64,000 nucleotides of DNA from Fulvia fulva. Taxonomy: Eukaryota > Ascomycota > Dothideomycetes > Mycosphaerellales > Mycosphaerellaceae. How positions within the stretch are numbered: the stretch's first letter is position 1; each line of letters starts with the position of its first letter. This document shows, in pieces, positions 1-64,000 of this stretch. Location of the stretch: NCBI RefSeq assembly GCF_020509005.1, contig NC_063016.1, positions 3,286,001 to 3,350,000 on the forward strand. The letters run 5' to 3'. A program made the translations under genes and the position numbers. The notes under the pieces are model-generated. The model did no database searches and had not been told where the DNA came from. It worked only from the letters and a program-made list of their open reading frames with translations.

Positions 1-554
1 AGAAGTTCGCCGAGAAGGCTTTGAAGTTGGAGGGACAAGATGAGTTGAAGGTGAAGGACGAAGTGAAGGCTGAGGACGATGTTGCCACTGCTGGCGCCGC
101 CAAGCGAAAGCGAGAAGCAGACGCCACAGGCCATCCAGAAACCGGGCTCGTGGAGCCTGAACAGAAGAGGTCAAAGGAGGAAGACCCGACAACCGAACCA
201 CCAGCGAAGATCGAGGAAGTACAAAATGCCAAAGACGATGGCAAAGAAGCACAGCCAGAGTCCGCCGACACAACGACACCAGCCGCAACCGAACGACCGC
301 CATGCCCAGCACCCGCTTGTCGCATACGCATGACTGTAACCTCCGGTTTCTACGTTCGCTCACTCTGTCAAGATCTCGGAGCGGCCGTTGGCTCACTGGG
401 CATGATGACCGACCTCGTACGAACGCGCCAATCCAACTTCGAGCTCGGCACAAATGTACTCTGGTACGACGAGCTGAAGCAGGGCGAAGACGTGTGGGGA
501 CCAAAGGTGAAGAAGTTGCTCGAAGAGTGGCAGGAGCACAAGGCAGCAAAGTAG
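1..554 (+). CDS. PUS4: tRNA pseudouridine synthase, Pus4/TruB family (3' end only)
   Basis: The window opens inside this gene, so the 5' end and start codon lie outside; the frame is open from base 3. What is visible is a long acidic Lys/Glu-rich low-complexity linker followed by the conserved C-terminal block with TSGFYVRSLCQDLG and a closing WYDELK segment. In TruB/Pus4 enzymes the motif SGFYIRSL..DLG belongs to the C-terminal part of the catalytic domain. The family makes pseudouridine 55 in the T-loop of tRNA, in nucleus and mitochondria in yeast. The charged insert in front of the final block is a common fungal elaboration. The stop is TAG at 552-554. The family call rests on the final 75 residues or so; the catalytic Asp domain is outside the window. 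Confidence 0.8.
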   Translation, partial: KFAEKALKLEGQDELKVKDEVKAEDDVATAGAAKRKREADATGHPETGLVEPEQKRSKEEDPTTEPPAKIEEVQNAKDDGKEAQPESADTTTPAATERPPCPAPACRIRMTVTSGFYVRSLCQDLGAAVGSLGMMTDLVRTRQSNFELGTNVLWYDELKQGEDVWGPKVKKLLEEWQEHKAAK

Positions 555-781
555 GACAAAGCTAATACAACCAAAAAGCAACATGCTGCGACTTATCCCA
601 TCCCTTTCTCTCGAAATTTTCTGCACAACCATGGCCATTACGTACGTAATCCTTGCCACCACTATCACTGACCGTCTGCCATCAGATGCACCTCCGTAGC
701 TCCCCGTTTCCATCCTTTCTGTGTAGTCCCCTAGCTACCTCCGTCCGTTGCGCTCCACAGATCTCCAACTCACCAAATCTC
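555..781. other. Intergenic, 3' of PUS4
   Basis: Pyrimidine-rich non-coding stretch between two convergent genes. It should hold both 3' UTRs. I see no other feature. Confidence 0.5.
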
Positions 782-1185
782 TCACGCTCCTACACGCTTC
801 GGCGGCTTCTTCCCAGGAACAGGGCGATTCCATAAATCACTACGTCTCTCAGCCACTGCATCTGCCAGTTCACCAGATGCCCCGGCGTCAAATGCAGGTA
901 ATGCGTCTCTACCTCCTATACTCCTCGGTCTTCCGGGAACAGGGCGCTTCCACAAATCGCTCCGTATATTAATTGCCATATCTTCCAGTCCAACAGATGG
1001 CCCGCCGTCAAGTGCAGGGGACACGTCTCTGGGCTCGAAGCGCCCCATGGCATCTGTTTGAGGTGTCAATAGCGGCATGCCGCATGGCGGTAGGTAATGG
1101 TGATCTTACCTGGTTGTACTGGTGCTGCAAGTGCTATTCCTGCTGCTGCAGCGTAAAGGGTGATGAAGATTTGTTGGAGCAGCAT
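782..1185 (-). CDS. Small secreted protein with two tandem repeats (possible Kex2-processed precursor)
   Basis: Two exons, 1185-1110 and 1053-782, with a 56-nt GT-AG intron (1109-1054) that joins in frame, giving about 115 residues. Exon 1 encodes a textbook signal peptide: Met, a hydrophobic core with an Ala run, and cleavage at ALA-APV. The mature part has no cysteine. It consists of two 35-residue repeats that align without gaps at roughly half identity, each starting RD and ending RSDLW-x-RPVPG. Dibasic KR and RR sites sit around the SDLW segment in both repeats. This is the layout of fungal Kex2-processed secreted repeat proteins (precursors of pheromone-like or ribosomally made cyclic peptides), but I recognise no known core peptide and see no DUF3328 or other maturase nearby. 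It could also be a plain secreted effector-like protein. I did not know this family. Confidence 0.7.
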
Positions 1186-3487
1186 GGTGTTTGAAAGCAT
1201 AAAGGTTGTTGCAGTGTTGAGGGCAGTGTGTAGATCTGATACTTACTTTGTCTGGAATGCTATTGGTATATATATTGTGAAAGATGCGATGCGTCGTCGG
1301 TGTTATGTTATTCGGCGTTGCTCGGTGTACCTCAAGCTGAGAGCTGCGCAAGGCTGCGTCTTCCAACACTAAGGGGCCCAGCTTTGTTGAACTCGTGTTT
1401 GGCCTTGCAGATATGTGTTGGACTCTGCAACCACTATGAAGAGGGACGCCATCGTGATTGGTGTGACCTATACCCGGATTCACACCATCTTCGCTTACTC
1501 CTTGCTAACGAGCAGCACGATGTGATAGCTGCGCCTGCAGAGTCATCATCAGGACATAGCTCTGTTGTGAGAGTTGAAGGACTTCAGCATGGTCATGCCA
1601 ACGTTCATCCGAGTGTGTGGTTCAAAGCCGCTTTGGCTCAAAGGGCAGTATGGAGTCCCGGCGCCCACAGCGGGAGCTGTAGGGGCAGCTTTGTTGCTGA
1701 ATGTCATTCGAGCTTCGAATGGCAACCATCTCCTTAGGGGATTCCAGATCCTGTAGGATGTATGTCGTCAGTGCGTCCTTGTGCCACGGCAGCAGAGCCA
1801 TCAGGGTATGTGCCATTGATTTGAAGGCTTGTAAGCTCAGGCTGGCCAAATGCCGCGGAGTACTGTCGCCAACATAGTAGCGCAGCGAAGGTATTTGCAC
1901 ACTTGCCTGAAGATGCTGCTCCGTTGGGAGGCACCTAGCTAGCGGCCAATGTTGTAGGCTTAGCAACCTGCTGGTCAGCCCATGGCTATAGTCGTCCGCA
2001 AGGTCTCCGATGATCCTCTCCGTCCGTGGCTGTCCTGTCTTTCGTCGATTTCAGAGCAATGTGTGACAATCGGCGCAGAGGAGCTGCGTGGTATCGTCGC
2101 TTGTTCTAAGGCGTCGCAAGGGCTGATCGAGGTTGAAGGCCAGTATGCAGCTTTGATTGGACTTGACTGGCCTCGTAAAGAGTGTGCTTGAGCAACATTG
2201 GCGCTGCGCACTTGTACTTTATCTGCGTCCAAGCCGACTAAAGGTACCTCATGATGTTTGGATCTGACGCTCGCGTCTGAACTCGTCGGAATTCGCGGAA
2301 ATGTGTGTGTTAGACGTGATGTTATTATTGCATGCGCACTCGAAGGCTCCGGCTGCCTGAGGAGTCTTTCAACCTCACCTCATCTCACCTCGTCATCTTG
2401 CAGTTTTTGTATTGCAGGCGGCTGATTGAGCGCCTAAGGTCAGGGCTCCTACTTACCGTGAGCACTCGTCTCGTTCATCTCCAGGACTGTTGTTCGATGG
2501 CTAGAGCTCGCAGCAGGGAACGGCCGTGGAATGTCCTTCTCACTCAAGTCGTAAGCCTTATCCAGGAGATGGCTGCCTCGTTCCGCTTGATGTTAACGAT
2601 CCCATGACTTGTGGACACTATGCCATGTCCAGCTGTTCATGGTTTCATTAGGCAGTACCTCCATACACAGCGTGTGCCCGGGTGCCATGTTCTCCGCCCT
2701 TCCTGTTCAGAGGGCGATGGAGGAGTGTCGTTGCGCTTGATGTCTTGGCTGCGAAGTCTGGCCCGCTATAGCCGCGACATAGGCAAGATCATGAGAACAA
2801 GTGACACACGCCGCCTAATGTGTCGATACTGCCGAAAATGACACCAGGTTGGTTGGTGATGAAAGTGAGAGAGCAGACACGTCGACACGGCCGCCAAGTC
2901 GGCCCGCGAGGCCGTCGACAGCACCAGAATGGAATTGCAAACGCTTTTTGCGATGGTTCGCTTCAAGGCTTTGCAAACTCATGCAGCGTCTACGTAATAT
3001 AGGTCGACGTTCCGCCCTCTATCTATCACGAGTCTCTTCGCCGAGACATCGACACGCAAGCAGCACGGCGAGTCCAAGGAAAGAATGCACACACGAAGCC
3101 GCCTTTCCCGCCGTTGTGGGAACCTCTCGGTCGTAAAGCGACCAATGGCCAACCAGGAGTGCATTGGCAACATGCAAAAAGCAACACTAGCAGTGATGAC
3201 TGCTCAATCGGTGCCTGCATCGTTCGTCTGGTTCAGCCCTACGACCAATGAACTTCTTACGTACCTGACGATCTCGTTAGCAAGCGATGCAACGTGATCA
3301 CGCATGCCATTCCTGCATGCTTGGCCAAAAGTCCGGCAAGGGCCTCACATTAGTACCAGTGACACAATAGCTGAAGACTTCGGCCTAACATATTTATGTA
3401 CTTCTTCCCTCGCATTGTACGGTTTGTAATAATCACGGTACACCGCTCCACCTCACACGAACATCACTCGCTACAAGCTCCCCCGAT
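1186..3487. other. Long intergenic region without a convincing gene
   Basis: Several short open frames exist on both strands, but none has consistent codon bias, a recognisable motif or credible splice partners. The first part (1186-1300) should hold the promoter of the minus-strand secreted protein. I see no tRNA or mobile element here. Confidence 0.4.
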
Positions 3488-3525
3488 CACCACCACCACC
3501 ACCACCACCACCACCACCACCACCA
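3488..3525 (+). repeat. (CAC)n microsatellite
   Basis: Uninterrupted CAC/ACC triplets, about 12 copies, ending just upstream of the ATG of the Ser-rich gene. It probably lies in that gene's promoter or 5' UTR. Confidence 0.95.
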
Positions 3526-3558
3526 ATAGCCCACTTCGGAAGAATCCTCACCACGCGA

Positions 3559-4316
3559 ATGAGTTCATCCAGCCAAAACAACACCGCTCGCCCATCACTG
3601 GACAGCAATGCCAGCTTCTCCGAGAAGCCTAACAACAAGATGCGTCCCGCTAGCCGCTCCAGCACTTCCAGCTCGATGGACATCGAGATGAAGCAGATGC
3701 GTGTGTCGACTGAATCTTCCATATCATCAGCAAGACCCCAGTCCTCACAGAAGGCACACTCTCCGAAGCCAAAGCAGAAGCAGCGCGCACAAAGCACCAC
3801 GACCACCTTCTCAGATGTGGGGCGTCACAGCAACCAGTGGCTCTTCAACAACGTCAGCCTCACTGATTGCGTAAAAACATTATTTGAGCGATGAGAACCA
3901 GCCGATGACCGGAGCAAACCCAGCAAAGGTCATCGACCACGCAGTATCGAGCCACGCCAACAGAGCGTGCCGCTAGATCCTCAGCACGAGGACAACATCA
4001 AGTTTCTTTCGAGGGACACGCCGAGATCGTTCACGGATTCGACGACAGCGTCCGGAGACAGTGGTCTGACATCGTCGAGTTCGAGGAGCGAAGTATCAAG
4101 TGGAACGTCGGCCAGTGGCTCAACGATCGCCAGGAGGAAGCCAGGACCTGGATGGAGGAGAGTTTTCGCCGGTATACCCAAGCCGAGTGCCAACAGAAGA
4201 GCAGACGAGTGAGGAGTGAGGATGAATTGGAATTTTGTTCACACCATGATACCCATGTTTTGCGATACCCGCGCAGCTGGTCTGCCAGGCAGTACGATGA
4301 GAAGGATCAGCGGTGA
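3559..4316 (+). CDS. Ser-rich protein with C-terminal GRHSNQWLF motif; two alternative forms
   Basis: The first frame from ATG 3559 runs to TGA 3892-3894 and gives 111 residues: a Ser/Thr/Lys-rich disordered part, then DVGRHSNQWLFNNVSLTD and VKTLFER at the very end. I recall such a GRHS-x-x-WLF...VK-x-LF block from small fungal hypothetical proteins, so the short form may be the real product. However, a possible intron (3871-3923, GTAAAA...CCCAG, 53 nt) removes the stop. It joins the gene to an exon with good fungal codon bias, open to TGA 4314-4316 and rich in Trp, Glu and Arg. That would give about 234 residues. A third frame, in phase with the first, is also open over 3895-4212 but has poor codon use. 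No function is assigned. The end coordinate given is that of the spliced form. Confidence 0.5.
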
Positions 4317-5154
4317 GGAGTGAGAAGCAGTGGAGGGGTTCCAGCAGACGGTGCTTGGGCAGCAATGATGGGAGACCAGCAATCTCTCACGGGGCACGGA
4401 AATCGATAGGTCAAGTTCAGGGCCAGGTCGACACGTTCAGGAGGTAGAAGACAGTAATGTATGCAGCTGACAGAGACATACGGTCTCTTGCTGAAGGGAG
4501 CGTTGCATTTCAGTCGCAAAAGCCAGCCTGTCAATGCCGATGTTCCTCCATTCGCGAGCACGATGAAAAGCAGCTAGCCAGAGATCTGTGCACCTCATGA
4601 AGTTCTCGACTCTCCATGTGTGGATCCCGTTTCCACACTCTCCACCGCCACCACTCCATACTCCACCCTGCGTCGAGTCACTTGTGCGTGCCATTGATAA
4701 TCAGTGAAGGGGTGTCCAAGTCTGCGACTGAAGTTGGTGCTGCGGTGAACATTCATCTTCGAAGCCGAGATCGAAGTCGAAGCCCGCCATCGCCCTCATC
4801 CTTCAGAGTTCACAGCACAAGCGAGAAAAGCTTATTCTTCTTCACGAAAAGTCAAAAGGGACCACTCGCGCGTAGTCATGTCGACACACCAGCAATATGC
4901 GCCGGTGACAGTACGTGAGAAGATATACGCGCATCACGACACCATCTCGCAATTTTGACAGAAAGTGTAGGGCAACCGCAAGTATCTCGCACAGCACCGT
5001 CCAAGCGTGCACACCGGTACGTAATTGCATATGTGACGCTCACGCAGCAGGATTAGCATTGGCAGCGGTCTCGGCGGCACAGCAAAATCGTCGTTGCACA
5101 CAACAGAATCGTGTTGACAACGAAGTAGAATTCTCCGAACCATACCTATCTGGC
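4317..5154. other. Intergenic / ADE13 5' region
   Basis: No independent gene seen. A short in-frame peptide start (ATG 4878) is followed at 4911 by a strong donor, GTACGTGAG. This may be a 5' exon of ADE13; several acceptors between 5082 and 5200 could receive it. Confidence 0.4.
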
Positions 5155-6732
5155 ATGATGACCTCCCTCGGTGCTGTTGATCATGACACCTACCAGAACC
5201 CGCTTAACAGCAGGTACTGCAGCCGCGAGATGAAGTACATCTTCTCCCCACGAAATCGGTTCAGTACCTGGCGACAGCTTTGGGTCTACCTTGCCGAATC
5301 CGAGAAGGAGCTAGGCTTGCCCATCTCTGACGAGGCCATCACACAGCTCAAGGCTCATGTTCGGATCGAAGACGATGAGTTCGGCGCTGCTGCTACGGAA
5401 GAAAAGCGTCGCCGTCATGATGTGATGGCACATGTCCACACTTACGGCCTAGTCGCGCCAGAGGCCGCTGGTATCATACACTGGGGCGCGACTTCATGCT
5501 ACGTGACAGACAACGCAGATCTGATCTTCCTGAGAAACGCACTGAACTTGGTGCTCCCTAAGCTCGCAGCTGTGATACAGCGTCTTGCTGCTTTCGCTAT
5601 CGAGTACAAAGATCTGCCATGTCTTGGCTACACCCACGGCCAACCTGCACAGCTCGTGACTGTTGGCAAGCGCGCCAGTCTGTGGGTCACCGATCTTCTG
5701 CGCAACCTTCGCAACCTGGAGCAGCAGCGAGATGAGATCATGCACTCCTTCCGTGGCGTCAAGGGTACGACCGGTACTCAGGCCAGCTTTCTCGCTATCT
5801 TCAAAGGCAAGCATGAGCTGGTCGAGAAGCTAGACGAGCTTGTCACACAGAGAGCAGGCTTCGCTGAGGCAGAGATTTCCACCAGCCAAACATACTCCCG
5901 GCTAATCGATGTGGACGTGCTGCACGCACTGGGCTCCTTCGGCTGTGCCTGCGAGCGCATAGGCAGTGACATTCGCCACCTGGCTATGTTCAAGGAGATC
6001 GAGGAACCCTTCGAGGCTGACCAGATCGGCTCGAGCGCAATGGCGTACAAGCGAAATCCAATGCGATCCGAGCGACTCTGTTCACTAGGAAGGAAGCTTC
6101 GCAACTTCAGCCCAGATGCTGAGCAGACTTATGCTAGCCAGTGGCTTGAGCGAAGCTTGGACGACTCTGCCATCCGACGTCTTGCTCTTCCCGAGTCTTT
6201 CCTGAGCGCTGATGCTTGCTTGATCTTGGTGTGTTGTGATGGACTTCTTCATAGCACCACTCACTGACATTGACTTACAGCTCAACAACATCTCCAATGG
6301 TCTCGTCGTCAACAAGGCTGTCATCAACCAGCGCATCGAAGCAGAGATCCCGTTTATGGCTACTGAGAACGTCATCATGGCCATGGTCGACAAGGGCAAG
6401 TCGCGACAGGAAGTGCACGAAGAAATCCGGTATGTGTACTCACCCGTTCAGTGACCATGATGAATCATCTGACTCGCTCTAGTGTCCTCTCTCACCAGGC
6501 CGGAGCTGTGGTGAAGCAAGAGGGCAAGCCAAACGACCTCATCGACCGGATACGAAACAACGACTACTTCGAGCCAATCCTGCCTGAGCTGGACACCCTT
6601 CTTGACCCTGCCACCTTCATCGGTCGTTGCCCTGAGCTGGTGCAGAAGCTCGTGGCCACCAAGGTCAAGCCTGCACTCGAGCCATACTCGGATGCTCTCA
6701 AGGACGCCAAGGTTGCAGAACTGAGCGTCTAA
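5155..6732 (+). CDS. ADE13: Adenylosuccinate lyase
   Basis: Purine synthesis enzyme that removes fumarate from SAICAR and from adenylosuccinate; cytosolic homotetramer of the fumarase/aspartase superfamily. Exons 5155-6228, 6281-6429 and 6483-6732 give about 490 residues, the normal length. Motifs: [10 protein letters not shown] near the N-terminus, [21 protein letters not shown] with the conserved His, and the superfamily signature [12 protein letters not shown] around residues 292-303. After the second intron the chain continues [15 protein letters not shown], as expected. The introns are 52 and 53 nt; the second has CTGAC just before its CTCTAG acceptor. The start is uncertain: ATG 5155 or 5158 is followed directly by the conserved HDTYQNPL block, while an upstream exon at 4878-4910 with a good donor may add or replace a few residues. 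Nothing is broken in the body of the gene. Confidence 0.93.
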
Positions 6733-6927
6733 TCACGTCCGAAGCTTTCTGGAATCCTCTCTGACCATGGAAAGACTGACCAAAACTCGCAATATCCCAA
6801 GGTTTTGACATGCCTTTTCGCCGCAACTGTAGATATGCCTTTAATCCTTCGAATGCCTGACTCCTTTCCGTTTCCATCACACTCTATAGTCTCCAGCTTT
6901 CATTCTGTCGTCGCCATGATCTCCACC
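6733..6927. other. Convergent 3' ends
   Basis: Short spacer between ADE13 (plus) and the DUF4267 gene (minus). Nothing else seen. Confidence 0.5.
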
Positions 6928-7395
6928 CTACGAGAAGAACTTATCCTCCCTCTTCCAATACAACAGCGACCCTCCAATCAAAACCGAATTCACCACGCCA
7001 ATCGCATGGAAAGCCACCACATCCTTCAACCCATACCAATTCACCACAAACGCATCTGCCAACGTCGTAATCACCCCGGACGCAATCGCAATCCCCAGCG
7101 CAGTCCGATCTCTCGTATACAGCGCGAATGTCAAGATCAGAACTCCATTCTGAACGTTACGCGCAGCGATGAGCTGAGAGAGTGCACGCTGTGTCTTTTG
7201 TGTGGTGGTCAGGTTTGCAGAGGCGGCTTGGGGCGCGTCGATGGGGAGGCCTAGGCCCCTGGAGAACTCGACGGGGCCGGTGATGCCTGCGAGGCCGAAG
7301 ATGGAGACTTCGGCGAGGCCGAGCAGGATGGCGAGGCATTCGGCGGGTGGGGGGAGGTATTGGAAGGTTGTGGTGGAGGTGAGGCGTGAGGCCAT
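6928..7395 (-). CDS. DUF4267-like small integral membrane protein
   Basis: Single exon, 155 residues, no intron needed. The chain begins MASRLTSTTTFQYLPPPAEC and has about four hydrophobic segments (around residues 20-42, 77-97, 102-120 and 127-148), with the short motif ARN between the first pair. This matches fungal DUF4267 proteins, small four-helix membrane proteins of unknown role. The start is the first Met, and the codon bias holds from there. It is convergent with ADE13 and divergent from the N-acetyltransferase gene. No catalytic residues can be named. Confidence 0.75.
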   Translation of the reverse strand: MASRLTSTTTFQYLPPPAECLAILLGLAEVSIFGLAGITGPVEFSRGLGLPIDAPQAASANLTTTQKTQRALSQLIAARNVQNGVLILTFALYTRDRTALGIAIASGVITTLADAFVVNWYGLKDVVAFHAIGVVNSVLIGGSLLYWKREDKFFS

Positions 7396-8016
7396 GTTAG
7401 AGGGGTATTTGTGGGGGTTGAGGATGGTGTGAGGGTGGTTGTGTTAGGAGGAAGATGTGTATGGAGCTTGGGGAGGTAGATGTAGATGTAGCAGTTGTCG
7501 CGACATGAATCGTGATGACGATGGCGGCCCCTCCACGCGAGACCCGATCGGGATCTGGCGACTGAACAGCCTGGAGCTGTTCCCCTGTCTCTACATGTAT
7601 GTATTCTGCCCAGCCCACGACTTTCACTGTCCTTCCGTCCTGACTGCGGACTCTCTTCAAAGGTAGCCATCCTCGACATGGGACTCTTCGCATTGACGCG
7701 AGTTTGAAGCGACAATTGCCGGCAGCACTTTCGCCGTATCGGCATTAGGCGCCGTAACGGCATACTGTACCGTTTGTAGGTGGGTCATTTGATCAGTGGT
7801 AGGCGTGTGTCAAGCTTTTCTTCAATTCCATATCGCTCGAATCTTTGACCAGTGCGCGCAGAAACAGTAGAGATACGTGGCAAGGCAATCGTCCCCATCT
7901 TGAAGACACTGAAGGCTGGCCATCAGCGGAGACGCTTGCAAGAGGAACAGTGTCACCAGAGCTTGGTATATCTTCGAAAACATCGACACTGTGCCATACG
8001 TCTTGAAGAGCTCAAT
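7396..8016. other. Divergent promoter region
   Basis: About 620 bp between the DUF4267 gene (minus) and the N-acetyltransferase gene (plus). Open frames here lack codon bias. It probably holds both promoters. Confidence 0.4.
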
Positions 8017-9060
8017 ATGGCCCTCCGCCACACATACAGTCCGGACGAACTTGAGGTTAGCAGACAGTCCATCACGGCCACGTTCACGATACTGATGATA
8101 CTGTAGGAGTACTTCAACCGGATCAGCCTTCCCTACACCCGACGTGTCTACCATGTTTCAAGACTATCAGACAAGGAACAACTAGACTTCCTAAACCTCC
8201 TCCAAAAGCACCACATCTGCAAAGTCCCCTGGGAGAACCTCATCCAACACTACTCTTGGCACCGCGTAGTCAACGTGAAACCCAAGCACCTCTTCAGCAA
8301 GATTGTCCGCCAACAAGGCCGTGGCGGCTACTGTATGGAAGTCAACTACTTCTACCATCTGATCCTCTACAGTCTTGGCTTCAATGTCTACATGTGCGGT
8401 TCCCGCATCTTTAGCCCAGGCAGCAACACCTTCGGCGGCTGGACCCACGTTGTCAACCTCGTAACAGTCGGCGAACAAAAGTACCTCCTCAACGGCGGTT
8501 TTGGCGGCAACGGACCTCCTTGCCCAGTGCCTCTAGCCCACGATGAGATTCAATCCCAAATCGCCCCAGCAGAAATGCGACTCCTCCACGCCCCAATCCC
8601 CGAAAATCTCAACCAATCCCGCAAACTCTGGATCTTCCAATCCCGCTACGATCCCTCATCCGACTGGTCAACATGCTACTGCTTCCCCGACTTCGAGTTC
8701 ACCCCAGCCGACATCACCTCAATGAACTTCGCCCCCTCCCACTCGCCCCACTCCTTCTTCACCCACAAAGTCGTAGCCGTCCGCTTCAGCACCGAGCGTG
8801 AAATCAACGGACCCCAAGGCCCCGGCTCCCCGGACGAAGCAGCACTAGCGAGCCCCATCGACGGCGCCATCACCTTGAACCACGACGTCCTGACATGGAG
8901 ACGGAAGGGGCGCAAGGTGGTAGAGTGGCCGCTGCGGAGCGAGGAGGAGAGATTGCATGCGCTGGAGATGTTCTTCGGTACAACGCTGAGCGAGGAGGAG
9001 AGGGAGGCGATTCTTGATACTGCAGCCATGGTTGGGGCGCGGGTGATGGATCATGCGTGA
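8017..9060 (+). CDS. Arylamine N-acetyltransferase-like protein with altered triad
   Basis: Exon 8017-8055 (MALRHTYSPDELE), a 51-nt intron (8056-8106, GTTAGC...CTGTAG) and exon 8107-9060 give about 330 residues, usual for fungal NATs. These cytosolic enzymes move acetyl (or malonyl, propionyl) groups from CoA to aromatic amines through a Cys-His-Asp triad. Here the nucleophile is present in RGGYCMEVN (Cys89) and the His in GWTHVVNLV (His127). The segment that is normally VDVGFGG reads LNGGFGG, so the Asp is replaced by Asn142. The N-terminal helix block (YFNRI, then VPWENL) is conserved. Otherwise the reading frame is intact. It may be catalytically weak, have changed chemistry, or be a non-enzymatic relative. 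Confidence 0.85.
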
Positions 9061-10065
9061 GGTACTGTCTGTCTGTAGGGAGCAGCCGCGTGGACCTTGC
9101 GGTCCCGGGCAGATGCAATGCGGCGATGGTTGCGCTGTCATGCTCGCGTACGTGCATGGACGTGTCGGCACTGCAGCAGTGGTGTACACGTGGCGATGGT
9201 AGGGCGGTTGTTCACGGGGTTTCGTGCATGGACGTTCTTCAGCATGGCCGGCCTGCCATGGCCACATCCGCTGGTTAGGACTCGTCGTAGATTGACGATG
9301 ACGGTTCCACGTGGAATGAGTCTGCAGTGCAATCTCACTATCATGAGCATACGACCAGTCCCTGGCTTTCCATCTCGTTCCTCTCTCACATCAGAGCCAT
9401 GCTGCTGTATATCCTTCAGACTGGCATAACATTCACGCGCTAACCGCGTCAGAGCTCATTGCTCATGTACTGGCGTAGATCATGTTTCAGACTGCGGAGC
9501 AGTTATACATAAAATCATTCGTCTCCATCATCGTGCACCTTCCAACGATACTCCGCTCCAATGCTTTTAAACACAATGCCAAACATCGTAGGCCCAGGTC
9601 CGGGAAAGCAGAATTAGGGTGTTCTCCAAGCCTGCAAGGGGTATACTGAACGTATGCTATGCCGATCCGTGGTATAGAAGGGTAGGTCCGTTTGAAAAGG
9701 ACCACTCCGGTGGATGGCAAGTCACCAAAACGCCACGCTGAAAAGTCCGCGCTGTAATGTGGTAATGCTTCCGGCAAGGTTGTAAAGGTCGTGCCGCGTG
9801 TTTCAAGTCAATCATGGGGAGCTACTGTCCTGGTGTAGTACTCAAGCTCCAGTCACAGGCATCATGATACATGTTAACAGGTGACATCACCATTGGCTGA
9901 GCTCCACTGGCGCCCGGTGTGAGCAGAGATGGCATGCTCCAAACCAAGCAGAAGGCTGCGGTTGGATCCAAGGAACTCGCGAGAGTATAGCATATCCAAA
10001 GGGATCCAGACAATGGCAATGCGCCAGTTGGGCCGTTTCCTGATTTCATGCCATGTGGTAGTTGT
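9061..10065. other. Intergenic, no gene seen
   Basis: Convergent 3' ends of the NAT gene and the RfeG-like gene. Short frames only, without codon bias. Confidence 0.4.
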
Positions 10066-11394
10066 TTATCGCCGACCTGAACGGCTGCTACTGGATACAA
10101 CCCCAAAGACGCTCTGGCGACTTGTCCGACTTGACGAAGGTTGGTTCGAGCTTGGTGCAGCTGACGCGGATGCGTCAGTGTTGCTCGAGAGGAAAGCACA
10201 GCGCTCAGCGGAACTTACGTCTGCTACCGCCATACTGGTCATACTGACTCGATGGCATCGAACCTCCATAGCCACTGCAGTTCAGTCAGCATTGCACCCT
10301 GCGTAGGCTACCTTTGGGTTGCGAACCTTGGCTGTTGTGGGCTAGGAACCGGCTCTCGATCTCTGGCCGAGACGGAGGACACAGTGGCCGCCGGACTAGG
10401 ATACGCGTACCTTGGGTCGGCATATTCCGGCTGTTGATATCGTGGGTCCCTGGGATCACGTCCTGGCGGAGGCTGAGGTGGTTGTTGTCCATAACCGGAA
10501 CCGAAATTGTCCGATCGGCTGGGCACCGAAGGAGTGGGCTCATAAGATGACACCGGAACAAAGTAGTTGCCTTGTCTCACATATCCCGGAGGTGCACCAT
10601 CACCACTGGGCTGAGGCGGATAGCTTGGGGCATATCTGGGCTCCTGGCCATATGGGGCAGACACCGGTGGACGGCCACCGAACGCAGACGACATGGATGA
10701 GTCCGGTTGATATGATGACCTACCGGGCTCTGCGTAGCCTCTGCTTTCAGGCGGAAACGCTCTGCCATCTGGCTGGTACGTAGCACGGTTCTCCGGTGGA
10801 TATGCTCCTCCTCGTGGTGGCTGCGGCGGATCAACTTGCATCCTGTCCACTAGTATCCTTTCCCGCGAAGCTGGAATGCCATATGGTCCATCTACTGAAG
10901 GAGAGTCCGCATCACGACGGTTATTCGAGGTTCGCCCAGCGCTAGATGCATGGTACGTCGAGGATCCCACGTAAGGTTCTAAGAGTTGGTCAGGTACTGT
11001 TAACCCTGACTTGTCGGTGCGGGGACTGTGACTACCTCGTGTGCCGGTCTGGCGCTGTTCTTGTCGCCAACGTTGCGAGTCGGCTCGCAAGTCTGCGATC
11101 ATAGCCTGCGAAGCAATCAGCACCGGATCCATCTCCCTGGTGGAAGGTCACGCACAGATGTCAGATTCCTGTATGCTTTGATCCAGTAGCCTTGGACACC
11201 CTAGAGCGATGTGTAAGTATGCCGACCATCACTACTCAGGTGACAGCGATGGAGCGAACCTGATTTTCTCCCGTGCCAAGACCTGGTCGTACGGTCGCAT
11301 CGTTGCCCAAGTATCTCTGGATGTCTGCGGATATGACATGACGGTCTATTCCATCTCCGGGCACGAACCACTGGCGCGCGATTTCCTGAGGCAT
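10066..11394 (-). CDS. rfeG: RfeG-like putative transcription regulator
   Basis: Five exons on the minus strand: 11394-11260, 11200-11156, 11105-10312, 10274-10219 and 10160-10066. Phases are consistent throughout, giving about 374 residues. The N-terminus carries the conserved block WFVPGDGID, DIQRYLGNDA and, after the first intron, GYWIKAYRNLTS, then AMIADLRADSQRW. This block identifies the fungal RfeG-type family, annotated as transcription-factor-like. The rest is a long Pro/Tyr/Gly/Ser-rich disordered region with many PPES/YQPD-type repeats and a basic Ser/Arg end. Introns 1-4 use GTTCGC, GTGCGT, GTAGCC and GTAAGT donors; the last has an ACTGAC branch site. An in-frame Met at 11442 could extend the start by 16 residues, but conservation starts at MPQEI. 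Molecular function in the family is not firmly established. Confidence 0.8.
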
Positions 11395-11610
11395 GGCTGG
11401 CAGGCAAGTCCGCAGGCTCGGCAGAGCAGCACTGGAAGACAAACACGGGTGGGAGGGCTCCCAATATCAACAGTGGCAGTGGCAGGACCGAGCGAAACTC
11501 CTGAGACAGACGGTGAAGGCTTGAGTCCGGTGTTATCCTGTAGCCAGGCGGTGGGCGGGAGACAACAACGGAAGCCAAAGAAGAGGCGAGGGCTTCCAGA
11601 GGGCAGAGGG

Positions 11611-11640
11611 CGGCGGGCAGCGGGCAGCGGGCAGCGGGCG
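11611..11640. repeat. GGGCAGC minisatellite
   Basis: About four copies of a 7-mer (cgggcag). Confidence 0.85.
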
Positions 11641-12091
11641 ATGAAGAAGTCCAGCTATCCCAGTCTTCTTGTGCAGGCGGATCGGGTTGCAGGGAAACTC
11701 TAACGTGTGTAGAGTTGTGCAGATCCGTCCTGTGGAAGTGGAAGGTGAAGTCGCAGGAGGCAGCTGCCAGCGGCGTCACGGCGAAAGATAAGGGATGCAG
11801 TGGGAAGAGAAGGCTGAGAAGGGGCAAAAGTTGAGTGCGGGAGAGCGGCGACGAGGGGCCTTTCAGGACGACGGCGGCGGTGGATGCCCAACAAGCCAGC
11901 GGCCTGTGCCGTGTGCAGTGTGGTGTGTGCAGAATTGTGCGGAGCGAATCACAAGGGCTCGCCTCGGCTGCAGGCGACGCTCCGGTGCCCACTTTAGCAG
12001 GCTCTGTTTGGTAAGGTAACCTTCTCCCTGTGCGTGGCTTATCGTGCCGAGGTTTGGGGTAGGGGCTAGTGAAACGGTGCTGGCGGCGTTT

Positions 12092-12172
12092 AGCAGTAGC
12101 AGTGGCAGTCGCAGTGGCAGTAGCAGTGGCAGTATGATATGAGTTGGTGAGATGAGATGAGATGAGATGAGC
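12092..12172. repeat. AGCAGTGGC and GATGA tandem repeats
   Basis: A run of cagtgg/cagtag units is followed closely by five gatga pentamers. Both lie in non-coding DNA. Confidence 0.85.
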
Positions 12173-12948
12173 ATGGCGACTGTCCACTGCCATCGGGCTC
12201 GCGCGGGTACGGGCTGCCCAGGTGGTATTAGCAGCAGAAAGTCTCTACGTAAGACTACGTGTCCCGTCTCCCGTGCCAGCCCTCGCGACATGACGGCGGA
12301 TGACATTGCTGTACTGCTGACTGCTGCCCGAAAATCCGCGCTAGGCCCAAAGCTGCTTGCTCTCCCACCGAATAACGTTCAGTTAGGCGCCCCCACGACG
12401 AACGACCTCATATCTTCACCGCAAACACATCCACGAGCTTAACGAGCCTCATTCGGAACGATACCACCTGTCGTGTCCATCACGTGGCTTCCATCCTGAC
12501 TCCTGAGCACCCAGCACCCAGCACCCATCACCGTGTATCGTGACGCAACGTGCTGCGCCGACGCCGAAAGCACCGACATATCCACAACAAAGACAGTCTG
12601 CATGAGCATCTCACCAATGAACAGAGGCATTCGCCCCGTTGCGGCAGTACAGAGGTACATCACCGCAATACTCGCTTACGACTGTTGAACCAGACGCTTC
12701 TCTCGTGCGCCTTCGTGTAAGACGTACGAGCACCGTCCTCTCGAACGTCTTGCAGCGAGGCATTCAGCGCTCATTCGTCTCACGTAGCACAGCTTGCAGT
12801 CTCGACTGTCGTGTACGCACGCTATTTGCTGCCAACTATGGTACATTCGGCCCTCTGCATGTGCATTGCAGTCCCGCGCTCGCTATACCAGGAAGCCTTG
12901 CTTCCCTTAGGCATACACCAAGACATGCAGTGGACGGAAAGCCGCTCC

Positions 12949-14174
12949 TCAGAGATTTGCACGAATCTGCTTCACTTTGAACCGCCATCTAGGAGCGTGC
13001 AGTCTGATCTCAACACCTGCTTGCGACCTGACAGAGATGGCAACCTCGTCCTTGTTCAGCTTTACTAGACTACCGTGGTCCTGTCAATGAGGTCAGCAGA
13101 TGATGTCGTTCGTAAGGCATCAACAAAGGCCGTCTTACCTTATGGGTAAAGCCACCACCATCGGTCGGGAAAAGCTCAACCGTCGTCCCAGCCATCAGGT
13201 GTAAAGGATCCGCTGTATCAACGATGACATCCTTGTCCGTGAATGCCGAAGCAGAAATGATTTTCACGGCATCTGGTCCCTGCAACAACATTGGCTTCTT
13301 CATACACGCCTTCGCCGCGCCAAGCTCCTCACAATATCGCGAGCGCCACTGGTGCACGAGGGGATATTGCTTCTCGGAGAAGTACTCTTGTGGCGACTTC
13401 AAGTCACCCAGGAACCAGTCAATGACCCACACACCTTCGAGATCGACGATTGATATGCTCTCAGTGTTCCCCATCCAGCGCCTGCCATCCACCAACAGCG
13501 ACTCTAGTGTATCAAACATATTTCGGGTATGAACAATGCCCTCAACTCTACTTGAACTATCAGGCTTCCAGTCAGGCCCGAAGAACCCTGCCCGATCTTT
13601 CTGAAACTTGGGATCCTTCATCAACGGCGAGTTTGTCGGAATCTGCTTCACAACTTCTCTGAACATACCAACATCAACCATCAACGTTTGCAACAGCGAC
13701 GCCAGCCCCGCCGTCGCCGGCGATGAGAGTCCGGGGTGCTCATTCGACGGCGGGAACATCTCATCCAGCTTCGCAAGCGACAGTCGCGTATCAAGGTAAA
13801 CATCCCGACCAATCGCCATAACAGGACTGCGTCTGTAATTGATTCCCAAGGCTTCCTGAGCCGGCCGTGGCATAATCGGGGATACGATCTGTGCGGCGTT
13901 TCAGTTCGTGATCATATATCATAGCTGCCCAGCCCGCTCAAGCGGTGGATGTTGGGCATGCTCGACGGCAGGAACGTACACATTCCGCATGCTGGATGTT
14001 GCGGAGCGTTAGCCAAGCTTTCACGCGTCCTGGTGAAGGGCGCCACATTAGACGCTGTCGTTTCTTCTCGTGATGGATATGGAGGCAGGCTCACGTACTG
14101 CCGAATGGAGAGGCATGATACCAAAACAGCGTGATGCCATTGGGCGCAGCCGGCGCGGCGTCGGAGCCCGACAT
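12949..14174 (-). CDS. Glutathione S-transferase-like protein
   Basis: Four exons: 14174-14099, 14029-13980, 13888-13139 and 13080-12949. They join cleanly in phase (1, 0, 0) to about 335 residues. Exons 1-2 give a thioredoxin-fold start: ITLFWYHASPFG then RRVKAWLTLRNI, where a GST would bind glutathione with a Ser or Cys after the first strand. Exon 3 continues IMPRPAQEALGINYRRSPVMAIGRD, with the cis-Pro region, and then a helical C-terminal domain. The tail LVKLNKDEVAISV forms a small C-terminal extension seen in a fungal-specific GST-like family. Donors are GTACGT twice and GTAAGA; introns are 69, 91 and 58 nt. The substrate is unknown and there is no cluster context. It could act in detoxification or redox metabolism. 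Confidence 0.82.
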
Positions 14175-14582
14175 GTCTTGCGGAATTTGCGTTGCTGATG
14201 CACCGCTCGGGACCGGCTCGTGATATGCGGGTGGTTATGCAGATTGACGTGGATGGCAGCTGTCAAGTTCGACGTGACAATTGTGATGCACTGATGTTGA
14301 TGAAGAAAGTGAGTATGATTGATTGAGACTGAAGCTGCAAATGCTTATCGGGTGCTACAGGTATTTTGACCTCGGCCCGCCAGTTGCAAGATATATTGAG
14401 GGTTCAACGACTAACTTACTTTGTCGATCCGGCTTCAGTCGATCCATGCGGATGCCACGCGAGCACGTGCGGCTGTTTGGATCGCGGGATGAGGTAAGTT
14501 ATTCTGGATGAACGTTTGGTCGTAGAGAGGAAAATGTTTGTGAGCATTACCTTTGACTTCCTCTTCCTAGGGCTTTCGCCAT
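14175..14582. other. Spacer between the GST-like and DUF7587 genes
   Basis: Should hold the promoter of the GST-like gene and the 3' end of the DUF7587 gene. A short Lys/Arg-rich frame near 14545-14575 could be more exon of the latter. Nothing else seen. Confidence 0.35.
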
Positions 14583-14764
14583 CCAATGAGATCTATGTAC
14601 AGGTTCTTCACCTCCCTCGAGACTCGTGGAGAGGAGATGATGCTATTCTCCGCGCTGTCCTTGTCGTCAACCTTCTGCTTTTGCTGCTGTGATGGTGCTT
14701 TCCGCCGAGGAGTGCCAGACTGCTCAGCAGCGGCACGCGAAAGCTGTTCCAGAAGTCCAGCTGC
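14583..14764 (-). other. Coding-like stretch beyond the DUF7587 stop codon
   Basis: Immediately after the TGA at 14767-14765 the same frame stays open for about 55 codons with good bias, rich in Gln, Lys and Ser (LLEQLSRAAAEQ, then SQQQKQKVDDKD, then SREVKNLYIDLIGW), before a TAG. This suggests the ancestral protein was longer, or that an unseen splice skips the stop. Confidence 0.45.
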
Positions 14765-15747
14765 TCAAATGGTCTCCCTGAACTCGTGCGTGTCCATTGA
14801 GCTTGCCTCCAGCAATCGGTGATCACTTTTCCAATCTCGGGGCATTGGGAACTTGGCTAAGGCCTTCAGGAGTGTTTGATCATCAACGTTGCCGTGGTAA
14901 TCGACCATGGCCAACATATACGTTGCCATGGCCAGCTGAAAGTCAGGACCGTACAGCTGTGCTGCGTATGCAGCTATGGACCGTATCTTCATGTGCAACA
15001 AGGGGGCTCCTGGCTCCGGCTTCTCGTCGCGCTTGAAGTAGTCGGCGGTTGAATGGTTGATGGGATTGTCGATAAACCCAACGCCCCTGATTTGACTTCG
15101 GGGAATTGCTTCGTAACTCGGCCCAGAGATGATACCGAACGCCAGGTACTGGTGCGCAAATACGCTCACAGGATGTCGCAGCACTTCCGACATCGCCCAT
15201 GTCGGCATGACCACGACGGAAGGATCCAACTTGGAAACGTCGAGGATGCTTATACAAGCGTTGCTGTGATGTGACGCTCCGATACTGAGCACGAAGGCTA
15301 GTGACTGAGACCCTATCACATGAGATGAGTTAGCCTGCCCACGCACTTGACCACCACAGAGACAATTTACTGGTGCCGTTACGTGCTGCACTTACAGGAA
15401 GAATACACTGGCTCCGTGAGCTGGCCATGCAGATGCTGATTGGCTAGCTGTGCCAGTTTCTGGCGAGAGGTGTCGTAGAATGAGTCGATGTCCGTAGTGT
15501 CGAGGAAGGCAAGGGGTGCGATTGCTTGTTCGGTGTTTAGCCTAGCATTGCCGCCAGATGTAGGTGACCAGGCGCGGAACAAGAAGCGAGGCAGTGTCTT
15601 ACGGACGGTTTCTACTTCATCCGCCGACACTGCGTCGATTGGATCCCGGGTGGCTTTAGCAGTAGGCTTGTTCGTACTCGGTTTGGCCGCGGTCTTCCTG
15701 GTCTTCGTGGCGATTTTGGTCTTCGGGTTGGCAGTTCCTTTCGCCAT
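14765..15747 (-). CDS. DUF7587-domain protein
   Basis: Exons 15747-15396 and 15312-14765 with an 83-nt intron (GTAAGT, GCTAAC branch, GATAG), about 299 residues to the first stop. A basic Lys/Thr/Ala-rich N-terminus (MAKGTANPKTKIATKTRK) precedes the domain: RFLFRAWSPTSGGNA, then EPVYSSW across the splice and AFVLSIGASHH. This RxFRxxSxxSGG...H pattern marks the fungal DUF7587 family, of unknown function, resembling ADP-ribosyl-transferase-like folds in its R...SxxSG spacing; that last point is my inference. The frame ends in TGA directly followed by more coding-like sequence, so the annotated C-terminus may be premature. Confidence 0.7.
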
Positions 15748-16710
15748 TTGTCTGAAGATTGCTGTGTAGTGCTGGTGATGCTGGTTGTGATGGCGATCTC
15801 TGTCCGTCTTCGTGGAGCATATATACGCCCACGCAGGTCTCCTTCGAACCCATGATCTACATTCAGTAAGACAGCACGCATTGTTGGAGCGAGTTCTCGG
15901 AAAGACTCCTGTCTAAGCCAAATCAGCTAGACGCGTTGTGTGTCTCAATGCTGCTCGAAGCAAGACACGAGCACCTGTCCGAACCGCAGGCTAGCTATCA
16001 CAGTGTTAGTGAACAACATTGCTACTGTCTGGCAGGTGCAAGCAGCAACGTGAATGCCCATGGATGGCAGAGAAAGAGTGTCTCTGAGAGCACTACTGCT
16101 GGAAGACGTCTTACGCGCTGGGTCAATATCTCAAGCAGACGGAACATGATCATCATACTGTTTGATGCCGGATCCATTACGCTGGTCGAATGATGCATTG
16201 CTCCCTGGTGTAAGCTTCGCTCTGGTTAGAGCAACATGGTGTAGGTGCGGGAGGACGTCAACAGAGCATTTCCGGTCTTCGTAACCCACGACGAGTTTGG
16301 TTCCATCGGCAGATCGCATGGTCGATCAACATGCTCGTCCATCTTGAAAACTCGTGCTGAGCTCATCACCGAAGTGGAAGCACGCGAACCGTGGGTGAAA
16401 CATGGTATCCATCTGGCGTGATAGTGTCCTGTGGCGGCATTAGGCATGTCATGGCAGGGCTGCAGTGTTGCTGAGACCGTGAGAGCGGACTTGATTGGGG
16501 GAAGGATGTCAACGTAGGGAGCAGCGAGGGAGGCGTGATGGTCGTGAGGTCACGGGTGCCCAGTGAATTGTGATTGTAGAACTAGAACTACTCGGGAACG
16601 CGGGCCGCATGTCCCGCTCGACGATGGACTTCTTCAATGCAGCAGCAACAACCTCACTTTGCACTCCAAGACGTCGTGGTCGCTGCAGGAGTGAGAAAGT
16701 GCATGGCTCG
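15748..16710. other. Divergent intergenic region
   Basis: Promoters of the DUF7587 gene (minus) and the Rieske gene (plus) are expected here. An in-frame Met at 16570 would extend the Rieske protein by 47 residues of unlikely composition. No other gene seen. Confidence 0.4.
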
Positions 16711-17226
16711 ATGAACAAGCCTACTGGCCCATGGCTTTACGCTGGCCTTGCCTCATCTCTTCCCACCATCGAGCCCGATGAAAACGAACCAGGCCAGACC
16801 AAGATACGCAGCAGTGGCATTGCAGAAGATGGCTTCTCTGATCTGCCGCCACCCTGCAGGACTCTGCAGTCCAAGGATAAGGACGAGCCGCTGAACGAAG
16901 TGACACAAGATGAGGCTCAGAACAGTATCGGCCTCCAACCACAAGTCCTCCTCTTCCGCTACCGAGACAAGATCCATGCCATGGATCACGCGTGCCCGCA
17001 TCAAACATATCCGCTGTCACGAGGGACAATCTACGACATCGAGGACTTTGGTGTAGTGCTGAGCGCCGGGATTACATGTCCGAAGCACGGCTGGTCATTC
17101 GACCTCTTCACAGGCGAGTCGGACCGCGGAAGGTACAAGCTGAACCTGTGGGAGGTGGAGATAAGAGATGGCGACAAAGGTCAAGAGATCTGGGTGAGGC
17201 GGAGGGAAAGAAGAAGGATGGGATGA
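16711..17226 (+). CDS. Small Rieske [2Fe-2S] domain protein
   Basis: Single exon, 171 residues from ATG 16711 (MNKPTGPWLYAGLASSLP). The Rieske cluster ligands are visible: Cys95-Pro-His97 and Cys123-Pro-Lys-His126 (CPKHGWSFDLFTG), the C-x-H...C-x-x-H pattern that holds a 2Fe-2S cluster. The spacing fits Rieske ferredoxin-like proteins rather than the membrane bc1 subunit, and there is no catalytic oxygenase domain. Such stand-alone proteins pass electrons to an oxygenase or reductase, but no partner is encoded next door. The C-terminus is strongly basic (RRRERRRMG). I chose this start because the residues just after it look conserved and upstream codons do not. Confidence 0.85.
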   Translation: MNKPTGPWLYAGLASSLPTIEPDENEPGQTKIRSSGIAEDGFSDLPPPCRTLQSKDKDEPLNEVTQDEAQNSIGLQPQVLLFRYRDKIHAMDHACPHQTYPLSRGTIYDIEDFGVVLSAGITCPKHGWSFDLFTGESDRGRYKLNLWEVEIRDGDKGQEIWVRRRERRRMG

Positions 17227-17306
17227 CCTGCGCGCCAACTTCCACTACATTACTTCCACGCTATGCCACCACATGCGACCAATGCCTACACCAGATGCTG
17301 GACCAC

Positions 17307-18027
17307 TCAGACAAACTGCCTCACAACCTCGACCTTCTCGCAGCTTGGGTTCTGCGGCGCGTCCTTGCCGGCCACCCAGCTCAGTGCATCGTACTGGTAA
17401 GCGGCGTAGTAGGTCCGGCAGACGTACCTAGCATCAAAACGTCAGCACAACTCTCGAAATGGACCTGGCACGACCTACCAGCGATAGTATGCCACTGTGC
17501 CGGTCTTTGCTGGCACAACGGTATCGTCGATGTAGCTCTGGATGTTCATGTGGTTATCCTTGTCGAAAGCAACCTGGGTCGGGGTGTTGGTGGGCTCAAA
17601 CAACGGAAGAGCAACGTTGGAGGATGGGTTGTAGAGCAGCTGCATTCCCTCGGACGCTGGATCGCCTCATCAGCATTTTATCCTGTCATGTTAAAGTTGG
17701 ACAAAACATACAAGTCTCATCGCCGCCATTGACTGGAAGTGCGTAGGTCAAGGTCCCGGTCTCGCCAGCATTAGGGTCGGCACCGACTTGGCCTAAAGTG
17801 GTATTGAATTGGTACGTGCTCGCGGCCGACGCGTCGGCGCCTGGCTTTCCTCCGACACAGAGACCTTCGATGGCGGCGCCTTCGTGGCAGGCGACCAGAG
17901 CTGAGCCGTTGTACTTGCCGGCGTAGTCGAGGACCAGGTAGAATGGTTTGGACTGCACCTGCTGCTGGGCGCTCACAGCGGAGGCCAAGGACAGCAGTGC
18001 TGCGGATGCTGCGGTGACAGTCTTCCT
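17307..18027 (-). pseudogene. Secreted DUF7907-like protein, start codon lost (ATG to AGG)
   Basis: Exons 18027-17712, 17656-17479 and 17427-17307 join in phase (introns 55 and 51 nt, GTATGT and GTAGGT donors, GCTGAC branch in the second) to about 204 residues. The N-terminus is a clear signal peptide, KTVTAASAALLSLASAVSA then QQQ, followed by PFYLVLDYAG...NGSALVACHEGAAIEGLCVGG, as in fungal secreted proteins of the DUF7907 kind. All downstream exons are clean. Yet the codon just before KTV, where Met belongs, is AGG, and no ATG lies between it and a TATA box about 100 bp upstream. It may therefore be start-lost, use a non-AUG start, or reflect a sequencing error. Function is unknown in the family; extracellular. 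Confidence 0.7.
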
Positions 18028-18127
18028 GTTGTTTACTGTGGTTGAGTTTGTTGGATGTCGTTGGTGTAGTCGGCTTTGGATGATCTGCTCTGACTGTTTC
18101 TGCTCTCCAGTCGAGGTCCTGCCAGGT

Positions 18128-18134
18128 CTTTATA
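18128..18134 (-). promoter_or_regulatory. TATA box of the secreted DUF7907-like gene
   Basis: TATAAAG on the minus strand, about 100 bp upstream of the expected start codon, leaving room for a 5' UTR of roughly 70 nt. Confidence 0.5.
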
Positions 18135-18974
18135 CTCAGCAGTGCTGTTCTCGGACACCACGAAGCTGAAGCTGCCTCAACACGATTCGAAGCCAAAATT
18201 CGAAGCCAAAATCGCAGTTCCTGCCGTTGTTATACTCAATAGGTATCGCATTGAAGCTGCGCACAGCTTGGCGCCATACCAAAGAAGCTCTGTCGACATC
18301 ATGCAGCTGGAAGTGCCAAGAATAGCAAGCTATCGACGCAGATCTTGTCAGTAGCTTGTTGCAGGATTCGGGCTTCCTGAACGGGCTCACCCGGGGACGA
18401 TCGCCTTATGTTCTGAGCTAGATTTTGGTGCACGCGGGAAGGTCGGCACTCTGGGAACGGCATACCGACGTTTATGCTACATAAGAAGAAGGTAAGCTCT
18501 TGGGCAAGCTACAGGCAAAGCACGCTATCAGGCACACTGATGGGCCCGTGAGCTCGTATTCTGGTTGTGCAGCTGTGTTGACTGCTCAATGTTGTGGCAA
18601 GATATTGGTACTAGCGGGACCTCCTACGTCATGGGATGGAAACGACAAAGGATATTGCTCGTGAAGGATCCAGTACGAGGAATTGGTCATTGCTATGGAC
18701 GACTACGATGCATGCCTACTGTCGCCGGTGCGGAACGTCAGAGAGCAGTAGAAACAGATGCAGCGCCGTCTTGGCGAGCACGAAGAACAGCTAATGCATA
18801 AAGGAATAGTGACGATCCGGACCTTGCTATACCACTCGGGAACACTTGCATCCAGTAACAACCAACCTATGGGATGACGAAGGTATGGGATCAGGAAGTA
18901 GGTGCACGAGGTCTTCATCAGATCATGAAAGGTCATGCAGGATGTCCAAGGAGAGTGTCGATGCTATCAAATAC
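18135..18974. other. Intergenic, no gene seen
   Basis: Only short frames without bias. Includes the upstream promoter of the secreted DUF7907-like gene. Confidence 0.4.
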
Positions 18975-19909
18975 TCATCGCCCGGCATTTACACACTCAG
19001 GTGATATTTTTCCCATTTCCGATGTTCCTTGAGCTCCATCTAGCTCAGCAGCGTTCCCGGCCGCCTCGACGATATTGTTGCTGGATTTCTCGACCAGCGG
19101 TGCGCCGTCTTTTTCCACCATCGTAGCACCATCGCTTTTACACGACGCCATCTGGTTCCGCTGCTTTTCTGTTGAAAGCATATTGTGTCGCCGAGGCCAA
19201 CTCCCCAGGCCGAGAGTGAAAAGAACAGCGACAATGATCGCGAATATCTGCAGAAAGATCAGGATCGACCAAATCACCGTTGCGCGTACAGCATCAACAA
19301 CCGACGTCCCAACTCCAACACCTACCTCGACACCTTTGGCGTGCTGCAAATGGCGCCTTATCCCAGACGTCGCGGCCCTGATGTTCTCAGCTGCTGTGAC
19401 GATGGTTGTACAGGATGGCGCGTATGGCTTGCTGGGTTGTGGTAATGTGAAGGTGTCATTCCTACAATAGTTTCACCGTTCGTTCGATACGATATCGCTC
19501 TCGCGACAGTGAGTAGTCTGCTCGTCGTTGCAAGACCAGAGAAACGCCCTCTTAGCGTCTACAATGGTTACAGCCTTAACGACTTTGAAATACGGCAATG
19601 TACTTACCAAGCCTGCACTTAGTCTCACACCCAAGGCGTTGCTATGGATAGCATGCGGGTGTTTGATATAATCCTTTGTAGATGTACCGCTTGTCGCCCT
19701 CGATCATAAGGGCTTCGTGGTCATGCGGTTGGCCATCTCGACAGTGTCCATTCGACATACACTGGTCTGTCGGGAGGCAGCAGGTTGATGAATGGATGCA
19801 CTTTACATACGCCTTGTCTTTGATGATGGCGGGATACCCATTGCGGAAGAAGCAGTCTTGCAACCATAGCTGCAGCAAGCTCAATGAGCAGTGCAATGGC
19901 AAGGGTCAT
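18975..19909 (-). pseudogene. Cys-rich single-pass membrane protein, decayed
   Basis: The ancestral layout is easy to follow on the minus strand. A signal peptide starts at ATG 19909 (MTLAIALLIELAAAM). A cysteine-rich outer domain follows (DCFFRNGYPA, STCCLPTDQCMSNGHC, YIYKGLYQTPAC). After a 49-nt GTAAGT intron (19607-19559) come FLWSCNDEQTTHC, NDTFTLPQPSKP and one long transmembrane helix (TVIWSILIFLQIFAIIVAVLF) with a cytoplasmic tail. This is a common Pezizomycotina surface-protein architecture (CFF..NG...CC....C.SNG.C...WSC). Three lesions break it: a +1 frameshift between signal peptide and outer domain (about 19855-19864), an in-frame TAG (19644-19642) and an in-frame TGA (19475-19473). 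No splice choice I tried removes them. Confidence 0.75.
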
Positions 19910-20269
19910 ACCTGGTGAAAGAGCATGTGCAATAGAGGCTTCTGAACTATGGCCTATGCCACTTTATGGAGTTGTGGCTTTCGATGCTGTCGCACAAGCC
20001 TGAAGCAGCGTACCGAGCCTCGTGTCCTTCAGCTCGCACAACGATCGTGAAGGAGCAGCGCTTCGTGTCACCAACCTGTCGAAAAAGCCTTGGCATTCCT
20101 GAGGCTGAATGCTATGCGAGGACTGTAGTAGTACCAGTATGTTGCATTTACATCGAAGAACAGGCAGGAGGTATCTTTGACCACATCGAAGCAGGAAGGC
20201 CGGATATCCAGCGACATACGCCTCTAGTACGTGCCATTGGCGAGCTCTCTCCAATGCTACAAACACTGC
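19910..20269. other. Intergenic
   Basis: Promoter side of the decayed membrane protein and 3' end of the SDR gene. Nothing else seen. Confidence 0.4.
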
Positions 20270-21137
20270 CTACACCATGTCGTAATCGCCACCGCGGCCA
20301 GTATGAATGCCGCCACTGACCAGTATATCTGCACCAGTCACATACGCGGCTGCGTCGGAAAGTAAGAACACCGCTGCTGGCGATACTTCATCAGGCTGTC
20401 CTATCCGGAGCAAAGGTGGTGCACTGTCCATCAGCTCGGCGGCGGCTTTCGTGGTGTGCTCCTTGGCGCCTCTGGTCTGGTTCGTATCGATGAATGCCGG
20501 TGAGATCGAGTTGACGCGAATGCCTTTTGGCCCGAGCTCACTGGACAACACTTTCGAAAGCATTTTCACTCCACCCTTCGAAACATTGTAGCCAGCCATC
20601 CGGTAGCCGGGAAGATTACAGTGAGCTGTGATAGAGGCGATGAAGACGACGCTTCCAAGTGTGCCTTGCTTCTGAATTTGTTGCACTGTTAGCTGGGCAG
20701 CGTAGAAGGAGCCCATCGCCTATCACATGTCAGCCGGATCTCTCAGCCACAAGCAGTAGCCGAATACTCACGTTAACTTGAATGACCTTCTCGACTTCCT
20801 CCCACTTCTGATCGACGAAAGGCTTGTCAATCGCAAGCCCAGCCGCAGTCACAATCCCATCCACCCGACCTAACGACTCTACGGCTTTATCGAATGCCGC
20901 CTTCAAGCTCTCCTGCTTGCTGACATCGCACTGGTGATAGCCGACTTTCACGTTGAACTTCTTCGCCAAGCCATATACATCTTCCCGAGGCTCGTCCCGA
21001 AGATCTAGCACTGCTACGTTGCCTCCGGATTCTGCGATATCTTTGGTGATGTGGAAGCCAATCCCCATTGCTCCGCCAGTGACGAGGTAGGATTTGCCAT
21101 CGAGGCGGAACTTCTGGGTGATGCTTTGAGGCGCCAT
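20270..21137 (-). CDS. Short-chain dehydrogenase/reductase (Sou2/mannitol dehydrogenase-like)
   Basis: Exons 21137-20772 and 20719-20270 around a 52-nt intron (GTGAGT...GATAG), 271 residues, the normal size for a classical SDR. The Rossmann motif TGGAMGIG is at residues 20-27 and the active site is Ser151 (IASITAH) with YNVSK (Tyr166, Lys170). The phrase SPAFIDT and the C-terminal GADILVSGG are typical. Closest in my memory are the NADP-dependent mannitol/sorbose/arabinitol reductases of ascomycetes, so a polyol or ketose substrate is likely but not proven. It is divergent from a flavin monooxygenase gene that is itself broken, and next to a dienelactone-hydrolase-like gene; the three may once have been a small catabolic set. 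Confidence 0.85.
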
Positions 21138-21902
21138 GATGTTCAAGCTACTTCGATCGATTACACAGCCTTTCAAGTTTCCAGTCCAATATGAGCGTGA
21201 GTCGAGCTCGTGTAGGAGCGTGTGCAGATGGAGATCTGTCGTTCTTGCTCCTGCTCTTCTTGCGGAACGCTTCCGTGTGCCTGCTCCAGAAGAGACCTTC
21301 TCTCGGCTTACACGGCTATTCACCTGGCTATGGACGTGGTTTTCGTACGGTACCAAGCACACCGACTTTGGTGATATCTTTGCCTCAAGCCGCATGATGC
21401 CGACTCACAGTAACATCTCAGGTGAAGGGCCATCTGTGTCCCCGGTCCGTACCCAGACCCTCGATGTCGGCCTGAAGAGTGCACACGACTCGTCCTTGGC
21501 GATGCAGGAACGACATGTCTGATCTGAGTTCAGTAGCCGGGTCACCGGGACTGATGGACAGGTACGAAGGTTGTCAAGATTGTGGAGAAACCTCAAGGGA
21601 CACCAAACTTCCTGCGGGGTGGTGATCGGTCCGGTACCCACTCGACAGAGGCATTGGCCAGGTCCAGCCACTAGTTCCCTGCCATTGTAGATCAGGCGAG
21701 ATAGCGACACTGCAAAACACCTCCTCACGAGCTGAGGGCGATGTTGCTCCTTATCAGCGGCAAGAACAGTACGCTCGGATGGGGTAGCAGAGTGATCAAC
21801 GACGGCATTGGGATGCGATTGTTAAGCAGGTGGTGACGACAACACAAATCATCTTCATCGACGGACTAGACTTTGCTCTTACTGTATGACACTATTGCCA
21901 CC
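21138..21902. other. Divergent promoter region (SDR / monooxygenase)
   Basis: About 765 bp between two divergent genes. Open frames lack coding bias. Confidence 0.4.
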
Positions 21903-23672
21903 ATGATGGAGCAACATGACATGATCGTGATTGGAGCCGGTATGTTCTCAGCCTTGTAGCAGGTGCTGTGAATCTGACACTTACGATGGCCAGGCTGGTT
22001 TGGTCTATCGGCTGCGAAGACGTACTCGTTCTAGAAGCAGAAAGCAGCACTGGAGGAACGTAGTCGAATGATCGTCTGTATCCTGGTCTCAAATCGAATA
22101 ATCTCCATGGCGGCTACGAAGACCCAGACTATCCCATGATCCCTGAGCATTATGGCATCACTCACGAAGATCACATTCCCGGGCGAGTCCTTCACAAGTA
22201 TCTTACAGACTTGTCCAAGAAGTTTGGCATCTTCTCCAGGACTCGGTTCAACACTCGTGTAGAATCGCTCGAGCCTACATCAGATGGCGGCTGGAAAGTG
22301 GTCACGACGACAAATGGAGAGAAGGAGCAGACACTGCACAGCAAGAAGGTCATTGTTGCTACTGGGCTGACATCAGCTCCGAACTTCCCACAGTATCCAG
22401 GCGCAGAGACCTTCAACGCACCCTACTTCCATGCCAAGGACTCCTGTCGCCAAGGAGGAACGGTGAAGACTGCAAAACGAGCAGTGGTGGTCGGAGGTGC
22501 AAAGTCGGCCATGGACGTGGCATTTGCATATGCTGCGGAAGGTGTGCCTGTCGATATGGTGATTCGACCTAGCGGCAACGGGCCTGTGTGGATCTCATAT
22601 CCTCATGTCATGGGTGGCAAGCGACTGGAGCAGTTGTTGCATGTCCGGTGGATGCAGTGGTTTTCACCCTGCCCATTCGGTGGCGGCGACAGCTGGCTTG
22701 GTCGGACAATGCGTAACTTTCTCCACGGTACAGCAATCGGTCGTTTCCTTACCGACCAGTTCTGGGCCGGACTTTCTGGCGAAGTCGTCACCAACAATGG
22801 GTACAAGACAAATGCTGAGCTTGGCAAGCTCCAGCCGTGGAATCCTGCCTTCTGGATAGCTTCAGGTAAGTGCTGCTGTGTTGTTGCCCATGGAGAGTAC
22901 CAGCTGTGAGGTAGCTTTGCTGACCTATCTTGCTATAGGCCTTAGCATCCACAACTTCGATCGCGACTTCTTCAATATGGTCAAGAATGGGGAGGTCAAA
23001 GTACACAGTGCTGACGTCGAGCGGATGACGGACCACACTGTTCACCTCTCAGACGGCACCGAACCGAAGACCGATGTCCTTGTCTGTGCCACTGGCTGGC
23101 GAAAAGAGCCTTCGATCCGCTTCCTGAACTTCGGCACTGCTGGGATCGGCCTACCTTACACACCAACGGAACAATCTTCTCTGGCGACAGATTACGATGA
23201 CAAGATCCTGAAGATGTACCCTCGCCTCGCAACCCAGCCCACACTCAACTTCAAGCCCAAGGCAGATCCTTTCCGTCTCTACCGCTTCATGGTACCACCA
23301 GCACGCATCGAAGATCGTAACATCGCTTTCGCAGGCATGATCTCTTCTGTCTCGACAACCATGGTTGCTGCTGTCCAAGCTTTGTGGATCTCGGCATATC
23401 TCGATGGTAAGCTCGATCACGCACCTGGGTCGAAAGAAGAGGTGACCAAAGAGGTGATGCTGCACACTCAGTGGGGTAAGTGGAGGTATCCTTGTGGATA
23501 TGGTGCTAGTCTTCATGACTTTGCTTTCGACGGCGTCCCCTACAACGATTTATTGCTGAAGGACCTTGGTGTGAAGGCGAACAGGAAGCAGGGATGGAAG
23601 GACGTCACGGAGCCATATCAGCCGCCAGACTACAAGGGTATCATCGATGAGTGGCTCGAGCTGAACACCTGA
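21903..23672 (+). pseudogene. Flavin-containing monooxygenase, decayed
   Basis: Exon 1 (21903-21939, MMEQHDMIVIGAG), a 54-nt intron, then GWFGLSAAK restores the FAD-binding GxGxxG. Directly after this the gene is damaged. The frame shifts at about 22012-22022, apparently through a short deletion that joins SAAK to EDVLVLEAE, and an in-frame TAG sits at 22061-22063 where Trp is expected (GGT-W-SNDRLYPGL). From there to 23672 the chain is excellent: second Rossmann VVVGGAKSAMD, a 73-nt intron at 22866-22938, then LVCATGWRKEP and a long C-terminal domain. Family: class B flavin monooxygenases (N- or Baeyer-Villiger-type) of fungi. A truncated product could still start at Met 22136 but would lack the FAD-binding site. 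Confidence 0.78.
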
Positions 23673-23946
23673 GATTGGGACGGTTATGTGTAGCTAATAT
23701 AGTCGAGAAATTGTGCATATTGCTTCGTGTCTCAGGTTCAACTTCGGCTGAATGTGTTTGTGCCAACAGTCACATGCTCGAATCAGAGAATGGCCCACTT
23801 AGCCGCTGCAACTGGGCAACGTATCCTCTGCACTGAAGCCGGAGGCTGGATATAGATCGAGGGCGCGGCCAATGTACATAGTCCACAACATAGATGAAAT
23901 GCGGAACTCAGGAAGTTCCATGTTACTGTCATTAACCCTCTTGCTA
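23673..23946. other. Convergent 3' ends
   Basis: Spacer between the monooxygenase pseudogene and the dienelactone-hydrolase-like gene. Nothing else seen. Confidence 0.4.
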
Positions 23947-25304
23947 CTATTGGCCTCCTAATTCCCTCGGCTTGAACTCAAACATCTTGTTACTGTCCAC
24001 AGAGTTCTTATCTCTCATCTTCGCCACTGTATCAGTTCCTGCGACGGGCAGGCTCACCTCATACCTCACAACGCCACCCTTCACCCCATTGCCATTGACA
24101 CGTCCATTCGTGCCGTTGGCACCATTCGTGACGTTATTCTCGTTGGTTCCAGCATCTTTGGCGTCGACCTTCAGCACCAATGTCTCCGGAAGAACACCGA
24201 TCTGCCTCAGAGCAGTGCCTTGATCCCAGGTGATGTGCTCATGGTAAAGCCGGTCACCACGAATGTTGACAACGGCCATCATGGGGATCTCCACATATTT
24301 GTTTGTTGGTGGAAGGCCAGGGAAGAGCCAATCTGGAGTCATGTCGTGTGTGAACTTGTAGATGAACTCATCGACTACTCTGTCGATGCCAACTGTTCGG
24401 GAAATGAGCTCGAGCTCAGTGTCGGCTGGGTTGGAGAAGATGAAGTGATTTGTGTAAAAGTCTGTGAGAGCTTTCCTCCCGATGCCACCGGTCATCTAGA
24501 GAGTGGTCAGTCAGACAACAGAGGCACCCTTCGATAAAATGAGCTTACTGTCGGAACGTGGTTAACATATGGCTCCTCGACCATAGTCGTCATGGTGTTC
24601 GCAACACTCCGATCGCCAAACTCGTAATATGTGTGCTCTTCCCACAGAAGCTCGAGGTCAAAGTATGGCCCTCCCATAAGTGGCTTCAGGAACGCAAGAT
24701 TTCGTGAATGTGACACCGCCTCCGTGGCATAGTGAAAGTCCTTATGGCACGGTATTGGGAAGCTGTACTGCTGGTTCGTGCCGTACTCGTACACTTTACT
24801 TCCTGGCTTCAAACTCTTCTTCGTCTCGTCGCCGGCCAGGTGATAGATGGTGGGCACGGAGGCTTGAGCAGACAATGTCGAAAACTGTGCAGCCTCGGCA
24901 TACAGCGCAGCGCAAACGATGCGATCCTTGAGGCTCTCCGTCGCGGTTGCAGATTTGGACCACATTTCGGCACCGTAGCAGATCAAGCCCATCCTATCCT
25001 TTGGCTCGCACTCATGGCATTCGCTCAGCCTCTGGATCGCCGTCTTCAGTGCTGAAGATGATGCTTGAGGCCTGATCTCCACCACACAATAGCCTTCTTC
25101 TGCCCATTTCATGCGTAGTGATGGAATGCCGTCCTGAATCTCTATCGGCGTTGCTGACTCCTCGTTCGGCGATAGTACGATCATACCAGGCCCTATGCCC
25201 TTTCTTGAAAGCGGTCGTACTAAGGTAATGCCGTCTGATATGTGCTCTGGCTTCATTGGTGGGACTGGCTGTGGCGGCCCTGAGCCATAAACGAATTCCG
25301 GCAT
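23947..25304 (-). CDS. Dienelactone hydrolase-like / SnoaL-like two-domain protein
   Basis: Exons 25304-24549 and 24495-23947 (53-nt intron, GTAAGC...CTCTAG), 434 residues. The first 230 residues resemble the alpha/beta-hydrolase fold of dienelactone hydrolases (GMIVLSPNEE, then GLICYGAEMW at the nucleophile elbow and a His in SHSRNLAF). The Cys-containing GLICYG replaces the usual GFCxGG, so the chemistry may differ. The second half (GIGRKALTDFYTNHFIF, DRVVDEFIYKFTHD, the IPWMLPG-like TPDWLFPGLPPTNKYVEIP and HEHITWDQG) is an NTF2/SnoaL-like domain. An Asn/Gly/Thr-rich insert precedes the C-terminus. This domain pair is known from fungal carboxymethylenebutenolidase-like proteins; the substrate is unknown. 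No lesion seen. Confidence 0.75.
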
Positions 25305-26024
25305 CTCGACAAGTATAGAATATTCAGCTGTTGATGTATGATAGGGGGCTTAGTATAGACCGTATCCTTCGTGCCACGCCGTTCAGATTGCACGCAGTTC
25401 TGGTCAGAGGGAAGACAAACAAGATAGTCCTGTCAATGCCTATCGTGTGTCTTGTACGGAGTGCTTCGGTCTGGATGTATCTCCTAATCCCGTGATATCG
25501 TCCAGTCGCTGTGCTGCGCCGATGTTGTTGTGCAGATAAGGCACATAGGGTTTGACTGTTCGATGATGCATTGACGCTGGCTTCGACGATCGGCTCAGAA
25601 GCCATCATCCGGCCAAGTAGTGGGGTCGGCCGAGATGAGGTGTTGTAGCCGATGGATGTGTGACCGGCTCGGTAGTATGGCTGCCAGTGCTTTAGCCGGG
25701 TATTTACCGTGTCAGACCAGATACCAGCTACTCATGTCGTTAACCGTTAACATTTGTGATTGTGTGAACGCGACGAGATCGTGTGACAGGACATAATGAG
25801 ATTGAACAGCATTAGATTTGGATATCTTGCATGCACAGCTGTACAGCCGTGAATCGCCATGTACCGTAAACATTCCCTGTAATGGTCTCCATGCGAGTGT
25901 GTAAAGAAAGGCCGGAACTCGATGTTATCTGCGGTGTGGAGCTGGAAGGAGGACACTGCGACACTGTCTGCTCAGCGTGGACGTAGGTTAGTCCATCTGA
26001 GGAGTTCAAAGTCTTGTCACCATC
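25305..26024. other. Intergenic
   Basis: Promoter of the hydrolase gene and 3' end of the HET gene. Nothing else seen. Confidence 0.4.
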
Positions 26025-27731
26025 CTAGAACATGTCCAGATCAGATATAGGGAAGTGCGGTTTGCTTTCCAGATCACTAACAACATCGCTTGCCGCCTCC
26101 TCAAGAGCATACGACACGGTCGGACTATCGACAAGCCTGACGCTACTACCGAGTGCTGCTTCTGTTTCGAACCTCGTCTCCAGAAAGTACCACACCAGTA
26201 GATCTTCAGCTCCCATAAAGATGGTGAAATGCTTCATCTCCTTTACGTCCCGACTCCTTTGGAGACCAGATAAAAACTTGGCAACACCGATAATCTGCCA
26301 TTGCTCGCCCTCCAACCACCGGAGAATGAATTGCTGTCCACTCAAGCACTCTACGGCGATGTCACCCTCGACGAGGGTACAGTCCGGGCTCAAGATCATG
26401 TTCTGGGCAAGAGGCGCGCCGCCGTCATGTGGCAGCATGCCTCCCTTTTGGTCCGTCGCTGCGAACTCCCACAGACCGCTCATAGCCCAACTGGGGACTA
26501 CCTTTGACGTGTGAGTAGTTCGTGGTGGGCGTCTCACACGTCGTGATGCGACGAGTCCCTCGAAGTCAGCATCACTGATGGACAGTTCGAGAGTGTCCAA
26601 CAGTAGCCCTAGGTCGATGTCGTGCAGCGAGCCCATAACATGATCAAGATGACTGACACTCCTAATCGCCACCTCTAGGCGGCTCAAAGAGTAGTCCGCC
26701 AGCACCGGTGAGTCATACTGTAGCCAGTTCACGAGCCCCAAGATGCCAAAAATTCTATCTCTTGAATCAGTGCAACGACGGCCCCGGACGATTCTTAGTA
26801 TAGCAGATAGATTCTGGGATACCATCCGTCTCTCGATACGTCGTGGTTTGCCTTGATCATCGTACGCCATTCTATGAGCTGGGCATCTCGCATCTGCGGA
26901 GAGTCTCATCGCTGAGTCTGTGATTTGGTCCCGCATTGCTCGAAACGTCTTGTTGGCATGTACACACATGCGGCCTCGATGCACTACAACAGTGCTCATG
27001 ATATCGTATAATGTCTGCCAGTCAGCCCAGGAGTCCCCGCAGAGTATGGTGAGTCTGCGGGCCAGGATGAACTCTTGGAGCACCCATACTCGTGTCCAGT
27101 ATGGTGCGTGACTTGTAGCAACCAGGCCACGATAGACATCCCAGGACGTTTCGCTATCCAGTCCATCAAGCCATGCAATAGACGACTTTCGGCGGTCGAA
27201 ACCCGTCATGGGGATGTTATCGAAGAGGTGCTCGCTTCCCTCCGCGTGCTTGCCCAATGAGACAAAGACACAGTCGGCTCGAGAGAAGATGTCGCCCATC
27301 ATGTTGACTTGGTGGCTGCGCTCGTCGTTGCGGCTCTGGTCTATGCAAATAGAATCGATCCAGTAGTATCGATATTGTTGATAAGGTGAGAGGTAATGCA
27401 GCTGTTTGATCGCATAGCGACAGTTCTTTGTGACCTTGAAGGCTTGTTTGTTTAGCCAGATAGTGTCGATTGCCTCGTCATCGCCCCAGGTGTACGAAAT
27501 TGCAGCGTATCTCGGTGCTGCCGTGATTGGCCATCTCGTCACAGAGACGTTGTATCGGCCATCGAGCTTCGAGCGATGGATTTCAAGAAGTCGTATCTCA
27601 TTCCGAGTATTGTCCAGCGGTGCATGTTCGAAGCTTCGCTCGCCCAGAGCTGAGTCCTGGCGCGCCGGTCCAGTCTCTGCCTCGAGGCTCGGCAGAACGG
27701 TGGAGGACGATGCTGGGCTTGACGTTTCCAT
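26025..27731 (-). CDS. HET-domain (heterokaryon incompatibility) protein
   Basis: Single uninterrupted exon of 568 codons. The HET domain occupies roughly residues 45-200, with the three classical blocks visible: RYAAISYTWGDD, YYWIDSICIDQ (then NDERSHQV) and WTRVWVLQEFILAR. HET proteins trigger cell death when non-self hyphae fuse, usually in partnership with a NACHT/NLR or other allele; none is encoded beside it. The C-terminal half has no domain I can name. The first 45 residues are Ser/Glu-rich and may be over-extended, since a later in-frame start before the HET domain is not obvious. No lesion seen, in contrast with its neighbours. Confidence 0.88.
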   Translation of the reverse strand: METSSPASSSTVLPSLEAETGPARQDSALGERSFEHAPLDNTRNEIRLLEIHRSKLDGRYNVSVTRWPITAAPRYAAISYTWGDDEAIDTIWLNKQAFKVTKNCRYAIKQLHYLSPYQQYRYYWIDSICIDQSRNDERSHQVNMMGDIFSRADCVFVSLGKHAEGSEHLFDNIPMTGFDRRKSSIAWLDGLDSETSWDVYRGLVATSHAPYWTRVWVLQEFILARRLTILCGDSWADWQTLYDIMSTVVVHRGRMCVHANKTFRAMRDQITDSAMRLSADARCPAHRMAYDDQGKPRRIERRMVSQNLSAILRIVRGRRCTDSRDRIFGILGLVNWLQYDSPVLADYSLSRLEVAIRSVSHLDHVMGSLHDIDLGLLLDTLELSISDADFEGLVASRRVRRPPRTTHTSKVVPSWAMSGLWEFAATDQKGGMLPHDGGAPLAQNMILSPDCTLVEGDIAVECLSGQQFILRWLEGEQWQIIGVAKFLSGLQRSRDVKEMKHFTIFMGAEDLLVWYFLETRFETEAALGSSVRLVDSPTVSYALEEAASDVVSDLESKPHFPISDLDMF

Positions 27732-29359
27732 ATTGCATGTCGTGTAAGTCTCGTTCCGGGGTATTTGACAACGCTCGAAAGATCAGTGAGCTTTGTGCGC
27801 TGTACTTCGAAGTGGAGGCATCGCAGCTTGAAGGATTGCGGCTATGCAGTGGCTCTACACCTCATTGTGCATGTCGCCGTGGTGCTGTAAACAATCAGAC
27901 CATGGTGCGTTACTACGTGCCGAAACACCCTCTGTGGTGTTAGTTCGTGGTCAATGGGATGATGCTGGTACGCGGCTGGGTGACTTGTCACGGAAGGATC
28001 TCATCACGTTCCTGCGAATCAGAATGGAGAATGCGCATTGTCCATTGCATGCCGACCGCGAGATATCAAGTATTTGATGCATGTCTCATCGTCGTGACCA
28101 CGGGCGTGAAGCGAGGGAAACGTAGCTGCGAAAAGCATATGGCTGATTCCTGAAGACTGATGCTGTGAAGAAAGTTGTACTTTGCCAGCAGGAATGAACG
28201 GTGTGATGACCGGGGTCAAGCCGATTGGCAGAGCTGGAAGAGGCGCTAAGTAATGTGCACACTCATCCACTAAGCACGGGCTTCAAAGCCGAGAAGTATT
28301 CACACACTTCCACTTGACCTTCTCTGTGCACTTGACTATCTTCCTATTGCGCGACTTCACTACTCCGCCTTCTATAGCGAGTACTCATCGCCTTAGCGCC
28401 TTAGCGACCAGACTCCATGCAGCAAAGCATACCGTGTTCTGCACGCGAGACATAGGTCGGTGTAGAGACTGTAAACGCACGACAAGTCACTTCGAGTTGC
28501 AAATCTGCTTCGTGGTTGGTGCATTTGATCTAAAGTCATATGATTCCGTGACTCGCAACGCATCAACTGCTCATTTCATTGCTGCGGGCAATCCATGTAA
28601 CACTTACCGGCACGATACACGCGGCCACGATGCTTAGTCCATGAATATCTGGCGGCTTCACTGCACTCCTTGACCACAGCAATAAAGTGAGCAGTTCGAA
28701 GGTGATCCATAGCTCTACTTGAATCCGTAGGACCAAGCCTTCGTCTGTCCGAAGACTGTACGTGGCATTTACTCGGCCTTCCCCTAGCTCAGTAGCAGTC
28801 ACTGAGCTCTCCGCTTGATGCCAAAGTATGGTTACTGCCCTTCTTTGTAGGCCGTACTAGCATGCGGCTTGAACTTGCATGGAGGATTGGCCACCGGTGA
28901 GGACCTCGCCCAGTCGTCGCATCTCGAAGAAATCTTCCGCGCGAGAGCGACTTCGTTGCAAGAATCGACCTTGAACCGTGCGAGAATCCGAAGTTCTCAG
29001 AGCCGTCAGTAGCTATTCCCATACTTGTTCGCAATGAGGAATCGCAACTTCTCTGGAAACCGATGATGACCGGCTAATATTGGGCCAGCTGACTGGAGTC
29101 GGAGATGTGGCTGGAGTTTTGCTGGGTGCAATGTTGCCCTATGGTCTACGACCGGGTACGAACGACTTTCTCATGATTGGAGGGTGCTATTTGAGAGGTA
29201 TCTCGCACGGTGAGACCTTATCACAGCACAAATTTCCTGGAGAACCGCCTGATACCTTGATACTATGTTGAACAGCCTGACGGATCGCGCTCAAGATTCT
29301 GGCATCGTCGTGGGTCCGGTCGCCGGTATATGCTATCCGGACTTACAGCAGCATCATCA
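27732..29359. other. Long intergenic stretch with no convincing gene
   Basis: Short hydrophobic frames on the minus strand (28563-28802) and plus strand (29080-29271) look faintly protein-like but have no partner exons. They may be fragments of decayed membrane proteins. No RNA gene seen. Confidence 0.35.
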
Positions 29360-30370
29360 TCATCGTCCACAGGCTATCGTAGTATCCCGTACAGCTTTCG
29401 CGATCGTGCCTCGGGCACCACCTTCCTCGAGCACAGAAAGCCCCATCGTCGTACACCCACCTGGTGTGGACATTTTGTCTCTGAGCACAGCAGGATGCTC
29501 ACCACGAAGCATCAAGCCAGTAGCACCTCTGACAGTCTGCGAAGCCATCGTGTAAGCTTGCTCCCTCGGAATGCCCATGCTGATCGCGCCAGCAGCCATA
29601 GCCTCTACAACGACCGCTGCAAAGGCGGTTCCTGACCCGCAAAGCGCGGTGCATGCGTCCATATTATCGGCAGGCAAGCGAACAACACGGCCAATGCGAG
29701 TAAAGATCCAGGTCAAGAGAGCATCTCTGTCAGCATCAAGGGGTGGATTTGGAATAGCAATGACAGTCATGCTCTCGCGAATGGCTGCCGCGGCATTGGG
29801 CATGGCACGGACGATTCTGCAGGCCTTGACGTCTGCGGGAGAAGCAGGAGTAGGGCTCCTACCGTATATGTTATCGCAAAGTGAACTCTCAGACAGGCCA
29901 GCACATATGCTGATCAACAGAGTGCCGGCGAGTGCTTCGCGCATACCCTCCAGCTCGAGGATCCTGGCCACCACGTTGGTCTCGCAGGCCAGAAGCACGA
30001 TGTCCGCATCTTGCACAGCTTGTAGATTTCCATCCTCGTGTATCTTGAGCCTTGCATTGTATTTGCTCAATGCTGCTTTGACTCTTTCTGCACCGTGTGC
30101 GCTATGCACGCAAGCATGAAACTTCGAGGGCAGTCGTTGAGGCGTGGGCTCGGTACTGGTCGTGGTGTATGATGCAGCCGCAGATTCTTCGCTGTGGCTT
30201 TGCAAAGATTGTAGTATGCCTCCAAGTACCGCAGTGCCCATGGTCCCGCAGCCCAGCACTGTCATCGTAAGACCCCCATCTTCCAGCTCTGGCTTCGTGT
30301 GCAACCAGGAACGGTGCGCACGGGACTGCACTGCAAGTGCTTGCTTGAGTATGTCGTCCAGGCTACCCAT
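29360..30370 (-). CDS. Pyrroline-5-carboxylate reductase
   Basis: Single exon, 336 residues. Last step of proline synthesis: NAD(P)H reduces pyrroline-5-carboxylate to proline in the cytosol. The N-terminal Rossmann motif is LGCGTMG, the middle has CETNVV and MPNAAAAI, and the C-terminal dimerisation domain carries CGSGTAFAAVVVEAM and the family signature STPGGCTTMGLSVLEEGG. An insert rich in Ser/Thr/Gln separates the first strands, longer than in bacterial ProC. The frame ends shortly after KAVRDTTIA, where the family normally ends or adds a few residues. Probably a paralogue or the main PRO3-type enzyme; I cannot tell which. Confidence 0.92.
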   Translation of the reverse strand: MGSLDDILKQALAVQSRAHRSWLHTKPELEDGGLTMTVLGCGTMGTAVLGGILQSLQSHSEESAAASYTTTSTEPTPQRLPSKFHACVHSAHGAERVKAALSKYNARLKIHEDGNLQAVQDADIVLLACETNVVARILELEGMREALAGTLLISICAGLSESSLCDNIYGRSPTPASPADVKACRIVRAMPNAAAAIRESMTVIAIPNPPLDADRDALLTWIFTRIGRVVRLPADNMDACTALCGSGTAFAAVVVEAMAAGAISMGIPREQAYTMASQTVRGATGLMLRGEHPAVLRDKMSTPGGCTTMGLSVLEEGGARGTIAKAVRDTTIACGR

Positions 30371-30870
30371 GATGGCGGTATGGTTCCCGTGACTCGATAC
30401 TGCGTGGAAGCAGAGATACTGTAAGATGTAAGATCTCTTGTGACAGCGATGTCATATGCAGGAACAGTGCAGCCACGTGGGACCCATACTTAACCCACAA
30501 AAGTGGCGCCGATGCAGAGTGAAGGACTCTAGTCTAGGCCGAGATCTCGACTTATTCTCGACTTTCACAACGGCCATCAACCACACCACCAACTCCATCG
30601 ACAGTCGCGACGAAAGTGGTCATCTGAAGGTGTATGTACCATGTCTACCACGAAAAAGACACGGCTTGACAAGATCGATGAGTCTCGCGTCGCTGCTTGG
30701 TAAGAAGAGAGGACGACATGTCGTCTGCACACTCCCGCCCTTCGCCTTCCTATGAGAATGCTCCGAAACCGGCTACTCGGCACATCAACATCGTGCCTTC
30801 CTATTTAGTATTCCTATGTCACCCTCCTCTCCAGCAGCGATGACTTGTTGCATATGGACGGCCTCTCACG
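30371..30870. other. Divergent intergenic region
   Basis: Promoter of the P5C reductase gene and 5' side of the MFS remnant. Nothing else seen. Confidence 0.4.
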
Positions 30871-31942
30871 ATGGCGGAAAAGACGACTCCATCCATGACA
30901 GATGACCTCACCAGCACACCCTTCCACATCGCAACAGACTGGGCCTCACCAGACGACCCAGATGACCCTCGCAACTTCTCTCTGTCACGAAAGATATGCT
31001 CAACCATCGCCTTCACCGGCCTAGCTTTTGTCAGTACCTTCGCGGCCTCCATCTACAGTCCAGGATCATCACTCGTCAGGAATGACTTCAGCTGCTGAGA
31101 AGAAGTTGCCGTCTTGCCACTCTCCCTCTACAATCTAGGCATGGGCTTCGGACCGCTGGTTGGCTCTGCAGACTGCGAGGTACTACGCTACGGTGCTGTT
31201 CCTAAGGCCGGTGCATATGTTGCTGACTGAGCCGATCGTGTCGCTCGTGTGTCTCTACAGTGGCTTCTTCTTTGGCTTAATGTACACGTTCGTCACTGCA
31301 TCGCCCTGGATCTATCAGCACTACTACGGCTTCGACCTCACCGGCCAGTCGCTGTCGTTTCTCGGTCTGATCATTGGCGCCTTTATCGCGCCGATCCCAA
31401 TGACCATCATGGACCTCACGATCTATCAGTCTCGGCTCGTACATTTCAGGACAACACATCTTGATACCGACCGCTTTTCTCCCGAGCACAGGTTGTACCC
31501 AGCCATGTTAGCATCGCCACTGCTCCCGACTTTCCTACTCATCTTTGCATGGACAGTCAGATCAGGGATACACTGGATCGTGCCCATCATCTTCCAAGGG
31601 TTGGCTATGTCGAGCAGCGTGATCATTTACGCTCCGAGCAACCTCTTCATGATCGATGCGTATGGACCGCTCTATGGGGCAAGTGCGGCGGGTGCGGCGA
31701 TGTTGAGTCGGTATTCGTCGAGTGCGGCGTTCCCGTTGTTCTCTTTGCAGGTATGCATGTCACTCCCGCCAGGACGAGACTTGTACTAACAACAACGATC
31801 GTAGATGTATCACACCCTAGGCGTAGGCTGGGCGACCACATTACTGGCACTCTGCACCCTTGTCATGGCTCCCATACCGTGGCTATTTTGGAAGTATGGC
31901 GACAAGATCAGAGCAAGAACAAAGTACGAGACAAGTTCATAA
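30871..31942 (+). pseudogene. MFS transporter, internally deleted remnant
   Basis: The N-terminal end of a drug:H+ antiporter-type MFS protein is clear (TDWASPDDPDDPRNFSLSRK, then a first TM and SLVRNDFS). A TGA then interrupts (31096-31098) before EEVAVLPLSLYNLGMGFGPLVG, still in the same frame. At about 31160 the sequence jumps in another frame to a late part of the family (LLTEPIVSLVCLYSGFFFGL onward). Roughly the central 150-200 residues, several TM helices, are missing. The C-terminal half is well kept and even retains a proper intron (31752-31803, GTATGC...CGTAG) before MYHTLGVGWATTLLALC. Stop, deletion and frame change together make a functional transporter very unlikely. Confidence 0.8.
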
Positions 31943-31960
31943 ATGATAGTATCCACACTT

Positions 31961-33690
31961 CTACTTTCCCTCGAGATAAGGCTCAAGTTCCCCACCAAAA
32001 TTCCTCTTCTGCAGCTGTAGAGCCAGAAATCTACTCAAGAACCGCGCAGCCTTAACATCACCTCCCACGTAGAACAAATGCGGATGTCCCGCCAACTTCG
32101 CCATCCCTCTTATCTCACCTTCCTTGTCCGGACCGCCGTAACCATCCATCTGCTCCGCCACCCCTTCACCGACTATAGCTGCGGCAGCTTTGCGATAATC
32201 CCTATCAAACCCAGTGCACAGCACAATGATATCCGCCTCCAGCTCGGAGCCGTCTACAAACCGCAGTCCCCGCTCAGTAAGACATTCGACCGCTTCACCC
32301 TTCATCTTAACCTCACCCTTGACAATCCTCGCGCAGTTCCCGATATCAACGTAATGCCCACCAAGCCGAACCGTAATATGCTGGAAAAGATCACCGTATC
32401 GATCCAGTTTGAACCCTGCCTTCTCCAAATCATCGAATTTCTCAGGGGAGTGTTCGATCCCCGTGTGAACCCCGCGATTCGCCATTTCCCGTCCGATCTT
32501 GAGAGGGTGTGTGTAATACGGCCGGTCGGAGACAGCAATGGGTTTGTCGAGATTGTACTCTGCTGCATTGATTGCCACGAGCCATTCACCAGGCAAGACG
32601 AAAGTGGGAGAGCGTTGCACCATGGTTGTGTGCATCCCGATGTCGGCCATGTCTTCGGCTATGTCGTGAGCAGTATTGGCGGATCCAATTACGATTCCGC
32701 GGAAAAAGGGTTTGTCGGCGAAGGCGTTGACGTTTGTGGTAGTTGGCGGACTGGGTCATTGTGCCCTTGTAGTTGCTGGTGGCGATTCTGGGGGTGGTGG
32801 CCCATTGTGGCAAGATGGGAGCGGAGCAGCCAACGCCCAAGGCTGTTATGAGATTGAAAGATTTCCATTGCTGTGTACCATGGCTGCCAGAGGTCTGCAC
32901 TGTCCAGATTTGGGTGGATTCGTCCCATGTGGCTTTGTCGACGCGGCTGCCCTCTTGCACGTTGATGCTGTGTCTCTGGGTCCACGCTTTATACGCAGAA
33001 CCGATGCGCTTGATGGGAATAAGTTCGGGGTCCTCTGCGGTGAAGGTTCGATCGAATGGTAAATTACCCAGCTCTCTGCCTGTGTGCCACTTGGCAGAGT
33101 CATAGCGATGTGCCCAGGAGTCGCCGATCTTGGGTCTGTCGTCAAAGAGGATGTAATCGCAGCCAACGGCTTTGAGATGGCCAGCTGCACCCAGCCCAGC
33201 TTGACCGCCACCTACGACGATGGCATCGTATGTATGGTTGTCCCGGGCGATCCCGTTGGTCTGACCGTTCGAGCATGGACTGAGCTCATCGGGATGTCCA
33301 TGGCCTTCGTAGTTCTCGCCATGACCTCAACATCCATATCTTCCAGTCTCCAGAGGTAGTTGGCGTGATTGATACTGTTCCAGCACAGTTGTCAATCAAG
33401 TCTCCGTCCTGTGTGCTGAAGTTAAGATCAATGTCGATCCAATTAGCATCTCCTGGTGCCTGGACTGTGCGTGGCTCTGAGTCTGCCAACTTGAACGGCG
33501 ATCTCTTTCTTGCTGAGCTGAGCTGAGCTTCTGGAAGGTAAAGACAGTATGTCTCGCCATATCACATTGTCGGCCAAACAATCCTTCTGCAAGCTGTTCA
33601 GCTGCTCGACAGCCTTCTTGGCGAGGACATTAGCATCGAAGCTGTCGGGCAGGGGTCCTGAAGGCAGTGAGCCTGGGAAGTCGTCGTAAT
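31961..33690 (-). pseudogene. Second flavin monooxygenase (N-terminal SnoaL-like region), decayed
   Basis: Reading on the minus strand: DFPGSLPSGPLPDSFDAN and NVIWRD; then in another frame FKLADSEPRTVQAPGDANW and TTSGDWKIWMLRSW; then, shifted again, GHGHPDELSP and the FAD motif YDAIVVGGGQAGLGAAGHL, WAHRYDSAKWHT. After a third shift come NAFADKPFFRGIVIGSAN and a clean C-terminal half (MHTTMVQRSPTFVLPGEW to the stop). Frameshifts lie near 33480-33545, 33311-33321 and 32731-32741; no introns explain them, and no start codon is found in the first frame. The ancestor was a fungal FMO of about 600 residues, YUCCA-like, different from the one at 21.9 kb. It ends 19 bp from the MFS remnant. Confidence 0.78.
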
Positions 33691-34880
33691 TTGCAAGAGG
33701 AGTATAATATAAGCCCGATGAAACATAAGCCCGATCATGACCTACCTACCTGAAGGATCTCTCTACATTCAGATGCTGTCTCGCTCTGCGTGCCGCGCGA
33801 TCTCTGTGCTATCTCCGGATGAGAGACTTCAGTCCTTCAAGTCACTGCGATGCCGTCGTGATCCTAGTGGGTAGAGGTCCATTCAAGGCATCTGCAGCGA
33901 CATAAGCTGCCGGCCATAGTATCAAGTAATGTCGGGCACCCTCGCCGTTGAATATCGCCGAGCTATATCCTGATATTGTAGTGCCCAGTCCAAGCACATA
34001 CACTTTATGGACGACTTAGCAAGCTTACGCTGTGTGATAGTAGCACCCATGATGCATGCCGTGCACAACGAGGACTTAACCCAGATTTGATCAGCGCGAG
34101 GTCGACTCGGATATGACACACTATTTCATGCGCGCTCCGCTCGACTGAGACTTTCATTGTCGCCTTGCTGGGTGTTGTTCAAGAAACATGCAATGTTATT
34201 GGTCGGGATATGTCCACGGAGCCCTGCCTTAAGGCACCTCTATGTCCGAATGAGCCGATCGCTTAGGGCATATCCGATCTACCCGTGCGATGATGGACAT
34301 CACTTTCACCTTTCACCTTTCGTCCTTCCTTGAGGACGCCAACATACCAACGAGGAACCACATGAATCGATCATTGGAAGGCGTACACGGTAGCTGGCTT
34401 TGCCATATCATGCACCGCGCACCACTCCTGCTGCTGTTTACCCAACAACAGACTAGGAGGCATTGCCACTGGAGGACACGCCAGGAGAGGAGAAGGCATA
34501 TCTTGACGCGATGAACCCGCGAAAGGGCGTTGCGCTCGCTTCGCATCAAGCGCATATTGCCTTCATGTCGCCGCGGATGCCACGCCAGACTGTCACCTAA
34601 TTTGCGCTCCCACCTTGATGCTGAGGCGTTGAGATACAATACCATCTGAACCGTGCAATGAGACGAGCCCGTAGATCTCCTTTGCTCCTTCAGAATGGCC
34701 GCATGTGTCAAACACGTCTTGTGAGACTGGCCGCAAACAGTGAATGAATGGCGCCGCCAGAAAGCCAAGTTTGCTTGTCCTCAAGATGTGCGTTGTCGCA
34801 CCGTCACAACAGCATCTTCTCATTTATTTACCAGGTCGCACACGCCTCTATCAACCGCAGATGACCAGAGATACTCGAAC
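33691..34880. other. Intergenic, no gene seen
   Basis: Short frames only. The last 100 bp should hold the promoter of the BTB-like gene. Confidence 0.4.
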
Positions 34881-35689
34881 ATGGATATTGACAGAATCCT
34901 CAACCTCCCTCGAGCCGACCACCGCGTCACGTAAGTCAGCCGAATTCGTACCAGCCACTACACTAACACCCCAACAGACCACCCAAAATGCCACCCTACG
35001 ACGACAAGATCCCCGTCATAATCGACAGAGAAAGCTTTGCTGAATTTACCGTCTCCCGCCACCTTCTCACCTCCATATCCGACTACCTCGCCTACCTCTT
35101 CGCCACCCCTCCCTCCTCCAACGGCAACACCGCCCTCCCCGACGATCCCATCGGAGCCATCATTTCAAAGACCGGCACTCGCAACGAGAAGCTGTACCTC
35201 ACAAAGCTCAAAGTCTGTGACTTCCAAGACTTCCTCCGCTGGCTAACAGACGGCCACATTCTCCCACACCACTACGGCTACGACCAAATCACCATCGTAG
35301 CCTCCGCCAGCCGCATCATCCGCGCTCTCGACATCGGCATCATGCTCGAGAGTAACGCGTATGTGATGGCAGCGATGAATAAGTTCCACGTGGTTGGGGC
35401 ATTCCTCGAAAGGCCGGAGGAGTTCGTGAATGAGATCTTCACGTCTACTAGGCAGATGGCAAATCATCCTGCGCGGAGGATGATTGTGGCGATCGTGGCG
35501 GCGAAGACGATGGTGAAGGGGAGGCGGGCTGTGTGCGACAGTGGCGAGAAGAGGATTGAGAGGGGTGAGAGGCTGAAGTCTGGGACGTTTTGGGGATTGT
35601 GGGATGAGTACTTTGGGGTGAGGAAAGGGGAGAGGAGCTATCCTGAGACGTTTGAGAAAGCGGTTCTGTGGGGAGGGTACAAGCAGTGA
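34881..35689 (+). CDS. BTB/POZ-like protein
   Basis: Exon 34881-34930 (MDIDRILNLPRADHRV), a 47-nt intron (GTAAGT, ACTAAC branch, CAACAG) and exon 34978-35689 give 253 residues. The part PVIIDRESFAEFTVSRHLLTSISDYL has the strand-helix pattern of a degenerate BTB fold as found in many fungal-specific BTB proteins (normally F.VHK.LL...S.YF). KVCDFQDFLRWLTDG and the helices after it fit the second half. These proteins are adaptor-like; partners are unknown. The start is set by the conserved exon 1 with its good donor. The 3' end lies 72 bp from the convergent F-box-like gene. Confidence 0.65.
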
Positions 35690-35760
35690 GTAGAAGGGGT
35701 ATGGTATGGGAGAAGTTGGACCGAATCCGCCGAAGCATCCAAAGTTAGGGTCTATTCGAG

Positions 35761-36879
35761 TCATCGCAGTCTACGAGCCGATGGCATGGCCTGCTTCAGC
35801 GTCTCAAGCTTTTCCAAGCGATCTTGCTCACCGCGCTGCCAATCACTGCCAAAATCCCTCCAGCAACTCTCGAAAGCCTCGCTCCTCTCCCCCTCAATCC
35901 AACGCTCATAGGCCGTGCAAGGCGTATTGACATATTCCTGAGCTCGACACCCCGAGTCCGCTTGATCAGCCTGTGGGATATCCCGCGATCTCATCGATCG
36001 CCCCTCGTGGTCAGTAAGGTGTAGCGGCTGAACGATGACCTTCGCACAGACAGGCAGCTCCAGCAAGGGATCCAATATGTACTTCGGTACATAGCTTTCA
36101 GCATCGTGGCAGTTGGCGAAGGACTTAGCAGCGAGACAGTGCTGCGCTTCACACCACGTCAACCCCAGCTGGTTATATCTTCTCGATCGATGCATCTCTC
36201 GGTGATTCGCATTGTCCTCATCTCGGAATCGGACGTATAAGATCGGCAAATCCTCAAACCGTTTCAGAGCAGTAACCACATCCTGCAACTGCTTCCTCTG
36301 CTCGTACACTCGCCCCTCAGTGAAACCTTCACTCGGATCTCCTTCGTACCACATGTGGCTACACTCATCATAATTCCTGCTGCTACCGTAATGATTGTAG
36401 CAGTCAATGTAAATCTCAACATAGCGAAGCCTGCCATACGGTAGCGCCAACGGCGGCGCATACAGCACTTCGTCCGGGTCTAGGTTAATCTCATCGTGGA
36501 GGTAGAAGTAAGCACCGCATGTCTTGCTGAGCCAGTCGTCCATCTCCTGTCGCAAATGCTTGGTGGTACGACGGAGCGTTAAGATCCGGGCATAGCGGTC
36601 TTCAGGGGCGTAGGGGTAGGTATTGCTTGCTTTGAACTCGTGGTTGTGAGGGGTCAACAGTTCGTATATCTGTTGGCGTATCTCGAGGGAAAGGTCGAAG
36701 AAGGTTTTCCGGTGTGGCTTGAAAGGCCCGAATTTTAGGACGTCGGCATAAGTCCATGCCATGATGCTTTCTAAAGGTATTCGTCCGATGGTCGGATAGG
36801 AGCAGATCGTAGCGGATTCTGTAGAAGCTGTCGTTGCTCCCGAGACAGTTGAATCCACGAAGTACAACTTCTGAGTCAC
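35761..36879 (-). CDS. F-box-like / 2EXR-like hypothetical protein
   Basis: Single exon, 372 residues from the first Met; a second in-frame Met (MAWTYADVLKFGPF) starts about 39 residues later and may be the true one. The segment KTFFDLSLEIRQQIYELL is the short F-box-like/2EXR motif (FxxLPxExRxxIYxxL) common in fungal proteins with a helix-rich remainder. The remainder contains a Tyr/Asp/His-rich middle (YVEIYIDCYNHYG) and an acidic, Glu/Arg-rich C-terminus. Such proteins are thought to recruit substrates to SCF ubiquitin ligases, but most are unstudied. No lesion seen. Confidence 0.65.
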   Translation of the reverse strand: MTQKLYFVDSTVSGATTASTESATICSYPTIGRIPLESIMAWTYADVLKFGPFKPHRKTFFDLSLEIRQQIYELLTPHNHEFKASNTYPYAPEDRYARILTLRRTTKHLRQEMDDWLSKTCGAYFYLHDEINLDPDEVLYAPPLALPYGRLRYVEIYIDCYNHYGSSRNYDECSHMWYEGDPSEGFTEGRVYEQRKQLQDVVTALKRFEDLPILYVRFRDEDNANHREMHRSRRYNQLGLTWCEAQHCLAAKSFANCHDAESYVPKYILDPLLELPVCAKVIVQPLHLTDHEGRSMRSRDIPQADQADSGCRAQEYVNTPCTAYERWIEGERSEAFESCWRDFGSDWQRGEQDRLEKLETLKQAMPSARRLR

Positions 36880-37288
36880 GCTGCGTTATCATCGCGGCGA
36901 TCAAAAGACAGACAGCTGGTAAGCATAAGCTTTGGGAAAATCAGACTGCCAAGCTTTTGCTGAGGACCTGGTTTGGAGTCTCCATCGTACATCCTCACGA
37001 CTGCCATCGTCACGATAGAACTTGCTATAACGACATCGTGCAGTGCACAAGTGATGGTCTCATCTCTGACAGCGCCATACACTGTCTGGCAGTTTACAAT
37101 CAGCAGCGCCGCCCAGGTCACGCCTGCGCTTCGTCTTCGCTACTCTGTGTTCGTCGAAGGTAATTCCCAAAGAGTTCGTGGCGGCTGAAGACAACTCATC
37201 AATATCATTCATCGTCAATGTAAATATCTACATGAAAGGCGAGACTGCATGGACGCCCTTATTCTGAGCACCCATACGGCAGCGGACT
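36880..37288. other. Intergenic
   Basis: Promoter of the F-box-like gene and 3' end of the large minus-strand gene. Nothing else seen. Confidence 0.4.
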
Positions 37289-40261
37289 CTATCCAGCGAC
37301 TCTCCGACTCCTCTTCTTCGCCGGACTGCCCAAACTTGGCGGCACCTCTTGTCGTCCCTTCACAGCGCTCCCCTCAGCCTCGCCTAGTCCGCCAGCGAAG
37401 AGATTGCCCCTCGCTACTCTCTTCGGAGGACTGGCGACTCCAGGCGCAGGGGCATCTGTGGACGATTTGAAGTCAAGCTTAGGTGCGAACACCTTCGCTG
37501 AGTTTACGTTTCTAGCATCTGACGCAGCTGGCGCTTTCGCACACTTCTTGGGCGGTGATGCTGTTATGGCATTCTCCTTGCCCTGAGCGAGCGGCCTGGC
37601 GATCGAACCTGGTGCTGGAAGGCGAGATGTGGGCTTCTTCTTAGGAACGGGGATCTTTTCTGTGGCGGCCTTCTCCTCGATGGGCTTTATTAAAGGCCCT
37701 TCTTCCTTTGGCGGGTCGACAACAGCAGCAGTCACACCGTCCTTCGGCTTCGCTGGTGTTGCCAGGCGTGATCTTCGTTTCGTCGTGCTTGGGGCCTTCG
37801 GTTTGGTCACCTTAGACTGCTCAGGTTGTAATGACGGGACTTCAGCTGGCGGCGGCGGCGCCTTGCCGGGAGTCGATGCAGTCCTTGGAGGCTTCAGTCG
37901 ACGAAGCTTTGGCTTGCTCGGCGTTTCGCTGGGCGCGGATACTGCAGGCACGCCCGTCATCTCGTGGTCAGCGGCTGCAGTGGGATCCGGTACAGGATCT
38001 GTTGCATTGAGCTCGTCCATCATCGTCGACTCCGCAGGCTCGTTGCCACCCTCATAAAATGCCACAAGCGTTTCTGCCCACTTTACGCCTTTCCGTCCTG
38101 GCTGGTCGACATCGATGGTAGCAGGATCTGCTGCAGGGAGCTCCTCAAGTGCACCATCTTTAGCCATTCGCGTGAGCTTCAGTGGCGGAAGCACGGACCC
38201 ACCCTTGTTCTTCCGAGTGTTGGCTTTGGTGAGGTAGGCCAGCTCTTGCGCTTCACTCTTTTTTAGCACGATCGGATCTTGACTCCCTCTGACAGTGATC
38301 TTGTTTGGTCTCAAGAAAGATGTGGTAGGTGGATCCTGCTGTGATGTTTTCTTCGACCGTCCGCTTCTTCGAGATGTTCTCCCTGGTGACAACGGATCGA
38401 ACTCAATCTGATCTTCTTGCAAAGCTGATGATTTCGTCTCTGCTTCCGTAAGCATATTCTGTTTGCGCGGTGACGGACTGTTGGGATCACGATCTGCAAG
38501 CACTTCGAACGGCGCTACATTTGCAGCTGGGCTGGCCAGTGCTTGTCGCACAGTATCTGAGTTGCGCCTGTTTTCGAAAGATTCCCGTCGAGCAGTTGCC
38601 GACATGTTTGTACCGCTCTTGCTCTCAGTCGCCCGTTTCAGGAATGCTTGTAGCAAAGCAGTGTCATCTGATATGCGAGGCTGCTTTGGTTTTTGAGGAG
38701 ACATCTGTGGCTCCTCAGGCGGCGCAGACGATGAGCGCGTGACCTGCGGTACGTCCATGTCGTCCACACCCATTGCAATCGCAGCTGCACTCTCAGGCAA
38801 AGGAGAGCTGCGGAAAGGATCATCGCCTTGTGTAGATCTATAGACTGGCATCTTGACCGGTGTAAAGGCTACGAGATGTGGTTTGTCGAAGGGCCGCAAG
38901 CTGCCCTTCTTGAACGGACTGGTTGACTGCCTTCTTGGCGATCTGCGAAGTGGAAGTCGTGGATGCTGGCCTTCGATGTTTGGGATCGGGCTTGATGGTA
39001 GTTTGCTCGGTGACCCAAGGGTATTCAATTGTTCTCGAATTTGCGATGAGTAGCGTCTGGCGTCTTCCAAGGCCTCCTCCTCTGAGCTAGGGGTATTCTC
39101 TACCGTTTCAACCCAGCCAGACTGTTCGAAAGGCTCCGGTGTGGCTTCTCTTGCGGCCGGCTGTAGAGTCCCATCATCCTCGACATCTTCCCATTCTCCG
39201 TCCGGCGCGTCATGTGAGCTGGGCTCCGGGGCAGAATTGTCTTCGGTGTGCATGACTTCCAGCTGCGCTTCCTGCTCACTCGATCGATCAGGCTCCGCTG
39301 TCGTCTGTGCTGATGGCTCTCTTCCGGTGCGCATCTCACTTGTGGAGACAGACTCTGACTGCACAGCACCGTCACCTTCAGCCCTGCTCGTGAGAGTCTC
39401 TATCGCACTTGGTTGGGTCGCGAAGTTTGTAGGCAATGTCCGTCGGCGATTCGCATTCGCCTGCCTGACCTGGCTGATCGGCCTTCGCCGTCGCTCCTTG
39501 ACAGGCGAGACGAAGCCGTCGGGTATGGCTGTAGTTTGTGGTAAGTGTGGCACCATCGCTTCCAGAACCTTGTGGTCTGTTGTACCCTCGCTGCCCGTCT
39601 GACATGCTGATACATCATGGGGCTCTTCGCCGCGCTCTTGAGGCTCGGGCTGCACTTCAGCCGTGTCGTCGTCAATACTGGTAGCATGGTTCGGGTCATG
39701 ATTCGTTGCAGTGCCAGCACCAGAATCTGCGTCTGCCTCATCTGCCACGCTCTCGTCCTCCCACTCTTCTTGTGCCAAGTCGCCTGCCTCGGCGACCTCT
39801 TCAACAGTGCCATCCTCATTGACGACCTCAACATTGAGCACCTCCTCTTGATGGTCCTGCTGGATTGCCTCCTCCTCTTCCTCCAAGGCAATTAGCTCCT
39901 CCCCAGAATGATTCCCTCGCGTCACGATACGCCTGTTAGTGGGACTGCCCCGTCCCTCCCAAGCATTAACACGCTCTCCATCATCGGTGCGCATCTTCTT
40001 CACAGCCCTGGCGGGAGAGTCTGCGCCTATCGCATCGAACATGCCCGATGCGCCTCCGAACATGGTGCTTGGCGCATTGTGGTTGAGCGCAGTGCCATTG
40101 CGTTTCCAGACTTTCCCGAAGCGCACCTTCTTGCGTGAGAAAGGCGATTGTGGTTTGCGATCCCATGCGCGCGTTATACGGGATATGGGCAGGTTGCTGG
40201 GCGCGAGGTGGGCTGCCAGGGGTGAGTCGGAGGATGATGTGAATGCTGTGCTGGGGTCCAT
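37289..40261 (-). CDS. Large low-complexity, probably nuclear protein
   Basis: Single exon; 990 residues from MDPSTAFTSSSDSPLAAHL (ATG 40261). An in-frame Met at 40318 adds 19 residues. Further upstream the frame runs through a minisatellite and is unlikely to be translated. The N-terminus (SNLPISRITRAWDRKPQSPF, then SRKKVRFGKVWK) looks conserved. The middle is acidic (Glu/Asp runs) and there are many SP/TP and SPxK/R sites and basic clusters. A short ordered block near residue 700 reads KKSEAQELAYLTKANTRKNK and GRKGVKWAETLV. The C-terminus is Ala/Pro/Lys-rich, ending PAKKRSRRVAG with an NLS-like KKRSRR. I do not recognise the family. Composition suggests a chromatin- or mitosis-related protein phosphorylated by CDK, which is inference only. 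Confidence 0.7.
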   Translation of the reverse strand: MDPSTAFTSSSDSPLAAHLAPSNLPISRITRAWDRKPQSPFSRKKVRFGKVWKRNGTALNHNAPSTMFGGASGMFDAIGADSPARAVKKMRTDDGERVNAWEGRGSPTNRRIVTRGNHSGEELIALEEEEEAIQQDHQEEVLNVEVVNEDGTVEEVAEAGDLAQEEWEDESVADEADADSGAGTATNHDPNHATSIDDDTAEVQPEPQERGEEPHDVSACQTGSEGTTDHKVLEAMVPHLPQTTAIPDGFVSPVKERRRRPISQVRQANANRRRTLPTNFATQPSAIETLTSRAEGDGAVQSESVSTSEMRTGREPSAQTTAEPDRSSEQEAQLEVMHTEDNSAPEPSSHDAPDGEWEDVEDDGTLQPAAREATPEPFEQSGWVETVENTPSSEEEALEDARRYSSQIREQLNTLGSPSKLPSSPIPNIEGQHPRLPLRRSPRRQSTSPFKKGSLRPFDKPHLVAFTPVKMPVYRSTQGDDPFRSSPLPESAAAIAMGVDDMDVPQVTRSSSAPPEEPQMSPQKPKQPRISDDTALLQAFLKRATESKSGTNMSATARRESFENRRNSDTVRQALASPAANVAPFEVLADRDPNSPSPRKQNMLTEAETKSSALQEDQIEFDPLSPGRTSRRSGRSKKTSQQDPPTTSFLRPNKITVRGSQDPIVLKKSEAQELAYLTKANTRKNKGGSVLPPLKLTRMAKDGALEELPAADPATIDVDQPGRKGVKWAETLVAFYEGGNEPAESTMMDELNATDPVPDPTAAADHEMTGVPAVSAPSETPSKPKLRRLKPPRTASTPGKAPPPPAEVPSLQPEQSKVTKPKAPSTTKRRSRLATPAKPKDGVTAAVVDPPKEEGPLIKPIEEKAATEKIPVPKKKPTSRLPAPGSIARPLAQGKENAITASPPKKCAKAPAASDARNVNSAKVFAPKLDFKSSTDAPAPGVASPPKRVARGNLFAGGLGEAEGSAVKGRQEVPPSLGSPAKKRSRRVAG

Positions 40262-40360
40262 GGTGGATGATGTACATGTATGGTCGCGTGGCGGTAGAGA
40301 TGCATCAGACGCGTCCATGTTGCGGGAGGAATGGCTGGTGCTGTGGGCGCATGGAGGAGT

Positions 40361-40387
40361 GCGGTGGGCGGTGGGCGGTGGGCGGTA

Positions 40388-40423
<36 letters not shown>

Positions 40424-40434
40424 TCCAGTCGCGT
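40361..40434. repeat. GTGGGCG minisatellite
   Basis: About ten copies of a 7-bp unit (gtgggcg, one variant gtaggcg). On the minus strand it reads in frame as PPTAHR-type repeats joined to the large protein's leader, so repeat length changes could alter an N-terminal extension if an upstream start is used. Confidence 0.9.
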
Positions 40435-41691
40435 GTGGCAAGAGACGGACGGGAGATGGACGAAGCGCGACTGTGGATGATGATCAAAACAATGAATCAG
40501 GCAGCCGGGAAACGACCGAGGTCTACCCGAGCGCGATCCAAACACGACTTCACGTTTTGCTTCCTTTCGTGCACACATTCACACATTCACACATTCCAGT
40601 CGGTCAGCTGACTGCTGACTGCTACACCTCTGCGGCCGAGCACAGCAGCACAGCATCCTCTGGGCCAATACGTGTGCTCGAGATCCGGATTACTGCTCCC
40701 AGGTCACGACGGCCAAAGTCCTAGCTTGGCGTGCTGAAGCGCTGCTGCTGCGCCGCCCGAAGCACTCCCTGACGGCCAGCCCACACGCTTCGGACTGCCT
40801 GCTGAGCGTTACAGCATGCGATGATACGTCTCGAGTAGATCAGCAGCGCATGCAGGGTGCACTGAATGCAACGACGGGAATACTCTCAGCGCCTGCGCTC
40901 CTGACGCGACTCTGACCACGCTCGCAGGGCCCGGTTCAAGATGTGCCTTTGCCTACCCATGAGGCACAGCAGCGGCCTCGCATCTCAAAAGGACGACCGA
41001 CGCTGAATCTGGTCTGACTGCGCACGTCATTTCTGGAGGGCGACTAGAAGCTGAAGAAGCATGCAGTGTGTCCATGCGCACTGGCTGAGGTACATCCTGC
41101 TGAGAATTTACACAATTAGGACAATACAGATCCTGCCATGGACGCGGCACCGCACCACATGGCGCGATCCAGTTCTGAAGACAGCCTACTAAGGGTTTCA
41201 GCACAATTGTGCAAGGGAGCAGGATTTCTGGTTGGACGCCATGATGTATGTCACTATCGCACTCCGGGAGCCCTTAAGCGAATTTGCATGGACCAGTGTC
41301 TTTTGATCCTAAAGGATTGAACCATTTGACCTAGCCGCGATCCTCACGCCTAGTCGCAAAGTATCACGTCGTCTCAGGAAGCAGCGGCAACTCAAACAAA
41401 CACCTGGGGGATGTTGGTAATCGTTGCTCAGAAAATCGAGCGTCAGCCTCGCAACCCTTCCAGTGTCCGTCGATGTTTTGACTTCACTGCTTAGCCGATC
41501 CGGACGAGAAGCTTGTCTCAGCTCGCTCCCCGAGAATTTACGGCTTCATATACCTATACAGCCAGTCTGCGCAGAATAGCATCAAGCCACGAAGTGGTCA
41601 GCTCAGTAGTGGTACACTTCAGCTCGGCTACTTAGAGTTTGCAAAGCATTTCGTTTCCACGTGGCCAGCAGCCAAATCCTGGAGGCGTACT
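40435..41691. other. Intergenic, no gene seen
   Basis: Promoter of the large minus-strand gene followed by non-coding DNA. Short tandem acacattc near 40570-40600. Confidence 0.4.
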
Positions 41692-42546
41692 GTGCCAAGA
41701 TCAGGCGATACGCTCGAGTCTCCCTGCGCCTGTACAAAACACGAGGTCTTCCGGCTACGCGCGCAAAGTCAGAACATTCTCGACAATACATTCGTAAACA
41801 GTGACGAATCGCGCTTTCTGGTGGCGATACTTGGTTTCAGCTCTGAGAGAGAGGCCAGGAATACGTTCTGGTGGCTTGGCAGTGCTCGAGATGCATACCA
41901 TGCTGGCATGACACTTCCCAAACTACACACTGGACACCAAAGGAATTACTCCAGGCTGTCACGCAGTCCATCGGGTTCGAGCAGGACGCCCACCATGTCT
42001 TTTCGCGAGCTTCCAATGCCGACTGTTTCACGCATCACTTGTCTTGCACAAGCACAAGCAACTTTACAACACTGCTCGACAAAGTTGTGCAGATCATGGC
42101 AAAACCATCCGGCGCGAGTATCACCGCCAGGTACTCCCATCGATGCTGGTGGTCAAAGACAATTCCAACAATGGCTCGATCAGTGGGAACAGGCCTTCAC
42201 GACATACCTATCATACGCTATGCCGGCGATGAAGACAGACGATGTGACGACATCGAGAATACTGAAGGCCAACCACCTTTCGTGTACGATCCTGGCCTCC
42301 GATAGTGGACCAAACTTCGACAATGAGTTTCAGGCCATCGTAGAATTAGCCGGAGCAATAGAACAATCACGTACAAGCAGATCTGGGAGCGCTTCGAGGT
42401 CAGAATTACCCACGGAGGGGAACGAGCCCTGGAGCTCGAGCACTCTAGACATACATGAACCACTCTATGTTGTCGTTGCTCGATGCGACCGCAACTCTAC
42501 CAGGAAGCGGGCCATGGACCTGTTAGCAAACACCTCTCGACGATGA
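41692..42546 (+). pseudogene. Fungal Zn2Cys6 transcription factor, C-terminal remnant
   Basis: The frame 41692-42546 contains the recognisable end of a zinc-cluster regulator: FQQWLDQWEQAFTTYLSYAM, DVTTSRILKANHLSCTILAS, FDNEFQAIVELAGAIEQS and EPLYVVVARCDRNSTRKRA. These match the C-terminal helical region of many fungal-specific transcription factors. The upstream part of the frame is poorly biased and the DNA-binding Zn2Cys6 cluster and most of the regulatory domain are absent, both here and in the preceding 1 kb. The frame also stops soon after the conserved block where the family normally continues. I read this as a truncated, rearranged relic. Confidence 0.55.
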
Positions 42547-43791
42547 GCACTGTCACTCGATGATACAGCATGCACAGGGAGACCACAAACGGACACACTC
42601 AATGCGGACTTTGCTATGTCCGCTCCGACATCATCCTGGCTGGGCTGCCGAATTGAACGAAGCTGTCACTGCCGAAGGATTGCGGTCAGGTTCCACTCTG
42701 CCAGATAGCCTTAGGGCTCCCTGGTACGCCACGAAACAAAGTTGCAATCCTCGCGATCCTTCCCGTCCGTCTTGCCATGTGGACCAAATTTGGCTTTCTT
42801 GGCGGGCAAGTCAGCTCAACGCCTTACCGCCGACTTTCCTCGATCAAGCAGGTCGTTATAGACTTTGGCTGGTCAGTGTCTCGACACGCAAGCTGGCCGA
42901 CGTAACACTTCCTGCCTTCCAGGTATGAATAATGTCGTCGACAATTTCCCGGATGTGCATTCGATCGGATGTCACGTCGGCCGTCAAGCCTTCTGACTAT
43001 CAGCATTATCATCTGCAGTAGCAGGATCCTACTTTGCCGGATTTGCCAGAATATGCATGAGCTCATGATCCTCTTACGGGGATGATCACAGCACAGTTGC
43101 ATGTATCACATCTCTGCAAGCTGCTTGGACGACGATCTTGCTACAGCGGAACACCGAATACATGTGGATTCTCTGACCGCTTGCCTACTATGGAAGGTAC
43201 TGCGGACACCCATCGTGCATCAGACCTGGCTCTATACGGGCAAGGGTTTTGGATCCTTAGCTCAATGTTCAGAGGTCAGCGCTACGGGGTGACTTCGCTC
43301 CTTGCATGAACTGCCCTCCTCCAGGATGAAGGATGCTGCATGCCACCGGACCTGGAAGGAATGGCTTGGAAAGCTGACCGGTATGCCTTTTAAGGAAGAT
43401 CTCACGGCATGCCATGGATCTGAGGAGTGGGAGAAGCAGATGCGAGGGAATTGTTAAGAGGAGGAACGTCGGACATGAGCTGGCGGTGAAGAGTAGGACA
43501 ATCGGTATGAAGCGCAAGCCTTGGCAGTGACGAAAGACTCTTTTACGTCGCCATGCCTCCATGCCGAACCCCAAACCATACGATACACCGGTTCCAGGAC
43601 AGATGACTGCTGCTACAACGTCCAGACCACATCATCTGTTACTGGCCTGGTGCACGGACTGCATCGGCAAGCCGAGCCTTTGCCGGAAAGCAGAGATTTC
43701 GCCCGCTACAAGCCCATATATACGATTACAAACTGCATTAACTTCAATACCAACAATAGATATTTCAAATATCACGCACATCATATTGCTG
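42547..43791. other. Intergenic, no gene seen
   Basis: Short frames with no bias between the transcription factor relic and the tRNA gene. Confidence 0.4.
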
Positions 43792-43828
43792 TCTTCATTG
43801 GTTTAGTGGTTAGAATTTCCGCTTGTCA

Positions 43829-43840
43829 TTAAATTGCGAG
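43829..43840 (+). other. Probable canonical 12-nt tRNA intron
   Basis: Insert ttaaattgcgag directly 3' of A37, the standard site for nuclear tRNA introns cut by the tRNA endonuclease. Its removal gives the normal loop TTGTCAC. Confidence 0.65.
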
Positions 43841-43851
43841 CGCGGGAGACC

Positions 43852-43907
43852 GTAAGGATCACCCAGAACATCTTCTATACCATAACACATGCTGACGGCC
43901 TCACTAG
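43852..43907 (+). other. Spliceosomal-type intron inside the tRNA T-stem
   Basis: 56 nt starting GTAAGG and ending CACTAG, with GCTGAC 12-17 nt before the 3' end. These are the same donor, branch point and acceptor, at the same spacing and length, as in the protein-gene introns of this window. Exact removal restores perfect T-stem pairing. It is not at a site used by known nuclear fungal tRNA introns. Confidence 0.75.
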
Positions 43908-43961
43908 TGGGTTCGATTCCCAGATGGAGAGTTCTACAATGAGTATCAGGCTCAGGTCATC

Positions 43962-43967
43962 TTTTTT
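43962..43967 (+). terminator. Candidate Pol III terminator
   Basis: Run of six T on the sense strand, 31 nt after the tRNA 3' end; a usable but somewhat distant RNA polymerase III stop. Confidence 0.5.
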
Positions 43968-44650
43968 GCCAACTGGCGAGCTTCAATCTTGCGTATCTGG
44001 CCATCAAACCCATGAATGAGCAGATGTACTGAATTGAGCCATATGCTAGCTCAACTCAGCTTGGTCAGGTACAACTGTAAGACCACGCAAAAATCCTGCT
44101 AGACTCTTCGATTCATCATCTTCCTATCGTGTCGACATTGGGTGCACGCAAGGGAAATAGGGTGCTATATGTTCGATGAGTGAAAAGTCTTTGCGAAGAA
44201 AGGAGAAGGTCGTGCATGACTCCTCATGGCCTAAAGCTGTCCTTCCAGCATCCCAGAGCGACTCTTCTTGTTGCCCTGGTTGTGGGAGCCATGAAGGAGA
44301 TCAGGCTGGTGAAGCATAGGCAGCCATGTGCTTGCTCAGCCCAGGTTGGTGAGCTACAGCCGGGCGACAGCATGTTTTATTGTGATACTCGGAATGATGA
44401 CAGATGAATGACAAGAGCCTAATCAAGACTACTGTTCCAACCCTGCCATGCCATCGTATCGAAGGAAGGGGCCGCATGAGCAAGCCTGATCCGCAGTTGA
44501 AGGAATACAACCACATCAGTAGAAGGCTTACACGATCGGAGTATCCGGCACCGGCCATGGTTCACCGGCCTCCCCTGCAGAATAAGCTTAACATTTATCG
44601 CAGCTATGCTGTTGATCCACTTTCGGGCGTAATACATACTCAGCAGCAAC
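43968..44650. other. Intergenic
   Basis: Short frames only, between the tRNA gene and the 3' end of the glycosidase pseudogene. Confidence 0.4.
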
Positions 44651-47040
44651 CTATTCACGTCCACTATACGATTTCGCCACAACTTCTCCGATCAGCCCAT
44701 TCTCCCTCGCCACGATAAGATCTGTCCCAAGCGCCGCCTTGACAACGCTCAGATCTGCCCCAGCACTCCTCAGCTGATCCGCCGCCGGGATCAAGGTATT
44801 GACCAACGGCGAGCTGACAACAATGTCAACATCGTTGACACCATCACAAAGATATGCCGAGATGTCGGCCTTAGGAGCTGCGGGATCTAATGGCGGAAGT
44901 TGCTGCCCGTTGACGTACAACACCGCAATGTGTAGGATCGGATCCATCGTGATGACCGCACGTGTTCCATTTTCGGGGGACCATGAGAATGAGCTATGGT
45001 AGTAGCCGCGGCCGGCGACGTGCGTGACATTGCCTGGGACGTCAAGTTGGTTCCAAGGATGGAGCTCGTTGCCGGTGTGGTAGGTCGTATTGCGTTTGAC
45101 TGTGCCGGAGATGTTGTTGATATTGGACGGAGCTGACCATGATTCGAGCGTGAGACTCCAGTTTGAGAGAACCAATGGGTTCGCGTTTTGCTGTCTCGAG
45201 GACGCCGTCGTGTTGGCCACACCATGAGGGGCGTTACCCTCTTTCTTACGGAATGCAATCATGGTGGTCTGATTTCCGGCTAGACTTAGCGTGATGGTCG
45301 TGCTGTGATTCGTTTGGGCGTAGTTGGTAAGGCGCTCCTGCTGTCCGGTCCAAGCGTCATAAACGTATGGAGTACCAGTGACTTCAAAACTTAGCGTTTT
45401 AGTCGTCGGTGAGGTGTCCCGTGGCAGACCTGTCGTGTCGTAGTAAAGGAGAATGATAGGTTCTTCCTCATCCTCTCGTCATCGACTGTACCAAAGTTCC
45501 TTACTATCGTCCGGCACGATGCGTGGCGCAATGCCGATAGAGTCGAGAGTCAGAGCGAGATCACCTTCCGAGGTAACGTGAACGTTTGACAGAGCTGTCA
45601 TGTTTGCCAACATTGCTTTGATCTCGACTCTATCATCTGTTGTCGTGCGGCCCAAGATCTTATCTGGGACGCCACCGTAGAACACCACAGGAAGGCACCC
45701 TTTCGCAAATTCAACCAGCTTCTTGACACCAAATATTGTCAAGGTCTCATTCTTCCTCACCACAAGCGCACTGAAGGCTTGTTGTGTTGGCGCCAAAACT
45801 CCGTCCTCAACGTATGCCGCTTCTAACGCGAAGTTGTCGGGCGACAGATACTCGTATGTATACCCAAGTCTCACCAGATCGTCACTCAGATATCTGGCTC
45901 CAATTGGCGTGCTGCTTACACTTTCGTTTTTCAACCAGAATGCCACGTCAACTTTTGCAACACCATACTGCATAGCCCATTGCAACCTCGAACTGTAATT
46001 CATCCAACCACCATAATCCTCCCATCCAGGTTGACGCTGTCCATGCATCTCACTAGCAACGTAGCTGAATGGTGTGCAGCCTGGCCACGTCGTGTTTGGA
46101 TAGTACCCAGAGAATGGCATGCCATGAAGCTTGAAGGAGTTGACCCCACCCACTGCTGCGCGGTTGAGATAGTACAGCTGCTCCGGTACTGTCTGTTGGT
46201 AGGTCTTGTAAAAGACGGAGCCAGCTTCCAGTGAGATGACTTCTTTCCCTGCAAGGTTCGCCGGTCCAGAAAATTGAAGGTATCCGTCGATCCCCGCACC
46301 ATCCCGCGCATCGAAACCAAGAGATTCCGTTTCGGAGGCGGAGACATAGGGGATGTCGGACAACATATCGACTGGCAGGTTGTAGCCTACTTGAGCATTT
46401 GATCCGAGGCCAAGCGAGTGGGCAAAGTCAGTGAGGCCGTTGAGGTACTGTTTATTCAGTTCTGTCATCTGCTGCTGTCAGCGCGACGCCAGGATGGATC
46501 TAAGGTGAGCATACCGTCTGGCGAAAGTCGGCTACCACATTAACACCCTCTTCCGTCGAATCCAGCACGAAATCGTCCGGATCCGCGAAATCTTGGCCTG
46601 TCATACCACCACCTACACCTCCTCCATTATCGTGCATCAGTATAGGTAAGTACTTGTCAATAGAGTATCCATGCTGCTTTGCGAAAGCTTGGGGCACCTG
46701 TGGCGTCCATAAGATGTTTGACGGGAACTCCTATCGAATCTTGTAGGTATCCGAGTTCGACCTCAACTGCTGATGGAACCGATCGCATAAGTCGCACAAT
46801 GCGGTCTTCGTCCACTCTGTCTTGGTCCACTTCGCGTTTTTCGAGCACTCGAAGAGCCTGTAAGTGCGATTTGTAGTAGGAATCTTCGCCATACACCTGT
46901 TCCGTGCGTCAGTGTGACAATCTGGCGGTATGACAGACTGATTCCACGCACCTTCTCCCGACCCGCGAGTATGCTGAGAGAAATGGCAAGGTCAGTCCCT
47001 CCATGATTTGGCGACGGTTCGATGGGGTCCTTGTATGCCT
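44651..47040 (-). pseudogene. GH106-like (alpha-L-rhamnosidase-type) secreted glycosidase, decayed
   Basis: A long minus-strand gene whose 5'-most recognisable exon begins near 47040 (DPIEPSPNHGGTDLAISLS), with a 55-nt intron (about 46951-46897, CACTGAC branch) and a second intron at about 46518-46469 (GTATGC...CAGCAG). Family features: SNILWTPQVPQAFAKQHGYS, YLPILMHDNGG, AVGGVNSFKLHGMPFSGYYP, YTYEYLSPDNFALEAAYV, then a C-terminal beta domain (LYYDTTGLPRD, YVYDAWTGQQ, NQTTMIAF). This matches the fungal secreted proteins assigned to the GH106 fold. Two lesions: a frameshift near 46724-46738, between ELGYLQDSI and EFPSNILWTPQ, and an in-frame TGA at 45481-45479 with the frame fully open on both sides for hundreds of codons. 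The true 5' end with signal peptide was not found. Confidence 0.7.
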
Positions 47041-47667
47041 ATTGCATCCCTCGTAGTGCCTGGGCTCGTAAGTTCAATGCCCAGGCTGGAACCGGTCCAT
47101 CGTGGCTGTGAAGACCTAGAAGATTGGTATGTGTAGAGACTATGAAGAGTGCGACACCGTGGAGTAGGGCGTTGCCTTGTACTTGTTAGCAAGCCTTGTG
47201 CGATGAAGGGGGGCGAAGCATGCCAATGATGTGATTCCACGCGAGAACGTCCAAGTCAGGGCCACCTATTGCCCTACTTCGCCAGACTAGATGCTCTATC
47301 AGCTTTGTACTTGGCCCAGGACGGTGGAACTAACGCTCATCCTTATCTTCTGAAGACTGTCGATCACATGGGGACCTCCTGTACATGCCATTCGAAGGAC
47401 TATCCGGACAGTCGTCTGTTTTGTGGTCCACCATCCAATGGCAGTAACGGCATTCGTGCTCCGGGACTTCACCCTTACTGCTCTTCTTGTCGACAGCTGG
47501 GTGTCGCTTACTGGATTCAAGTCGTCGGGGTGACTGCTGTCGATTCGAAGGGTGAGCGCCAGTCTCAATGTCCTCAGCTTGGTCGCCCGTCTGCCCTTTT
47601 TTTCATCGCCTCGATCCTGGCCTCTCTCTCGGCCTCAGGCTGTGCACGGCGCACGGCATGACTGGCT

Positions 47668-47698
<31 letters not shown>

Positions 47699-48790
47699 TG
47701 ACCTCTTTTCGGTGCTTACTGCTCCCAGTATTGCCGTGGTCGCCAGGCTCGAAGCGGACCCGCTGTAGAGCTGGCTGCGTTGACTGGGCGGGCTCGCTGT
47801 TCGGCTCGACAGGCTGAGACGTGCTAGAATCGTGTGGCTGCCGATACATGCCGTGCGTTTCCTATTTCAGATCCAGATGAGATGCACTGGCGACAGTCTG
47901 GCCTGGCTTGTGGCGCGGTGCTATGGGTAAGAGGCAGAGCGACGCAGAAGCGATGGGCGGAGCTTTTGAGACGGCCATGTTCCCAGGCCGTGTTCCAGCG
48001 TCATGGTGCAAGTCTGCAAGAGCTCCTGAGCTCGAGATGACATTGTCAGAGACGTCTCGGTGCAGGTACGCCACGGCCGCTCCTCGAAGCACTGCCGCCG
48101 CATCATCTCATTCCGGGCTAGACGATTTGCCAAGGCCCAACATCTAGAAGTCTCCCCCATGTGCTGCACGATCCCACCTGACACCACACTCCCACCAAGG
48201 TTAGATAGTCGGCGTCAAAACTTCACTGGCGTTACCTGGACAACACTTGGCTTTGGTTGCGCTGTGCGCCAGATGGGACTGTGCGCCAGGTGGGGAAGGC
48301 TTGTACAGGCTAACACCAGGCGGCGGAAGCTAAGGGCGCTTGTGACTTCAACACTCGGAGACGCTGTACAGGAGAAATCCGATTGCCTCGCTCGGACGTG
48401 GCTGCTAGACTCCTGCCTCCTGGCAGCTCAGGTCCTGCTTCCGCATCATCGCCGAGACCGAGCCTGGACGCTGCGCGAGCAGCACGACGAGTAGTGCAGG
48501 CCGGGGATGGATACGCCCGACATCGTTCCGCAGGAAATTCTCACAGCATTGGCCATACGTACGAAGCAGGCTTGCCGCTTGAGCTGGTGACAGGCAGCTT
48601 TGCAAACGCGATACTTGAGATGCGGAATCTACGTTTTACGAGCTGCGTACCGAGCTGGAAACTATGGTATGCCCCTGAAGGCATACTCTCAGCAGCAATG
48701 CAGATGCAGACGACGTGAAAAACGTTGGTCATACTCTATTCTATCGACACAAAATTGGCCAGCCCAGCAAGACACCGTTGAACGCCATGG
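47041..48790. other. Intergenic, no gene seen
   Basis: Contains a triplet repeat and several unbiased frames. No convincing exon set found. Confidence 0.35.
47671..47697. repeat. (GCT)9 triplet repeat
   Basis: Nine perfect gct triplets in non-coding DNA. Confidence 0.95.
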
Positions 48791-49954
48791 TCAGGAGATC
48801 GCGGACCGCACCTCAGTCGGGAGCGCAGGGCTTATGACGACCTCAGGGAACGCCTTCAGAACGCGATCATTGAGTCCAAGAGCATATTCTCGCCACTGCT
48901 CACGTACACTATCACTCAGGAGAGCTCCCCCGAAGCGCTTTTCTGCCTCTCCGTCGATGGTTGGACTGGACATTGCGCTGTCCTGCCGATTGCCGTCGTT
49001 CAAGATGTCAACGAACCCCTCGAACAATATGGCGTCTTGCTTGTCGAGGATCCTGTCGAAATGGACTTGACCAGCTTGTTGCCGAGACTGGTCCAGCTCC
49101 AGTCGATGCCACAGCTTCTCGTGCTTCTTGGCCGCCTTCTGGACATTCTCATCCTCACTCTTTCCAATCACAAGTCCTTCTTCAACGAATCGATATCTGC
49201 GCATCATCATATGAATCGGACCGCCGAAGAATCGGATCATGTTGATGATAACCTGCCACTCCGGTCTCTTGGCATATGCAGTGTCCATGGCCCACAAGAC
49301 TTCTCGTGCGTTACGGAACGCTTCCTCTCGAATACCTTCTGGCATATATGCGAACGTGTTGTTGGTCTCCCCTTCCGCTCTGTGCTTATAGAAGGCTATG
49401 GCGTCGTAAAGAGTGTCTCCAATCTCTGCGAGAACATTCCACTGCTCGTTGTCAAACCATACATCGTCGATGTCGTTGCAGACTAGCGCTGCTGCAATCG
49501 TGAACCGACACAGCGCATCGCAATCACCAAGTCGAAACCAGTTGGCCGGGCCAGAAGGCACTGCCTTGATGTAGCTGCGGAAGAATTGATCGTGCTGTCG
49601 ATCGCTAGTCTTGTCGCTTGTCACGGTCAGGAAGGTCTTGTACTCTCTGGCCATGTTTTTGGCACCGGCTGTGTCTTCGAAGAGATCATACAGCACTTGG
49701 TTGAGGCTGTAGCCCAGCATATTGTCGTCATCTGCTGTCATGTCGAACAGCGAGCCCTTGAACTCAGCGATCGTTCCGATGATGATGATTCGCATAAAGG
49801 CCACATAGCGCTTCCAGTTGGTGTAGTGCGGGATGACGCATCTCGAGTACTCCCAAGCACAGGCGAAGACCTCTGCCTTCACCGAGGGAGGGAGATCGAC
49901 ACTCTGTAGATCGTTCGCGATCTCCTCTGGGTAATGCCACTTGTAGGCCGGCAT
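48791..49954 (-). CDS. ABA3: ABA3-like unusual sesquiterpene synthase
   Basis: Single exon, 387 residues from MPAYKWHYPEE (ATG 49954); the frame is open to a Met at 50224, but the extra 90 residues look like untranslated leader. The chain matches the fungal family of Botrytis ABA3, which cyclises farnesyl diphosphate to alpha-ionylideneethane, the first step of fungal abscisic acid synthesis, without the usual terpene-synthase fold motifs. Recognised blocks: EVFACAWEYSRCVIPHYTNW, RYVAFMRIIIIG, TLYDAIAFYKHRAEGETNNT, EVLWAMDTAYA, RFFGGPIHMMMRRYRFVE. No DDxxD/NSE pair of classical class I cyclases is seen; CNDIDDVWF and GETNNTF are candidate metal sites. Not every homologue lies in an ABA pathway, so the product may differ. 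A P450 and an SDR lie 1-5 kb away, as in fungal ABA clusters. Frame intact. Confidence 0.8.
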   Translation of the reverse strand: MPAYKWHYPEEIANDLQSVDLPPSVKAEVFACAWEYSRCVIPHYTNWKRYVAFMRIIIIGTIAEFKGSLFDMTADDDNMLGYSLNQVLYDLFEDTAGAKNMAREYKTFLTVTSDKTSDRQHDQFFRSYIKAVPSGPANWFRLGDCDALCRFTIAAALVCNDIDDVWFDNEQWNVLAEIGDTLYDAIAFYKHRAEGETNNTFAYMPEGIREEAFRNAREVLWAMDTAYAKRPEWQVIINMIRFFGGPIHMMMRRYRFVEEGLVIGKSEDENVQKAAKKHEKLWHRLELDQSRQQAGQVHFDRILDKQDAILFEGFVDILNDGNRQDSAMSSPTIDGEAEKRFGGALLSDSVREQWREYALGLNDRVLKAFPEVVISPALPTEVRSAIS

Positions 49955-51037
49955 ATTGAAAGACAATGGTATGGGTTTGTTGGATTGAGGTGTGTGTGGA
50001 TGTATCGAAGCTGCGCCAGGCTCACCTACGATCTCATGCTTTGAACGACTGTGACCGGTCTTTGAGATTGGGTACCCGGTGCTCCTCACTTCCGTGTCGT
50101 CCTGACCTGAATCAAGCGCCGTGGGGCCATTTTTGGCGGTGATACTAAGACACAAGACCAGTACGACGAGGGAAATGTATTGGTCGAAGCGAGCCGATCG
50201 CTGATCACCGCTACCAATGCTCATTGATCATGCAAGGTCGAATGAACGCGGCCGATACTATGGCGTAGCGAGAACTCCGACTTCACGAAGTGTGCGGCCG
50301 TCCTAATGCACAACAGCAGTCCGTCCCGTGGCTGGACCGGCAATAGCAATATCGAGGCTACGGCTTCTGCTCGACCTCGCACCGATGTTCTGTGCTCGTA
50401 TCCTCGGCACGAACAGTCCTTGCAATGTCTTTGGCTACACGTTGGATGCAGCGTAGTTGGGAATGGCGAACATCTTCATTGCCCTTGCGCATAGTGCGCC
50501 CACTTTGTTACCGTGCACGATCAACGATACCCGACCTGTGTGCGCGCCGACGTTGGACTAGGCCGAGTAACCACAAAGTGCTATGTTGACGACGCAGCCA
50601 AGCTTGGAAACCGCTTTTCCCGGCTATACAAGTGGCTTTAGGCTAGGCTATGCAGCGTCTGCTTTCGTTGTCTTGATCGGCACTATCGCTAATTAGGGCC
50701 ATTCTGCAGCATATTGATGATACGGTCGCTCTCATGTACGATTGTTCTAGAGTCCACGTCGGCTTCCAAACAGATGTCCCCACGGACTACGACCGGCGAC
50801 CGACGCTGATGGCCTGATACAGCAGTCTATGTATCGATGGTCATTTACCTATACAGGCTCTTTACTGACAAGCTTGAAGACTCGATAGAGAAATATTCGG
50901 CGACCACGGGCCACTAAATTCATAGCAGGCAATCACGTGTGAGATAGCTGCACACGAACCGGGAAACGCAGCTCAACAGCTGATGAGAAGGAACTGTGCA
51001 ACGCTCGTTTACGTTACGGCGTATTCGATTGCGTCCA
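49955..51037. other. Intergenic within the terpenoid locus
   Basis: About 1 kb with no biased frame, between the cyclase gene and the SDR relic. I looked for a second P450 or a Nudix gene and saw none. Confidence 0.4.
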
Positions 51038-51774
51038 TCATTCTTCATCATACTGTGTCATGCCGCCATCGACAGTGTACGTGGCTCCAGTAATATAGGA
51101 AGCATCCTCGGACAACAAGAAAACAATCAGCTTTGCAGTCTCCTCGGCAGTCCCTCTTCGTGGTATTGGGATCGCGGCCACCAACTTGTCTCCAACCTCT
51201 CGTCCGACATTCGCATTCATGGGCGTATCAATGGCACCAGGCGCAACGGCGTTGATGTTGATGCCCACGGGTCCATATTCCTTGGCCAGGGCTTTCGTGA
51301 GGCCAATATTACCGTGCTTGCTGGCAATATATCTATGCTCGCGGTAGTACGCGATCTTAACTTGGCCTGCAGATCACTCACGCAGGACTGCCGCCTCTGG
51401 CGCGAAAGGCCAGCGACTGGGGTCATATTCACGATACTGGCTTTTCTGCCGGTGCTCGCAGCGGCTGACGCCATATGCTCCAGCTCGACATGCAAGCAGT
51501 TCGCAGCACCCGTCAGGTTGACTCCAATGACATGATCCCACTTCTCGATGCCGCGTTGCTCGTGCCAAAGTTCGCTGGTTGGATAGTCGTACACTCCCGC
51601 AATTTTCGCAGCGCCATCAAGCTGCCCGAACTGTTTAATGGTCGCTGCAATCCAGGCTTCAACTTGTGATGAATGGCGCACATCTACCTTGTGCGCATAC
51701 ACACTATCTGGCACACTCGCATGTTGAGCTATCTCCAGAGTGGCTTGTTCCAGGTTCCCTGGGACGTAGCTCAA
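51038..51774 (-). pseudogene. SDR (ABA4-like position), truncated and frameshifted
   Basis: Minus-strand classical SDR remnant: AHKVDVRHSSQVEAWI, QLDGAAKIAGVY, IGVNLTGAANCLHVE and ASIVNMTPVAG. After a one-base frameshift (about 51404-51414) it continues FRARGGSPA, a 49-nt intron (51381-51333, GTGAGT...CATAG) and YIASKHGNIGLTKALAKEYG, then GININAVAPGAIDTPMN and GATYTVDGG. The catalytic Tyr and Lys (YIASK) survive, but the Ser that should follow NMT is Pro, and the first exon with TGxxxGIG was not found upstream. In Botrytis the ABA cluster includes an SDR, ABA4, that oxidises a late intermediate. Position suggests the same role here once, now lost; inference. Confidence 0.7.
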
Positions 51775-53055
51775 ATGGTGCCATGGCCGCTGACTCTACC
51801 AATCGTGGCTGCTGGTCGACGGTGCTCGTGATCGGGATCAGCAGGTCCGATAAGATCCTCGTCGCTGTCCCAGAGATCAGACGGGGTACGCTTTGCAACG
51901 GCAACAACAAGAGTCGAGCTGATGACCAAGCCCTCACAATCACTCAACGAGGCGTGATAGTGCCGGACAGCTGTGTACCTTGTTGCTATTGTGGTCCCAT
52001 TCTTAGCGTGACTAAGATCACGGGCCCTATCTTTGCCCAGGATTTCGCGTTATCGCCCGACGGGAGGAAGTCGTCACTTGTGTACTTGGTGAAGCCACAC
52101 TTCTTGGGTCGGCCCGGATGGTAGTCATGCCTGATTGTCTCACTTCCCCTTGCAAGTTGTAATCTTTCTCGAGCATCATGCGCCTACGCAGGAGGGTGTA
52201 CGAGGTGCAGACCCCTTGGGGCCCCAATCACTCCCGGGATGTCGGCGACTGCGATCGTGGCTCGATCAGAATGATGCGCACGGGATGGTCGTCGGCAGCC
52301 TCGATCACGGTAGGCAGGCTCGTGCGGTTGCTTTGAGCAGATGTGATTGCATGAAATACAATGATATCGCTGCATACCTACCTCCTAGGTCCCAGTCATG
52401 GTCCGTCGCCTGGCACATGCCTGCAGGCTGCAGTTGATGCTCACCGAACAATCACACCGGAACAACAACATCCATCCCTTCTTACCAACCCCGTCGCCAT
52501 CGGCCATCTCAGGGCCGCATTGAGCTGCGATGGTACGATGGCCAATGCTTGCTCGCCTGGCAGTATTACATGCCCATTTGATTCCACGCTTCGGCTTCGC
52601 GGTGAGAACAAGCGCCTCAAGGATCCAAATGCCCCCTGCCATCGCAAACCGAGATGTCTCGCTTTGAACGGCTTGGCCATAGGCAATGCCCTGCACCAGT
52701 AGTGCTCTAGAGACGGCAGCATGCCAGCCTCAACAGCCTCGTGCTAGAAAGCATGCCCTCCGCCAGCCCTCCTTGTTGCTCGACGCATCTGAACCACGAC
52801 CCCAGAGCGCAGAACCCAAGGCCGAGCTTCTACCTTCCACCAACAGTGTACGCTCGATTGGTCCTACTGCCAGGTGTAGTAATCATCAAGAGGCAGCTCG
52901 AACTTCAGCCGCTGTGAGTATGGCCGCCATTTGCGAGGGAAGCGTTTCGTTTCGTCGCATGCGCTTTTGGAAGTGCTCGAGTAGGCGAGAGCTGGCACAT
53001 CGAAAACTGCTTCGGCTGCCGCCTATTCCATCGACACTGGACGCAAGTGAGCACG
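51775..53055. other. Intergenic, no gene seen
   Basis: The missing first exon of the SDR was sought here without success. Includes the promoter of the P450. Confidence 0.4.
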
Positions 53056-54751
53056 ATGGTTCTCCCTTCTTTCTCAGCATGGCCTGCAGTGACAGCAGCA
53101 TGCATCGCTGTCGCCATTTTGATCACAGTCGTCTATCGCTGGCTTCTTCATCCGTTGAGGTCGTTCCCAGGTCCCTGGACTCATGGGATAACAGACATAC
53201 CGAGCGCTCTGAAGCTATCGAACGGTGTTCAGCATTGCCACTATTACGACCTCTATCGCAAATATGGCCCGGTCGTGCGTGTGGCACCAAACGAGCTTCT
53301 TTTCACGAGCGCTGACGCGTGGGGGATATTTATGGGTACCGTGTGAGTTGCAACATATACGAAGACAACTTGCGTCAAGGCTGGAGCTGATTGACTGCAC
53401 GTAGAAAGGAAAGGTGATGGAGAGGAGTCCTAACTTCATTGGTGTAGCTTCGCCTATGAATGGATATGTCGGTGTGGGTCTTGCGAGAGGCAAAGAACAT
53501 ACTCGCCAGCGCAAAGCTCTTGCACCAGCCCTCTCAAAGAACGCGCTGTATGGACAGGAAGAGATCATCCAGCGTCATATATCCGCCTTGATTGAAGCAT
53601 TACACAAGACGGTCGCCGAGGGCGATGCAGCCAACATGTCGGACTACTGTAAGTGTGGTGCATGTTGCGATGGATAGGGGACTCTGCTGATGTTACTTCG
53701 ACTCTTTCATAACTTTCGACGTCATCGGAGACCTTTCGTATGGCGAACCATTTGGATGCCTCGCACAAGGCTCAGCGACTGAATGGGCTAAATCTATCAT
53801 CAACGTCACAATATATGCCACCTATGACCAAGCTATCAGAAGGGTGGCTGGTGTGGATACTTGGTTCAGAAATCTCATCATCAAGGCCTTCGTGCCGACA
53901 GAAGTCGCCAAGTGGATAGTCTTGCATGTGCAAAAGTCGAAAGAGAAGACACTGCAGAGTAAGTCTGATGATAGCACCTGACATTCAATCTACTAATCCT
54001 TTATTTCGCTACAGGACTGGCCGACACAACGAACAAGGATGTCATCCACCATCTACTGCAGAACGAAGACTCCAAGAAGGCGCTCTCATCCACCGAGATC
54101 ATCCTCAATATGATTCTGTTCGCCAGTGCAGGATCTGAAACGACCTCGATCACGCTTACCGCTTGGACGTATCTAATTTGCACCCACAAGAACGTGTATG
54201 ACCGACTATGCACAGAGATCAGATCTGCTTTCAAGACGAGAGATGAGATCAAAGTTGACTCTGTCATGAAGCTGCCGTATCTCGGCGCCACCATCAACGA
54301 GGCACTGCGTCTGTTCCCAGCCGGCGCAGTGGCTATGCAACGCGTGGTCCCAACCGGCGGCGCCACGATCGATGGACATTACGTACCGGCTGGGACTACT
54401 GTCGCGATATCGCCCTGGGTTGCCGGTCGTTCGCCATCGAACTTCCATGATGCCGACGCCTTTCGACCGGAGCGCTGGCTCCAGGAAGATCCAGAATTCG
54501 CAGAACATCGTCTCAATGCTTCGAGACCCTTTGGCTACGGACCGAAGAAGTGCATTGGCGAAGAACTCTCATTTTTGGAGATGAGACTCATCGGATCGCA
54601 TCTGTTGTCTACCTTTGACCTTGAGCTTGACATGTCAGGCGATCGGCGGAAAGACAATGAGGCGTGGTGTTTGACACCGCGGCCTGAGACGATCAAGCTC
54701 TATCAGGTACTGCTGAAGCCCAATCTCTGGGTGCGGCTCATCAAGAGGTGA
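53056..54751 (+). CDS. Cytochrome P450 (one intron acceptor missing)
   Basis: Exons 53056-53340, 53405-53648, about 53698-53958 and 54015-54751 join in phase to 508 residues, normal for a fungal microsomal P450. N-terminal membrane anchor (PAVTAACIAVAILITVVY) and proline hinge (HPLRSFPGPW). Then SPNFIGVASPMNG, TFDVIGDLSYGEPFGCL, I-helix ASAGSETTS, K-helix ExxR in NEALRLF, and PERW. The haem loop is FGYGPKKCIGE with Cys codon 54551-54553 (Lys in place of the usual Arg). Introns 1 and 3 are canonical. Intron 2 starts GTAAGT at 53649, but no AG follows its CTGAT branch region before the next exon; where coding resumes the DNA reads TTACTTCG. As it stands the mRNA should misprocess. Likely partner of the ABA3-like synthase (ABA1/ABA2-type role), by position only. 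Confidence 0.78.
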
Positions 54752-55098
54752 TAATTCCGACTACGCACTCCCATCGGCTTCGGAAACCGACCTGCAAGTC
54801 AAGGAACTGAGCAAGTTGTTGCGACACGACCTTAGCACGACCGTGGCCATGCGAAGTCGGGCGCAGAAAGGTAAGCACATCAATATATACCGGTTGCGAC
54901 ATCGATACCCTCGTGGAGGATCCCGCTGAGCAGAACCTTTCACCCAAACATACAACATCGCCAAAGAGGCTTATACGTTTTCTATCACGCTTTAAGGCGC
55001 CCGTCAAAAGATGGCCGGCCAGAAACCATCACCCTCCTTTCCCCCTCCAAACGCCTGATCCCAGCCCCCCACTACTGTCGATATCCGCGCGCGTCTCT
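54752..55098. other. Convergent 3' region
   Basis: Spacer between the P450 (plus) and the LEA-like gene (minus). Nothing else seen. Confidence 0.4.
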
Positions 55099-55818
55099 CT
55101 ACTGGGTATTCTTCTCCACCGTCTTCGCCGCATCCTTCAAAGCCCCTTCAGTCGTATTGCCCCCACTGACCAACGTCTCACCAACATACTTTGCACTTCC
55201 CGCAATGCTCTCATTCTGCACACCCTGCAACTGCCCTCCCACATACCTCGCCCCACTACCAATAGCCTCGCCCGCCTGCGCCAGACCAGCAGCGACATAC
55301 GAGCCCGCAGTGCCGAGAGCACTGCTCGCGCCTTGCTGCGTGCTGTCGGCGGCTTTGTTGGCTTGGTCTTGGGCTTGGGACGCGAGGTTGCTGCCTTGTT
55401 CTTGGGCTTGAGATGCGAGGTCAGAGGCTTGTCGCTGCGCGGTGCCTGCGCCTTCGCCAGCTTGCTTTGATGCTGTGTTGGCGGTGGATTGAGCTTGGGA
55501 TGCGAGGTTGTTGCCTTGCTTTTGAGCTTCAGAGGCGAGGTGGGAGGCTTGGTTCTGGGCTTGAGAGCCGAGGTCGGAGGCTTGTTTTTGGACTGTGCCG
55601 GCTGCTTCGGAGGCTTGCTTCGAAGCGCTGTTGGCAGTATCTTGAGCCTGGCTGGCAAGAGAGCTTGTCTGGTTGTTCGATGAAGAGGTCATGGAGTCGG
55701 CGTTCTTCTGGATGGTAGAAGTGGTCGATGAGGTTGTGGATGACTTCTTGCCCATGGCCTCGTCAGCGAGCTCTTTCGCTTCCTCGTGGATCTCGCCGGT
55801 CTTGTTGTAGTCGGCCAT
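55099..55818 (-). CDS. LEA-like repeat protein (stress protein)
   Basis: Single exon, 239 residues, starting MADYNKTGEIHEEAKELADE. Residues about 50-165 are tandem copies of an Ala/Gln/Ser-rich unit of roughly 11 to 22 residues (LASQAQ-x-x-AN-x-ASKQAS), predicted to form an amphipathic helix on drying, as in group 3 LEA proteins. The C-terminal part (GSYVAAGLAQAGEAIGSGA, YVGGQLQGVQNES, YVGETLVSGG) is conserved in fungal LEA-domain/CipC-like small proteins. No signal peptide, so cytosolic. Probably induced by osmotic or desiccation stress; no regulatory site could be assigned. Frame intact. Confidence 0.78.
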   Translation of the reverse strand: MADYNKTGEIHEEAKELADEAMGKKSSTTSSTTSTIQKNADSMTSSSNNQTSSLASQAQDTANSASKQASEAAGTVQKQASDLGSQAQNQASHLASEAQKQGNNLASQAQSTANTASKQAGEGAGTAQRQASDLASQAQEQGSNLASQAQDQANKAADSTQQGASSALGTAGSYVAAGLAQAGEAIGSGARYVGGQLQGVQNESIAGSAKYVGETLVSGGNTTEGALKDAAKTVEKNTQ

Positions 55819-56342
55819 GTTGGTAGTACTTGATTGGTATCTTCACGTGTGAGGTAGCTGAAGTGTGGTGCTGTGCTGCAGGTATCCTTGTCACAAAGCT
55901 GTAATAGGAAGTTGCGAAAGTGGGAGTACGGGTACATGTACTTATATACCCTCGATACCATGCCAACGACCAAGGCAGGTCAACACGAACAGGCCACGCA
56001 TCTACATTCTTCAGGTGACGTAGGTGTGTTGGCGGGGCATCCCACGAGTACCGCAGTCTGCTGAAGAATGCGAAGCCAGTGGACACGAGTAGGCCACGAA
56101 ACAGGATTGTGTAAACTCTATTGTGAGCTGAATGCGATGCCTCAATTCGGGAGCTGCTGCCCAACGCCTAGCCGTGGTATGCATGACTCTGTGTGATTCT
56201 ATACAGACAAACTGACAATTCTATGCAAACATAGGAGCCTAGAGGCCATACTAGGAGACGTCAGTGAAGTGTTCAGCTTTTGAGTCGAGTGGACACTCAC
56301 GTTCAGAGGGTATATACGCCGACTACTGGGATGTCTACGTAT
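55819..56342. other. Intergenic
   Basis: Promoter of the LEA-like gene and the 3' side of the xylose reductase gene. Nothing else seen. Confidence 0.4.
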
Positions 56343-57360
56343 CTACGCAAAGATAGGAACCTGGACGCCGTAGTTCAAGGGGTTGTTAAACCGGAGACCT
56401 TGGTCAAGGTCGCTAATCTGCTTGATCTCAGCATCACTAAGATCGAAGCTGCACACATCGAGGTTCTGCGCGAGACGGCCCTGGTTGTTGCTCTTTGGGA
56501 TAACGGCAACACCACGCTGTGTCGCCCATCGGAGCAGAACTTGAGCAGGAGTCTTGTTGTGCTTCTCCGAAATGCTCTTAATCGCCGAATGGTCGAAAAG
56601 TAGTGGAGTATCCTTTGCCTTCTGCATGTTGAGCTCCAGGAACGATTGTGGTCCAAACGACGAGTAAGCAGTGACAGCGATCTGGCGGCTCTTGCAAAGC
56701 TCAAGGAGGTCCTTCTGGACGAGGTATGGATGGTGCTCAATCTGGAGAGTCTGTGGCATATGCTTGGCGTAGCGCTCGACATCCAACAACAGCGAGCCAT
56801 TGTAGTTGCTAATTCCAATCGACTTGATCAAGCCCTCATCGTACAGCTCTTCCATGGCGTGGTAGGTCTCCTCGAGGGGAGCCTTGCTGAGAGAAAGCTT
56901 GTCGTTCTCGTCGAAGAAGCCTGGTGGGTAACGGACTGATGGGTCGACGTACTTGAGGGCGATTGGGAAGTGGATGATGAAGAGGTCGAAGTAGTCGATG
57001 CCCCAGTCTCCGAGCTGCTTCTTGCAGATTGGCTTGACGCGCTCCTTGTCGTGGAAGCTGTTCCACAGCTTGGAAACGATGAAGAGCTCTTCACGCTTCA
57101 CGAGACCGTCCTTGATCGCTCTTGCAACTCCTTCACCTGCTTCCCTCTCGTTGCCATAGTCGCAAGCACCGTCGAACAGGCGGTATCCAGTCTTGATGGC
57201 GTTGTATACTTGATCGGCGCAAGTCTCGTTGGTGACCTTCCAGAGGCCGAAGCCTACCAAGGGCATCTATCCATCGTTAGAACCATTGCGCCTCGCCTCA
57301 ACAAGACAGACATGATCTCACCTTGCGGCCATTGCTCAAAGTCACTGTTGGCGCAGACAT
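56343..57360 (-). CDS. XYL1: NAD(P)H-dependent D-xylose reductase (aldo-keto reductase)
   Basis: Exon 57360-57322 ([13 protein letters not shown]), a 55-nt intron (57321-57267, GTGAGA, TCTAAC branch, GATAG) and exon 57266-56343 give 320 residues. Reduces D-xylose to xylitol, the entry to fungal pentose use, and also acts on arabinose; cytosolic. The AKR tetrad is complete: Asp45 and Tyr50 in [10 protein letters not shown], Lys79 in IVSKLWNS, His112 in LFIIHFP. The cofactor motif IPKSNN lies near the C-terminus. [12 protein letters not shown] and IEHHPYLVQ are diagnostic for yeast-type xylose reductases. No CRE-type site was checked in the promoter. Frame intact. Confidence 0.94.
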
Positions 57361-59061
57361 TGCAGCGTAGTTCCTGGATGTGATCTGGTTACTGAGACTC
57401 GAGAGTCTTTGAATTGCAGCTTGTCGAAGAGGCGACGAATTCGAGCTTCGAGAGAACAATGTGGCAGTTCTGGAGAGAAATGCTCAGCAATGCTCTCCAC
57501 TCAACACCGAGGCATCCTACCTTCTTATAGCCTGGGAAAGCGACATGTGCGGCAAGCTAACACACAACGGCCACTCCACGGCGCCTTTCGCAACATTTTA
57601 TTCAACCACTTTCCGGCAAAATCGCCTTTGTGAACGCGTCTGCGAACCGTCATTGGCGTCGCGGGGCAAGGTACACCCCACCGGCCATGGCAGAATGCAG
57701 AAGTCATGTGGAGACTGCTCGGGAAAGCTTTTCCACGCACTGCTCGCGGCTAAATGCATGTTGGCGAATATGGTAAAAAGACAAGTCCGCGGTCACCACG
57801 GTCGTGCCACAGTATTCGGCAAAAGACTGCTGCTAAATCAATTGGACTGGCGTGTTGTGAGTGTTGAGATGACGCCGGTAGATGTGTTTGGCATGCATGA
57901 CGATCCTGCACGTCGAACATACCACGTGGCAGGCGAATAAGATAGAGAAGACAGCTTCCGCATCTACAGAGAGATCAATGATTGGACGTGGACGTGGAAC
58001 GCTGAAAGTGTTGTTATACAAGATGCTGGAGTCTGATTGTTGGCGAATGATGTCCTGATGGCTTTTGGCTACCGATCAGTGCTGCATCGATCACTGTGTC
58101 CTTGATCGTCGAGACTGCCGAAGGACTGATTGCGCGCCAGACGCCATATTCCTGCCGTACCGTTGCAGCTGCCGCTCGAGTATCCTTTACGAAGAGAATC
58201 GCTTGGTGAATTTCGCAATTACTATCCGCTGTCAGCTCGTCCTTGAGACAGCACACCATGGTGACTTACTGTGCAGTGCTACCACTGATATGATGAAGCC
58301 GATCGAAAGCACCATAACCACAAATGGGTCAACCTTGAGACCTGGAGACTCATCGGTGTACAATCCTGCGCTTGTCATTAGCCTCTCCCATCACATGCCA
58401 TCCATATCTTATAAGACGTACTCAACATTGTGCTGCTGCTTCCTCCAGCGCCGGCGGCGCGTGTCGATGCTGGGCGTGCATTTGCGACTCTGTCTGCCCT
58501 GTCTGCAGCTGCCTTTCTCCTGATCGCGGTCGCTGGGCCTCCTGGTGCTTTCGGCGATGCGGGTCGTGCGGTCGTTGTGCCGGTGGTTGGGTTGTTCACG
58601 GGTGAGGAGGGTCGTGGTGAAGACTAAGAAGGCTGCGTGTCAACATGTGTGCAAGGTAGTCGTGTTCGATGGTCACAGTCTGCCACGTCGCAACAAGTGC
58701 TACAGCGACACAGTCCGCCGTTCGATTGTCCACCAACGATGCGGCATAAATATGCGCGTGATCTCGTGCTTGCGCTTGTGCTTCTGTAGAGGGCAGCTTA
58801 CCATTTTGATGTGGTCGTAGTCGATAGGTGATGGGTGAGTGCTATCTCGTAATTCAGGAGTTGTTGCTTGATCGCCGATTATATCGAAAAGTCGTGTCGA
58901 ATGTGGGATCGGTGGTTGTAAAGAGCGTGTGAGGCGCGTGAGGACAGAAGACAGCAATTCTACTAGTCTGCGTGTCTGCTTTGGAGAGTCCAGGAGAGAT
59001 AGCTGGCCTTCGGCAAGGGTCTCGGTCTAGCCCGCTTTGGGAGCAGCCCACGCAGCCTTAG
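57361..59061. other. Intergenic region, no convincing gene
   Basis: An Ala/Gly-rich hydrophobic frame at 58430-58627 (plus) could be chance. The first 300 bp hold the xylose reductase promoter. Confidence 0.35.
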
Positions 59062-59376
59062 GCCGGAGCTTCAGCCTCCATCCATTGTTCACAAGACACG
59101 ATATACGACCTCACTCCTGATCACAAGAAGATTATCAAAGGAACAGTATCCTTTGCCGAAGCTACCATTGATCCGTCTGGCGACACGAGTTGGTCACTCT
59201 TCCCACAAAGCAAGACGTCAAAAGACTGGACATCAACTCTTCCCACGCCAACCATTTTCATTGCATCCCAGACTACCTTCCGTGAGGGTATTACTCGCGA
59301 AGAACAACTGGGATATGGATACATGGCCCAGACAAACTCCAACCCGTGCCCAACCCTCACTTTGCCCCGACCTTGA
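59062..59376 (+). CDS. Orphan coding-like exon (hypothetical, 5' part missing)
   Basis: After a CCTTAG that could be an acceptor, the frame is open for about 104 codons with good bias to TGA 59374-59376: YDLTPDHKKIIKGTVSF, SWSLFPQSKTSKDW, IFIASQTTFREGITREEQ, GYGYMAQTNSNPC. No ATG is available at the 5' end and no upstream exon with a good donor was found. It may be the last exon of a gene whose front I could not read, or a relic. No family recognised. Confidence 0.35.
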   Translation, partial: AGASASIHCSQDTIYDLTPDHKKIIKGTVSFAEATIDPSGDTSWSLFPQSKTSKDWTSTLPTPTIFIASQTTFREGITREEQLGYGYMAQTNSNPCPTLTLPRP

Positions 59377-59702
59377 AGAAGCAGATATGTGCCCACATCA
59401 CCCATGTACCGAACCAGAAGCATTCAACGCAGCACCTAACCCAAATGCCAATCCATAACCGCCGAGCCTCGCAGAATCATGGTGAAACGCGCTCCCAAGC
59501 TCCATAATGCATGCACCACCCGCCCATTGCACCCTCCCAAACAGAACAGCCGCATAACACGCATCGCAAATTGGTATTGCAAGCAAACCCTGGACCCCAG
59601 TCAAATGCAGTGAAAGTCGCAAATTCTTCCAACTTCACTGCCATCCGTCCCCTTTTGAAGGCCTCTGTGCTGCTCAGAGCTGACCTCGTCATTTCAAAAA
59701 TT
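59377..59702. other. Convergent 3' region
   Basis: Nothing seen apart from short frames. Confidence 0.35.
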
Positions 59703-60950
59703 CTAACCCCAGACAGAGGGCTGCACAGCCAAAGTGTTCTTTCCAGAGCCCCAGTTGGCGCTGTTATTGCTCCAGTTCCCGAGTCCGCTGGCACCAAGGG
59801 CTGCATTTGATGCCGCCGAACTCGAGCGCTCGTCCTTGGGAGCGTTTTGAGCATCTCCGGCGTTGAAGCCGAAGCTGAGCGAAGATGGCGTGAGAGGTGT
59901 AGTGGAGCGCTTGTTCAAGCCCGGTGCAGCGCCTGGCACTTGTGCCGGTCGAGTTCCGATCGGCATCACACCTGATGTGCCAGCCTTCTGCTGCCCACCG
60001 ATTGGAGGCGACCCACCCTGAGACGAGTTCGATGTAGCTCTGCTCTGCTGAGGCTCACTGAGCAGGCCGAAGGATTGTTGTGCAGGCGCGTTGGGAGCTG
60101 GAGAAGCGTTTGTCTCTGGTCGGTCGCGAGGAGGCATCTGGACCACACCTTCTGCACCGGACTGAGCTTGAGCACCAAATGGATCGTATGCGAGGGGTGA
60201 CGGGCCTCTGGCTCCACTGGGGACTCGAATGTCCTGACTGCCACGTCGCGAGCCATCGGCAGAGTACAAGCTCGAGTTGTCGCCATACAGAGCACGGTGC
60301 TGTCGGGCAATCAGGTCGCGGCGGTCGTCTTCACTCATCGTGTTCGGACTCATGGATCGATCAGTTTTCACTCCTGATACAGCTGGTCATTATCATTAGC
60401 CGGGGCGACTGATTGACGCGCAGCGCCACTACTTACTCCGATTGTACTGCTGCTCTTGATGATAGTTGCGTAGCTCACGCTCACGTTGTGCCGCCATCCG
60501 GCGCTTCGCCTGGAGGACCTGCTCAGCCTCAGATTGCCGCCCTCCTGGAATCCGCTGGCCAGCAAAGTATCCTTGCAGTCCAGCTGAACCCGGTCGAGCT
60601 CCCTCGGACGAGTACTCGCTCACTGACTGGTGCCGGGATGGACCACCAATCAACCGTGGGTCTGCATTATAGTCGTAGCCTCTCGCCATTGCGGGCACGC
60701 TGTCCCTTCGTGGTGGCACACCACCGGCTCCCACACCGCCCTGCGCAGCTCCAGACGCCCACTTGCCACTCTTCATCAGGTTGTCGGTCGCGCGTTCAAT
60801 CTCTTCGAATTGCGAAGCAAAAGCCGTTGATTCAATGGGCTGCGACATGGCCGATCCAGTTCCAGATCGCGAAGGAGGTGCGGGCTGCTCCCACGAGGCT
60901 TGACGTCCAGGCCCGGACCAGGAGGTGCCATCGTTTTCGTAGTAAGACAT
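59703..60950 (-). CDS. Conserved fungal low-complexity protein (RRDLIARQHRALYG motif)
   Basis: Exons 60950-60437 and 60373-59703 (63-nt intron, GTAAGT...ATCAG), 394 residues. N-terminus MSYYENDGTSWSGPGRQ is Gly/Ser/Pro-rich. Two conserved helical blocks stand out: FASQFEEIERATDNLMKSGKW and, around the splice, AKRRMAAQRERELRNYHQEQ then SMSPNTMSEDDRRDLIARQH and RALYG. The C-terminal half is Gln/Ser/Pro/Asn-rich and ends SGKNTLAVQPSVWG. This is a protein conserved across Pezizomycotina whose function I do not know; composition suggests an RNA-granule or nuclear adaptor, which is only a guess. Frame intact. Confidence 0.75.
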
Positions 60951-62845
60951 GTCTGTGTGTGACGTTCGTGAACGACGTTTTCGGAGGAAAATATGCGACT
61001 CTGGCGGCGGTGGGTCTCTGGGTGAGGATGTAGCAACGATCCTAATGCAGAAGGAATAATGTCAGTTGACACATTGTGATTTCCATGGCAATTGCCACAT
61101 GTGCCGGCAGTGTCATTGTTGAAGAAGGCGCACGGCCAGGGCCGGGTGCATGCATGTGGTGCGCTGGGCCGCGGTATCGCAGCGATCAAAGTCTTCTTTC
61201 GTCGGGGTCGCTCTTCGGAGGATTGGTTGGGGGTTGCCGCGTACCTTTGGTGCACACGGTCGCCGCTGACAGGAATTATTAGATACTGCTTCGACGAGCG
61301 GACGGAAAGGAGCGACGACTTCTCTCTCGGGCAGAAGATGCAGCAGAGAGGAAGAGGGACGGGAAGGTGTGCGGCATGAGAGAGAGCATCGGTAGTAGTC
61401 CCTCCACTACTTCGAGCTGCCTTCCCACAGCAATCTCGCAGGACTCCGCTCGCTGGCTCGGCAGCGCGATTTGCGAGCTTGGGCCGTCAAGGGAAATGTT
61501 CCTCATTTCCTTGCCCGACGGCCACTTTGTAGCGCATCGTTCGTTCGCGACGTTGCAACTCTCACAGCGACACATCCGCGCCGAGGAGGACTGACGTTGA
61601 TGATGTCGGATGTCCCGAATGCCACGACAGATATCGTGAAACGTGCACATGTGTCTGTCGGTTGCAAGTCACGAGCCGACCACGCTCCTCGACACGGCTG
61701 CAAGCTTTTCCCACGCTACTTTGCCATGCAGGCATCCGCGCTGCAAGTGGGGGTCTCTCACCACCAGGAACAACCACATGGCCGATCAGATCTTCAGTGT
61801 GCCTCAGACGCAGGTGCGCGATCTTGAAGACTGCATTCATTGTTCTGGCGCCATCAGCATAGCAATTGCGCTGCATTTCCAGCCGCGACTAATCAACCTC
61901 AGACAGCACACTCTCGGAGCAACTCGGCCGCATCAGCATGCTTGATGCAGCATGCTCCAGCACATGTAGTAATCGGCAACCCCGCGCCTGGATTACCTTC
62001 CTCTGCACCGCACGCAGCGTGTATCATGACTATTTGATTTGGCAGAAGACCAGGCGGCGAGGAGCAATTGGTAAGACGACTTCTGTTTGGCAAAACTGGC
62101 CAATCGCGCGTGTGGGCTCGGTCAGGAGCACGTGGGAGCGGAAATAACTCGCGCCGGCCGTGGCTTGGTCCCAAGAGTTTCTTTCGACATGTCGTGAGTC
62201 CCCAAGTCGATGGGAGAAGATGTTGCTGTGCATCATGCACGGTGCAGTTCTTCACAGCTTACATGTATCCGTCCATCCGTGCCGATCAATCGACCAGGAC
62301 ATGTCCTGTGCCACTCACAAGACATGCAGCACGGATTCTCCCATGCCACATGCGGCAGTAAGCGCGGCCGCCTGTACCGACTTCATTGTGAATTCCATTT
62401 TTCTGGTCGTGGTACGGTACGATCCAACCACGTGCCGCAACGCGCACCACGCACCGAACTTCACATCAGGAAGCCGGGCATGGTGCACTTCACACCCTTC
62501 TGCCAGTCTGACGAAGACACATTTCGTCAAGGAAGGGATCGTCGCATTAGAGCCATCGTGTCTGCAATCCTTCCTGAACTTGCTGGCCTAAAGTACAGCA
62601 GTGTGGCCTCTACGAGTGTCACAGCAAGCTCAAGCAACGGATTTTTGCGTTCCATATCGACATCTCTACAATTACAACGCGCCGTAACGCCCTTGATTGT
62701 CGACTCGTATTCTCCTGTTCCAACCATCTCGCATGCACTTCGCAACCCAATGGCACCATCCAGCGTACTAACCGACTCAACGCCAAGGCGAGCCGAAGCA
62801 AAGCAGCCTCCACCTCACCCTTTACGTGCCACACCACACCCACCA
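60951..62845. other. Intergenic, no gene seen
   Basis: A 328-codon plus-strand frame (62210-63196) runs antisense over the next gene and has poor bias; I do not accept it. Nothing else supported. Confidence 0.4.
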
Positions 62846-63412
62846 TCACGCCTGGCCCTCCTGCTTGACTTTAGGCTCCCTCTTCACCCACATCTCCCCA
62901 AAGGCCCTCATCGCCCTGCCCTGCAATCCACCCACCCTCTCCAACCCCTCAACACACTCATCCCACTCCCTCGCCCTCTTCTCCCGCATTCCCTTGATCA
63001 GCTCATCACTACACTTCCCCCTCAACCTCTCCACCTCCTTGCCAACCGGTCCCTTGATATGCTCCAGCACCTGCTTCACCCGATCCTGCGACATGGCAGC
63101 AAGAAGGAGGTATTGCCAGACGTACCCCGTATCACGCTGTGGCGCGCCGGGAACGCTGGGGGCGAGGGAGGGGAGGAGCGATTCGTAGAGGGTTAGCTCG
63201 CTGGTTGTGAAGTCTTTGAGCAGTTTCAGAGGGTATGAGTCGAGGAAGTCGACGGCGCCAATGTAGGAGGCGAGGGGGTTCTCGACGAGGTCGTAGTAGA
63301 CGCCTGGGTACTCTGTGCCGTTGAAGATGAAAGGGCGGGTTTTGTCCAGGGCGACGATGACGGTGCCGGTGGGCTTGGCGGACATGCGCGTGTTGATGAG
63401 TTTGTAGAGCAT
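62846..63412 (-). CDS. Hypothetical protein
   Basis: Single exon, 188 residues with strong fungal codon bias. It begins MLYKLINTRMSAKPTGTVIV; the second Met (residue 10) is another possible start. The first half is mixed strand/helix (FIFNGTEYPGVYYDLVENPL, IGAVDFLDSYPLKLLKDF); the second half is helical and highly charged (GKEVERLRGKCSDEL, KGMREKRAREWDECVEGL), ending with a Lys/Glu tail. No signal peptide or membrane segment. I do not recognise the family. Confidence 0.6.
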   Translation of the reverse strand: MLYKLINTRMSAKPTGTVIVALDKTRPFIFNGTEYPGVYYDLVENPLASYIGAVDFLDSYPLKLLKDFTTSELTLYESLLPSLAPSVPGAPQRDTGYVWQYLLLAAMSQDRVKQVLEHIKGPVGKEVERLRGKCSDELIKGMREKRAREWDECVEGLERVGGLQGRAMRAFGEMWVKREPKVKQEGQA

Positions 63413-64000
63413 GATGGCGGTGTGGTGAGTTAGTGTCAGATGCTGTTTGCCGTATGGGGTGGCATACTCTTGTGAGTGTGTTTAGGTGAGCGAGGCTTTG
63501 GTGGTTCGTGGTCAAGTGAGGCTGCTGCATGTGAAGTGGTCAATGGACTTATTAGTGTCACTTCCTTGACCGGGGTTGACGCTAGCGTTGCGAGGCGATC
63601 GCCGTTGTAAGATCTTCGTTCTCCAGGTGATAGCAGGCTGGATGTCTACGCGTGTATGATACTCATGCATCACCTCACATGAATGGGTGTCTCTTCGCTC
63701 CTTCCCAAAAAGGGCACAGCCGGAGACGCAAGTGAACAGGAGAGGGTCACAGCGTGGACGGTGGTCTCGCTGTTGCGTAGACAGCTGACTTACACAATAG
63801 AGTCCACGCGTATACCAACAGGCATCCAATATGCACCAGCACTCTTCGCTTTAGCGTTACGCCTTTTCAAGGTGCCGCATGTAGACAATGAGCTGACACA
63901 ACAGTTTCCATACGCCTATCGTGCCGTATCTGCGGAGACGAATCGACTCTTCGCCCAACAATACCGTACCCGCGAGCACCCGACATCTCAATGCGACCCC
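63413..64000. other. Window end, no gene seen
   Basis: Promoter of the hypothetical gene, then non-coding sequence to the end of the window. Confidence 0.4.

Follow-up and report, generated by a model that had tools for sequence, protein, structure and literature searches.

The tRNA-Asp gene of the window

The window, that is, the whole 64,000-nt stretch of DNA that was analysed (C5:3286001-3350000), lies on contig C5 of the Race 5 assembly of Fulvia fulva (Cladosporium fulvum), which causes leaf mould of tomato, whose 67,169,167 bp in 14 contigs made up the searched genome. Positions 43792-43931 of its forward strand (+) carry a gene for tRNA-Asp(GUC), referred to here as Asp-1, which was recognised by reading and by ARAGORN on its 72-nt form and which has the cloverleaf, the GUC anticodon, G73 and G10-U25. 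Exon 1 (43792-43828, +; nt 1-37) comprises the 5' strand of the acceptor stem, the D arm and the anticodon GTC at nt 34-36, with pairing assigned by eye, and is followed by a canonical 37/38 intron of 12 nt, TTAAATTGCGAG (43829-43840, +); exon 2 (43841-43851, +; nt 38-49) holds the 3' strand of the anticodon stem, the variable region and the first T-stem base, C49; and exon 3 (43908-43931, +; nt 50-73) holds the remaining T arm with an intact B box, GGTTCGATTCC, the 3' strand of the acceptor stem and G73. Exons 2 and 3 are separated at 49/50 by a 56-nt ectopic intron of spliceosomal type (43852-43907, +), assigned from the restoration of the cloverleaf and from its motifs: a donor-like site GTAAGG (43852-43857, +), a branch-site-like CTGAC (43892-43896, +) whose A at 43895 is 12 nt from the intron end, and an acceptor AG within CACTAG (43906-43907, +). 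A TATA-like element of putative function, ATATAT (43716-43721, +), is located 76 nt upstream of the tRNA, and a T6 run resembling a Pol III terminator is found downstream (43962-43967, +).

The initial annotation had described the same gene and the same 56-nt block (GTAAGG..GCTGAC..CACTAG), and both were recovered exactly as described; its further claim that cutting the block out restores the T-stem CTGGG/CCCAG was also borne out, the borders being unable to slide by reading. Its account of the gene thus held for the block at 49/50 and was incomplete in overlooking the canonical 12-nt intron at 37/38. When both inserts are removed, a 72-nt mature tRNA is obtained, which ARAGORN calls tRNA-Asp(gtc). 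By cloverleaf score, removal of the 56 nt is joint best among 4254 distinct deletion products, the tie being with a 57-nt deletion that starts one base earlier. The mature sequence differs from those of the other three tRNA-Asp genes described below and pairs in all four stems by reading; in the ViennaRNA minimum-energy fold, the D arm is not formed.

Default ARAGORN and Rfam at the gathering threshold called no tRNA anywhere in the window. With long anticodon introns allowed, ARAGORN called the unspliced Asp-1 as Asp(gtc) with a misplaced intron of 61 nt, and in the genome search with Rfam RF00005 the gene scored 24.8 bits, below the cut-off of 29. A 161-base query around the ectopic intron matched only itself in a genome DNA search that skipped very common words; the near-identical copies of the block that had been proposed as a check were thus absent from that search, and the idea that the intron is a recent introner copy was set aside.

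The tRNA-Asp family

Four tRNA-Asp genes were found by genome patterns, and all four contain ectopic GT-AG introns (one, three, two and three, respectively). In addition to Asp-1, with its single ectopic intron at 49/50, these are Asp-2 (C1 near 3.508 Mb; introns at 11/12, 27/28 and 45/46), Asp-3 (C1 near 11.249 Mb; introns at 27/28 and 51/52) and Asp-4 (C12 near 2.458 Mb; introns at 10/11, 27/28 and 51/52), where all positions follow our own numbering. The non-canonical sites within this family are thus the D arm, 27/28, the variable region and the T-stem. Each of the four also has an intron at 37/38, of 12, 18, 18 and 18 nt. A search for further tRNA-Asp(GUC) copies with and without the insert had been suggested at the outset, and it yielded three more copies, all interrupted, and none intact.

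No intact tRNA-Asp was found by genome patterns with up to 3 mismatches or by the anticodon-arm search. A 21-mer running from the D arm to the anticodon matched only Asp-1 in the genome at up to 3 mismatches, and a looser pattern over the same region gave 29 matches (Asp-1 at 0 mismatches and 28 at 3), compared with 48 for the reversed control. The uninterrupted variable-plus-T arm gave 31 matches at up to 3 mismatches compared with 12 in the control, and inspection of the surroundings of 30 of the 31 revealed an intact tRNA-Asp in none. The anticodon arm with a gap of 0-30 nt at 37/38 gave 9 matches compared with 7 in the control; all 9 were inspected and 4 were tRNA-Asp. A model of the mature tRNA-Asp, run on 9 sequence sources, matched its own building sequences and other tRNAs and added nothing further, and BLAST with the 72-nt mature sequence of Asp-2, Asp-3 and Asp-4 returned zero matches, a weak negative in that the run was made without a positive control. 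Of 1234 candidates in the generic tRNA search, 63 were scored; some stretches of the genome read as N, and the patterns could overlook an intact tRNA-Asp that is very divergent. Because all four genes found are interrupted and no intact one was found, survival of the fungus requires that at least one interrupted tRNA-Asp gene is spliced.

Several smaller features of this family were noted by reading. The D-arm introns of Asp-2 (11/12) and Asp-4 (10/11) lie one base apart and share the donor GTCAGT, an apparent case of intron sliding. An acceptor-stem mismatch, C4.A69, is common to Asp-2, Asp-3 and Asp-4, while Asp-1 is fully paired; similarly, a Glu-like gene (L024, 1501-1604) has a C3.A70 mismatch in its acceptor stem by eye. 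A C-to-U edit would convert these C.A mismatches to U-A pairs.

Other interrupted tRNA genes

The curated set comprises 29 ectopic introns in 18 tRNA genes, namely 4 Asp, 4 Gly(GCC), 2 Val(AAC), Leu(AAG), Leu(CAA), 3 Thr(AGT), Thr(CGT), Pro(CGG) and Ala(CGC); it is neither a census nor a random sample, and ambiguous loci were excluded. A B-box pattern gave 88 rows compared with 101 for the reversed control, 42 of the 88 passed T-stem pairing, and 20 stretches were examined; L021, L024, L041, L044, L046, L101, L102, L103 and a tandem family do not enter any of the counts. The possibility of a chance insert in Asp-1 was rejected on the strength of the 28 further blocks of like anatomy in 17 other tRNA genes.

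For tRNA-Thr(AGU), a 30-nt pattern with up to 3 mismatches found three genes (control 0), and the D arm is interrupted in all three; this pattern would miss genes with an interruption inside those 30 nt. Gly(GCC) (L030) and Val(AAC) (L005) are also represented by intact copies, and genes free of ectopic introns occur in further isotypes, for example Cys, Tyr and Ala(AGC). The second ectopic intron of the Ala(CGC) gene adjoins the canonical site, at 38/39 by our own reading, and none of the 29 is at 37/38. The sole U6 match in the genome is uninterrupted (47 of 3200 candidates scored), and the notion that such introns are the general state of Pol III genes was rejected on this ground.

Anatomy and borders of the ectopic introns

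Canonical eukaryotic tRNA introns lie at 37/38, follow no GT-AG rule and are removed by the tRNA endonuclease, while a GT donor, a branch motif and an AG acceptor are the signals of U2 introns. The ectopic introns differ from the canonical tRNA introns in position and in their GT-AG ends; the canonical 37/38 introns of the interrupted genes measure 12 to 65 nt where read, and the ectopic ones 49-62 nt, with a median of 53 (n = 29). GT..AG is present in 29/29, the curation having admitted GT-AG alone; G is at +5 in 28/29, and the 3' ends are CAG in 18, TAG in 9 and AAG in 2. In 27/29, the motif CTRAY occurs with its A 10-12 nt from the 3' end, the exceptions being the second intron of the Pro(CGG) gene, which has no such motif near its 3' end, and the GlyB intron, which has TTAAC. 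Branch spacing was no criterion of the curation script, though branch-like motifs had been noticed earlier while reading; at 3/256 per intron, its chance occurrence would be about 3e-50 if the introns were independent, which paralogous introns are not.

The donors are looser than the ascomycete consensus, given as GURWGY in the accessible part of PMC8469720, while the branch-to-acceptor spacing is tight. The consensus is fully matched by 13/29 ectopic introns, and C or T is found at +3 in 10/29 (GTCAGT four times, GTTCGT three times, and GTCCGT, GTTTGT and GTTAGT once each). The longest T run within any ectopic intron is 4.

The borders were examined in two ways that do not presuppose GT-AG. 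Firstly, 11 of the introns are at sites uninterrupted in a paralogue, and a GT-AG placement was possible in 11/11, with 1-4 equivalent placements each; the joint chance is about 1e-24 if they are independent, although descent may reduce them to perhaps 6-7 separate insertions. Secondly, a scan of all 30-110 nt deletions, scored by cloverleaf pairing and invariant bases with GT-AG not assumed, placed the curated GT-AG removal best or joint best in 18/29 and unique best in 5; for the remaining 11 introns, 1 to 63 deletions scored better, the worst cases being the second and third introns of Leu(CAA) (46 and 63 better) and the Thr(CGT) intron (39 better). In addition, ARAGORN with an anticodon intron of 0-100 nt allowed recognised all 18 spliced forms as tRNA, 17 of them with the expected isotype; the form of Asp-1 retaining the 12-nt intron was miscalled Ser, and was called Asp after its removal too. 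With the same setting, no gene was called in 13/18 unspliced forms.

The initial annotation had likened the block to mRNA introns of neighbouring genes in signals, spacing and length. A comparison with mRNA introns of the same genome by ORF bridging yielded 3/58 ORF pairs compared with 1 for the control motif, which is uninformative, and when 30 window ORFs were scanned with Pfam, split genes were too few for an mRNA-intron set; 8/10 PF00118 matches cover nearly the whole domain uninterrupted, while the PF00071 genes are split. The available text of PMC10823647, a study of five isolates, reports a mean intron length of 79 bp and, for the Race 5 gene set, a BUSCO completeness of 98.9%.

Signs of function

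Exons and introns of these genes have evolved differently. The mature sequences of Asp-2, Asp-3 and Asp-4 are identical across 72 nt, but comparison of their 27/28 introns reveals differences at 14/47, 10/50 and 13/50 aligned positions (20-30%); for the Asp-2 intron, Fisher values are 6e-7 against Asp-3 (14/47) and 7e-5 against Asp-4 (10/50). Similarly, the mature sequences of Gly A-D are identical across 72 nt, and their introns show 71-83% identity over the aligned columns. In neither group has the mature sequence thus decayed relative to paralogues, as would be expected of a pseudogene. Neither the Thr A/B introns, which share a site, nor the introns of the Val 46/47 pair align better than shuffles (p 0.54 and 0.14).

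A Pol III-type run of T5 or longer lies within 80 nt downstream of 15/18 interrupted genes, compared with 1.7% of random window stretches, and for a TATA-like hexamer in the 120 nt upstream the figures are 9/18 and 2.0%; the flanks of some interrupted genes are related, so that these two counts are not fully independent. By our own numbering, the A box is interrupted by 8/29 ectopic introns, and this could make transcription by Pol III less efficient. All 18 genes have an intact B box, and none of the 29 introns lies inside nt 52-62; this avoidance is not counted as evidence because the B-box pattern search itself demanded an intact B box.

Proposed mechanism and its alternatives

The combined pattern of motifs, exons and copies makes it very probable that the ectopic introns are functional introns of tRNA genes that are removed by the spliceosome, and with comparable assurance Asp-1 can be regarded as one of four found tRNA-Asp(GUC) genes, all with short U2-type introns at non-canonical positions. 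The initial annotation had left two possibilities for Asp-1, splicing or death of the gene; the absence of any intact tRNA-Asp from the searches, the identical exons with diverged introns and the motifs at fixed spacing favour the former. In the proposed pathway, Asp-1 would be transcribed by Pol III from its internal A and B boxes, and the ectopic introns would be taken out by the spliceosome via a lariat; the exons would then fold, the ends would be trimmed by RNase P and RNase Z, and the tRNA endonuclease would finally excise the 37/38 intron. Since the ectopic introns split the arms, spliceosomal removal must come before folding and most other maturation.

It appears very unlikely that the ectopic introns are excised by the tRNA splicing endonuclease or some other protein enzyme, as happens in Cyanidioschyzon or archaea, and that GT-AG is a remnant of their origin. 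Ectopic endonuclease-type introns are indeed known in archaea and a red alga, and in the Guillardia nucleomorph such introns often have no defined bulge-helix-bulge, according to the accessible sections of PMC3978253; moreover, the genes studied here also have canonical 37/38 introns. The initial annotation had proposed examining both borders for a bulge-helix-bulge. The strict test was passed by 0/29 ectopic introns and is uninformative because 0/10 canonical introns pass it either, so that the ectopic failure says little. A relaxed test was passed by 2/29 ectopic introns, at a background of 5.7%, compared with 4/10 canonical introns, and the expected structure was thus not found at the borders beyond background. 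Furthermore, introns that have diverged still retain the donor, branch and 3' motifs at constant distances, although an endonuclease would not need this, and the yeast enzyme is described as cutting at 37/38 only in the available part of PMC4033280.

Transcription by RNA polymerase II, giving capped precursors that are spliced like mRNA without any participation of Pol III, is equally improbable. It would fit the mRNA-like character of the introns, the interruption of the A box in Asp-2, Asp-4, both Leu genes and Thr A-C, and the TATA-like elements, which lie 40-96 nt upstream in the 9/18 genes that have them; however, the excess of downstream T5 runs described above and the lack of T5 in any ectopic intron speak against it, as does the intact B box, a count biased by the search. 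The least probable explanation, that the interrupted genes are dead copies hit by introns while unseen intact genes supply tRNA-Asp, could draw on the intact genes for some interrupted isoacceptors such as Gly(GCC) and Val(AAC), on the limited share of candidates scored in the generic search and on the common C4.A69 mismatch, but it was judged unlikely for Asp-1 and its paralogues since exons are identical while introns diverge, where decay would be expected throughout, and since no intact tRNA-Asp emerged from the 3-mismatch and anticodon-arm searches and terminator-like runs are kept in 15/18 genes.

Under spliceosomal removal, the ectopic introns would probably have arisen from repeated intron gain followed by fixation. 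Intron gain in protein genes of Fulvia fulva through introner-like elements has been reported in the accessible part of PMC4457414.

Comparison with known systems

The closest precedent is U6 of Schizosaccharomyces pombe. It has been reported that U6 of fission yeast, a Pol III RNA, contains an mRNA-type intron (PMC10484740, in the part available); as in F. fulva, a structural RNA gene of Pol III would thus carry a spliceosomal intron that needs removal for function. According to the same source, the S. pombe case consists of one intron in one RNA and is thought to derive from reverse splicing near the catalytic site, whereas in F. fulva 29 introns are spread over 18 tRNA genes belonging to several isotypes, with up to three per gene, and its own U6 match is uninterrupted.

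Archaea, Cyanidioschyzon merolae and the Guillardia nucleomorph resemble F. fulva in having tRNA introns outside 37/38, some genes with several introns and a large share of genes affected, as described in the accessible sections of PMC3978253. The introns of those systems are mostly tied there to endonuclease splicing at a bulge-helix-bulge; in contrast, the ectopic introns of F. fulva show this structure at background level only and bear spliceosomal signals.

Introner-like elements, which also occur in Fulvia fulva and its relatives, represent a recent multiplication of spliceosomal introns, with copies in protein genes that reach 99% identity, as far as the available part of PMC4457414 describes them. 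Unlike these elements, the Asp-1 intron has no second copy in the DNA search, and intron pairs at shared tRNA sites have diverged.

Novelty and meaning

Teaching presents spliceosomal introns and tRNA introns as two distinct systems, each with its own enzymes. Among the matches listed in the open-access literature, no earlier description of spliceosomal introns in nuclear tRNA genes was found, and the word tRNA is absent from the main text of the F. fulva genome papers PMC9453070 and PMC10823647. Spliceosomal introns, and a Pol III gene with one, are known already; as far as could be seen, their presence in tRNA genes and throughout whole isoacceptor families is new.

It is likely, though with somewhat less assurance than the removal itself, that at least two whole isoacceptor families, Asp-GUC and Thr-AGU, can be produced only if the spliceosome splices Pol III transcripts; that translation is then tied to spliceosome capacity; that repeated intron gain, up to three per gene, has created a third class of tRNA introns beside the endonuclease-type and the self-splicing ones; and that this perhaps extends to relatives. 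The sequence evidence suggests that translation in F. fulva depends on the spliceosome for making its tRNAs. If so, the spliceosome would act on tRNA precursors, and the supply of an essential tRNA could come under the control of splicing; Pol III genes would be able to gain spliceosomal introns many times, which bears on the origin of new introns; and F. fulva would offer a natural system for studying how the spliceosome handles a transcript that lacks the normal Pol II setting. Real genes would also escape gene finders in which eukaryotic tRNA introns are expected at 37/38 alone. In the accessible part of the tRNAscan-SE 2.0 paper, noncanonical tRNA introns are described for archaea (PMC8450103).

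Other tRNA-like sequences

Several further tRNA-like sequences were encountered in the genome searches. L097, L104, L106, L107, L109, L110 and L040 are tandem or dispersed units of about 120-150 nt, GGAGAGGTCGTCCAA..GGTTCAAGTCCTTCCCACTCC, in which the acceptor and T arms are paired and the anticodon arm carries a large insert; they are possibly a tRNA-derived repeat. L041, L044 and L046 are tRNA-like in their acceptor, D and T arms and have in common, within the anticodon region, CACAT(A/G)TGAG with long inserts after it. In addition, six equal-score matches of 115 nt to tRNA-Trp(CCA), L015-L020, are located on six contigs, each with a 41-nt intron according to ARAGORN, and may be a family of mobile copies.
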